From contig CAUJEF010000068.1 of assembly GCA_963169515.1 (NCBI GenBank), forward strand, positions 1 to 45,340: DNA of 45,340 bases, written 5' to 3'. Source of the DNA: Bdellovibrionota bacterium (GTDB taxonomy: Bacteria; Bdellovibrionota; Bdellovibrionia; Bdellovibrionales; JAEYZS01). The position numbers and the translations under genes are program-made. Below are positions 1 through 45,340 of this stretch, piece by piece. Every line of letters starts with the position of its first letter. The first letter of the stretch is position 1. Under the pieces are notes generated by a model. It saw nothing but the letters and a program-made list of their open reading frames with translations. It ran no database searches and was not told where the DNA came from.

Positions 1-33
1 TGCGATTCTTTTGACTGTTTCTTTAGAAATCAT
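1..33 (-). CDS. gatC: GatC, Asp/Glu-tRNA amidotransferase subunit C (5' fragment)
   Basis: Only the first 11 codons are in the window, reading MISKETVKRIA on the minus strand. This fits the usual GatC N-terminus, in which a short lead is followed by a helix of the type SKEEVKHIAKLA. An AGAGG ribosome binding site lies just upstream of the ATG at 31-33. GatC is the small subunit of GatCAB, which converts Asp-tRNA(Asn) or Glu-tRNA(Gln) to the amide forms. The gene would diverge from ligA. The identification rests on eleven residues plus the ribosome binding site, so it is likely rather than certain; the sequence left of the window would settle it. Confidence 0.55.
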   Translation of the reverse strand, partial: MISKETVKRIA

Positions 34-135
34 ATGGCCTCTAGTCAAGCGTCTCACCGCTTTTGCTGTTCATTTCGGTAAACACAAAATATCTGACATT
101 TCCGGCATAATGGATATGGTATTTGCGTTGCGTTG

Positions 136-164
136 TTGACCTGGGTGCTTGTAAAAATTAGTCT
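136..164 (+). promoter_or_regulatory. possible sigma70-type promoter for ligA
   Basis: TTGACC at 136-141 matches the -35 consensus in five of six bases. It is followed after 17 bases by TAGTCT at 159-164, which matches the -10 in only three of six. It lies about 40 bases upstream of the ligA start in the roughly 170-base divergent gatC-ligA gap. The weak -10 keeps this tentative. Confidence 0.3.
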
Positions 165-205
165 ACCCACCAAAGCCCAATTGTCCTTGGCTGCAGGGCC
201 CTAAA

Positions 206-2248
206 ATGAAACGTGATGAAAAAGTCAGATATCGAATTGAAGAGCTTCGGCGGGTAATACAACAACACGACTATAATTATTTCGTGTTGGATAAACCCAT
301 CATCCCAGATTTTGAATATGATCGTCTTTTCTCTGAACTTAGAGGTCTCGAACAAAAGCATCCCGACCTAGTTACTGCAACTTCTCCTACCCAGCGGGTT
401 GGCAGCATTGCGCTGAATAAATTCCCCAAAGTAAAGCATCGTATCCCTATGCTGTCTCTTCAAAACAGCTATTCTCCCGACGAAATTGTGGCCTTCCATG
501 AACGGGTATTAAAATTCTTAAAAAAGGAAGATGACTTCCAAATCGAATATTTTTGCGAACCCAAATTCGATGGTCTTGCGATTGAATTAATATATGAAGG
601 GGGTGTCCTCACTCACGCTGTTACACGCGGAGACGGCACAACCGGAGAAGACGTGTTTCCCAACGCAAAGACAATTAGAACAATTCCGCTCCGCCTATAT
701 GACGAAAGCCCGCCGCCCTTGATCGAAATCCGCGGCGAAATTTTAATGTTTAAAAAAGATTTTTTGGAATTAAACACCCAACAGCAAGAAAACGGCCAAG
801 AGCCTTTTGCAAACCCAAGAAACGCGGCGGCCGGCACCCTTCGCCAGCTTGATCCGCAAGTTGTCGCCAGCCGAAGCTTAAAGTTTTTTGCATACGCCAT
901 CGGGAAGGCAGAGGGCATTACATTTTTTCACCAAAGCGATCTGGCCCCCCATTTTCGGAGATGGGGAATCCCCGTTGTTGGGACGACAGACCTGGCTTTG
1001 CTTAGCTACAAAAAAGGGCTTTCTTGCGTTTGTAAGAGCGTCGACGAGGCGGTTTCTTTTTACAAACGGATTGAAGAGATCCGCCATGAACTGCCGTTTG
1101 AAATTGATGGCATCGTAACCAAAGTAAACAGCTTTGAGCTTCAAACCGCCCTTGATTTTATTGCGCGAAGCCCAAGATGGGCGACCGCCGCGAAGTTCAC
1201 CCCAAGCCGAGCGGAAACAAAAATTTTAAACATCGTTGTTCAGGTTGGTCGCACTGGCGCACTGACGCCCGTTGCAATCATGGAGCCTGTTGTCGTTGGC
1301 GGCGTAACAATTACGCACGCCACTCTTCACAACCAGAGTGAGATTGACCGAAAAGACGTTCGCATTGGTGACTCGGTTATTGTTCATCGGGCAGGCGACG
1401 TGATACCTGAAATTATAGAAGTCCTTTTGGACAAACGAGAAAAAAATGCATCTCCTTACAAAATTCCAAGCAAATGTCCTGTTTGCAAATCAGATGCTGT
1501 AAAGCTAACGGGCGAGGCCGTTTCCCGCTGTGTTAACCCGGCTTGTGAGGCCAAGCTCCGCGAGTCACTAAAACATTTCGCCTCTAAGCGCGCCATGAAT
1601 ATTGAATCCTTAGGCGACAAAATGATTGATCTCCTGGTTGATAAAAAACTAATTCACACCTATTCCGACATTTATCGAATCACCTTTGACGATTTAATCG
1701 CTCTAGATCGGCAGGGAAACACGTCTGCACAAAACCTGATCAATAGTATTGAAAAAAGCAAAAAATCTTCACTCAATAATTTTATCTATGCCCTCGGCAT
1801 TCGTTTCGTTGGCGAACAGACTGCAAAGTTGCTTGCTGATTATTTTGGCGACTTAGATAAAATTATGGTCGCCACCCCGGAAGACCTGTTGCGTGTCGAC
1901 GGCATCGGAGAAAAAATGGCCTTCTCTATATACGAAGCCTTTCAGCAAAAATCGTTTAGAGACGAAATCAAAAGTCTTTTGAAACACGGGATTGAGTTTG
2001 AAATCCGTACTAAAAAAGGACGCCGACTAAGCGAGGTCACCTTTGTAATTACCGGAACCTTGCCAAAGCCGCGCGAAGAAATTAAGACTCAAATTGAAAA
2101 CGAAGGGGGCCATGTTCTCGCCAGTGTATCTAAAAAGACGAACTATTTATTGGCTGGCGATGAAGCGGGCAGCAAAATAGAAAACGCCAAGAAGCTTGGC
2201 GTTCCTATTATTGATTGGAATAAATTTCAAAAAATGCTTGAGAAATAA
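206..2248 (+). CDS. ligA: NAD+-dependent DNA ligase LigA
   Basis: Seals nicks in duplex DNA using NAD+, for Okazaki fragment joining and repair. The 680-residue length is normal for LigA. In order: an N-terminal NMN-binding helical region; the adenylation domain with the KxDG motif in CEPKFDG, so Lys120 is the expected AMP-accepting lysine; an OB fold; a four-cysteine zinc module (CPVCKSD then CVNPACEAK, about residues 423-446); helix-hairpin-helix repeats (DGIGEKMA region); and a C-terminal BRCT domain (TFVITGTLPKPREEI onward). ATG at 206 is used although no strong Shine-Dalgarno is visible. It converges with the histone gene, stop to stop with a 3-base gap, and its last part contains a hairpin that may terminate the opposing transcript. 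Confidence 0.97.
   Translation: MKRDEKVRYRIEELRRVIQQHDYNYFVLDKPIIPDFEYDRLFSELRGLEQKHPDLVTATSPTQRVGSIALNKFPKVKHRIPMLSLQNSYSPDEIVAFHERVLKFLKKEDDFQIEYFCEPKFDGLAIELIYEGGVLTHAVTRGDGTTGEDVFPNAKTIRTIPLRLYDESPPPLIEIRGEILMFKKDFLELNTQQQENGQEPFANPRNAAAGTLRQLDPQVVASRSLKFFAYAIGKAEGITFFHQSDLAPHFRRWGIPVVGTTDLALLSYKKGLSCVCKSVDEAVSFYKRIEEIRHELPFEIDGIVTKVNSFELQTALDFIARSPRWATAAKFTPSRAETKILNIVVQVGRTGALTPVAIMEPVVVGGVTITHATLHNQSEIDRKDVRIGDSVIVHRAGDVIPEIIEVLLDKREKNASPYKIPSKCPVCKSDAVKLTGEAVSRCVNPACEAKLRESLKHFASKRAMNIESLGDKMIDLLVDKKLIHTYSDIYRITFDDLIALDRQGNTSAQNLINSIEKSKKSSLNNFIYALGIRFVGEQTAKLLADYFGDLDKIMVATPEDLLRVDGIGEKMAFSIYEAFQQKSFRDEIKSLLKHGIEFEIRTKKGRRLSEVTFVITGTLPKPREEIKTQIENEGGHVLASVSKKTNYLLAGDEAGSKIENAKKLGVPIIDWNKFQKMLEK
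2183..2203 (-). terminator. candidate intrinsic terminator for the histone gene, inside ligA
   Basis: Perfect 9-base inverted repeat (arms AACGCCAAG and CTTGGCGTT) with a 3-base loop. Read on the minus strand it is followed by a T-rich tract (TTTTCTATTTT); on the plus strand no T run follows. It lies about 50 bases past the histone stop, within the BRCT codons of ligA. The codons for the A-K-K-L-G stretch could create part of the palindrome by chance. Confidence 0.5.
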
Positions 2249-2251
2249 ATG

Positions 2252-2446
2252 CTACAGGTGGTCGATTTTAATATCACGAGCCATAACGGTTTTACGACCG
2301 TCTGCTTTTGCGCTTTCACAACCTCTTTCACATAGTTGCTCTACCGCTTTACTTAAAACTTGGACCGTTTCAGAAGAGGTATTAAATCCGCTTTTTTCTT
2401 TTATAAACTTCTTCACCTTGCTGGTAACAACTAATATATCTGCCAT
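2252..2446 (-). CDS. bacterial histone, HBb/Bd0055-like
   Basis: A 64-residue single histone fold with no tails: helix 1 about residues 6-19, loop 1 (FNTS), the long central helix about 25-49, loop 2 (GRKTVM) and a short third helix (ARDIKIDHL). The R-K-T-V then A-R-D-I pattern is the conserved loop 2 and Arg-Asp clamp region of histone folds. It resembles, from memory, HBb of Bdellovibrio bacteriovorus, published as an abundant DNA-binding dimer of the nucleoid. Start ATG has a strong GGAGGT Shine-Dalgarno four bases upstream. Two cysteines (39 and 43) lie in the central helix. The gene is downstream of a phosphoesterase gene on the same strand and convergent with ligA. DNA binding is inferred from the family. 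Confidence 0.92.
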   Translation of the reverse strand: MADILVVTSKVKKFIKEKSGFNTSSETVQVLSKAVEQLCERGCESAKADGRKTVMARDIKIDHL

Positions 2447-2461
2447 TCGACCTCCAAAAAG

Positions 2462-2479
2462 CTTGGGTTGGTTCCCAAG
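2462..2479 (-). promoter_or_regulatory. leader hairpin before the histone gene
   Basis: Inverted repeat CTTGGG / CCCAAG with a 6-base loop, 15 bases upstream of the histone ATG. On the minus strand the stem is followed by GCTTTTTGGAGGT, so a short T run overlaps the approach to the Shine-Dalgarno. It could end transcripts from the upstream phosphoesterase gene, attenuate histone transcription or protect the mRNA 5' end. The stem is only six pairs and the T run five, so this is tentative. Confidence 0.4.
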
Positions 2480-2591
2480 TAGATTAAAATGTATCCTAAA
2501 ATTTATAAGTCATTGTTCTTTGCTTAGACCACTTAATTTTGAGGTTTTGGGCGGTTGCACAACAAAATATGTGTAAACGCGCCGCGTTTGG

Positions 2592-4112
2592 TTAGCCTGC
2601 TTGATTGGATGGATAGAGCTTTTTTCGTTCTTTTCGTGTGTAAAAAGGGCGTGCTTTATAAGTCTGTTTTGACGTCCCATTTGAAAACTCTCGAAGTTCT
2701 GCCTTTCGAGTGCCGTCTTCGCTTGGCGTTAACCAGATAAAAAGCTTTTTTGAAAATAGCTTTGTGCACTCTACGTCAAGAAAGGCCGGCGACCAGCTGC
2801 CGCTGTTCAAATGCTCAATTTCGCCTGCGATCTCATGCCTGGGTATATGAGTATGACCATAAACGATTCTTTTCACACGCGTGATTTTTGAAGAAATACT
2901 TAAAATCATTTCGTCAGGTTCTTTGTAGCGATGCACCTCAGATCGAATCGACTTTGAATAAAAGATGAAAAAGGGAACACATATCGCAAGCGGAATGAAC
3001 ATCCAAAAAAACGAAATACTAAACTGAAGCTTAATTAAGGTGAAAATCCAAAAAATAATTAAAAAAGAAAGCAATACTATAAAAGCACGATCAAGCCAGA
3101 GCTCCTGTGCCATCCGAAGCGGGTAGCTCGTCGCGGGGTGTGCCGCAAGCTCCTTGAGCTCTCGTACCATTCTCGGCGTCGCATTGGATTTATTCGCAAT
3201 CTCGTTGATTCGGTCTTCAATTGTTAGTGGATCTTTCAGGTCTGGAAGCAATCGATCTGTAAACGAATGAATAAGCGTCAAAAAAGAGCCCCAAAGCCAA
3301 GAAAACATAATAAGCGGTTCCGACTTCATCATGTACTTAACAAAAAAATTAATATATTCCTTGAAACTCATGATGTAGTTGGAATCCACATGGGGGTTAA
3401 AAAACCCCATTCCGTTAATCAAGTATCGGCAGGCTAAGTCGCCAAAAGGCAATCGCACCTCGATGCGATTAAATTTTTGAATCAATGGGTTAATCGGATT
3501 TTGACACAGACAATAAGGATCATATTGATTCCCATGTTCTATAAGAGTATCTCCGTTAGAGATATAAAACCACTCACAGAAACGAAGCCGGGCGTTTTCT
3601 TCGTCGGTCAAGCCCAGGGTCTTTCGAATTTCTTTTTGGACCCCTGGGTAATGTAGCTCTAGATCGTGATTCCCAATAACAACAACGACTCGATTCCCCT
3701 CTCTTACAAACTTCGTCAAAGACTTTACAAATAAGTCGTGATCTTTCAAAATCACCTTAATTTTAAAAACGGATTTTGCTTCTTCGGCAAATAGGCCTCT
3801 TTTTTTTTCTATCCAAGAAATGCTGTATGGCGCGTCCGGCGGCAAAGCCATAACGCTATCAAAGTCAAAAATGTCTCCATTTAGAACAAGCTCAACCATT
3901 TCCCCCTTTGCCTCTTTTTGTATATGATCTAGAAATCCGCTGAGCTGCTCATCAAAAAAAAACTGTCTTGTTTTATATTTCTTCCAAAGTGGTCGCTCTT
4001 TGTGTTCTGGTTCTGCTTCCGTAAGATGAATATCAGAAATCACAGCCGTAAATTTCGTCTTCGAAAAGTTTTTTAATACATCTTCTTCATTTTGGCTTGT
4101 GTGTGTCATCAT
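2592..4112 (-). CDS. calcineurin-like metallophosphoesterase with transmembrane hairpin
   Basis: 506 residues with the full dimetal phosphoesterase motif set: D27-x-H29 (ISDIHL), GDIFDFD (79-85), GNHD (147-150), an EHGN segment (His193) and GHTH (419-422), so it should bind two metal ions and hydrolyse a phosphate ester. About 200 residues separate the EHGN and GHTH motifs. This insert includes two hydrophobic helices near 343-360 and 366-387, which would anchor the enzyme in the inner membrane with catalytic motifs on both sides of the hairpin. LpxH-like and other phosphatases share the motifs but are much shorter, so the substrate is unknown. No strong Shine-Dalgarno is seen; two adjacent ATGs at 4107-4112 are possible starts. 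It is divergent from the transglycosylase gene and followed by the histone gene 145 bases on. Confidence 0.8.
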   Translation of the reverse strand: MMTHTSQNEEDVLKNFSKTKFTAVISDIHLTEAEPEHKERPLWKKYKTRQFFFDEQLSGFLDHIQKEAKGEMVELVLNGDIFDFDSVMALPPDAPYSISWIEKKRGLFAEEAKSVFKIKVILKDHDLFVKSLTKFVREGNRVVVVIGNHDLELHYPGVQKEIRKTLGLTDEENARLRFCEWFYISNGDTLIEHGNQYDPYCLCQNPINPLIQKFNRIEVRLPFGDLACRYLINGMGFFNPHVDSNYIMSFKEYINFFVKYMMKSEPLIMFSWLWGSFLTLIHSFTDRLLPDLKDPLTIEDRINEIANKSNATPRMVRELKELAAHPATSYPLRMAQELWLDRAFIVLLSFLIIFWIFTLIKLQFSISFFWMFIPLAICVPFFIFYSKSIRSEVHRYKEPDEMILSISSKITRVKRIVYGHTHIPRHEIAGEIEHLNSGSWSPAFLDVECTKLFSKKLFIWLTPSEDGTRKAELREFSNGTSKQTYKARPFYTRKERKKLYPSNQAG

Positions 4113-4201
4113 ATGGATACCAACTGATTAACTTTAATCGGCTCTTTTTGAGAAAAAAGGAAGATTATTTCTTTATGTCGTAAGACATTAGAAAAGCGCC
4201 G

Positions 4202-4230
4202 CTGACAGGCAATCGTTAACAAGTTATACA
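4202..4230 (+). promoter_or_regulatory. sigma70-type promoter for the lytic transglycosylase
   Basis: CTGACA at 4202-4207 (five of six to the -35 consensus), exactly 17 bases, then TATACA at 4225-4230 (four of six to the -10). It is about 90 bases upstream of the proposed ATG at 4320, in the divergent gap with the phosphoesterase gene. Spacing and match make this one of the better promoter candidates in the window. Confidence 0.5.
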
Positions 4231-4319
4231 TGGTTCTCATTCTGAATCAACCTAAGTGCCTGAAACTTTGACGTTTTTTGATGAGTTCCTGGCATTGCCT
4301 TTGCTGTATATGTGAGCAT

Positions 4320-5864
4320 ATGGAACGAAGATCAAGGAAGAGAAAAAGTACCGCGATAGAGCGCCGGCTATTAGCGAGAAAAAAGTCCGTTCCTAAATGG
4401 AAAAAATTTATTAAAAACACCTTTGCCGCAACTGCCCTGGCAACATCTCAATTTGTAGTGGTTACCCCTCTTATCTATCTAACCTGCGCTGCGCTTAATT
4501 TTAAAGAAGACCTTCGGCTTGCAAAAGAAGATGACTTTCAAGACTCCTCGTTAATGTCTTTTGTCGTAGGCGAAGACCCTCCGGACGAAGTTTTCGACTA
4601 CATTGATTTCCCCGGATCGACCCTCGCCCTTGTTCCAGATCACAATCGAAGGCCCAGCAATGAAATTTCTAAAAAAGACATTCTATCAGACAAAGAAAAG
4701 CGAATTTCGCCCGAGTTTAGGGTCCCGGAGGCCCTCTATAACCGCACGGCTTTTTGGTATGATGTCTATACAAAATATTCCAACCAACAGCATGTATTTC
4801 ATAATCGCGACTTCCCCTGGATCGTCTACTCTGTTTCTGATGTAACTTCAATAATGAAGAACACCTCTTACAAAAACAAATGGACAAAGTTCCATCTGGC
4901 AAAACAAAAGGTTGTGCGAGACCGACAGCGTGTACGAAGCGCCCTTCTTGCTCTGGCCAAAAAAGACTTCAATAAATTGACTGGCGAAGATTTGGCGCTT
5001 TACAAATTATTCGATGAGATCCCTGGGAAAAATCGTCGCAAAATCATTCGAGATGCGGCATATACAATGCGCACACAGACCGGACAAAGGGAGTTTATCG
5101 AGAAAGGAATTTCTGAAAGCGCTCAGTATCTCCCGCACATGGAAAATGTTTTTAGCGAACAGGGCCTTCCGACAGAGCTAACTCGAATGCCCTTTGTAGA
5201 AAGCAGCTTTAATACCGCGGCCGAAAGTAAGGTGGGCGCAAGCGGCATTTGGCAATTTATGCCGACGACAGGAAAACAGTTTATGAAAGTCGGAGATCAC
5301 ATTGATGAAAGAAACTCTCCTTTAAAGGCGACAGTTGCCGCCGCAAAATTATTAAAGCAATATTATAAGGCTTTGGGGGCGTGGCCACTTGCGGTAACTG
5401 CGTATAATCATGGCCTTGGCAGCCTCCAAGAGGCCGTTAAAAAAACAAAATCAAAAGATATTTCATACATTATCAATAACTACAGAACAAAGAGTTTTGA
5501 TTTTGCCTCTCCCAATTTTTTTCCATCTTTCTTGGCAATCCTTCATGCAGAAAAATATCACGACGCAATCTATGGCCAAATCAAAAAAAATACGATCCTC
5601 GCCTTCAAAGAAGTTCGTTTGAAAAAAGGAATTCGAATTTCAAAGCTCCTTCGAGTTCTAAAAATGGACATGAATCAGTTTAAATTCTTCAACAAAGATA
5701 TTAGTGATGATTCGTTTAAGTTGAATCTTTCTTTGCCCCGCGGGTTTCGCCTGCATCTACCAGACAAATATTTGGATAAATACGTCGAGTACGAAAAGAA
5801 TCTTCTTCGCTCTCGCAGCCAGGGACGCATCACTATTACGAGCCAAAAGAAGCGGGAGTCTTAA
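4320..5864 (+). CDS. membrane-anchored lytic murein transglycosylase, MltD-like
   Basis: Cleaves peptidoglycan glycan strands to 1,6-anhydroMurNAc ends. From the ATG at 4320 the protein has 514 residues: a very basic N-terminus (MERRSRKRK), one membrane helix (about 45-60), a charged linker, and the SLT domain. Family signatures are visible: the catalytic Glu in PFVESSFN (Glu294 from this start), GASGIWQFMPTT, and AVTAYNHG. The C-terminal 80 residues may be a degraded LysM-like module; no clear LysM repeat is seen. The reading frame is open further upstream (TTG 4278, ATG 4281), but that adds a cysteine-rich lead unlike an envelope protein, so the later ATG is preferred. It converges with the 751-residue secreted protein gene, 11 bases between stops. 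Such enzymes serve wall turnover and, in predators, possibly prey-wall remodelling (inference). Confidence 0.85.
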   Translation: MERRSRKRKSTAIERRLLARKKSVPKWKKFIKNTFAATALATSQFVVVTPLIYLTCAALNFKEDLRLAKEDDFQDSSLMSFVVGEDPPDEVFDYIDFPGSTLALVPDHNRRPSNEISKKDILSDKEKRISPEFRVPEALYNRTAFWYDVYTKYSNQQHVFHNRDFPWIVYSVSDVTSIMKNTSYKNKWTKFHLAKQKVVRDRQRVRSALLALAKKDFNKLTGEDLALYKLFDEIPGKNRRKIIRDAAYTMRTQTGQREFIEKGISESAQYLPHMENVFSEQGLPTELTRMPFVESSFNTAAESKVGASGIWQFMPTTGKQFMKVGDHIDERNSPLKATVAAAKLLKQYYKALGAWPLAVTAYNHGLGSLQEAVKKTKSKDISYIINNYRTKSFDFASPNFFPSFLAILHAEKYHDAIYGQIKKNTILAFKEVRLKKGIRISKLLRVLKMDMNQFKFFNKDISDDSFKLNLSLPRGFRLHLPDKYLDKYVEYEKNLLRSRSQGRITITSQKKRES

Positions 5865-5875
5865 GGATGTCCCGA

Positions 5876-8131
5876 TTAATAGTTTGGATTGAAAACATTG
5901 ATAACGTCTGGGTCTGACAGCGCTGTATGAATTTGCGTTTGCTGTATCCCTTTATAGTTCATAAGAATCGTTCGAACACCAGGAACTGCGTTGAAAATTA
6001 TAAATCCGCCTCCCAGAGGGGCGCTTGTCCCACCAACTAAGATATCGCCCTTTGAATCAAAATAGACAATGTCTGTCTCGTTATCTATACCAAGTGGATC
6101 CAGCTCAATACGCATATCCGCTTTCCTTGCTATGCCAACAATAATCCCCCGGTCCACATTTTGGTTAATGCGAGTTCGGGCAAGTGCTGCTGTAATCCAT
6201 TCATAAGAAACAACCGGAATCATAACTTGCTTCTGCGCTTTATCAACTGTAGCGCGAGAAACAAAATGATGTGTACTGTCTGTTCGCGCCTCTAGAACTT
6301 GGATTCCCTCTTTCCCAGAGAAATTCACAATATGCTTTCCCGTTTTTGAATATGCTGTCTTATCCGATCCTATGAATTTAATTTCAGAAGGCATTGGCTC
6401 GCTTGTTTCCAAATCAAACACATAAACTTCGGACTGTGATTTTTTCTGCCATTGAACCGTAACCGTCGACACAAATCCTCGATCTACTACAACAACTTGT
6501 GGTGGAAATAATTTGCCCTTATGGCGCGCTCGAACAATATAAATTCCTGGGTCAACGTCAAAGATCGCAAAGCGACCGTTTGAAGTTGTTGCCTTAAGCG
6601 AAGCGTCTGGGATTACTCCGCCGACAAAATACGTCGGCTGCAAGGCTTGCTCACTCGACACAACCTCGATCTCAGCATCAGAAATTGATACACTACCAAT
6701 TTTTACCTCACCCCAAATGATACCTGTCTTTTTTAATTTAGATGCCCCTATGTTGAGCTGCTCAAACCATGACCGAACTGTTTCGTCCCCGAACAGTGTA
6801 TGCTTGAAAACTTGCCCCGCTGTTTTAAACAGCATACTCCCCCAAAACCCATCTTTTTGTGCCCTGATTACCATCGTTGAGTCCGTCAGAATCTGAGCGC
6901 TGTCTTTGCCTGTGCTATCCGTTTTCCCCAGATCCATAAAATCATTAATCGATACGCTTGCCCCATCAACCTTTTGTTCGTCATCAAACGAATAGCCGGA
7001 CACCGTGACTATATTTGCTGATCCCACGACAGGTTTTATTTTTAATGGAATGTTTCTCAAGTCATCATATGTTTTTTGGTTTCGAATCGTTTCGTTTAAA
7101 AGAATCTCTCCGCGCCCCAATATTTGCTGATCTATCGTACGAAGTTCTGCAACAACAACGCCGTCTTGAGGGTTTCTAACAAAAATTTCATATCGCCCCT
7201 CTTTAATTACAACATTTCCTTCTTCCAATAACGTAGTCCCCGCTTGACGATACACCTTTATATATTGATCGTTTCCTAGGTATGCCAAACCATCCGCCAT
7301 TTCAATAGGACCCGAGATCAAGAGCTGTGGCTCTGCCAACAAACTTGCTTCTGCTGAGGTAGGTTGCACGGCCGTACGCAATGGCATCTCGGTTTGATCT
7401 TCGCCCATGTCGCGATTGTCTGCTACCGTTACTCCTGTGTCTGGCAAACTCGGCTGGCGAGTGGAATCATTGTTTGAGAGCAGTTTTTTCGCCTGCTGTT
7501 CAAAGGTTGGCTGTGACCAGTCCGCAGCGAGCACGCTATCCAAATTTTGTACTCCTTCAAGGCGCGCCCTCTGAGATGCCGTCAAATTTCCCATAATTTG
7601 ATTTCTTAAATAAAACCGCTTGATATCTTCAAACTGTTGATATGGATTTTTCGTAGAATCGGGTCTGTATTCTACAATATCCTGAGCGCGATCTCTCTCT
7701 TGTATTGTTTGGGGAGGCGGCGGCTTTCCATTGTCGCTTTTAGGTAGCGCTTTTAAAAGCATCATTACGTTGGGGCTATTTTTTTGAATCTTTATCCCAG
7801 ACAGACGAACAATTTCGTTTGTGTCTTTCGCGGGCACCAATTCGTCTTCCGCCACAGCCACAACGGTTTCTGTCGCGACTTTTCGAGCAATCTCTAGCGC
7901 TCGTTTTGTCAGGTCAAACATACCTGAGCGCAGCGGTATACCGACCGTCACTACAGGAACGATCTGCTTCATCATTTTTGGCTTAAGTTGCTCATCTTCA
8001 AAAATTGCTAGCGGCGGAGATTTTTTTGAGACACGGATGGATATTCCCTCCTGATGTCTAACAACATAGTTATTGATAGACTGAGGAATCATAGAAATCA
8101 AAATGAGAGTAACCAATTTGAGCTTTAGCAA
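5876..8131 (-). CDS. large secreted protein with carboxypeptidase-regulatory-like beta modules
   Basis: 751 residues, function not recognised. The N-terminus (MLKLKLVTLILISMIPQS) is a plausible signal peptide. The start is TTG at 8131, the first codon after an in-frame TAA, and is the only start that keeps the signal peptide. Residues about 30-270 look low in structure, with many Pro, Asp and Gln. The C-terminal half contains several beta-sandwich-like stretches with the carboxypeptidase regulatory pattern (VSGYSFDDEQKVDGASVSI; a later segment with TSNGRFAIFDVDPGIYIVRA), usual in surface proteins and adhesins. It is last in the minus-strand run, 47 bases after the lipoprotein gene. A surface or periplasmic structural role is inference only. 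Confidence 0.75.
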   Translation of the reverse strand: MLKLKLVTLILISMIPQSINNYVVRHQEGISIRVSKKSPPLAIFEDEQLKPKMMKQIVPVVTVGIPLRSGMFDLTKRALEIARKVATETVVAVAEDELVPAKDTNEIVRLSGIKIQKNSPNVMMLLKALPKSDNGKPPPPQTIQERDRAQDIVEYRPDSTKNPYQQFEDIKRFYLRNQIMGNLTASQRARLEGVQNLDSVLAADWSQPTFEQQAKKLLSNNDSTRQPSLPDTGVTVADNRDMGEDQTEMPLRTAVQPTSAEASLLAEPQLLISGPIEMADGLAYLGNDQYIKVYRQAGTTLLEEGNVVIKEGRYEIFVRNPQDGVVVAELRTIDQQILGRGEILLNETIRNQKTYDDLRNIPLKIKPVVGSANIVTVSGYSFDDEQKVDGASVSINDFMDLGKTDSTGKDSAQILTDSTMVIRAQKDGFWGSMLFKTAGQVFKHTLFGDETVRSWFEQLNIGASKLKKTGIIWGEVKIGSVSISDAEIEVVSSEQALQPTYFVGGVIPDASLKATTSNGRFAIFDVDPGIYIVRARHKGKLFPPQVVVVDRGFVSTVTVQWQKKSQSEVYVFDLETSEPMPSEIKFIGSDKTAYSKTGKHIVNFSGKEGIQVLEARTDSTHHFVSRATVDKAQKQVMIPVVSYEWITAALARTRINQNVDRGIIVGIARKADMRIELDPLGIDNETDIVYFDSKGDILVGGTSAPLGGGFIIFNAVPGVRTILMNYKGIQQTQIHTALSDPDVINVFNPNY

Positions 8132-8151
8132 TTATTCCATCCGTGAATAAT
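8131..8151 (-). promoter_or_regulatory. inverted repeat at the start of the 751-residue gene
   Basis: Perfect 7-base arms (ATTATTC / GAATAAT) around a 7-base spacer. On the minus strand the 3' arm runs into the TTG start codon and covers the weak GGA ribosome binding site, so the folded RNA could hide initiation. The arms are AT-rich and could be chance. Confidence 0.3.
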
Positions 8152-8178
8152 CAGTTTTCTCTTAACAATTTAGTGTAT

Positions 8179-8622
8179 TTAGAAAGCGCGGAAGTCGTCA
8201 AATAGGTTCTTATTCTTACGACGTTTGGCAAGCTCACTTTGAACTTTTGTGACTATCCTTTTGGATAGGGATTCCTCACCAACGTAGGGGGTACCGTTCT
8301 GAAATGCCTCTTGCGGTTCCATCGTCATGTTCGACGAAACAACATTAACCTCAACCGATAAATTATATGGTCGCCGATTTCCTAAAACGACGGTTTTAAT
8401 CACTAGAACAACGGGCCTGTCCCCTTCTACTTTTGCTTTATATTGTTTTGTGTAATACTCTCGCGCATTAGGGCTAACAAATCCAACCTCCGCCGGAAGG
8501 GACTCACCCACGGCTTTTTGAATATCCTGCAGTGAGTAGTCAAGCGGCTCCGAATTGTACCCGCTTGTAACACAGCCGGTGAGTATCCAAAATAATACTG
8601 AAAGTTTAAATAGTTGCTTGAT
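8179..8622 (-). CDS. small lipoprotein of unknown function with a non-canonical start
   Basis: Read in frame upstream of the first standard start (GTG at 8511), the sequence encodes a convincing lipoprotein signal peptide, [17 protein letters not shown], if ATC at 8620-8622 initiates. An in-frame TAG lies near 8643 and no ATG, GTG or TTG occurs between it and the lipobox cysteine. ATC has a GGAAA about nine bases upstream; ATT at 8635-8637 is the other candidate but has no visible Shine-Dalgarno. From ATC the protein has 147 residues and overlaps the end of the transaldolase gene by 17 bases, allowing translational coupling. The mature part contains a beta-rich region ([20 protein letters not shown]) and a basic C-terminus. 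I recognise no family. Starting at GTG 8511 would give 110 residues with no signal. Confidence 0.6.
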
Positions 8623-9259
8623 TTGCTTGTTTCCAATCGTCTAAAAATCTTTGAATACCCTGTTCAGTCAATGGATGTTTCGTCAGTTGCTGCATAACTT
8701 TGTAGGGGATTGTCACAATGTTCGCGCCAACTAAAGCAGCATCCAAAATATGAATCGGGTGGCGCACGCTTGCAACCAAAACTTCAGTCTTGAATTGGTA
8801 GTTTTTAAAAATCTTCATTACTTGCGAAATCATTTCCATCCCGTTTGATGAAATATCATCCAGGCGGCCGACAAACGGGGAGAGCATCGTTGCTCCTGCC
8901 TTTGCCACCATTATTGCCTGAACTGGCGAAAAGACCAGTGTCACGTTTGTTTTAATGCCCTCTTTTGAAAGCTTTCGAACCGCAACGAGTCCCGCTTCTG
9001 TCATGGGAATTTTAACAACAACATTGTCGTGGATTTTTGCTAAATCCATGCCTTCCTTAAACATGCCTTCTGCCTCTAGGCTCACCACCTCTGCAGAAAC
9101 GGGGCCAGACACTTCCATACAAATATCTTTGATAACTTCTTTCATTGGCCGTTTTGTTTTTGCGACTAGGGATGGATTGGTCGTAACGCCGTCAACCCAG
9201 CCGCGCTTGTTGGCCTCTCGAATTTCGGTAATATCTGCACTATCAATAAAAAACTTCAT
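8606..9259 (-). CDS. tal: transaldolase, small TalC/fructose-6-phosphate aldolase type
   Basis: 217 residues, matching the short transaldolase / FSA family of about 215. The N-terminus [16 protein letters not shown] and GVTTNPSL are diagnostic, and Lys83 in [11 protein letters not shown] is the Schiff-base lysine. It interconverts sugar phosphates in the non-oxidative pentose phosphate pathway, or cleaves fructose 6-phosphate; sequence alone cannot separate the two. The ATG at 9257-9259 is chosen over the upstream frame start at 9334 because it gives the family N-terminus and has an AGGGG Shine-Dalgarno. It sits between folK (49-base gap) and the lipoprotein gene (17-base overlap). Confidence 0.92.
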
Positions 9260-9308
9260 AAAATCCCCTGTTTGTTTTTCAACAACAAAACTACTGATTG
9301 GATCCAAC

Positions 9309-9794
9309 CTAGTTCTCATTTGAGAGAAAATCAAGAAGGGTTTTGTTCTGTTTATAGAACGAAATTCCCTCTATTTCCTTGAAAGAGTTTCGTATTGTTT
9401 TAATCGACTCATTTAAAACCGGATGATTATAGGATTCCCAGATATCTGTCGCGGGAACAATCCACTTGGGCGATTTGTGTAATAGCGGGTGGGGGATGGT
9501 CAGATGCGGCGACCTAAACACAACATCATCTATCAGCAAAATTTCCCACTTAAAATATTCACTTTTAACGCTCGCCAGTATTTTCTCAATTTCCCCCTTC
9601 GCCTCCAGTGGAGACTTTTTTGCGAGCTCTATGTGTGCCACAACAGAGATGCCATACGCATACGGCTCTGTCAGCTCATAAACAGAGGAAATATCTTTCA
9701 TTTTCGAATTGTAACTTAATTGAAGTAAAATTTTTCTAAGAGTAATCAGTTCTTTCTCAAATTTTGTCTCGAGCGCCAAAAGCACATTAGCCAT
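9309..9794 (-). CDS. FolK-like (HPPK) protein, divergent
   Basis: 161 residues, the length of 6-hydroxymethyl-7,8-dihydropterin pyrophosphokinase in folate synthesis. The C-terminal half keeps the family outline: a region resembling the DLDIL stretch ([11 protein letters not shown]) followed by [21 protein letters not shown], equivalent to the IPHPR..RxFVL segment. The N-terminal half has lost the GSN motif and the paired arginines, and one of the two metal-binding aspartates of DxD seems replaced (IDD). It overlaps the dapB stop by 8 bases (ATGGCTAA), so it is translationally coupled. It may be a divergent working enzyme or an inactive relative; the family call is moderate. Confidence 0.6.
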
Positions 9795-10446
9795 GCATCA
9801 CGCTTTCCATTCCATAGAGCCCTTTTTTCTTTTTAATCAGCCATCGCGCACATATCAATGCGCCTCTTGCGAAAACAGTCCTGTTAAGCGCCTCATGCTC
9901 AATTACAATTTTTTCTTCTTTCCCCGCAGCAATGACCCTATGAATACCAAACACGTCCCCCTCTCGCACCGATCGGATAGGAATATTTTTTCGCCTTGTT
10001 TGGCGCTCCAAGCTTAGTTTTAAGTAGCGCGCGGTCCCGCTCGGAGAATCCTTTTTGTTTACATGATGAATGTCTTCGATGGAAAAGTTATACCCTTTAA
10101 GCCCCGCAAACGACTTCAGCATAGCACGAACAATTTGGATTCCCACACTCATATTGGGGGCCCATAGAACCGGAATTTTTCGCGCCGCACGTCTAAGCGC
10201 TTTTTGCTTTTGCAAATCAAGCCCCGTTGTCCCGATTACCACTGGCGTTTTTGTTTTTGTTGCAAAATCTAAAACATCATTTAGAAATTCGGGCTGAGAA
10301 AAGTCAATAACAACATCGGCTTTCACGGATTTCAGGGGCTGGGCCCGCCCCACTGACAAAACTATTTTTGTTTTTTTGTCCTGACCAACTAATTTAGAAA
10401 TTTCTTGTCCCATTCGCCCAGACGCGCCGGATAAAATGATTTTCAT
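9787..10446 (-). CDS. dapB: 4-hydroxy-tetrahydrodipicolinate reductase DapB
   Basis: NAD(P)H-dependent reductase of the diaminopimelate/lysine pathway, supplying peptidoglycan cross-linking residues. 219 residues, shorter than the usual 240-270. Visible: the nucleotide-binding GASGRMG (7-13), and the substrate motif HHVNKKDSPSGTA (127-139) with the catalytic His pair and Lys. It follows dapA with a 4-base ATGA overlap and leads into folK with an 8-base overlap, so the three are surely cotranscribed. Confidence 0.95.
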   Translation of the reverse strand: MKIILSGASGRMGQEISKLVGQDKKTKIVLSVGRAQPLKSVKADVVIDFSQPEFLNDVLDFATKTKTPVVIGTTGLDLQKQKALRRAARKIPVLWAPNMSVGIQIVRAMLKSFAGLKGYNFSIEDIHHVNKKDSPSGTARYLKLSLERQTRRKNIPIRSVREGDVFGIHRVIAAGKEEKIVIEHEALNRTVFARGALICARWLIKKKKGLYGMESVMHG

Positions 10447-11324
10447 TTCATCAGCCTCGCGTCTTCCAGAAGACTGTCCATATCAGCCCTTAGGCTCTCG
10501 CCCAGGGCCACGAGCGGCAGCCTTAGTTCCTCGGACTGAAGAATGCCCATTCGCCGCAGACAATATTTTATTGGAATTGGGTTTGTTTCCTTGTAGATGC
10601 CCTTGATCAATGGTTGAAACTTATCATACGCTGTCTTGGCGAAGTGATTTCCTTTTTCAATTTCTTTATATATGGCCCGCATAGGATTAGAAATCAAATG
10701 TGAAACCACGGAAATAACGCCTCGTCCGCCCCGAGTCGCAAGATCCATGCAGGTTGCATCGTCGCCACTTAAAACAATAAAATCTTTCGAACAATTATTA
10801 ATAATTCTTTCGCCAAATGAAATATCTCCTGTCGCCTCTTTAATCCCAATGATGTTATCTACTTTACTCAGTTCTGACACCGTCTCCACCTCAAGCCCCG
10901 CGCTCGTTCGACTGGGAACATTGTATAAAATAACAGGGATGGCGACCTTTTCTGCAACCCATTTGAAATGCTTATGCAGCCCTCTTTGCGGAGGCTTATT
11001 GTAATATGGGACAACAACCAAAAGGGCGTCTGCGCCCCACTCTTCGGCTGCTTTTGATTTCTCAACCGTTTCTGCCGTAGAATTGCTGCCTGTTCCAACA
11101 ATTAATGGCACCTGTCCCGAGACTTCCACCTTTATAAATTCAAAAATTTTTTTCCGCTCTCTTTCCGTAACCGTGGGGGATTCGCCTGTTGTTCCGTGGA
11201 CAACAAATCCGTCAATGCCTTGTTCAAGCTGATGTCTTACAAGCTTTCCTAATGAATCAAAATCCACCTCGTCGTCTCGAAACGGAGTTACAAGGGCCGT
11301 AATAATACCTTGAAATTTAGACAC
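10443..11324 (-). CDS. dapA: 4-hydroxy-tetrahydrodipicolinate synthase DapA
   Basis: Condenses pyruvate with aspartate semialdehyde, the first step specific to diaminopimelate. 293 residues, full length. The TIM-barrel aldolase signatures are clear: GTTGESPTV (44-52), YNVPSRT (134-140) with Tyr134, and the Schiff-base Lys162 in GIKEATGD. ATG at 11322-11324 overlaps the dapF end by 8 bases. The neighbouring dapF and dapB support the role; related pyruvate aldolases are less likely. Confidence 0.96.
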   Translation of the reverse strand: MSKFQGIITALVTPFRDDEVDFDSLGKLVRHQLEQGIDGFVVHGTTGESPTVTERERKKIFEFIKVEVSGQVPLIVGTGSNSTAETVEKSKAAEEWGADALLVVVPYYNKPPQRGLHKHFKWVAEKVAIPVILYNVPSRTSAGLEVETVSELSKVDNIIGIKEATGDISFGERIINNCSKDFIVLSGDDATCMDLATRGGRGVISVVSHLISNPMRAIYKEIEKGNHFAKTAYDKFQPLIKGIYKETNPIPIKYCLRRMGILQSEELRLPLVALGESLRADMDSLLEDARLMK

Positions 11325-12177
11325 TCAAAACCTCTCGATGTACAACGCCGTCGCAAACTCGAAGCGCAGGGCCTGTCAATTCAACATCGCCCTCGCTTGT
11401 CAGGCCAACAGCCAAAGTCCCCCCTGGCATATTGATTTTTACAGGCTCATTTGTGCCATTTATTTTACAATAATAAATGGCTGCCGCGACAGCCCCCGTG
11501 CCGCACGCAAGAGTGAAGTTCTCCACCCCTCTTTCAAAAGAGACCGCGTTTAATTCGTTTTTTCCAATTTCCTCTATAAAAGTAACATTTGTTCCGCGCG
11601 GATGAAAATATGGGTGGTTTCTTAACATTGCCGCCTTGGCAATTCGCCCATGATGCTCGTGAACATTTCGTGCCCGAACAACGAAATGCGGGACCCCTGA
11701 ATCAATCCATCCCCCCTCAACATTTTCATTCCCGATCAGCACTTTCTTTTTGAGGTCAAAAATGCTTACTTTCGGGATTTTAATCGTAACAAGATCCTTC
11801 TTTTTCCGCCCATGAATAACTCCGAACGGGGTCTGTATCTTCAGCGGCTTCCCGTTGCTGATTTTTTCTTCGACTAAATAGCGCACGACACATCGGCTTG
11901 CATTCGCACACATTTCTGGCCGGCTGCCGTCAGAATTATAAAAATCCCATCGGATCGAGGCGCCGTTTACGTCCGGCTTTTCTAAAAAAAGTAGCCCGTC
12001 TGCGCCAATCCCTAATTGTCTGTGACACATTTTCAAGGCAAAGTCTTCCCTGGATACTTTCCCTAAGAATTTTTTGATTGCTTTCTGGTCAGCGTCTTTC
12101 AGGGCAGGAATTATGATAAAATCATTCCCGGCGCCAGACATTTTGGTAAATTTAATTTTGTTGTTCTTTTTTTCCAT
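11317..12177 (-). CDS. dapF: diaminopimelate epimerase DapF
   Basis: Interconverts LL- and meso-diaminopimelate. The two catalytic cysteines are in place: Cys90 in PEMCANASR and Cys225 in LACGTGAV. TKMSGAGNDF near the N-terminus is the family start signature. The frame is open to 12219 with several ATGs (12219, 12204, 12195, 12177); most bacterial DapF proteins begin only a few residues before KMxGAGNDF, so the nearest upstream ATG (12177, 286 residues) is preferred, though none has a strong Shine-Dalgarno. The start lies inside the end of the LptM-like lipoprotein gene, so translation is probably coupled. Confidence 0.95.
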   Translation of the reverse strand: MEKKNNKIKFTKMSGAGNDFIIIPALKDADQKAIKKFLGKVSREDFALKMCHRQLGIGADGLLFLEKPDVNGASIRWDFYNSDGSRPEMCANASRCVVRYLVEEKISNGKPLKIQTPFGVIHGRKKKDLVTIKIPKVSIFDLKKKVLIGNENVEGGWIDSGVPHFVVRARNVHEHHGRIAKAAMLRNHPYFHPRGTNVTFIEEIGKNELNAVSFERGVENFTLACGTGAVAAAIYYCKINGTNEPVKINMPGGTLAVGLTSEGDVELTGPALRVCDGVVHREVLSV

Positions 12178-12367
12178 TTTTCTTTTTTGCTTCATCTTTT
12201 TCATAAAGGGGCGGCACATATGGAGTCGCTAAATCTTTCGTCACCTCTTTATACATTGGCTGTCCCCGCCCTAGAGATGGCGGTTCTGTTGGTGGGATGG
12301 GATCTCCACGGACTCCACAGCCCAAAAGCGCCGATAACATCAATATACTTGTTGTTTTACTGATCAT
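12152..12367 (-). CDS. LptM/YifL-like small lipoprotein
   Basis: 71 residues: signal peptide MISKTTSILMLSALLGC with lipobox, then CGVRGDPIPPTEPP, resembling the LptM motif (lipidated Cys, then Gly-x-x-Gly, then prolines; in enterobacteria of the form CGLKGPLYFPP). A charged Lys/Glu-rich tail follows. In Escherichia coli lptM (yifL) lies directly upstream of dapF, the same position as here, and LptM helps mature the LPS translocon LptD-LptE. A GGAAGG ribosome binding site precedes ATG 12365-12367. It overlaps the TPR gene by 11 bases upstream and dapF downstream. The function is inferred from motif and synteny. Confidence 0.65.
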   Translation of the reverse strand: MISKTTSILMLSALLGCGVRGDPIPPTEPPSLGRGQPMYKEVTKDLATPYVPPLYEKDEAKKKNGKKEQQN

Positions 12368-13202
12368 CGCCTTCCTTCTTTTCTGCCGCTTGATCTTCTA
12401 ACTTTGCCTCTATGCTTTTGTATTCTTGGCACATTCTTGGTTCATACTCAAATTTCGCCCAGTCGCTCCGGGCAAGAGTCTTGCATAGTTTCACATATTT
12501 TTTTGCGCTCTCTGTCGCCGGCTTGTTTAATTTTTCAAGAATTTGATTTTCCCAATAATAGTTTTCGGGAAAGGCTTCGCTAATCTTTTCTGCCCTTTGA
12601 AGGTATTTAAATGACTCTCCAAGCTCTCCCTTGAAATAATGCATTTGAGCTAACGCCAAATTGAGATGCAATCCTATCGCGGGCTCCCGAACGTCCTTCT
12701 CCTCAATGTCCTTTTCCAGGCTTTCGAAATCCTGCAGACAGGTTCGCGCCTGGATCTGCAATAAGAAGTTTTCATTATTAAACGGGTTCAGTCCGTCCAG
12801 AACATGGCTTGTTTCAAGGCTGTCCTTACACTGTCCTAACAAAAGATAGGTTCTCCCTAACGTCGTTAGAACTTTCGTGTTCTTCGGTTCGATTTCAAGT
12901 ACGGCTTTAAATGCTTTCATGGCCTCTGCCGGCTTTTGCCTAATAAGCACATTCCCCTGCTCGTAAAGCTTTTGAGCTTTGTCTGTATAAAAAATTTCAC
13001 TCAGTTTTTTTAATGTTGTTATGAGTGCCGCTCTGCCTTTCAGATCCTTTTCTTTTTGGATTCCAGTTAAAAGCATTTGTTGCGCTTCGCTGCGTGCTTG
13101 TTGAAGGCTTAACTGTTGGGCTCGCGCGATAATCTCTTTGTAATTGCTTTGTTCCGAGGGCAGAGCCAGGCACAACGACAATATTGCTAATAAAAATAAC
13201 AT
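12357..13202 (-). CDS. periplasmic TPR-repeat protein
   Basis: 281 residues. The N-terminus MLFLLAILSLCLALPS is a hydrophobic signal or anchor without a basic n-region. Helical pairs with TPR spacing run through residues 70-215 (AMKAFKAVLEIEPKNTKVLTTLGRTYLLLG is the clearest repeat). The tail is acidic. TPR proteins act as binding scaffolds; no partner can be named. It lies 30 bases after ftsK and overlaps the LptM-like gene by 11 bases. No good Shine-Dalgarno precedes the ATG, and an in-frame TGA closely upstream excludes a longer N-terminus. Confidence 0.75.
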   Translation of the reverse strand: MLFLLAILSLCLALPSEQSNYKEIIARAQQLSLQQARSEAQQMLLTGIQKEKDLKGRAALITTLKKLSEIFYTDKAQKLYEQGNVLIRQKPAEAMKAFKAVLEIEPKNTKVLTTLGRTYLLLGQCKDSLETSHVLDGLNPFNNENFLLQIQARTCLQDFESLEKDIEEKDVREPAIGLHLNLALAQMHYFKGELGESFKYLQRAEKISEAFPENYYWENQILEKLNKPATESAKKYVKLCKTLARSDWAKFEYEPRMCQEYKSIEAKLEDQAAEKKEGDDQ

Positions 13203-13232
13203 ATTATTTATATAGCCGAATCACATAAGATT

Positions 13233-15560
13233 TCAAAGTTTATTGATAAGAACCTGCCGCGGCTTGCTTCCGCTTGCTGGTCCAACAACACCTTCTTTTT
13301 CAAAGATCTCAATGACACGGGCGGCTCTTGGATAGCCAAGGCGAAACTTCCTCTGTAATAAAGACGCGCTGACCTCTTTCATCGTAGAAACGTAGGCTAA
13401 AATTTCATCATATCGCTCTTCTGTGTCTGGATTACCGTCCTCAAAAAACGATTCTTCGCCCCCCAAATCATAGCCTCCGCCACTGCCGTCTAGTTGTTTC
13501 ATTGCTGCGGCATCAAACTCTGGCTCACCTTGTTTTGACCAAAACGCTGTGACCCTGGCCATTTCGTCTTCTGAAATCCATGCGCCATGATGCCTTTGTG
13601 GTTTTGAAACCCCCGGCGCTAAAAAAAGCATATCTCCTTGGGCAAGAAGCCGTTCCGCTCCAGATTCATCTAGAATAATTCGAGAGTCCATTTTGCTTGC
13701 CACCTTAAAGCTGATTCGGCCGGGAATATTCGTTTTGATTAGACCCGTAACAACGTCTCGCCGAGGACTTTGCATTGCAAGAATCAAATGGATTCCACAT
13801 GCGCGTGCCATTTGTGCCAGACGCACAATCATTTGTTCAACGCTTGCTTTGTCAACAGTCATAAGGTCGCCGAATTCTTCAACGACAATCACAATATAAG
13901 GAAGCTCCGTAAAATAATACCCCTCGGCTGTGTCTCGCCGTTGGGCTTCCAATTCTTCATTCATTTTTTGATGCGCTTTAATTTCGTCGCCAAACAACGA
14001 TCGCATTTTGTCGTTAAATCCCTCAATCCCGCGAGCGTTGAATCGTGACATAGACCTGTATCTCTTCTCCATTTCGCGGACGGCCCACCGCAACCCGTTT
14101 ACAGCTTTTTTCGGTTCTTTTATTGGAGGCATTATGAGGTGGGGAACTTTGTGAAATGTTGCAAGGTCCACTTGTTTGGGGTCAACAAGAATAAGTCTAA
14201 GTGTTTTTGGAGAGTGTTTGAACAGCAAGCCGGTCAAAATACTGTTAATAAAAACAGACTTCCCTGATCCCGTTGTGCCGGCAACCAAGAGGTGGGGCAT
14301 CTTTCTTAAATCCACCACTCTTGTTTCTCCGTTGGCCTGCTTGCCTAAGGCGAGTGGCAACTTCAGATCATCTTCCCAAAAATTAACGTCTTCAAGGATT
14401 TCGCTTAAAAACACCGTGTCGCGTTCATAGTTTGCCGTTTCAATTCCTACAACGTCTCGCCCGGGCAGGGGGGCAATAATTCGAACAGATTCGCTACTCA
14501 TCGCAAGCGACAGGTCGTCTGCAAGTTCGGTAATTTTGCTGATTTTGACGTCGGCATTAGGTTTAAATTCGAACATCGTTACGGCGGGCCCAGGCAAAAC
14601 AGCGACGACTTTACCATTTACATCAAACTGGGAGAGCTTGTCCTCTAAGAGAAGGGTATTTCTTTTAATTATTTTCTCGTCTACTTTAAACTTTGTGTTT
14701 GTGGGAACTTCAAGCATCGCCAATTTCGGCAACTCCCAGTTTTCCACTCTTCGCTTCATTTCTTTCATTTGTTTCTGCGCCTTATTATCCGCAAAATCAA
14801 AAATAGACTTAATAACAAATGACGTTTTATCCTCTGCGCGCGCCGAAATGGGCGTCTCTTCCGCGGGATGCGCTCCTTCGCCTTTTTGTTCCCTATATTG
14901 ATCTAGCAAAGACAATAGCTTTTTTTCTTGAATTTTTTTGTCGTCAGAAATTCTAGCTCGCGCCTCGCGGCGACAAATCACGGTGGCAATTTTTGAAGTA
15001 ACCCTATCAAACGACAGCCGTTTCAATAAAAAGATTACATGCTTAATATTTTCGTCAATTGTGTGTTCTGTGTAAAATACTAAGAGTACCGCGGCACTCG
15101 CCCACAAAATAATTGCGACACCTGTTGTATTAAACACTGCAATCAAAGCTTTTGACGTAACAAGGCCCAGAAGGCCTCCTATGTGAATGGATTTGTGTAG
15201 GACCCGCGTTTGGGGAAAATAAAGTGTAAGTAGTGCCGTAACCACAACAAAAAGAAGTACATTTAGTCCTACACGCGTTTTTGTAAATGGAATTTTTTTC
15301 CCTTTAATGGATTGCCAGCCAAATCGTGTAAACGCAAAAACGATTAACCAGGCGGCAACTCCAAGAAATTGAAATAAAATGTCCGACAGGAAGCTTCCGA
15401 AATATCCACAAAAGTTCTCCACTCCTTGGCCATATCCCGTCGAATTAAATGAGGGGTCTTTTGGATTAAAACTTATTAGGGATAGGCCCACAAAAAGACT
15501 AAGCGCAAAAAAAATTATGCTTTTGATATCTCTCTGGAAGCGCAATACAAGTTGAGACAT
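13233..15560 (-). CDS. ftsK: DNA translocase FtsK
   Basis: Septal hexameric motor that pumps chromosome ends apart at division. 775 residues: about four transmembrane helices within residues 12-165, a short linker, then the motor. Walker A GTTGSGKS is at 428-435 and the C-terminal gamma winged helix (about 705-775, with FRLGYPRAARVIEIFEKEG) reads KOPS-like sites. The Walker B stretch reads IVIVVEEFGDLM; the usual form has Asp-Glu, so the metal-binding Asp is Glu561 here. The ATG at 15558-15560 is preceded by a GGGGGC stretch. It is the first gene of the minus-strand run into the TPR, LptM-like and dap genes. Confidence 0.95.
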   Translation of the reverse strand: MSQLVLRFQRDIKSIIFFALSLFVGLSLISFNPKDPSFNSTGYGQGVENFCGYFGSFLSDILFQFLGVAAWLIVFAFTRFGWQSIKGKKIPFTKTRVGLNVLLFVVVTALLTLYFPQTRVLHKSIHIGGLLGLVTSKALIAVFNTTGVAIILWASAAVLLVFYTEHTIDENIKHVIFLLKRLSFDRVTSKIATVICRREARARISDDKKIQEKKLLSLLDQYREQKGEGAHPAEETPISARAEDKTSFVIKSIFDFADNKAQKQMKEMKRRVENWELPKLAMLEVPTNTKFKVDEKIIKRNTLLLEDKLSQFDVNGKVVAVLPGPAVTMFEFKPNADVKISKITELADDLSLAMSSESVRIIAPLPGRDVVGIETANYERDTVFLSEILEDVNFWEDDLKLPLALGKQANGETRVVDLRKMPHLLVAGTTGSGKSVFINSILTGLLFKHSPKTLRLILVDPKQVDLATFHKVPHLIMPPIKEPKKAVNGLRWAVREMEKRYRSMSRFNARGIEGFNDKMRSLFGDEIKAHQKMNEELEAQRRDTAEGYYFTELPYIVIVVEEFGDLMTVDKASVEQMIVRLAQMARACGIHLILAMQSPRRDVVTGLIKTNIPGRISFKVASKMDSRIILDESGAERLLAQGDMLFLAPGVSKPQRHHGAWISEDEMARVTAFWSKQGEPEFDAAAMKQLDGSGGGYDLGGEESFFEDGNPDTEERYDEILAYVSTMKEVSASLLQRKFRLGYPRAARVIEIFEKEGVVGPASGSKPRQVLINKL

Positions 15561-15635
15561 ATGATCGCCCCCGGCGACTTAGCTGTTAATGCGAGACTTT
15601 GCCCCACAGTTTCTTTAATTCTACCCGAACATCAA

Positions 15636-15664
15636 TTGACTTTGGTAGTCGGGGACTTTAATTT
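15636..15664 (+). promoter_or_regulatory. possible promoter for queE
   Basis: TTGACT at 15636-15641 (five of six), 17 bases, TAATTT at 15659-15664 (three of six). The expected transcript start would leave a leader of roughly 12 bases before the ATG at 15683. It sits in the divergent ftsK-queE gap. The -10 is weak. Confidence 0.38.
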
Positions 15665-15682
15665 GTTGAGATCATTTTTGGT

Positions 15683-16321
15683 ATGATTAAAATCAACGAA
15701 ATCTTTTTCAGCATACAGGGCGAATCAAGCTATGCGGGCTGGCCCACAGTCTTCGTAAGAACGTCTGGGTGCCCGCTCCGGTGCAGCTATTGCGATACAA
15801 AATATGCATATTATGAAGGCGAACGCCTTTCTGTTGACGAGATCGTGGAGAAAATTCAAGGTTTTTCAACAAAGTATGTTTGCATTACTGGTGGTGAGCC
15901 ATTATCCCAAGGCAAAACCTTCGCTTTGATGGCCAAGCTTTGTGATATGGGCTACACCGTTTCCATAGAAACAAACGGGGCCGAGCCTGTGAAAGCGCTC
16001 GACACTAGAGTCAAGAAAATTATTGACGTAAAAACTCCCGATAGCGGTGCGGCAGATACCTTTTTAATGCAAAATTTGGAACACACAACCCCGTTGGACG
16101 AATTCAAATTTGTGATTTGTTCAGAAAAAGATTTCCATTGGGCAGAAAGTTTTGTAAAAGAACACCACCTTCACGAAAAAAATTTGGTTTTATATAGCCC
16201 GAGTTTTGGATGCGTGAATGAAGAATGGCTTGCAAAACAGATTTTAGAAAATAAATCCCTTGCAAGACTTCAATTGCAGTTACATAAATACATTTGGACG
16301 CCGAACAAACGCGGAGTCTAA
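15683..16321 (+). CDS. queE: 7-carboxy-7-deazaguanine synthase QueE
   Basis: Radical SAM enzyme that contracts the pterin ring to 7-carboxy-7-deazaguanine on the way to queuosine. 212 residues, the usual length. The cluster motif CxxxCxxC is Cys30, Cys34 and Cys37 (GCPLRCSYCDT); FSIQGES precedes it, and ITGGEPLSQ is the SAM-binding GGEP. The ATG at 15683 lacks a strong Shine-Dalgarno. It is followed at 20 bases by the Fis-type gene. No other queuosine gene is nearby. Confidence 0.95.
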   Translation: MIKINEIFFSIQGESSYAGWPTVFVRTSGCPLRCSYCDTKYAYYEGERLSVDEIVEKIQGFSTKYVCITGGEPLSQGKTFALMAKLCDMGYTVSIETNGAEPVKALDTRVKKIIDVKTPDSGAADTFLMQNLEHTTPLDEFKFVICSEKDFHWAESFVKEHHLHEKNLVLYSPSFGCVNEEWLAKQILENKSLARLQLQLHKYIWTPNKRGV

Positions 16322-16341
16322 AATTAAAGGAGATCCGTCAC

Positions 16342-16674
16342 GTGGAAACAACGCCAACGCCTGTCCCTGTCACCCCTGAAAATTATGAAGCAAACCATCT
16401 TTTTGTAGCGAACTTAAAATCCGTTAGCTTGGAAAAGCTCGTACGAAGCAAGCTAGAAGTACTCTTTGAAGAGCAACAAAAGGCGGCCGTTGAGCTTGAT
16501 GGTTTATATGATGTGGTGTTGGAGCAGGTCGAAAAGCCGTTGATTGAGCTTGCTTTGCGCGTTCACAAAGGCAACCAAGTTAAAACTGCGAAAATGTTGG
16601 GCATAAATAGAAACACATTGAAGAAAAAAATGGACATTTACAAAATTAGAGTCCGCGCCTTGGGTCGAGCTTAA
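16342..16674 (+). CDS. Fis-type DNA-binding regulator
   Basis: 110 residues. The C-terminal 50 form a Fis-family helix-turn-helix: PLIELALRVHKGNQVKTAKM followed by LGINRNTLKKKM. The N-terminal half is charged and probably dimerises. The start is GTG at 16342 because a strong AAAGGAGA lies eight bases upstream; the longer in-frame ORF from 16294 overlaps queE and has no such site. Fis-type proteins bend DNA or end NtrC-type regulators; this one stands alone. Whether it acts as a nucleoid protein like enteric Fis or as a local regulator cannot be told. Confidence 0.82.
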   Translation: METTPTPVPVTPENYEANHLFVANLKSVSLEKLVRSKLEVLFEEQQKAAVELDGLYDVVLEQVEKPLIELALRVHKGNQVKTAKMLGINRNTLKKKMDIYKIRVRALGRA

Positions 16675-16837
16675 AAAATTAAAAGTAAAGTAAAATACAA
16701 CAGCGGGACACCCTTGTCCTTCATCTAGAAGCGCCCCGCAAATTAGCCTTAAGTCTAGTTTTTTAATCCCACTGGCGTTAAACGTCGACGGTCATAACCA
16801 CTCCCTGAAATTATTTTGTCATCGTTTTGGGGGGCGG

Positions 16838-17029
16838 ATGGGCGAAACCTTATTACAGCAAATTATCGATCTAACGGGCTTACCAAAAGAAGTCTTAACA
16901 AAAGAATTTCTTGCTCTTTTAGAGAAGAAAGGGCTTCCTTCACAAACTCTTACTCTTGAACACGTTCGCGTGATTTTAGCTGAATACCTTCAAGATGTTT
17001 TGTTAAATGCTCGGAAAGAATTTGAGTGA
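16838..17029 (+). CDS. small conserved-looking helical protein, unknown
   Basis: 63 residues, no family recognised. It is predicted all-helical with leucine-rich amphipathic stretches (IIDLTGLPKEVLTKEFLALL, then a final helix LAEYLQDVLLNARKEFE). The ATG follows a GGGGGGCG stretch that could serve as Shine-Dalgarno. It lies 163 bases after the Fis-type gene and its stop directly abuts the dnaB stop with no base between. Coding status is supported by clean placement and composition, not by homology. Confidence 0.55.
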   Translation: MGETLLQQIIDLTGLPKEVLTKEFLALLEKKGLPSQTLTLEHVRVILAEYLQDVLLNARKEFE

Positions 17030-18436
17030 TTAAAACTTAGGCGCAAGATTTGGAAGCTCCTTTGGAGCATTGCTGTTGTGCCTGCCCTGTTGTGGCATGG
17101 ATTGTTCCATACTTTGTGGGGCCAAGTTTGCAAATACCCCATATTGTGGGACCCAAGCAAGCTTCACAACCCCCGTTGGTCCGTTCCGTTGCTTCCCCAC
17201 GATCACCTCTGCAATACCTCGATTATCAGTTGCTTCTTTATCATAATAGTCTTCTCGATAAATCATCATTATAACGTCTGCATCTTGCTCGATGGAACCC
17301 GACTCGCGAAGGTCTGAAAGCATGGGCCTGCGGTCTGAGCGCCCTTCGACTCCGCGATTAAGCTGGGATAATGCAATAACTGGAACCTCCAATTCTTTTG
17401 CAATAGCTTTCAAGGTGCGTGATATTTCAGAAACAGCGCGCTCGCGACTTTCTACCTTTTGTTTTAAGTCCATCAACTGAAGATAGTCGACCACGATCAT
17501 ATCAAGCCCGCCTTGAGACTTCAGCCTTCTACATTTCGCCCGAATTTCAAATGGACTAATTCCCACAGAATCATCAATGTGTAGAGGCGCTTCGCTCACT
17601 ACACTTGCCGCGTTGATCAATTTTGGCCATGCTGTATCGGCAATTTTTCCAACCCTTATGTTTGACAGATCCACCCGCCCCTCAGAGGCGAGCACCCGAA
17701 ACATCAGTTGCTCTTTGCTCATCTCAAGGGAAAAATATGCGACCTTCTTTTTTCCGCGAATTGCGGCATGGGTGGCCATGTTTAAGCTTAACGCCGTTTT
17801 CCCCATAGATGGACGGGCCGCGAGGATGATTAATTCTCCCGGCTGGAAGCCTGCCGTTATAAGATCTAGATCTGTGAACCCACTCGGAACCCCAATAATC
17901 GAGGCCCCGCGACTGTAAAGATCTTCTAAGCGTGCCAAAGCTTTTTTCAAAATATCTTTGGCTGGGACGACGCCTTGAACTTCGCGTTTTTCAACGATTT
18001 GGTAAATCTTTGCTTCCGCTTGGTCTAAAAAACTCCCAATGTCTTCATATTCTTCTTCGTAAGCACTATTCACAAGCTCCGAACACGTTTGGATTAATCG
18101 TCGGCAGAGGGCCTTTTCAACAACTATGTCGACATATGTTTTTAAATTAAGTGTCGTCGGCGTCGAATTCAAAGTTTCTGCCAAATACCCTGCGCCACCA
18201 ACCAAATCGAGCAATTCTTTTCGCTTCAGGTATTCAGAAACAGTGAGTATATCAATGGTCTGCCCTTTTTGCTGCAACTCTGTGATGGCAGAAAAAATAC
18301 TTCTATGCGCAGACTTATAAAAATGTTCTTCGGAAATAGATTCGCAGATTTCGTCCCACTTCTGAGGCTCAAGCATCAAGCCCCCGATAATGTACTGTTC
18401 TGCTTCTGCGCTGTGTGGCGGTACGCGTACTTGCAC
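17030..18436 (-). CDS. dnaB: replicative DNA helicase DnaB
   Basis: Hexameric 5'-3' helicase at the replication fork. About 468 residues. The N-terminal helical collar (PHSAEAEQYIIGGLMLEP) is followed by the RecA-like motor: Walker A ARPSMGKTA near 208-216, Walker B region MIVVDYLQLM, and LRESGSIEQDAD in the DnaB-specific C-terminal motif. TTG (18439) and GTG (18436) are adjacent start candidates; GTG is better spaced from AGAGGGG. It follows rplI with about 40 bases, the common rpsF-rplI-dnaB arrangement. No intein or insertion is visible. Confidence 0.97.
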   Translation of the reverse strand: MQVRVPPHSAEAEQYIIGGLMLEPQKWDEICESISEEHFYKSAHRSIFSAITELQQKGQTIDILTVSEYLKRKELLDLVGGAGYLAETLNSTPTTLNLKTYVDIVVEKALCRRLIQTCSELVNSAYEEEYEDIGSFLDQAEAKIYQIVEKREVQGVVPAKDILKKALARLEDLYSRGASIIGVPSGFTDLDLITAGFQPGELIILAARPSMGKTALSLNMATHAAIRGKKKVAYFSLEMSKEQLMFRVLASEGRVDLSNIRVGKIADTAWPKLINAASVVSEAPLHIDDSVGISPFEIRAKCRRLKSQGGLDMIVVDYLQLMDLKQKVESRERAVSEISRTLKAIAKELEVPVIALSQLNRGVEGRSDRRPMLSDLRESGSIEQDADVIMMIYREDYYDKEATDNRGIAEVIVGKQRNGPTGVVKLAWVPQYGVFANLAPQSMEQSMPQQGRHNSNAPKELPNLAPKF

Positions 18437-18477
18437 CAAAATCCCCTCTTAAAGCCTATTAAACAAGAGCGCTTTTA

Positions 18478-18921
18478 TTAGTTGCGCTCCACAGATACTA
18501 CGATTTCAGCAAAAAGCTCTTCTGAAAAGCGAATCATCGCTTTATGTTGTCCCAAAATTTTGATCGGCTCTTCCAAGTGAACGTCGCGGCGTTCAATGTC
18601 GAACCCCATTTTTTCCAGTTCGCGCGCAATGTCAACATTTGATATAGATCCAAAAAGTTTTTCATTTTCACCCGCATTAACTTTAAACGTAACTATTTTA
18701 CCGGATATGCTGTCTAGAACTTGCTTCCTTTCGCCAATCGCTTTTTTCTTTTTTGCTTCGGCGACTTTTTTTAGGTGTTCAAACTCTTGGGCACGCTTTT
18801 CTGTGGCCTCAAGAGCTAGCCTTTTTGGAAACAAAAAATTTCGTGCAAAACCTTTTGCAACATTAATAATTTCTCCAACTTTACCAACATTTTTAACGTC
18901 TTGTTTTAAAATGACCTTCAT
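18478..18921 (-). CDS. rplI: 50S ribosomal protein L9
   Basis: 147 residues: the N-terminal [20 protein letters not shown] with the [10 protein letters not shown] signature, the long connecting helix, and the C-terminal domain. The ATG at 18919-18921 is chosen over 18939 because it has a textbook GGAGGT and gives the family N-terminus. L9 binds the L1 stalk region of 23S rRNA. It lies 60 bases after the DUF2232 gene and ahead of dnaB. Confidence 0.97.
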
Positions 18922-18981
18922 ATTACCTCCGGCGATCAATTTTGCTAAAATGTTTGATCCTCTTCCCGAATCACGCCCGCC

Positions 18982-19854
18982 TTAACTCGAGCCATCTGTA
19001 GAGGAAGCCTTAAAAATTCTTCCTCTAAAATTCAGCCAGTAATCAAGAATCCCCAAGATGCTCACAAATAAAAACAACTGCGTTACGAAAACCACATACA
19101 AAAACGCTTTGATAAATGGTCCCAACCTATACCGGGTGAACGCGAGCGCTACTATAGAAAGCCCTTGGAAGAAATACAACAAAAGAATCACGTTCAATAA
19201 ATTTAATGCAACTTCCTGCCCCCAATTAATAGGAGTTTTTACGAATGAAAATAGCAGGGCCACAATCACCAGCCATACCAGGCCATCGGGAAGGCGCGTA
19301 TTTAAAAATGGATCTTCCTCTGGACGAAAAAGTTTCGATACCCCACGAAATCGGCGGTCAAAAAGAATCGCCAACCACATCGCAATACCTAGCGCCGTAA
19401 ATAAAATTGATGGCAGCTGTTTTACAACGCTTTCCAGGTCAACCTTAAGGCTGGGATCGATCTTCTGGATAGACTCAACCATCCCTTGTAGGGAAGAGGT
19501 CGCCCACTCCACTGCCTGTATATTTTGAGATTTAATGTAAAAAAAACAAACCCCGCCAATAAGAAGTGATGTTTTTAAAACTGAAAAGAAGCCGGCTTTT
19601 AAATAGCCAAAATACTCTAATTCAAAATAAAAGACCACCAGAAGCGAACAAATCAAATATGGGGCCCACAAAAATGGATTGTTCGTAAAAATCAATCCCA
19701 TAGCTATAAAAAAATTAAAAGCGAGGAACTGCCATCGCCCAACTTCTCGATATAAAAACATAAGGGGAACTGCGCCCAGGACCCCTGTCAGAGTTGCCAA
19801 AACAAAACTCAAAGCTTCGTAAAAAAATACTGACGATATCTTTTTTTTAAACAC
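18982..19854 (-). CDS. DUF2232 (YybS-like) multi-pass membrane protein
   Basis: 290 residues with about eight hydrophobic segments and a conserved-looking C-terminal loop (GLSIVALAFTRYRLG). Position between rpsF and rplI, hydrophobicity and length fit the DUF2232/YybS family, whose function is unsettled. The start is GTG at 19852-19854, seven bases after a TAAGG site and only 9 bases after the rpsF stop. The ribosomal protein S18 gene usually found in this interval is absent. Confidence 0.72.
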   Translation of the reverse strand: MFKKKISSVFFYEALSFVLATLTGVLGAVPLMFLYREVGRWQFLAFNFFIAMGLIFTNNPFLWAPYLICSLLVVFYFELEYFGYLKAGFFSVLKTSLLIGGVCFFYIKSQNIQAVEWATSSLQGMVESIQKIDPSLKVDLESVVKQLPSILFTALGIAMWLAILFDRRFRGVSKLFRPEEDPFLNTRLPDGLVWLVIVALLFSFVKTPINWGQEVALNLLNVILLLYFFQGLSIVALAFTRYRLGPFIKAFLYVVFVTQLFLFVSILGILDYWLNFRGRIFKASSTDGSS

Positions 19855-19863
19855 GTATTTGCC

Positions 19864-20289
19864 TTACATTGGCATTGACGGACGACGCTCGCGCTTTCTT
19901 TGTTCGCGAATTTCACGCTCTTTTGCTTCACGAGCATGAACTTCTGCCAAAGTTTCTTTGAATTTTTGAAGATGTTTATCTAGCTCCACGCGCTCATCAA
20001 GCCGAACGTGCATGAAGCGAAGGATGCTGTCGTTAATTCTCATTGTACGCTCTAGCTCCGCGATACACTCTGTTCCTGCCATGAATGTAACATGGAAGTA
20101 CAATCCCGTACGTTCTTTGCGAATCGGGTTACAAAGCTTGCGCCGACCCCAGGTATCCACGCTGTGTAGGGTTCCTTTAAAGCCTTCAATGATTTTTTTG
20201 TTCTTTTTGAAAAGAGTCTTTTGTGTTTCTTCGGACGCTTCCGGCACCAGAATTACTACGCCTTCATAAGGTCGAATACGTTGATTCAT
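19864..20289 (-). CDS. rpsF: 30S ribosomal protein S6
   Basis: 141 residues. The ferredoxin-like S6 fold is recognisable from RPYEGVVILVPEASEE, DTWGRRKLCNPI and RTGLYFHVTFM. The C-terminal 30 residues are a highly charged Glu/Arg tail, longer than in short S6 proteins. ATG has an AAGGA Shine-Dalgarno. S6 binds S18 on the platform of the small subunit; S18 is not encoded next to it. It is first of the rpsF-DUF2232-rplI-dnaB run. Confidence 0.96.
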   Translation of the reverse strand: MNQRIRPYEGVVILVPEASEETQKTLFKKNKKIIEGFKGTLHSVDTWGRRKLCNPIRKERTGLYFHVTFMAGTECIAELERTMRINDSILRFMHVRLDERVELDKHLQKFKETLAEVHAREAKEREIREQRKRERRPSMPM

Positions 20290-20446
20290 TTAATGATTCC
20301 TTTTGGTTTAAGCCCCTTTTTGTTGGAGCAAGGTTTTTCAGCGAACTGAATTAGGTAACACGAGCCTTTTCAAAAAACAATGCACCTCTTTTTGCTGCGC
20401 AGCGTCTGTGCGGCTCTAGTTAAACGACCAGTTCAGACCGAAACCA

Positions 20447-20475
20447 TTTAGCCCTTCCGCCATCGGGTTTAAAAT
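20447..20475 (+). promoter_or_regulatory. possible promoter for the FHA-hydrolase pair
   Basis: TAAAAT at 20470-20475 matches the -10 in five of six bases; TTTAGC 17 bases upstream matches the -35 in only three. It lies 20 bases before the FHA gene start in the gap divergent from rpsF. Confidence 0.35.
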
Positions 20476-20495
20476 AAGTTTGAGGACTACAGGCA

Positions 20496-21200
20496 ATGGC
20501 AGAACCGTTCCACATAAAGTTTACTTCCGGTGATTTTAAAGGCGCCTCATTTAAAATAAAAGATGGCTTAACTCTGGGGCGCGCAAAGGCAGATTTAAAT
20601 TTTAAAGATCCCAAAATTTCTACAGTACATGTGAAGTTTATTCGCGAAGAAACGGGGAAATGGTTCATAAAAGATATGGATTCTACGAATGGGATCTGGT
20701 TCGACGGCAAAAAAGTCAAGGCTCAAGAGCTGCAGGCGGGACAGCAATTTCGTATTGGCAGTATTGAATTTGAAATTATTTCTCCCTTTCAAAGCGTTCA
20801 GCCCGATCCGACTGAAATCAAAGCGTGGCGAGAACCACTTTTTAATTTTCTGGACAGACTTCAGCTAAAGCAAACGCCACAGGCTCTAAGTGCGTTTCAT
20901 CCGCCGCTCATACTCACAATAACAGAGGGTCAACAGGCCTCTACAAAATGGGTTTTGGGCTATGGTCCAAGGGATATAGGTCCCGTACATTTTGACCATC
21001 CAATACTCGAACCCGGCTCGCCGGACACATGCTTCACCATTGAGCCTTCAGCCGCGGGACCTATAATTAAAACTGCGTTTCCGGACAAGGTTTTGCTCAA
21101 CGGCCAAAGCAAAGATACCGAAAAAATTCATGATGGACTCTGGATTAAAATTCAGAATACAAAAATAGTGGTGAGTCTAGATCATGAAACAGATTCCTAA
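20496..21200 (+). CDS. FHA-domain protein
   Basis: 234 residues. An N-terminal forkhead-associated domain spans about residues 5-95, with the phosphothreonine-binding pattern: GR at 28-29, Ser42-x-x-His45, and DSTNGIWFDG (62-71). The second half (about 120-230) has a matching beta-rich outline with LLNGQS near its end, suggesting a degenerate second FHA fold. FHA domains read Ser/Thr phosphorylation, often in secretion or signalling; no kinase is in the window. The hydrolase gene starts 17 bases before its stop, so the two are coupled. Confidence 0.88.
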   Translation: MAEPFHIKFTSGDFKGASFKIKDGLTLGRAKADLNFKDPKISTVHVKFIREETGKWFIKDMDSTNGIWFDGKKVKAQELQAGQQFRIGSIEFEIISPFQSVQPDPTEIKAWREPLFNFLDRLQLKQTPQALSAFHPPLILTITEGQQASTKWVLGYGPRDIGPVHFDHPILEPGSPDTCFTIEPSAAGPIIKTAFPDKVLLNGQSKDTEKIHDGLWIKIQNTKIVVSLDHETDS

Positions 21201-22065
21201 AAAGACCGGCTATTTCAAAAGTTTTGACGGGACACAAATTTATTACGAAATTCGTGGGGAGGGTTTGCCTGTCATACTTAATTACGGAATTGTTTGCCTG
21301 ATTAATCATTGGCATAATCAAATCAAGTACTTTTCACAGAGATACCAAACCATCGCATTTGATTTGCGAGGACATCACAATTCGGCCGTCCCCCAAGATC
21401 GGGCACATCTTTCCATAGATGCGATTGCTCAGGATATAAAAGGTCTTGTCGACCATCTGAAAATAAAAAAGGCCAGCTTTTGGGGCCATAGTTTTGGCTG
21501 CCAATTTTTAATTCGTGGATACGATATGTTCCCAGAAATTTTTCACAATATGATTTTTATAAACGGCTTTGCTGCCAATCCCCTAAATGGAATGCTTGGG
21601 ACCGATAACCTCAATCAGGTTTTTCAAGGCATAAAACAAGTTTACAAACACATTCCAGAAACTATGAGCTTTGCGTGGGAAAAACTAGCCAATAATCCAC
21701 TTACCATGCGTCTTCTGGCTTTGTCGGGTGGGTTTAACTTGAAGTTGACGAGCTTCAAAGACATTGAAATCTACGCCAAGGGGATGTCGAATATTCCTGT
21801 AGACGTTTTTTTGACACTGTTTGAAGACATGGTCCAATACAACGGGACAAGCGTTCTTGAGCGCATTGAATGTCCGACTCTGATCATCGGTGGGAAAAAA
21901 GACACTGTCACTCCGCTCGAACATCAGCTTCTTTTACATAGTAAAATTAAAGGGAGCGAATTCATGGAAGTTCCATATGGGACCCACTGCACACAGCTTG
22001 ATATGCCCGACCTTGTAAACCTGCGAATAGAAAAATTTTTGAATCAGAACGAATATGTTAAATAA
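21184..22065 (+). CDS. alpha/beta-fold hydrolase
   Basis: 293 residues with a full catalytic triad: nucleophile Ser103 in GHSFG, Asp240 in GGKKDTVTP and His268 in YGTHCTQ. The GxxL oxyanion region is near 33-40, and FDLRGHHNS follows strand 4 as in many epoxide hydrolase, haloperoxidase and esterase relatives. The substrate cannot be read. No signal peptide, so cytoplasmic. It overlaps the FHA gene at its start and, tail to tail, the 80-residue gene by 8 bases. Confidence 0.88.
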   Translation: MKQIPKKTGYFKSFDGTQIYYEIRGEGLPVILNYGIVCLINHWHNQIKYFSQRYQTIAFDLRGHHNSAVPQDRAHLSIDAIAQDIKGLVDHLKIKKASFWGHSFGCQFLIRGYDMFPEIFHNMIFINGFAANPLNGMLGTDNLNQVFQGIKQVYKHIPETMSFAWEKLANNPLTMRLLALSGGFNLKLTSFKDIEIYAKGMSNIPVDVFLTLFEDMVQYNGTSVLERIECPTLIIGGKKDTVTPLEHQLLLHSKIKGSEFMEVPYGTHCTQLDMPDLVNLRIEKFLNQNEYVK

Positions 22066-22300
22066 TTTCTTTTTTATTGGCTTCGAAAGGCAGCTCCATT
22101 TGCTCAGCCGGAGATGGTTTTAAAATCGAATCGACGTTGTGGTTTGAATTTTTTTCGTCATAGAGCGGAGGAATTTTTAAATCCACCCCATATGCCGCTT
22201 TTGCTAAATATTTAATAAATGCTGCCTTAGAGCTTGTTGTCGCTTTTTGATTAAATCCCAGCTCTTCCATTAGCCGGTTTATTTTTTTGATGTCACCCAT
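22058..22300 (-). CDS. hypothetical 80-residue protein
   Basis: No family recognised. The N-terminal 40 residues are predicted helical and basic (MGDIKKINRLMEELGFN, then SSKAAFIKYLAKAAYG); the rest is likely unstructured with an acidic end. ATG at 22298-22300 follows AAGGATC, a good Shine-Dalgarno. It overlaps the hydrolase gene by 8 bases tail to tail. An inverted repeat in its leader could pair with the ribosome binding site. A small nucleic-acid or protein-binding adaptor is possible, but nothing shows it. Confidence 0.6.
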   Translation of the reverse strand: MGDIKKINRLMEELGFNQKATTSSKAAFIKYLAKAAYGVDLKIPPLYDEKNSNHNVDSILKPSPAEQMELPFEANKKEII

Positions 22301-22301
22301 A

Positions 22302-22353
22302 GCAAGATCCTTTGAATTCTTATCGGAGACTCGGGTGTTTTCTTAGATCTTGC
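22302..22353 (-). promoter_or_regulatory. long-range inverted repeat over the ribosome binding site of the 80-residue gene
   Basis: GCAAGATC at 22302-22309 and GATCTTGC at 22346-22353 are perfect 8-base arms 36 bases apart. On the minus-strand RNA the 3' arm lies between the Shine-Dalgarno and the ATG, so pairing would cover the initiation region. No known riboswitch or leader family is recognised. Confidence 0.3.
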
Positions 22354-22482
22354 GCTAGAACTTCTGGTCCTCCGTGAACCTGAACCTATGACAAGTGTAC
22401 CACTACCGATGGTTAATTTCAGTTTGTTTAAGCGTCGCATCATCTAAATGTGGCGGGGTGGTGCCAACAAGGCCCTCCCGTG

Positions 22483-22512
22483 TGTGGATAAGTATGTGTG
22501 CCTTGTGGATAT
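22483..22512 (+). promoter_or_regulatory. pair of DnaA-box-like sites upstream of etfB
   Basis: TGTGGATAA at 22483-22491 is a perfect DnaA box (reverse complement TTATCCACA). TGTGGATAT at 22504-22512 has one mismatch, in the same orientation, 21 bases on. They lie about 100 bases before etfB in a 294-base gap that otherwise shows only the inverted repeat and an isolated TATAAC near 22550. DnaA binding is inferred. Confidence 0.4.
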
Positions 22513-22594
22513 TTCCAATATTTTGGGACCAGAAATTTCGATGGCCACAATATAACGGGTTTGATAAGAATTCATATTCAAAATAGGAGTCAAA

Positions 22595-23365
22595 ATGAAC
22601 ATACTTGTTTGTTTAAAACAGGTTCCCGATACAGAAACAAAAATTAAACTGGGCCGAAACGAAATTGATACAAACGGTATTAAGTGGATTATGAATCCTT
22701 ATGACGAATTTGCTGTTGAGGAAGCCCTTAAAATTAAAACACAGTTCCCGGGCTCTACGGTTACAGCCTTAAGCTTGGGCCCAAAAGTGCGTGTAACGGA
22801 GGCTCTTCGAACCGCCCTTGCAATGGGGGCGGACAAAGCTGTTGTCATAGACGCGGAGGAAACTTTGGATAATTTCGTAACAGCAAAAGCTCTCGCCGCC
22901 GCGGCCTTAAAGATTGGCCCGTTTGAAATAATTCTGGCCGGAAAATCTGCCATTGACGATAATTCTTTTTGTGTTGGACAAATGTTAGCTGAATTTTTAG
23001 GTGTTCCTCACGCGACTTCCATTTCAAAAGCGACATACGAAGGAGACAGGGCTCTGGTTGAGCGCGAGATTGAAGGTGGCGCACGCGAAGTTTTAGAGCT
23101 TGAATTGCCTTGCTTGTTAACAGCAAATCGGGGGCTGAATACGCCAAGATATGCAAGCCTTCCTGGGATTATGCGCGCTAAGAAAATTGCTATCGAAGAA
23201 ATTTCACTGTCAGCGCTCGGCCTCTCTGGAGCAGACCAAAAAATAAAATACATGGACTATCAACTTCCCGCAGACAGACCCTCTGTTAAAATGATTCAAG
23301 GGGACTCGGGGCAACAGGCAAAAGAGCTCGCCCGTTTGCTAAGGGAAGAGGCGAAAGTAATTTAG
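22595..23365 (+). CDS. etfB: electron transfer flavoprotein beta subunit
   Basis: 256 residues, full length. The N-terminus MNILVCLKQVPDTE, NPYDEFAVEEAL, ALAMGADKAVVI and the later region with LLTANRGLNTPRYASLPGIM (beta-subunit signature) identify it. With EtfA it forms the FAD/AMP-containing carrier that takes electrons from acyl-CoA dehydrogenases to the quinone pool. A TAGGAG Shine-Dalgarno precedes the ATG. First gene of the 22.6-32.6 kb plus-strand block. Confidence 0.97.
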   Translation: MNILVCLKQVPDTETKIKLGRNEIDTNGIKWIMNPYDEFAVEEALKIKTQFPGSTVTALSLGPKVRVTEALRTALAMGADKAVVIDAEETLDNFVTAKALAAAALKIGPFEIILAGKSAIDDNSFCVGQMLAEFLGVPHATSISKATYEGDRALVEREIEGGAREVLELELPCLLTANRGLNTPRYASLPGIMRAKKIAIEEISLSALGLSGADQKIKYMDYQLPADRPSVKMIQGDSGQQAKELARLLREEAKVI

Positions 23366-23375
23366 AGGATATAAT

Positions 23376-24338
23376 ATGGCAACCGTTATAATTTTTGCAG
23401 AATTCATTGATAATAAAATTAAAAAGGGAACGCTTGAGCTTTTTACTGCCGTCAAAAATGACTCTGTCGAGGCCATTTTGTTGGGAACAGACTCGGCTGA
23501 ACTCGTACAAGAGCTGAGCAGAGTTGGCGCCAAAAAAGTTTATCTTGTGAAAGACCCCGTACTTAAAAACTATAACTCCGCCGCTTATGCTGCTGCCGCA
23601 ACAGAAGCGATTAAAAAATCAGGCGCAACCGTTGTGTTGGGGTCTGGCAGCATGATGGCAAAAGATCATTTCCCCCGCTTAGCGGCCCGTTTTGACGGTG
23701 GGTTTGTTGGCGACTGCACAGACATCCAAATTTCAGAAGAACACGTTACAGGGAAAAGACCTCTTTATTCTGGAAAATGTACGGCAAATTTCGCTTTCAC
23801 CGATAAAGTACGTATGAAATTTATATTGATGCGCCCAAACCAATTGCCTGCGCCACAAATAAAAAAGGTTCCCACCACGGCAGAAACGCTCCCTGTCTCC
23901 TTTGAAGGTTTAAAAGTAAGAGTGAAAGAAGTTATTCAGGGCACATCTTCCCAGGCCGATTTAACCGAAGCGGCGGTGATCATCGCCGGCGGTCGCGGGA
24001 TGAAAGGACCGGAGAACTTCAAACTACTCGATGCTCTAGCCAAGCCTATACATGCAACCGTCGGCGCTTCGCGCGCTGTTGTCGACGCCGGATGGACCGC
24101 TCATTCTACTCAAGTTGGCCAAACCGGTAAGATTGTTGCGCCAAACTTATACATTGCCGTGGGAATTTCGGGCGCAATTCAGCATTTGGCAGGCATGAGT
24201 TCCAGCAAAGTTATTGTTGCAATCAACAAAGATCCTGAGGCTCCGATATTCAAAAAAGCAACCTATGGGGTCGTAGGTGATCTGTTTGAAATCATACCAA
24301 AACTGACAGAAGAATTTACAGCACTTGTTTCTCACTAA
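23376..24338 (+). CDS. etfA: electron transfer flavoprotein alpha subunit
   Basis: 320 residues. The C-terminal FAD-binding domain is clear: GGRGMKGPENF, GASRAVVDAGW, VGQTGKIVAPNLYIAVGISG and AINKDPEAPIF. The N-terminal domain is the alpha/beta fold shared with EtfB. A GAGGAT ribosome binding site lies upstream of ATG 23376, 10 bases after etfB. Its stop TAA shares a base with the start of the acyltransferase gene. Confidence 0.97.
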   Translation: MATVIIFAEFIDNKIKKGTLELFTAVKNDSVEAILLGTDSAELVQELSRVGAKKVYLVKDPVLKNYNSAAYAAAATEAIKKSGATVVLGSGSMMAKDHFPRLAARFDGGFVGDCTDIQISEEHVTGKRPLYSGKCTANFAFTDKVRMKFILMRPNQLPAPQIKKVPTTAETLPVSFEGLKVRVKEVIQGTSSQADLTEAAVIIAGGRGMKGPENFKLLDALAKPIHATVGASRAVVDAGWTAHSTQVGQTGKIVAPNLYIAVGISGAIQHLAGMSSSKVIVAINKDPEAPIFKKATYGVVGDLFEIIPKLTEEFTALVSH

Positions 24339-24976
24339 TGGGACGAAGTATTCTCGCCTTTTTTATTTGGGCTGTTTACAAGGCCTGGACATCGACCTGG
24401 CGCAAAGTAGCTATTGAGTCATCCGAAATGAAGGCTCTCATGAGGGATAATAAGCCCATCATCTTTGCCATGTGGCATGGAAACGAATTAGCAATGATTT
24501 CGTATTCTACGATATATAAATGCGCGGCCATGACCTCTCAAAGCAAAGACGGAGATTTAATGGACTTTGTTCTGCGTATGCTCGGGTTCAAAACTTCTCG
24601 CGGTTCATCTACCCGCGGTGGCATTTCTGCATTAAAAGGTATCATTAGAAATTCTCGCGCAGGTTATATACCTGTTTTCCCTGTAGACGGCCCCAAGGGA
24701 CCCATCTACCAGCCAAAACCTGGCGTGTTCGAGATGTCAAAAATTATGAATGCACATATAATACCCAGCGGGATTGCTCACTCCGGAGCAATTCACTTTA
24801 AAAAGTCTTGGAACAAGACTTTTCTACCTCTTCCATTTAGCCGCGTTGTACTTTATTGGGGGGCGCCGATTCCTCCGGTGAACAAAAACCAAGATCCTCG
24901 CGATCCACAGCTTGCAAAAATACTAAAAGAATCTCTTGATGCTTGTGGTCAGCGCGCACGACAATTTCGCTCTTAG
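24338..24976 (+). CDS. DUF374 lysophospholipid acyltransferase-like protein
   Basis: 212 residues. Pattern of the DUF374 branch of LPLAT enzymes: FAMWHGNELAM near the N-terminus (the acyltransferase His), SQSKDGDLMDFVLRMLGF, RGSSTRGG, and PVDGPKGPIYQPKPG. Such proteins are thought to acylate lipid A or phospholipid precursors at the inner membrane face; the acceptor is not readable. The N-terminal 20 residues are hydrophobic and may anchor it. Its start overlaps the etfA stop by one base (TAATG). Confidence 0.82.
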   Translation: MGRSILAFFIWAVYKAWTSTWRKVAIESSEMKALMRDNKPIIFAMWHGNELAMISYSTIYKCAAMTSQSKDGDLMDFVLRMLGFKTSRGSSTRGGISALKGIIRNSRAGYIPVFPVDGPKGPIYQPKPGVFEMSKIMNAHIIPSGIAHSGAIHFKKSWNKTFLPLPFSRVVLYWGAPIPPVNKNQDPRDPQLAKILKESLDACGQRARQFRS

Positions 24977-25045
24977 GTTTGCAGACTAAATCCTTCGATG
25001 CTAGCGTTTTAATTGATCTACTTTAACGGATTCGAGGTATTTACC

Positions 25046-25855
25046 ATGAAGAAACTTTTACTTCTTTCTTTGATTTTTGCGTTTCCCGTTTTTGCCGCGA
25101 CATCGTCTGCAATTGTTGCAGAGGTTGGCGATATCAAAATTACAAACAAAGAGTTTAATCATAAATACGATGCGGTTAAAAAGTCTTTGAATCCTCCAAC
25201 GAAAGAGCAGTTTTTAGAAGACCTTGTTCGTTTTCAAATCGGAGTACAAGAGGCAAAAAAAAGAAAAATGGACCAAGACCCTGTCGTCCAAGAGCGGCTA
25301 GAACAGATTATGTATGTCCATTTGGTTGAAACTGAATTGGGCCAAAAGGCGACGGATTTAAACGTGAAAGAGTCTGAAATGCGCGAGTTTTATAAGTCCA
25401 ACCCAGAGCTTAGAACCAGCCACATACTGATTGAACTAAAGCCAAATGCAACGGCAAAAGAACATGCGGTTGCAAAAAAACGCGCTCAAGAAATCTATTC
25501 AGAAGTTAAGAAAAGCAAGCGCCCGTTTGAGGAGCTTGTTAAGCTATACAGCGACGACTCTCTAAGCAAAGTAAACGGAGGCGACATCGGATGGCACACT
25601 CCGCTTACCCTGCCAAACAGAGATTACTATAATACTGCAATGAAAATGAAGGTGGGAAATATTTCTGGCTTGGTTGAAACGGCCTTTGGGTTTCATATCA
25701 TAAAACTTACCGGCATTAATAAGTTTGAAGACGCAGACAAAACAAAAATCCGCGCGGCTGTACTCGAAACAAAAAAGAAAGCCCTGTTTGATAAGTTTTT
25801 TGCCAGCTTAAAGTCGAAATACAAAATAAAAACTTATAAAGAAAACCTAGAATAA
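25046..25855 (+). CDS. periplasmic parvulin (PpiC-type peptidyl-prolyl isomerase)
   Basis: 269 residues from the ATG at 25046, with signal peptide MKKLLLLSLIFAFPVFA and a GAGGT ribosome binding site. An N-terminal SurA/PrsA-like helical domain is followed by one parvulin domain (about 123-220: LRTSHILIELKP, NGGDIGWHT, ETAFGFHIIKL). It catalyses prolyl isomerisation and chaperones outer-membrane or secreted proteins in the periplasm. First of three consecutive parvulin genes; 4 bases before the next. Confidence 0.88.
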   Translation: MKKLLLLSLIFAFPVFAATSSAIVAEVGDIKITNKEFNHKYDAVKKSLNPPTKEQFLEDLVRFQIGVQEAKKRKMDQDPVVQERLEQIMYVHLVETELGQKATDLNVKESEMREFYKSNPELRTSHILIELKPNATAKEHAVAKKRAQEIYSEVKKSKRPFEELVKLYSDDSLSKVNGGDIGWHTPLTLPNRDYYNTAMKMKVGNISGLVETAFGFHIIKLTGINKFEDADKTKIRAAVLETKKKALFDKFFASLKSKYKIKTYKENLE

Positions 25856-25859
25856 AACA

Positions 25860-26846
25860 TTGAACTCGCATCGTAAATTTTCATATGTTTTTTGGGGAGC
25901 CCTTCTTCTTCTATTTCTTGTTGGAGTAGCAAATCATTTTGGCTGGCTTAAAAGAAATCCTTTGAATAGGATTGCTATTATCAAAGTGAATGACCATGTT
26001 TTGTATGCACAAGAATTTTCAGAAAAGCTCGCCTGGGGATTGAAACAGTATGACGTTATTCTGGCAAAGGACCCTAAAATATTAGAGTTCGAAAAAGACA
26101 AGATCTTAGATGAATTTATTAATCGGTCTATTGTTGCCGATTGGACTAAAAAACATAACATCGACATCGCCGACAAAGAGCTCGACGAGGCGCTTTTTGA
26201 AATTCGAAAGAACTACCCAGATGATATTAGTTTTAAGCAAGCACTAAGTGATTCGAATCAAACGCTCGACAATTATAAAGAACGGCTTCGTTATACGCTT
26301 CTTCAAAGGAAGGTTTTTGCATATTTATCACAGAAAATAGGGTCGCCCCCAGACTCTGAACTAAAAGACTACTATGAAAAAAACAAGGCCGCGTTCGTGC
26401 AAAAAGCTCTTGTGCGGCTTCGACAAATCGTATTTGAAAAAGAAGACGCCGCCCAGCAGCTTTACCACAGCCTTTCTTCGGCCTCTAGCTTTGCCGATTT
26501 GGCAAAAAAATTCTCAATTGCGCCAGAGGCCCGTAATGGGGGGGACACTGGATGGATCGAGCGTGGCACATTAGAAATTTTTGACCGGGCCTTTAATATG
26601 CGCGTTGGTCAGCGAACTGGGGTTCTTAAAAGCCCTTACGGATTTCATATTTTTGAAGTAACAGAAAAGAAACCCGAATCTTATTTGAAATTTGAACAGG
26701 CCCGAGATAACATCCTGCGAACGGTTCGTGCGTCTAAGGAGCAGGCCCTTTACACCGAGTGGTTAGAAGATCAGATTCGCCTCGCACAGGTCTTTAAAAA
26801 CCCAGAAGCTCTAAAGGCTATTCAAGTGAAAGCGCTTGGGGAATAG
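25860..26846 (+). CDS. membrane-anchored SurA/PpiD-like parvulin
   Basis: 328 residues from TTG at 25860; no alternative ATG preserves the membrane helix (YVFWGALLLLFLVGVANHF, about 9-27). Then a SurA N-terminal-like helical domain and one parvulin domain (about 180-275: LVRLRQIVFEKE, NGGDTGWIERG, SPYGFHIFEV). The uncleaved anchor gives it a PpiD-like layout. Probably an envelope protein-folding factor acting with its two neighbours. The Shine-Dalgarno is weak, so translation may depend on coupling to the previous gene. Confidence 0.82.
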   Translation: MNSHRKFSYVFWGALLLLFLVGVANHFGWLKRNPLNRIAIIKVNDHVLYAQEFSEKLAWGLKQYDVILAKDPKILEFEKDKILDEFINRSIVADWTKKHNIDIADKELDEALFEIRKNYPDDISFKQALSDSNQTLDNYKERLRYTLLQRKVFAYLSQKIGSPPDSELKDYYEKNKAAFVQKALVRLRQIVFEKEDAAQQLYHSLSSASSFADLAKKFSIAPEARNGGDTGWIERGTLEIFDRAFNMRVGQRTGVLKSPYGFHIFEVTEKKPESYLKFEQARDNILRTVRASKEQALYTEWLEDQIRLAQVFKNPEALKAIQVKALGE

Positions 26847-27785
26847 ATGAAAAAAATTTTCTTTGTTTTTTTGCTTGTTGGTTCTGTGGCTGCCGCCGAA
26901 GTCATCGAAAAAATTGTTGCCGTTGTAAATGACGAAATTATTACGCTTTCTGATATAAATAAATATCGATCTCAACTAAAAAAAGGAAAGTTTCTGGATG
27001 AAACTGTGTTGGCTAACAAGGATAAGCTTTTAAAAGATGAGGATGCTCTTATTAAGCATTTGATCGATGAAAAAATTATTGATTCCGCCGTTAAGCAAAT
27101 GGGGCTCGCAATGACCGTAGAAAAGGTGGAACAAGAAATAGAATCTATTGCCCGTCGAAACAAGATCTCAACGGGCGATTTAAGGTCTGAAATTAAAAAA
27201 GAGGGCGTCAGTTTTTCTGAATATCAAAATTTCGTAAAGCAACGGCTCGAGAGGCAGGCGCTTATCGAGCGCGCCGTGACTTCTAAAATAAAAATAACCG
27301 ATGAAGAGGTGCAAGCCTATTATTTAACAAAACACAAGGGTCCGAACGCCGAAAGCTATGAGTACACGCTTGCCCATATTTTAATTTCTGACAAGTCTGG
27401 CCCTGACGCGGCGAAGAAAAAAACTGACGATCTGGAAAAAAGGCTGCGCAATGGCGAGGGCTTTGAATCCCTTGCCGCACAATTCAGCGAAGACCCAAAT
27501 TTTACAGCTGGCGGCTTTTTAGGAACCTTTAAGTCTGGTGAGTTTTTAAGTGAACTTGAGGCGGGGGTAAAAAATATCCCCATCGGAGGCCTTTCGGCTC
27601 CCGTTAAAACAAAGCTCGGTTACCATATCTTAAAAGTTTTGAATAAAAAAATCATATCTGATCCGAAATTTGAAGCGCAGAAAGAAAATATTCGAAATTT
27701 GCTGTACAAAGACGCATTTTCCAATCAGTTCAATTTTTGGCTAGAACAAGAGCGCGCCTCCGCATTTGTTAAAATAAACAAATGA
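26847..27785 (+). CDS. SurA-like periplasmic chaperone
   Basis: 312 residues: signal peptide MKKIFFVFLLVGSVAAA, then VIEKIVAVVNDEIITLSDI, the characteristic SurA N-terminus, a long helical domain and a single parvulin domain (LAHILISDKSG, TAGGFLGTFKSGEF, TKLGYHILKV). Enteric SurA has two parvulin domains and is about 430 residues; this has one. Directly followed by pdxA with a 4-base ATGA overlap, the same surA-pdxA order as in Escherichia coli, which supports the SurA assignment. Confidence 0.85.
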   Translation: MKKIFFVFLLVGSVAAAEVIEKIVAVVNDEIITLSDINKYRSQLKKGKFLDETVLANKDKLLKDEDALIKHLIDEKIIDSAVKQMGLAMTVEKVEQEIESIARRNKISTGDLRSEIKKEGVSFSEYQNFVKQRLERQALIERAVTSKIKITDEEVQAYYLTKHKGPNAESYEYTLAHILISDKSGPDAAKKKTDDLEKRLRNGEGFESLAAQFSEDPNFTAGGFLGTFKSGEFLSELEAGVKNIPIGGLSAPVKTKLGYHILKVLNKKIISDPKFEAQKENIRNLLYKDAFSNQFNFWLEQERASAFVKINK

Positions 27786-28699
27786 AGAAAGTCGTTATCA
27801 CAACCGGAGACACTGATGGCATCGGGCTTGAGATCACTGCAAAAGCATTACTAAAGTTAAAAATTCCGCGTTCCATACAAATAATTTATTGGCGCTCTTC
27901 TGGGGCACAAAATAATCTTATCGAAAAGCTTCGAAAAAGATTTTCTCCTGCCACCTATTCAAAATATTCAGCTGCCTTGAGGTCAAACAGTCGGGTTGTG
28001 GAGATCATTTCTGATAAAAATCCTGCCCTTTGGTTTGAAGAATCTGTCCGCAGTTGGAAAAGCATTGATGCAATCGTCACGGCCCCACTTTCAAAACTTA
28101 CAATTAAAAAATCTGGACTGAAAGATGCCGGACACACAGACATTCTGCGTCGCCTAACAAAAAAGCCCGTCATGATGGCCTTCTGGGGAACACAATTTTC
28201 TTTAATGCTGGTCACAGATCATGTTGCTTACAAAAATGTCCCAGGTCACATCAACAGAAAAAAAATATTTGATGCCATACTTGATTGCGATAAGTTTTTG
28301 AAGAAATACAAGAACAGGGGGCGCATCGGCGTTTTGGGCCTTAATCCGCACGCAGGAGAAATCAAAAAGCTGGGGGACGAAGAGAGAATACTTATTGCCC
28401 CTGCGATTCGAGCAGCAAAAGCGCGTGGGATTAAAGTTTATGGCCCCCTTGTCCCCGATGTTTGCTTTCAGCCCCAAAATATAAAAAAACACTCTATGTA
28501 TGTTGCGATGTATCACGACCAGGGCCTGATACCGTTTAAAATCTATCATAAATATAACCGGGGCATTCAGTTCTCAATAAATCTCCCTTTTATTAGGACA
28601 AGCGTTGACCACGGAACGGCGAAGGATATTTTTGGAAAAAATAAGGCAGACCCGTCGTCTATGCTAATGGCAATACAAAAAGCCTTCGAATGGTGTTAG
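27782..28699 (+). CDS. pdxA: 4-hydroxythreonine-4-phosphate dehydrogenase PdxA
   Basis: Acts in pyridoxal phosphate synthesis. 305 residues. Family motifs: TAPLSKLTI, DAGHTDIL (metal ligand His), GLNPHAGE and YHDQGLIPFK. The N-terminal phosphate loop reads TGDTDGIGLEI where most PdxA proteins have GDPAGIGPE, a mild divergence; related four-carbon acid kinase-linked PdxA2 enzymes are an alternative, but the surA neighbour favours PdxA. Confidence 0.92.
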   Translation: MKKVVITTGDTDGIGLEITAKALLKLKIPRSIQIIYWRSSGAQNNLIEKLRKRFSPATYSKYSAALRSNSRVVEIISDKNPALWFEESVRSWKSIDAIVTAPLSKLTIKKSGLKDAGHTDILRRLTKKPVMMAFWGTQFSLMLVTDHVAYKNVPGHINRKKIFDAILDCDKFLKKYKNRGRIGVLGLNPHAGEIKKLGDEERILIAPAIRAAKARGIKVYGPLVPDVCFQPQNIKKHSMYVAMYHDQGLIPFKIYHKYNRGIQFSINLPFIRTSVDHGTAKDIFGKNKADPSSMLMAIQKAFEWC

Positions 28700-28721
28700 G
28701 CTGGCCTGTTTGGAGATGCTT

Positions 28722-30092
28722 ATGAAAATGAATCCCGTTGTATTTCGAGAATACGATATTCGTGGCGTTGTGGACGATGATTTTGATTCTGCTTTTGCAT
28801 TCGAATTAGGGCGTGCCTTTGCAACTTTCTTTAATCAAAAAACGGGAAGAAAGAACGCAACAATCGCTCTCGGCAATGATGCCCGCCTGTCTTGTCCTGA
28901 AATTGTAACCGCCCTATCAGAGGGACTACGCTCTTCGGGATTCCATGTTAAAAAATTGGGCCTTGTCACAACGCCAATGACGTATTTTACGACCTTTTTT
29001 TATAAAGACGTCGATGGCGCAATTATGGTTACGGGAAGCCATAATCCACCAAATTACAACGGGTTTAAACTTTCTGTCGGCAAGCAGACTATTTTTGGCG
29101 AAGACATTCAGAAGATAAAAGGAATTTTGTTAAGGAAAGATTTTTTGCAGGGCTCGGGTAAAGAATCTTCTCTAGATATTTTCGAAGATTATATTCAGCG
29201 CTATAAAAGCGAATTCGCGTCACTAAGTAATATCCCCGTTGTTTTGGATTGCGGGAATGGTGCCGCCGGCTGCGTTGCAAGGCGCCTTTACGAGGCTTGC
29301 GGATTAAAGCCTTCTATCCTTTTTGAAGAACCAGATGGGCGCTTCCCAAACCATCACCCAGATCCAACCGTTGAAAAAAACAATAAAGACCTGATTAAAA
29401 AGGTCATTGCTACAAAATCTTTTCTTGGGATTGGATTTGACGGCGATGCTGATCGTATTGGGATCGTCGATGAGAATGGGAAAATGATCTTGGGCGATGA
29501 GCTTATGATCTTAATTTCTCGCGAAATATTAAAAATTTCTAAGGGCGCAACCATCATTGGCGACGTTAAGTGTTCTGATCGTATGTACGCAGATATTTTA
29601 AAACACGGCGGAAATGCTCTAATGTGGAAAACGGGCCATAGTCTAATTAAGCAAAAAATAAAAGATGAAAATGCCCCGTTTGGTGGCGAACTGAGTGGTC
29701 ACATTTTTTTTAATGACAGAAACTATGGTTATGACGACGCCCTTTATGCTGGACTTCGTGTCATTGAAATTCTCAGCAATGCAAATAAGCCTTTTTCCTC
29801 CTTTTTATCTGACTTGCCAAAGTGCTTTTACACACCTGAAATTCGCATTGACACAACGGAAGAGAAGAAAGCCTCTATTGTTAACAAAATAAAAGACACC
29901 TATTCAAAAGAGCTCAAGCCTCAGTTCATTAATACAATTGACGGAATTCGAATTACTTTCCCCGATGGATGGGCGCTCGCTCGGCCGTCGAATACCCAGC
30001 CCGTTCTTGTTCTGCGATTTGAATCAACGACTGAGGCCGGCCTTGAGCGCATACAAAATGAAGTTCAAACTATAGTAGAAAAAATGTTATAA
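28722..30092 (+). CDS. phosphomannomutase/phosphoglucomutase
   Basis: Alpha-D-phosphohexomutase of the AlgC/ManB type, about 456 residues. It interconverts hexose 1- and 6-phosphates for LPS, exopolysaccharide and glycogen precursors. Visible: FREYDIRG at the N-terminus, phosphoserine loop [11 protein letters not shown] (Ser106), metal loop DGDADRIG, substrate loop [10 protein letters not shown] and C-terminal phosphate site RPSNTQP. The ATG at 28722 is chosen since GGAG lies six bases upstream; a TTG twelve bases earlier is in frame. Two bases separate it from uvrA. Confidence 0.92.
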
Positions 30093-30094
30093 AT

Positions 30095-32632
30095 ATGGAC
30101 GGAATTGTCGTTAAGGGAGCCCGCGAACACAATCTTAAAAATATTGATGTTTTTATCCCCCGAAACAAAATTACTGTGATTACTGGGATCAGCGGAAGCG
30201 GAAAGTCGACTCTCGCTTTCGACACTATTTATGCTGAGGGACAGCGCCGCTATGTTGAGGGTCTATCCACCTATGCCCGACAGTTTCTAGACCAAATAAA
30301 AAAGCCAGACATAGATTCAATTCAAGGCCTTTCTCCCGCCATCTCGATTGAACAAAAAACAACTGTTTCGAGCCCCCGGTCGACGGTGGGCACGACTACA
30401 GAAATTTATGATTTAATACGCTTGCTTTTCAGTCGAGTGGGCATCCCTAGTTGCCCCACCCACAATGTTCCGCTTCAGTCTTTAAACGAAGACGACATCG
30501 TAAAGGAAATTCTAGGTCTCCCCACTGGCTCTAAAATTCACATCCTTGCCCCTGTGATTCGAAATAAAAAGGGCTCATTTTCAAAAGACATTGAAAGCTG
30601 GAGGATGAAGGGATTTTTGCGTGCAAAAATTGATGGAGAGTATGTTGATCTTGATAAAGCAGAAAAAATCATAAAAACAAAAGTACACAATATTGACCTC
30701 TTGGTAGACCGTTTGATTGTAAAAGATGACATCAAGGTCCGATTGAAAGAAAGCCTTTTGCTGGCCTTGTCATTGTCGAAAGGCTTCATAACCATAGAAA
30801 ATATAGGAAACAAGACGATCAAGACCTATTCTAAAAAATCATCTTGTAGTGTTTGCCAATACAGTCCGCCGGAAATCGAGCCACGACTGTTTAGTTTTAA
30901 TGATCCGCGTGGATATTGTCCAACGTGTCTCGGATTGGGGTGCTTAAACAATGACGCCACTGGGTCTTCTTTTATAGTTATACCTGATGACGGAAACGAA
31001 GAAGAGGATGGGCTTGACGAGGTACAAATATGTCCTGATTGCAATGGAAGCCGGTTGCGCCCCGAAGCCCTTCACATTTTCGTAAAAGGGAAAAACATAA
31101 TTGAATTTACCAGTTTGTCTTTAGAGAAACTAAAAAAGTGGAGCGATGTCGTACAATGGGGTCCGCGTGAGTTTCAGATTTTGGAAAAACTTCTTTTCCG
31201 ATTGAAATATCGTCTTAATTTTTTACTGCGCCTGGGTTTAGGGCACTTAACCATGGGCCGAAGCACCAGATCGCTTTCGGGTGGAGAAGCTCAGCGCATT
31301 CGGTTGGCGAATCAATTGGGATCGCCTCTTGTTGGTGTTCTCTATGTTTTAGATGAGCCCAGTATTGGCTTACATCCTAAAGATCATCACGAGCTTCTGA
31401 GGGCCTTACGCGAATTGCAAGAGCAGGGAAATACGGTATTGATTGTTGAACACGACGAAGAAACAATTTTGTCCTGCGATCATATTATCGATATTGGCCC
31501 GCGCGCAGGAATCTTGGGTGGAAATGTGGTAGAGACGGGCACGCCTGAGGAAATAATTAAATCTCATAAAAATTTAACAGGAGAGTATCTTTCTAGAAAA
31601 AAACTTGCATATACAATCCCGAAAAAGATCGATTTACATGATTATCTTAAAGTTGATGGGGCCAAAGGAAATAACTTAAAAAATATTTCGGTCTCTATAC
31701 CTCTTAATACATTAACTACAGTAACCGGAGTTTCTGGCAGCGGGAAAAGTACGCTTGTTGTTGATACTCTCTATAAGTATCTTGCTAATCAGTTTTATAA
31801 ACGCACATACAAACCGCAAGCTTTTGATAAAATTACGGGATGGGAAAAGCTAACTGGTGTGATCGAAATTAACCAGAAGCCGATTGGCCGAACTCCGCGG
31901 TCAAATCCGGCGACATACATCGGTTTATTTTCTTTGATTCGGGCCTTGTTCGCCAACCTGCCAGAGTCAAGAATCCGGGGCTACAGACCCGGTCGCTTCA
32001 GCTTTAACGTCAAGGGCGGGCGCTGCGAAGCCTGTCAAGGTGGGGGCCAAATTCGAGTTGAAATGCACTTTATGGCCGACGTTTTTGTCAGTTGCGACGT
32101 GTGTCAAGGGAAGCGCTACAACCGTGAAACACTGAGCGTTGATTATAAAGGAAAAACAATTTCTGATATTTTAGAAATGAGCATTGCCGACGCCATGGTT
32201 TTTTTTGAAAATCATGATCAGATTTATCGAAAGCTAGATATGCTCCACCAAGTTGGGCTCGACTATATAACGCTCGGACAAAGTTCAATTACCTTATCCG
32301 GAGGAGAATCACAACGTGTAAAGCTGGCTCGCGAACTTTCAAAGCGTCATGCTGGATCGATTCTTTATATTTTAGACGAGCCCACAACGGGCCTGCATTT
32401 TGAAGATACAAAAAAATTGATTGAGCTCTTGCATAAGCTTGTAGAACAGGGCCATACCGTAATCTGTATCGAGCATAACTTAGACGTTATGGCATCAAGC
32501 CACCACATCGTAGATTTGGGCCCGGGGAGCGGGGATAATGGTGGTTTTGTTGTAACCAGTGGCTCCGTCGAAACAATTATAAAAAACAAGGAAAGCTGGA
32601 CTGGAAAATATTTAAAGAAACATTTGTTATAA
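30095..32632 (+). CDS. uvrA: excinuclease ABC subunit A, short form lacking the insertion domain
   Basis: DNA damage sensor of nucleotide excision repair. 845 residues versus about 940 usual. Both ATPase halves are complete: Walker [10 protein letters not shown] (31-39) and GVSGSGKST, signatures LSGGEAQRI and LSGGESQRV, and both Walker B segments with DEPS/DEPT. The UvrB-binding region (about 115-250) is present. Zinc modules at 251-278 (CSVC...CPTC) and in the second half (CEAC...CDVC) are intact. After CPTCLGLG the roughly 110-130 residues of the insertion domain are replaced by an acidic stretch of about 30 (283-311), then [14 protein letters not shown] resumes normally. Last in the block, converging with the pseudo-receiver gene 2 bases away. 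Confidence 0.96.
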
Positions 32633-32634
32633 AT

Positions 32635-34551
32635 CTAACTTGCCTTTGTCTTTTTATTTTCTTCGGCCCTCGAAATAATAAATATTTTAGCGCAGTAGAT
32701 TCTATAATAGTCCACGTGTTCTGCCTTTAAATAACAAACTTGAACACTTGAGTTCTCTTTTAAAACTTGTCGCTCAAAAAACATATCGTGTCGTTTTACA
32801 TATAAAATATATTTATCGTTTTTTTGTAAGTACAGATACATATCAAAATCAAGAGCCGTGTTCGGCTGAATGGTTCTGAGGGGAACCGGGACCATTTTTT
32901 CAGCTTTTATTTGGAAGTCTGGAATATACCCGTCGGCATCTATAAAACCAATGGCTACTTCGTCTGCCCCCACTTGCACATATGAGACAAAAACCGCATG
33001 TTTCTTAATCCAAGATTTGAAATTAATGGAAGGAATTTCCACCTCCGCTACCAGCATCTCTCGCGGCCCGTGCCCCTCAGCCATGAGCGTATTCGATAGC
33101 ATTTCTCTAATTTGTTCGAGTCGATCAAGGTCTGCGCGCTTGTTGTTTCCTGTTGCACAAACAAAATAGCCCTTATAAATTCTTGATGTAATTGTAATGA
33201 TTCCAAGTCGTGTACAATCACGTATCTGATCTGCCTTTTCCTCGGCCTCTTTTGTTTTTAGTGAAATATTTGATGCATGCACAATCAGAGCAAAATCAGA
33301 CTTCGTCCCCTCTATTCGGGGTCGGTATCGCCCTTGTTCGTCTGTCTCCATTGTAGAGTCATTTTGAGTATCTGCTTTATCATGCCCACTTTGAATGTGG
33401 TTGGTTTTGATTTTTTTCCGTTCTTGAAATATAAGGTCGCCTTTCTCCCGCTCTGCCCCTTTTATGATACTAAGCCGTCCCTCTTTTCTTTCTCCTTTAA
33501 TGTGTGTATAGCCCCTCTCCTTTTCTGGCTCATCTTCAAGGGCCTCATATTGCTTAGATTTCCCACGCTCCTGAAGAAGGTCGTCTGGGTTATCGTCGGT
33601 TGGATCGATATAGGCCAACCCTTCTTTGCTATCCATCTTTAGTCTTTGTTCTTCGTCATGCAAAAAGCCAGTCTCAAGATTTTGAATTATCCCATCAACA
33701 ACAGAATCAACTTCCACCCCAGGAAGCACTATGTCTTTGGTGATTTCCTCTTGGTATATTTCCTCTTCACTAAATCCATCATTTTCATGTCTAATTGCGC
33801 CTATCTCTATTTGTTCCAAAGACATACCGAGCGCATTTGTAATTTTCTGAGCAGCCTCTTCTTCGGTTAATATCGCTTGCCTTAGAGGCTCCATGATCGG
33901 GGTCTCCGGCCCCTCTTCAATGACATTTAGAATTTCGAAATCAAGCTTTCCTTTTTTGCTGTCAATATTCCACTTTCCATTTATCTTCCTTTCTGGAATA
34001 TTATCCCCTTGATAGATAAATCGACCATTTTTCTTTCCAAAAATTTTTAAGGCAACGTCAGTTTGAAAATACCAGGCCTTTGCCTTTCCAGGAATTGGCT
34101 CCCACTCTCCATCTGGCGGGACGTCATTTGCATCAACACGTATTTGAATTTTACTGAGGGACTGGGTCCCACCAGTGTCTCTTTTTTCTTGCGAGGCTTT
34201 TCTCCGTTCAATAATTCTAAGAACCGTTTCGCCGCTTGCCGGGTACAAGACGATATCTTTAAATCCACTTCTTGTAATATTTATTGATGTTGTTCTATCG
34301 CTGCTTTCGGCTAGCGGAATGCAATTAACAGAAAATGTTTTATTGAGCGTTCTTAAGAACTTTTTGGGCTGTGGGTGGTAATTCCAGCTTACAAAAATAA
34401 ATTTTGGCTGTTCTTTAAGCATGAATGTAATTGCGGCTTTTACAGAAGTGAATGTTACTGGTTTGAAACCGACTTTTTTCAAGTGGACGATAACACGTTC
34501 CAGTTTGGATGGTGTGCGACAAAGAAATACTATGTGAGGTACGTCAGACAA
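32635..34551 (-). CDS. pseudo-receiver domain protein, unknown
   Basis: 638 residues. Residues 5-115 follow a response-regulator receiver fold (HIVFLCRTPSKLERVIVHL onward), but the position of the phosphorylated Asp reads FVSWNYHP and the conserved Lys is missing, so it should not accept phosphate. A beta-rich segment follows (about 130-215), then a long acidic/basic low-complexity region (about 240-420), then a globular C-terminus. Within this, FDMYLYLQKNDKYILYVKR and the following 40 residues resemble the module found ahead of HD-GYP domains, though no HD-GYP domain is present. TTG at 34551 with AAGGGAG seven bases upstream is the start. A signalling or scaffold role is inference. Confidence 0.6.
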   Translation of the reverse strand: MSDVPHIVFLCRTPSKLERVIVHLKKVGFKPVTFTSVKAAITFMLKEQPKFIFVSWNYHPQPKKFLRTLNKTFSVNCIPLAESSDRTTSINITRSGFKDIVLYPASGETVLRIIERRKASQEKRDTGGTQSLSKIQIRVDANDVPPDGEWEPIPGKAKAWYFQTDVALKIFGKKNGRFIYQGDNIPERKINGKWNIDSKKGKLDFEILNVIEEGPETPIMEPLRQAILTEEEAAQKITNALGMSLEQIEIGAIRHENDGFSEEEIYQEEITKDIVLPGVEVDSVVDGIIQNLETGFLHDEEQRLKMDSKEGLAYIDPTDDNPDDLLQERGKSKQYEALEDEPEKERGYTHIKGERKEGRLSIIKGAEREKGDLIFQERKKIKTNHIQSGHDKADTQNDSTMETDEQGRYRPRIEGTKSDFALIVHASNISLKTKEAEEKADQIRDCTRLGIITITSRIYKGYFVCATGNNKRADLDRLEQIREMLSNTLMAEGHGPREMLVAEVEIPSINFKSWIKKHAVFVSYVQVGADEVAIGFIDADGYIPDFQIKAEKMVPVPLRTIQPNTALDFDMYLYLQKNDKYILYVKRHDMFFERQVLKENSSVQVCYLKAEHVDYYRIYCAKIFIISRAEENKKTKAS

Positions 34552-34674
34552 ACACGTCTCCCTTAACTATTCCTTAATTCTTTTCGGGACTTCTGCTATT
34601 TGGCCTTAGAAAATAAAAAAATTTTTAACTAGTTTTAAAGACTTATGAACCAACTAGACCAATGCTAGAAACAA

Positions 34675-34702
34675 AAAAAGATCCCATTTCTGAGATCTTT
34701 TT
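34675..34702 (-). terminator. intrinsic terminator of the atp gene run
   Basis: Nine-base arms AAAAAGATC and GATCTTTTT around a 10-base loop, followed on the minus strand by further T residues. It lies about 30 bases past the atpE stop and ahead of the pseudo-receiver gene. Symmetry would allow weak action on the plus strand too. Confidence 0.75.
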
Positions 34703-34733
34703 AGTTTTTTTATGAATTGAGACTTTATCCGAT

Positions 34734-35057
34734 TTAAATCTTACCAACTAGTTGAAAGGCTATAACGAGAGCATAAATTACAAGGGATTCTATCAGAGCT
34801 AGACCAATGATCATTGGTACAAACATTTTTCCTTGAGCGCCCGGATTCCGTGAAATTCCCGTCATTGCTGCGCTCGCCGTCAGCCCCTGTCCAATTGCGC
34901 CACCCAATGCTGCAATTCCGATTGTAATTGCTGCTGCGAAACCCAGATCGGCCCCGGCCCCTCCGGTTGCGTGTGCTACTGTTTCTTCTGCAAAGGCTGG
35001 CAGGGTTACCATACTTAACAATAGGGCCCCAAATGTATACTTACTAAGCTTGTTCAT
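34734..35057 (-). CDS. atpE: ATP synthase c subunit with signal peptide and Na+-type ligand set
   Basis: 107 residues: a cleavable-looking signal peptide (MNKLSKYTFGALLLSMVTLPAFA), then the two-helix c subunit with the polar loop ISRNPGAQGK. The ion site carries Gln57, Glu90, Ser91 and Tyr95, spaced as Gln32, Glu65, Ser66 and Tyr70 in the Na+ c rings of Ilyobacter and Propionigenium; Thr67 is Leu here. The c ring rotates in the membrane, driving ATP synthesis. Last gene before the terminator, 21 bases after atpB. Confidence 0.94.
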   Translation of the reverse strand: MNKLSKYTFGALLLSMVTLPAFAEETVAHATGGAGADLGFAAAITIGIAALGGAIGQGLTASAAMTGISRNPGAQGKMFVPMIIGLALIESLVIYALVIAFQLVGKI

Positions 35058-35078
35058 ATTTTCTCCTCTGTTATTAGT

Positions 35079-35798
35079 TTAGTGATGCTCGTCGTGCGCT
35101 ATTGCCATAGAAACATAAACCATGGAAAGTAACGTGAACACAAACGCTTGTATAAAACAAACAAATATACCCAATGCATAAAACGGGATTGGAAGTCCTA
35201 TCGGAAATATATCCGTAAAAATTCCCAAAACTGTATGGTCTCCCGCCATGTTCCCCATCAAACGAAGACCTAGACTCATTGGTCTAACCGTATGAGAAAC
35301 TAATTCAATAACAAACATCAAAGGAAGCAATATAAGTAACGGGCTCAAGGTCAATGGTAAATGTCCTGTGAATTGCTTTATATAATGTGCCCCATGTTCT
35401 TTAATGCCAAGGGCTGTGTAAAGGACGAAAGAAAAAAGGCCAATTGCAAGTGTTGCGTTTAGGTTGTCTGTCGCTGGGGTCATGCCAGGAACAAGGCCCA
35501 TCAAATTATTAAAAAGAATAAAAAGAAAAATAGAACCAAAAACAGGCACGAACTTGCGTCCCTCTTTTCCAATAACCATATCAACAAGGGCCGCGATGAA
35601 CTCTGTCAACAGTTCACATATTGCTCGCACTGAAAACTTACCCGCAGGCACTGAGCTATTATTCTTTTTTAAGGCGAAATATCCCGCCATTGAAAAAGCA
35701 ATAAGAACAAGAGCGGTCACGGCTGATGTTGCTAAAGAAATTTTATCCGCGTTGTGTCCAACTCCGGGGGCTAATTGTGTCCAGTTAAAGTGAACCAT
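35079..35798 (-). CDS. atpB: ATP synthase a subunit
   Basis: 239 residues, five to six membrane helices. The essential arginine is Arg179 in SLGLRLMGNMAGDH, and the preceding ELVSHTVRP is typical. It forms the half channels against the c ring. It overlaps the end of the AtpI-like gene by 14 bases. The b subunit and the F1 genes are not in this window, so the F0 and F1 genes are in separate loci. Confidence 0.95.
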   Translation of the reverse strand: MVHFNWTQLAPGVGHNADKISLATSAVTALVLIAFSMAGYFALKKNNSSVPAGKFSVRAICELLTEFIAALVDMVIGKEGRKFVPVFGSIFLFILFNNLMGLVPGMTPATDNLNATLAIGLFSFVLYTALGIKEHGAHYIKQFTGHLPLTLSPLLILLPLMFVIELVSHTVRPMSLGLRLMGNMAGDHTVLGIFTDIFPIGLPIPFYALGIFVCFIQAFVFTLLSMVYVSMAIAHDEHH

Positions 35799-36156
35799 TT
35801 AACTTGTTATCCTTAAACCTATGCCCCTTTATGTTTACAAAGCCATATAGAATGATTGAAGGGACAGGAACACTTAATCCAAAAACGAGCCAAGGTAAAG
35901 AAATAGTTGTGTGTCTTATCAAAAAGAAAAGGGCAACTCCAAACATACTATATTTTCCAACCAAAAGCATTGCGGGAAAAAATGGCGACTTTTTTTTAAA
36001 AAGCTTTTCTAAAGAAAAAAATAAAATTCCAAGATTAATAATTCCAAAAATTGCGCCATACAAAAAGGATTTAGCTTCGATAAAGTTTTGATTTATTGTG
36101 CAATAGCCCGCCACGCCGGCAATAATTGCTAATTGTATTTTGGCCAACAGCTTCAT
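35785..36156 (-). CDS. ATP synthase subunit I-like protein (AtpI)
   Basis: 123 residues with four hydrophobic helices and a basic loop (LEKLFKKKSPFFPAMLL). Composition, length and position directly before atpB fit the subunit I family, thought to help c-ring assembly. It shares a 4-base ATGA overlap with the AtpZ-like gene and 14 bases with atpB. Confidence 0.75.
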   Translation of the reverse strand: MKLLAKIQLAIIAGVAGYCTINQNFIEAKSFLYGAIFGIINLGILFFSLEKLFKKKSPFFPAMLLVGKYSMFGVALFFLIRHTTISLPWLVFGLSVPVPSIILYGFVNIKGHRFKDNKLNGSL

Positions 36157-36359
36157 TCGTCGATATTTTCTTTATTTTTAAATGTTTTTATTAGCTGCAA
36201 AAGCCAAATGACAATAGCCAAAATGCCGCCAAACGTCACCCCTATCCCGGACCAATGCATTTTATTGTCTATGTAGCGCCCCGCGTAAAGAAACAAAATA
36301 ACCAATCCAACAAGCTCAAATACAAGTCCAAAAACAGTGGCATACATCTTTTTGTTCAT
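36153..36359 (-). CDS. AtpZ-like small membrane protein
   Basis: 68 residues, two membrane helices (about 8-26 and 36-57) around the motif GRYIDNKMHWSGIGVTFGGI, close to the AtpZ pattern of a conserved glycine-rich loop between two helices. AtpZ and AtpI are cofactors of F0 assembly or ion supply in several bacteria. ATG overlaps the upstream TPR lipoprotein stop by 4 bases. Confidence 0.75.
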   Translation of the reverse strand: MNKKMYATVFGLVFELVGLVILFLYAGRYIDNKMHWSGIGVTFGGILAIVIWLLQLIKTFKNKENIDE

Positions 36360-37164
36360 TTGTTTAAGCCCCCTGCGCCAGGTAAAAATTCTCTCCGACT
36401 CATAAGCCGCTCAATCTTTTCTTTAATAAATTTTTCCCCCAATTGACTTTGATCCATATTTTTTAAAACGTCGATTGCTTTGTCGAAATCTTCCATCTCT
36501 TCATAAATGATCGCAACATTCAAACCAAGATTATTTTTTTTATAAAACTCCGCATCCTCGCTTTGTATTTGAAAAAAAATATTTAATGCTTCGCTGTATT
36601 GTTTATTCCCAGAAAAAATATCGGCAACCAGCATTTGTCCTTGGAATTTTAATTCTGCCCTCGGCGCGTCCTTGATGACTTTTTTTATTTCGACCATCGC
36701 TTGATCAAACCGCCTCAAAAAATAATAGCTCTTCGCAAGGCTAATCAAAACTTCAAATTTCCCCTCTTGAAAGGATGGCTTGGACAAAATCCTTTGATAT
36801 TCGACAACTGCTCGGCCGTAATCAGCCTCTTCAAAATAGGAGTCTGCAATTTTTCTTTGGTACTGAACTAACTGGCTCTCATCCGCCGAATGGGAAATGA
36901 TAAATTTGGCAAATTTTTGGAAAAAAGTTCTGTTCTCAGGCATTTTAAAAGCTGTGTCTGCCCCCAAAATAGCGGCCTTCAGAGCAACTGGATGTTCCGG
37001 TGACATTATCAAAATAAGTTCGAGGTCCTTTAGACCTTTTTGAATTTTTTCCTTTCGAATTTCGTTTTGTCCAGACTTATAAAGTCGCTCTTCTTTTTCG
37101 GTCTTACAGCTCGCTGTAGTTAAAAAAAAACTACTACAAGGCTAGTGAGTATTTTCTTTTTCAC
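36356..37164 (-). CDS. TPR lipoprotein interrupted by a one-base shift at a T9 tract
   Basis: The TPR body (helical repeats from about ADSYFEEADYGRAVVEYQRIL onward) is open from 36356 up to 37144, but its first standard start is TTG at 37012, mid-protein. Upstream in that frame is a lipobox (LTTASC) with no start before the TAG shared with gyrA. One frame over, GTG at 37164, preceded by AGAGGGAAGC inside the gyrA end, reads M-K-K-K-I-L-T-S-L-V-V-V-F-F and then TAA within the T run. With one extra T, or a -1 ribosome slip at T-TTT-TTT, the two join as MKKKILTSLVVVFFLTTASC, an ideal lipoprotein signal, giving 269 residues. It could be an assembly error, phase variation, RNA polymerase slippage or programmed frameshifting. 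A predicted outer-membrane or periplasmic TPR scaffold between gyrA and the atp genes. Confidence 0.75.
37122..37130 (-). repeat. T9 homopolymer with small downstream hairpin
   Basis: Nine T on the minus strand within the signal-peptide codons of the TPR lipoprotein. Three bases on is a 5-pair hairpin (TACAG, loop CGAG, CTGTA, 37118 to 37105). In the start frame the tract reads GTT TTT TTT TAA, so a slippery T-TTT-TTT sits directly before a stop codon. Confidence 0.8.
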
Positions 37165-39619
37165 CGCTTCCCTCTTCTTGCTTGTCTGATACAACCGCGA
37201 CGCTTGAAACATTTTCATCTTCGCCAACAGTGATCAATCGTACTCCTTGCGTATTTCTTGATATCAGAGAAATTGCCGAGCACTCCAGTCGAATAACTTT
37301 GCCGCCATCAGTAATAATTACGATGTCATCGCTTTCATTTACAGCCACTGTTGAAACAACTTTCCCAATTTTTTCTGTAATTTTTTGTGTAATGATACCG
37401 GACCCGCCACGTCCTTGAGCCCTGTATTCTTCAAGTGACGTTCTTTTTCCATAGCCTTTTTCTGTAACCATAAGAATTTGGCGAGCATCGTCCGGAACAA
37501 AAACTTCCGCTCCAATTACCGCGTCGTCTTTGCTCAGTGCTATCGCCTTTACGCCGCGAGCATTCCGGCCCATGGCGCGCACGTCGTCCTCAGGGAAGCG
37601 AATAGACATACCGTCGGTGGTGGCAACAAAAATATCATCGCTCCCGGTTGATAATTTTGCCTGGACCAGACTGTCGTTAATATCAATTGTGAGGGCAATG
37701 ATTCCGGACTGCCTTGGCCGTGAAAACTCGGACAATGGAGTTTTTTTGATAATTCCATTTTTGGTGACCAAGACAACATATCTATCCTCTGCAAACTGAT
37801 CCACGGGCAGGATGGCTTGAATTTTTTCGTTGCTTGATAGCTGGACAACATTCGCAATTGCTTTCCCTTTTGAAGTTCTCGTTCCGGCAGGAAGCTTATG
37901 AACCTTTACCCAGTAGACCTTTCCCTTATCTGAAAAAACAAGAAGAGTCGTTAGGGTATTGGCAATAAAAATTGAGGAGACAAAGTCTTCTTCATTTGTC
38001 TCTATGCCCTTCAGACCCTTCCCTCCTCGGCCCTGGGATCTGTAGGTGTTTTTTGGAATGCGCTTGATGTAGCCCTGACTTGTTATGGTTACGACGACGT
38101 CCTCTGGAGCGATGAGATCTTCATCTTCGATGGCCTCGGCCTCCTCGCCTGTGATTTGAGTTTTTCTTTCGTCTCCAAATTTCTTTTTTACCTCACGGAG
38201 GTCTTCGACAATAATTTTGTGAATTTCCTTAACGTCGGAAAGTACCTTCTTAAGCCAGGCAATCAGGCCTTCTTGTTCTTTTATCTCAGCGTCTATTTTC
38301 TGACGTTCTAGGCCTGTCAATCGTGACAGGCGCATTTCAAGAATCGAGTTTGCTTGGATTTCAGAAAATTGAAATTTTTTGATTAGATTTTCGCGCGCAA
38401 CACCAACCTCGGCACTTTTCTTAATTGTATCTACAATCTCATCAATCTGATCCAGAGCCTTTTTTAACCCAAGCAAAATATGAATTCGCGCTTCTGCTTT
38501 TTTTAAGTCGAATATGCATCGCTTAGTTACAATGTCTTGCCTGTGGGCAACAAATGCCTGCATGATTCCTTTAAGATCAAAAACTTTGGGCCTATTTTTT
38601 TCATCCAGAGCCAGCAAGATGATGCCGAAGCGCGATTGCAATTGAGTATACTTAAATAAATTATTTAAAATAACAGAGCTGTTTTCGCCTTTTTTTAAAT
38701 CAATAACAACACGCATTCCTTCGCGAGAAGATTCATCACGAATATCAGATACGCCTTCAATTTTTTTATCTCTTACGAGGTCTGCTATATTTTCAATTAA
38801 CCGTGCCTTGTTCACCTGATATGGTATTTCTGTAACCACAATCCGTTCGCGATCTTTTCCGTGAGTTTCTATTTCTGTTACTGCACGCATGGTAATGCCA
38901 CCGCGACCATTCTTATAGGCGTCTAAAATTCCTTTGCGCCCAACAATTAATCCCGCGGATGGAAAGTCTGGTCCTTTTACAATCTGCAATAGGTCCGACA
39001 ATTGACAGTTCGGATCCTCGATAACCTTTATGCATCCATCTATAACTTCGTTTAAATTGTGGGGAGGAATATTTGTAGCCATGCCAACGGCAATTCCGGC
39101 GCTACCATTAATTAAAAGGTTGGGGACTCGGGCCGGAAGCACCAATGGAATTTCCAAAGAATCGTCATAGTTTGGGCCAAAAGGAACCGTTTCTTTATCT
39201 ATGTCCTCGAGCAAAGACTCTGCAAGTTCAGTCATTCGCACTTCTGTGTATCGCATCGCCGCAGGGTTATCGCCGTCTATAGACCCAAAATTCCCCTGTC
39301 CTTCAATTAATGGATACCGTAATGAAAAATCTTGAGCCATACGAACAGCCGTATCATAAACGGCTGTGTCCCCATGGGGATGATATTTACCAATCACATC
39401 ACCAACAACGCGAGCAGATTTTTTGTATGGCTTATCATGGGTATTCCCCATTTCGTGCATTGCGAACAAAATACGTCGATGAACGGGCTTCAGTCCATCT
39501 CGAACGTCAGGAAGAGCGCGACCCACAATTACGCTCATGGAATACTGAAGGTAAGCTTCCTTCATCTCTGAATCTATATCAACGTCCACTACGTTTTTAG
39601 GGACTTCAATTTCGTTCAC
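37142..39619 (-). CDS. gyrA: DNA gyrase subunit A
   Basis: 825 residues. Cleavage-reunion subunit that, with GyrB, introduces negative supercoils. The catalytic tyrosine is Tyr124 in AAMRYTEVR. The quinolone region reads HPHGDTAVYD, with Thr85 at the Ser83 position of E. coli and Asp89 at Asp87. A GyrA box (SQGRGGKG, about 536) marks the C-terminal DNA-wrapping propeller. The start is GTG with GGAG six bases upstream. The gene end carries the ribosome binding site and GTG of the TPR lipoprotein in another frame. Confidence 0.97.
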   Translation of the reverse strand: MNEIEVPKNVVDVDIDSEMKEAYLQYSMSVIVGRALPDVRDGLKPVHRRILFAMHEMGNTHDKPYKKSARVVGDVIGKYHPHGDTAVYDTAVRMAQDFSLRYPLIEGQGNFGSIDGDNPAAMRYTEVRMTELAESLLEDIDKETVPFGPNYDDSLEIPLVLPARVPNLLINGSAGIAVGMATNIPPHNLNEVIDGCIKVIEDPNCQLSDLLQIVKGPDFPSAGLIVGRKGILDAYKNGRGGITMRAVTEIETHGKDRERIVVTEIPYQVNKARLIENIADLVRDKKIEGVSDIRDESSREGMRVVIDLKKGENSSVILNNLFKYTQLQSRFGIILLALDEKNRPKVFDLKGIMQAFVAHRQDIVTKRCIFDLKKAEARIHILLGLKKALDQIDEIVDTIKKSAEVGVARENLIKKFQFSEIQANSILEMRLSRLTGLERQKIDAEIKEQEGLIAWLKKVLSDVKEIHKIIVEDLREVKKKFGDERKTQITGEEAEAIEDEDLIAPEDVVVTITSQGYIKRIPKNTYRSQGRGGKGLKGIETNEEDFVSSIFIANTLTTLLVFSDKGKVYWVKVHKLPAGTRTSKGKAIANVVQLSSNEKIQAILPVDQFAEDRYVVLVTKNGIIKKTPLSEFSRPRQSGIIALTIDINDSLVQAKLSTGSDDIFVATTDGMSIRFPEDDVRAMGRNARGVKAIALSKDDAVIGAEVFVPDDARQILMVTEKGYGKRTSLEEYRAQGRGGSGIITQKITEKIGKVVSTVAVNESDDIVIITDGGKVIRLECSAISLISRNTQGVRLITVGEDENVSSVAVVSDKQEEGSGEKENTH

Positions 39620-39647
39620 ATCGTCTCCGGCTATCTAACTAATTAAT

Positions 39648-43210
<3,563 letters not shown>

Positions 43211-43211
43211 A

Positions 43212-44336
43212 TCAGATTCTCATTGGCATAACTAGACAACGATAGTCACCATCTTTTGATGGACGAATAATTCCTGGTGAAAGCTGATCATTTAATTCAA
43301 TTTTTATTTCATCATCTTCAATAGCATTCAATATATCTAATAAATATCTAGCATTGAATCCTATTTTCATATCTTCACCATTATAATTTACTTGTAGTTC
43401 TTCCTTTGCATCTCCTAATTCTGGATTATTAGATGTAATCGTCATATAGCCATTAGAAAAACTTAGTGTTACGCCTTTTGATTTTTTATTCGACAAAAGT
43501 GATACGCGCTTTAATGAAGTGAGCAGATCATTTTTAGAAGCCAATACTTGTCTCTTCAAAGATTTTGGCATCAATTGCATAAAGTTTGGATACTTCCCTT
43601 CTATCAAACGAATCATCAAAACTGTCGAAGACTGCTTTAATATTAATTGTGGTCCATCTACAGCTATTGAAATTTCATCTGTAGAATTCAATTCCAATAA
43701 TTTTTTTATTTCAAACAGGCCTTTCCTTGGAATAATAACACCCTTTTCTATTTTGCAATCATCGCTTCCTTCCACAGATCGGTCTATCAAACTTAATCTA
43801 TGACCATCGGTTGCAACCATCCGATACTGGGCGCCCTTCCCACTTTTGGTTTGTTCAAAATAAACACCATTTAGGTGATATCGAGTTTCGTCATTCGAAA
43901 CACTATAGATTGATTTTTCTATCATATCCCGAAAAAGTTCTGGTTTTAGAGTTAAGTAGTGATGTGCATGATACGTTGGGAAAACAGGATACTCTTCTGG
44001 ATTTTTTCCAACGATATTAAAAATGGCTTTACCTTGTTGGATTATTAGCCAATTATTTTCTTTGCTCTTTAACTGTATTAATCCATCTTGATTAAGTTCA
44101 CGAATAATGGAGTAAAGGTTTTTTGCATCCACAGCAACCTTGCCTTCTTTTTTAATCTCACATTCGACTTCGTCGGTAAGACTAACTTCCAAATCCGTAG
44201 CATAAATTTTTAATTTGTTATCCTTTGCTTCTAAAAGAGCATTAACAAGGATAGGCATGGTATTTCGTTTTTCGACGATATTCTGCGCCTTATCGAGCAA
44301 AACAGATATCAAGTCTTTCTTAATTTTAATTTCCAT
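43212..44336 (-). CDS. dnaN: DNA polymerase III beta sliding clamp
   Basis: 374 residues, three repeated clamp domains. Recognisable: the N-terminus MEIKIKKDLISVLLDKAQNI, YATDLEVSL, ATDGHRLSLID, IEGKYPNF and the C-terminal end CLVMPMRI, typical of the clamp. A strong AAGGAG precedes the ATG. It follows dnaA across the candidate origin and is coupled to recF. Confidence 0.97.
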   Translation of the reverse strand: MEIKIKKDLISVLLDKAQNIVEKRNTMPILVNALLEAKDNKLKIYATDLEVSLTDEVECEIKKEGKVAVDAKNLYSIIRELNQDGLIQLKSKENNWLIIQQGKAIFNIVGKNPEEYPVFPTYHAHHYLTLKPELFRDMIEKSIYSVSNDETRYHLNGVYFEQTKSGKGAQYRMVATDGHRLSLIDRSVEGSDDCKIEKGVIIPRKGLFEIKKLLELNSTDEISIAVDGPQLILKQSSTVLMIRLIEGKYPNFMQLMPKSLKRQVLASKNDLLTSLKRVSLLSNKKSKGVTLSFSNGYMTITSNNPELGDAKEELQVNYNGEDMKIGFNARYLLDILNAIEDDEIKIELNDQLSPGIIRPSKDGDYRCLVMPMRI

Positions 44337-44546
44337 ACCTTCTTATCTCCTTTTATCTATATATAAAACTAGTAGTTGCTGTAGGGGCGTTGATAAATCA
44401 TTTTAATTCTAACCATTTAAGACCATTAATCTTTTTCTGCTAAAAGCCATGTTGATAACTTTTTGTTTCATCCATGTTTTTTGTGTATTAATCTCATCAA
44501 CATCCTCATACCAATTTTTTACACTAGCATATTCACAATCCACATT
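44337..44546 (+). other. candidate replication origin between dnaA and dnaN
   Basis: A 210-base AT-rich gap. Three nonamers differ from the DnaA box by one base: TGTTGATAA (44450-44458), TGTGTATTA (44482-44490) and ATATTCACA (44529-44537, opposite orientation); CGTTGATAA (44388-44396) differs by two. A very AT-rich stretch (CTATATATAAAAC near 44357) close to dnaN could be the unwinding element. None is a perfect box, so the call leans on the location. The dnaN promoter must also lie here, but no clear -35/-10 pair is visible. Confidence 0.5.
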
Positions 44547-45340
44547 TCACAAACCTGTGATATTGTGAATTTTCCTCTGCAACTCCTCGATTTCTCTTTT
44601 TAAATCTGAATCTTTTTCATGTAGATCTTCGACTCGACGCAAAGCGTTTATAACTGTTGTGTGGTCGCGTCCGCCGAACGCTCTTCCAATGTCCATAAGC
44701 GACTTGTCCAGAGAAGTTTTGATGAAATACATGGCAACTTGGCGTGCCACAACAATCGGTTTAGATCGAACAGAAGATTTTAAATCAGAGACGCGAATAT
44801 TAAAATGATCAGCTACAAGCTTTTGTATGTCTTCAATCGTCAATTGCTGCGACTCAGATGAATGTGAAGACAAAATTCTTTTTGTTAATTCTAACGAAAT
44901 AGGCAGGCCTTGGAGTTCCGTGAACATTTTTACTTTATTTAAATTTCCCTCAAGCTCACGAATTGAGCGCTTTGAAATTCGAGCTATGAAATTAATAACG
45001 TCGTCTGGAATGTTTAAATTTTTCCGCTCTGCTTTGTACCTTAAGATGGCAATTCTAGTTTCAACGTCAGGCATTTGTATATCAGCAATTAAACCCCATT
45101 CAAGGCGGGTTCGAATACGATCTTCCAAATTTTGAATATCTTTTGGCATACGATCACTTGCAACAACGACTTGGCGACCTGTTTCAAAAAATGAATTCAA
45201 TGTGTGAAAAAACTCTTCTTGAACCGCATCTCCACGACCAAGGATTTGGATATCATCCATTAACAAAACGTCGCATTCTTCTCGGTATTTCTTCTTAAAT
45301 TTTTGCATTTCGTTTGTGCGGATTCCGGCAATGCATTCAT
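44547..45340 (-). CDS. dnaA: chromosomal replication initiator DnaA (3' part)
   Basis: The frame runs off the right edge, so only the C-terminal 260 or so residues are seen. Present: Walker B/sensor region LLMDDIQILGRGD, the sensor 2 area (SIRELEGNLNKV) and domain IV with the DnaA signature GGRDHTTVINALRR. An internal Met at 45308 is not the start because coding continues upstream (CIAGIRTNE). It directs origin melting and helicase loading. Downstream lie the candidate oriC and dnaN. Confidence 0.97.
   Translation of the reverse strand, partial: ECIAGIRTNEMQKFKKKYREECDVLLMDDIQILGRGDAVQEEFFHTLNSFFETGRQVVVASDRMPKDIQNLEDRIRTRLEWGLIADIQMPDVETRIAILRYKAERKNLNIPDDVINFIARISKRSIRELEGNLNKVKMFTELQGLPISLELTKRILSSHSSESQQLTIEDIQKLVADHFNIRVSDLKSSVRSKPIVVARQVAMYFIKTSLDKSLMDIGRAFGGRDHTTVINALRRVEDLHEKDSDLKREIEELQRKIHNITGL

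Follow-up and report, generated by a model that had tools for sequence, protein, structure and literature searches.

We predict that the histone gene of this Bdellovibrionota bacterium ends its transcript inside the coding sequence of ligA, the gene that faces it. In the window (the whole analysed stretch of 45,340 nt), the hairpin at 2205..2181 on the minus strand is probably an intrinsic terminator of the histone mRNA embedded in ligA codons, one of a kind that seems to have evolved repeatedly in the order. Support for this prediction comes far more from the order as a whole than from the window by itself; comparison of the same gene pair in many genomes indicates that the embedded structure goes with the loss of intergenic space.

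Genes and features of the window

The tail-less histone fold with an RKTVMARDI motif that the initial annotation had proposed was confirmed. The product contains the motif, matches PF00808 above cut-off in a profile search and, like HBb of B. bacteriovorus (Bd0055; PDB 8fvx and 8cmp), is tail-less and similar over its full length (64 aa, residues 1-64, E ~3e-27). From similarity to these structures, the histone dimer is predicted to bend DNA. The gene has the strong ribosome binding site ascribed to it, and GGAGG sites of a similar kind occur 5' of the histone start in many relatives. The ligA product contains the Pfam ligase, zinc-finger, HHH and BRCT domains. The stop-to-stop layout of the two genes also stands, with the ligA stop at 2246-2248 (+) and the histone stop at 2254..2252 (-), 3 nt apart. 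The coordinates of all features are given in Table 1.

Table 1. Features of the histone-ligA region, in window coordinates.
Feature	Position	Strand	Basis or detail
ligA, NAD-dependent DNA ligase, 680 aa	206..2248	+	NCBIfam NF005932, 824 bits
T-rich tail CTATTTTGCT, after TT of stem end	2171..2180	-	ligA codons S-K-I-E
Intrinsic-terminator-like hairpin for the histone transcript	2205..2181	-	inside ligA codons E-N-A-K-K-L-G-V-P
3-nt spacer between convergent stop codons	2249..2251	.	read from sequence
HBb-type bacterial histone gene, 64 aa, tail-less histone fold	2446..2252	-	ORF, PF00808, PDB 8fvx/8cmp
Shine-Dalgarno (SD) GGAGG of the histone gene	2455..2451	-	4 nt before ATG, read from sequence
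Leader hairpin, just upstream of SD	2479..2462	-	6 bp, 6-nt loop, -7.4 kcal/mol
Metallophosphoesterase-type gene, upstream, same strand as histone	2592..4112	-	PF00149

A metallophosphoesterase-type gene adjoins the histone gene in many loci of several families (tblastn in relatives). The same metallophosphoesterase-histone-ligA neighborhood is found in the B. bacteriovorus kdesi locus (L063). Unlike in the window, the spacer of kdesi (taken as the G011 locus) is 65 nt long and contains an ordinary terminator.

The hairpin in ligA codons

The initial annotation had described a 9-pair minus-strand hairpin in ligA codons, followed by a T-rich tail. We identified this core dyad at 2203..2183 (9 pairs, -11.4 kcal/mol). 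The extended form at 2205..2181 (-14.9 kcal/mol) has 11 pairs counting G-T, of which 5 are G-C, and a loop of 3, and it lies 47-71 nt 3' of the histone stop. It is a stable, GC-rich hairpin of the type expected of an intrinsic terminator. The T tract of the window, TTCTATTTTG, is interrupted, and scores 3.0 with the core stem and 2.7 with the extended stem (our threshold for terminator tails was 2.6); tails at other loci with short gaps read TTTTCTA or TTTTTTC.

The fold of stretch 2254..2160 has a z of -2.06 and is equalled by 8 of 200 shuffles, and the terminator score over the 150 nt after the stop is reached by 1 of 50 dinucleotide shuffles. When ligA was recoded synonymously, the window terminator was matched over 180 nt by 19 of 100 recodings (148 of 1000 in a larger set), and, when codon usage was pooled, over 150 nt by 116 of 2000. 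At the exact site of the hairpin just 7 of 2000 recodings matched, an optimistic figure given that the site was picked after inspection. Taken on its own, the window is suggestive and its hairpin only moderately exceptional; the order-wide comparison carries the case.

Spacer length and predicted embedded terminators across the order

The histone search covered 140 genomes of the order and gave a match in 131. Eight of these (G044, G048, G077, G102, G104, G124, G126 and G128) were left out as their matches were only weak, second-type or broken, and 123 primary histone loci were used. A further 80 loci overlapping these genomes were kept out of the statistics. Within the fetched flank, ligA faces the histone gene in 111 of the 123 loci, and 110 of these have enough codons to be testable. 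The gap between the two genes is at most 25 nt in 29 loci (short gaps, including seven 4-nt stop overlaps and two longer overlaps) and at least 50 nt in 77 (long gaps, the longest of which contain further genes). Gaps of 26-49 nt (G063, G020, G071 and G040) fall in neither class. We counted a terminator as embedded if it scored at least 14 on the histone strand in the last 60 ligA codons, and as exceeding the synonymous null if its score was reached in no more than 1 of 100 recodings.

Terminators are common downstream of the histone gene in general: 97 of 123 loci score at least 14 on the histone strand in the 150 nt that follow its stop (shuffles expect 9.8), including 68 of 78 loci with gaps of at least 50 nt. 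In long-gap loci a textbook terminator typically sits in the spacer, and little excess structure is seen within ligA. The proposal that the terminator was built into ligA coding sequence gained support from the embedded class, with 22 of 29 short-gap loci vs 5 of 77 long-gap loci reaching 14 (Fisher 3e-12), a comparison for which the gap classes and the cut of 14 were fixed after the terminator scores had been seen and the scoring formula was written before. By genus, an embedded terminator is present in 13 of 18 with short gaps vs 4 of 36 with long gaps. The synonymous null is exceeded in 17 of 29 short-gap vs 5 of 77 long-gap loci, and with 1000 recodings 17 of the 29 again stand at no more than 10 per 1000. 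Genus medians for the excess over this null are 8.4 (short-gap) vs 0.4 (long-gap; p 1e-6), and 8 of the 18 short-gap genera have at least one such locus at 1/100 or less.

These counts bear on the alternative that the window hairpin is a coincidence of ligA codons, with histone transcripts ending by Rho, by polymerase collision or diffusely in ligA. This alternative draws on the 180-nt recodings above and on several short-gap loci that lack a convincing terminator; seven score below 14 inside ligA codons (G002, G059, G068, G074, G075, G127 and G133), with the terminator of G127 spanning the ligA stop. A Rickettsia study (PMC3027695) also describes convergent pairs as often without site-specific ends. 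Against it stand the low count of site-specific recodings in the window, the presence of such structure in most short-gap loci, and the two other members of the window's family, which have room (gaps of 1387 and 538 nt) and an ordinary terminator beginning 25-29 nt after the histone stop. We consider coincidence unlikely, and an embedded terminator the better reading of the hairpin.

Other convergent pairs and the opposite strands

Control stretches were taken from G033 (400 kb), G052 (280 kb) and G000 (335 kb), and contained 81 convergent pairs with a gap of at most 25 nt. At the 1/100 level, 8 of 158 sides of these other tight pairs exceed recoding, a count that leaves out the histone pairs of G033 and G052 and never included that of the window, vs 17 of 29 for histone transcripts running into ligA. 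These counts lend no support to a generic habit of every tight convergent pair as the explanation. Tight tail-to-tail packing as such is usual in the G000, G033 and G052 stretches, where ~63% (81/128) of convergent pairs have gaps of at most 25 nt.

We also examined the reciprocal side. The initial annotation had envisaged a coupling between the ends of the histone and ligase transcripts, which found no support on the ligase side: a ligA-strand terminator inside the histone coding sequence exceeds recoding (at most 1/100) in just 1 of 29 short-gap loci, so ending of the ligA transcript within the histone gene is rejected for these loci.

Antisense terminator-like hairpins in the histone coding sequence exceed recoding in 8 of 77 long-gap loci (e.g., G029, G043, G047, G069 and G082). 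They mostly occupy one site, with a T tract from K-E-K codons, and might keep antisense transcription out of the histone gene.

On the ligA sense strand, structure beyond recoding occurs in 12 of the 29 short-gap loci, mostly via the same hairpins, some of which are then followed by TTTTAAAA. This leaves some room for a role of the hairpin in the ligA mRNA (3'-end protection), or for a two-way terminator common to both genes. The distance from the sense structures to the end of the ligA stop is 17-23 nt or more, and a transcript ending at them would lose its stop codon. They are nearly absent at gaps of at least 50 nt (1 of 77), and the ligA sense strand of the window has a terminator score of 0, with no U tract after the hairpin. 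A ligA or two-way role is distinctly improbable, and we retain the reading of the hairpin as a terminator of the histone transcript.

Probable repeated origin and the sites used

Short-gap loci are spread over 18 genera, and the LigA tree (FastTree only) implies at least 21 changes of the short state. Of 12 independent pairs on supported branches, ~7 have the terminator with the short gap and 0 show the opposite (median p 0.016, range 0.008-0.07). The embedded terminators use at least two sites in ligA. Site A, which includes that of the window, lies 16-72 nt into ligA and takes its T tract from conserved codons of the K-L-E-K-A type. Site B lies ~115-155 nt into ligA, where N-G-G-K-x-L-S-S-V codons form the stem and E-K-N codons supply the T tract. 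GGKxLSSV is written GGA GGA/GGT ... TCC TCC in 4 of 5 site-B loci. Among 40 LigA tails with GG[KR]xxSS[VA], TCC TCC serines are found only in those four loci and in G113.

A natural experiment comes from two close sisters, G056 with a gap of 15 and G053 with a gap of 67: their LigA peptides are nearly identical, and the stem is intact only where the spacer leaves no room, the codons of G053 breaking it. Covariation in a six-sequence genus set is slight, with one pair changed on both sides; pair counting is weak here because 6 of the 9 pairs never vary.

Proposed mechanism and known systems

Histone termination antisense within ligA is well supported by the comparison, and we propose the following route for it. 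The facing genes leave no intergenic room for a histone terminator, and ligA codons carry the hairpin and the T-rich tract. The histone polymerase would run ~50-80 nt antisense into ligA, where it has no ribosome behind it; the hairpin could for this reason form, and the polymerase would be let go on the U-rich tract. The ligA polymerase would read through, there being no U tract after the hairpin on the window sense strand, and the ribosome trailing it perhaps keeps the hairpin open (a ribosome gate). An abundant transcript may be selected for clean ends, which would hold the synonymous ligA codons in place. The histone-specific excess over other tight pairs fits such a need. PMC10627809 reports HBb (Bd0055) as the most abundant nucleoid-fraction protein in B. 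bacteriovorus, an organism other than that of the window.

More tentatively, and with doubt outweighing confidence, we suggest a broader version: an abundant chromatin protein may repeatedly dictate the synonymous codons of an essential neighbour. A one-way terminator would be rebuilt in ligA after each loss of the spacer, using one of several motifs that permit it (the K-L-E-K-A T tract or the BRCT N-G-G-K-x-L-S-S). Translation of ligA would serve as a gate, open to ligA polymerases and closed to those coming from the histone gene.

That a terminator can lie within an opposing gene is known in general. Both components here, the HBb-type histone and the predicted intrinsic terminator, belong to familiar types. 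What is new is comparative evidence for a terminator that appears to be maintained within the coding sequence of an essential gene facing it, with more than one origin upon spacer closure. Our literature search found no report of a histone terminator inside ligA, and a search for Bdellovibrio with Term-seq gave a match only on a Bacillus subtilis response. A Zymomonas 3'-end study (PMC7566282, citing E. coli) describes intrinsic terminators between convergent genes, often two-way. As in those systems, a hairpin and U tract would end a transcript that faces another gene; unlike them, the histone hairpin and tract lie inside the codons of the facing gene and exceed synonymous recoding in many relatives. 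The short spacer also makes the histone 3' UTR antisense to ligA, which resembles the overlapping 3' UTRs and excludon-type antisense ends covered in a review (PMC7821165). Those overlaps arise from missing terminators or read-through, whereas the predicted histone terminator would limit the overlap to ~80 nt.

If the prediction is correct, an unrelated neighbour partly determines, through the demands of its own transcription, which codons an essential DNA-repair gene uses, and this solution was reached more than once. The 29 short-gap and 77 long-gap loci are natural replicates of one gene pair, and serve the study of how terminators move into coding sequence as spacers close. The pair also offers a clean test of whether ribosomes decide on which strand a hairpin terminates, and adds to the scant knowledge of bacterial histone gene expression.

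The histone leader and a second histone gene

The hairpin with a short T run that the initial annotation placed 5' of the histone gene is present (Table 1), and is followed by five T, CTTTTTGG, and then the SD. Its regulatory role fared poorly. A leader that attenuates or autoregulates the histone mRNA, in the manner of ribosomal-protein leaders, would accord with this arrangement and with a local fold better than 59 of 60 shuffles. The tail score is 2.24, under the terminator threshold, and only 7 of 121 leaders among orthologues pass at 3 or fewer of 60 shuffles, about the number expected by chance. Leaders are on average less structured than their shuffles (mean shuffle fraction 0.62 in 121 leaders). 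In the window's family, the hairpin is almost lacking in G069 (-1.2 kcal/mol), and a different hairpin is present in G070. An Rfam search of the window gave no family at gathering score. We reject a conserved regulator on the basis of the leader counts and hold an attenuator to be highly improbable; the leader hairpin is apparently private to this genome.

Other elements were seen upstream of the histone gene in relatives. A AATATATTCGA-like stretch, absent from the window, occurs some tens of bases 5' of the histone start in both family members (G069 and G070) and in G090, and may be an operator or promoter element. In 35 of 121 loci, TATG[CT]AA is found ~34-51 nt 5' of the start codon, often with TTGTCA upstream; together they look like a histone promoter in Bdellovibrio-type genera.

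The genome of the window encodes a second histone-fold gene (G000:C107:14292-14465, locus L002), with 47% identity over residues 3-60. The fold sits in a longer open frame of 154 codons, and second histone copies of this kind are present in many relatives.
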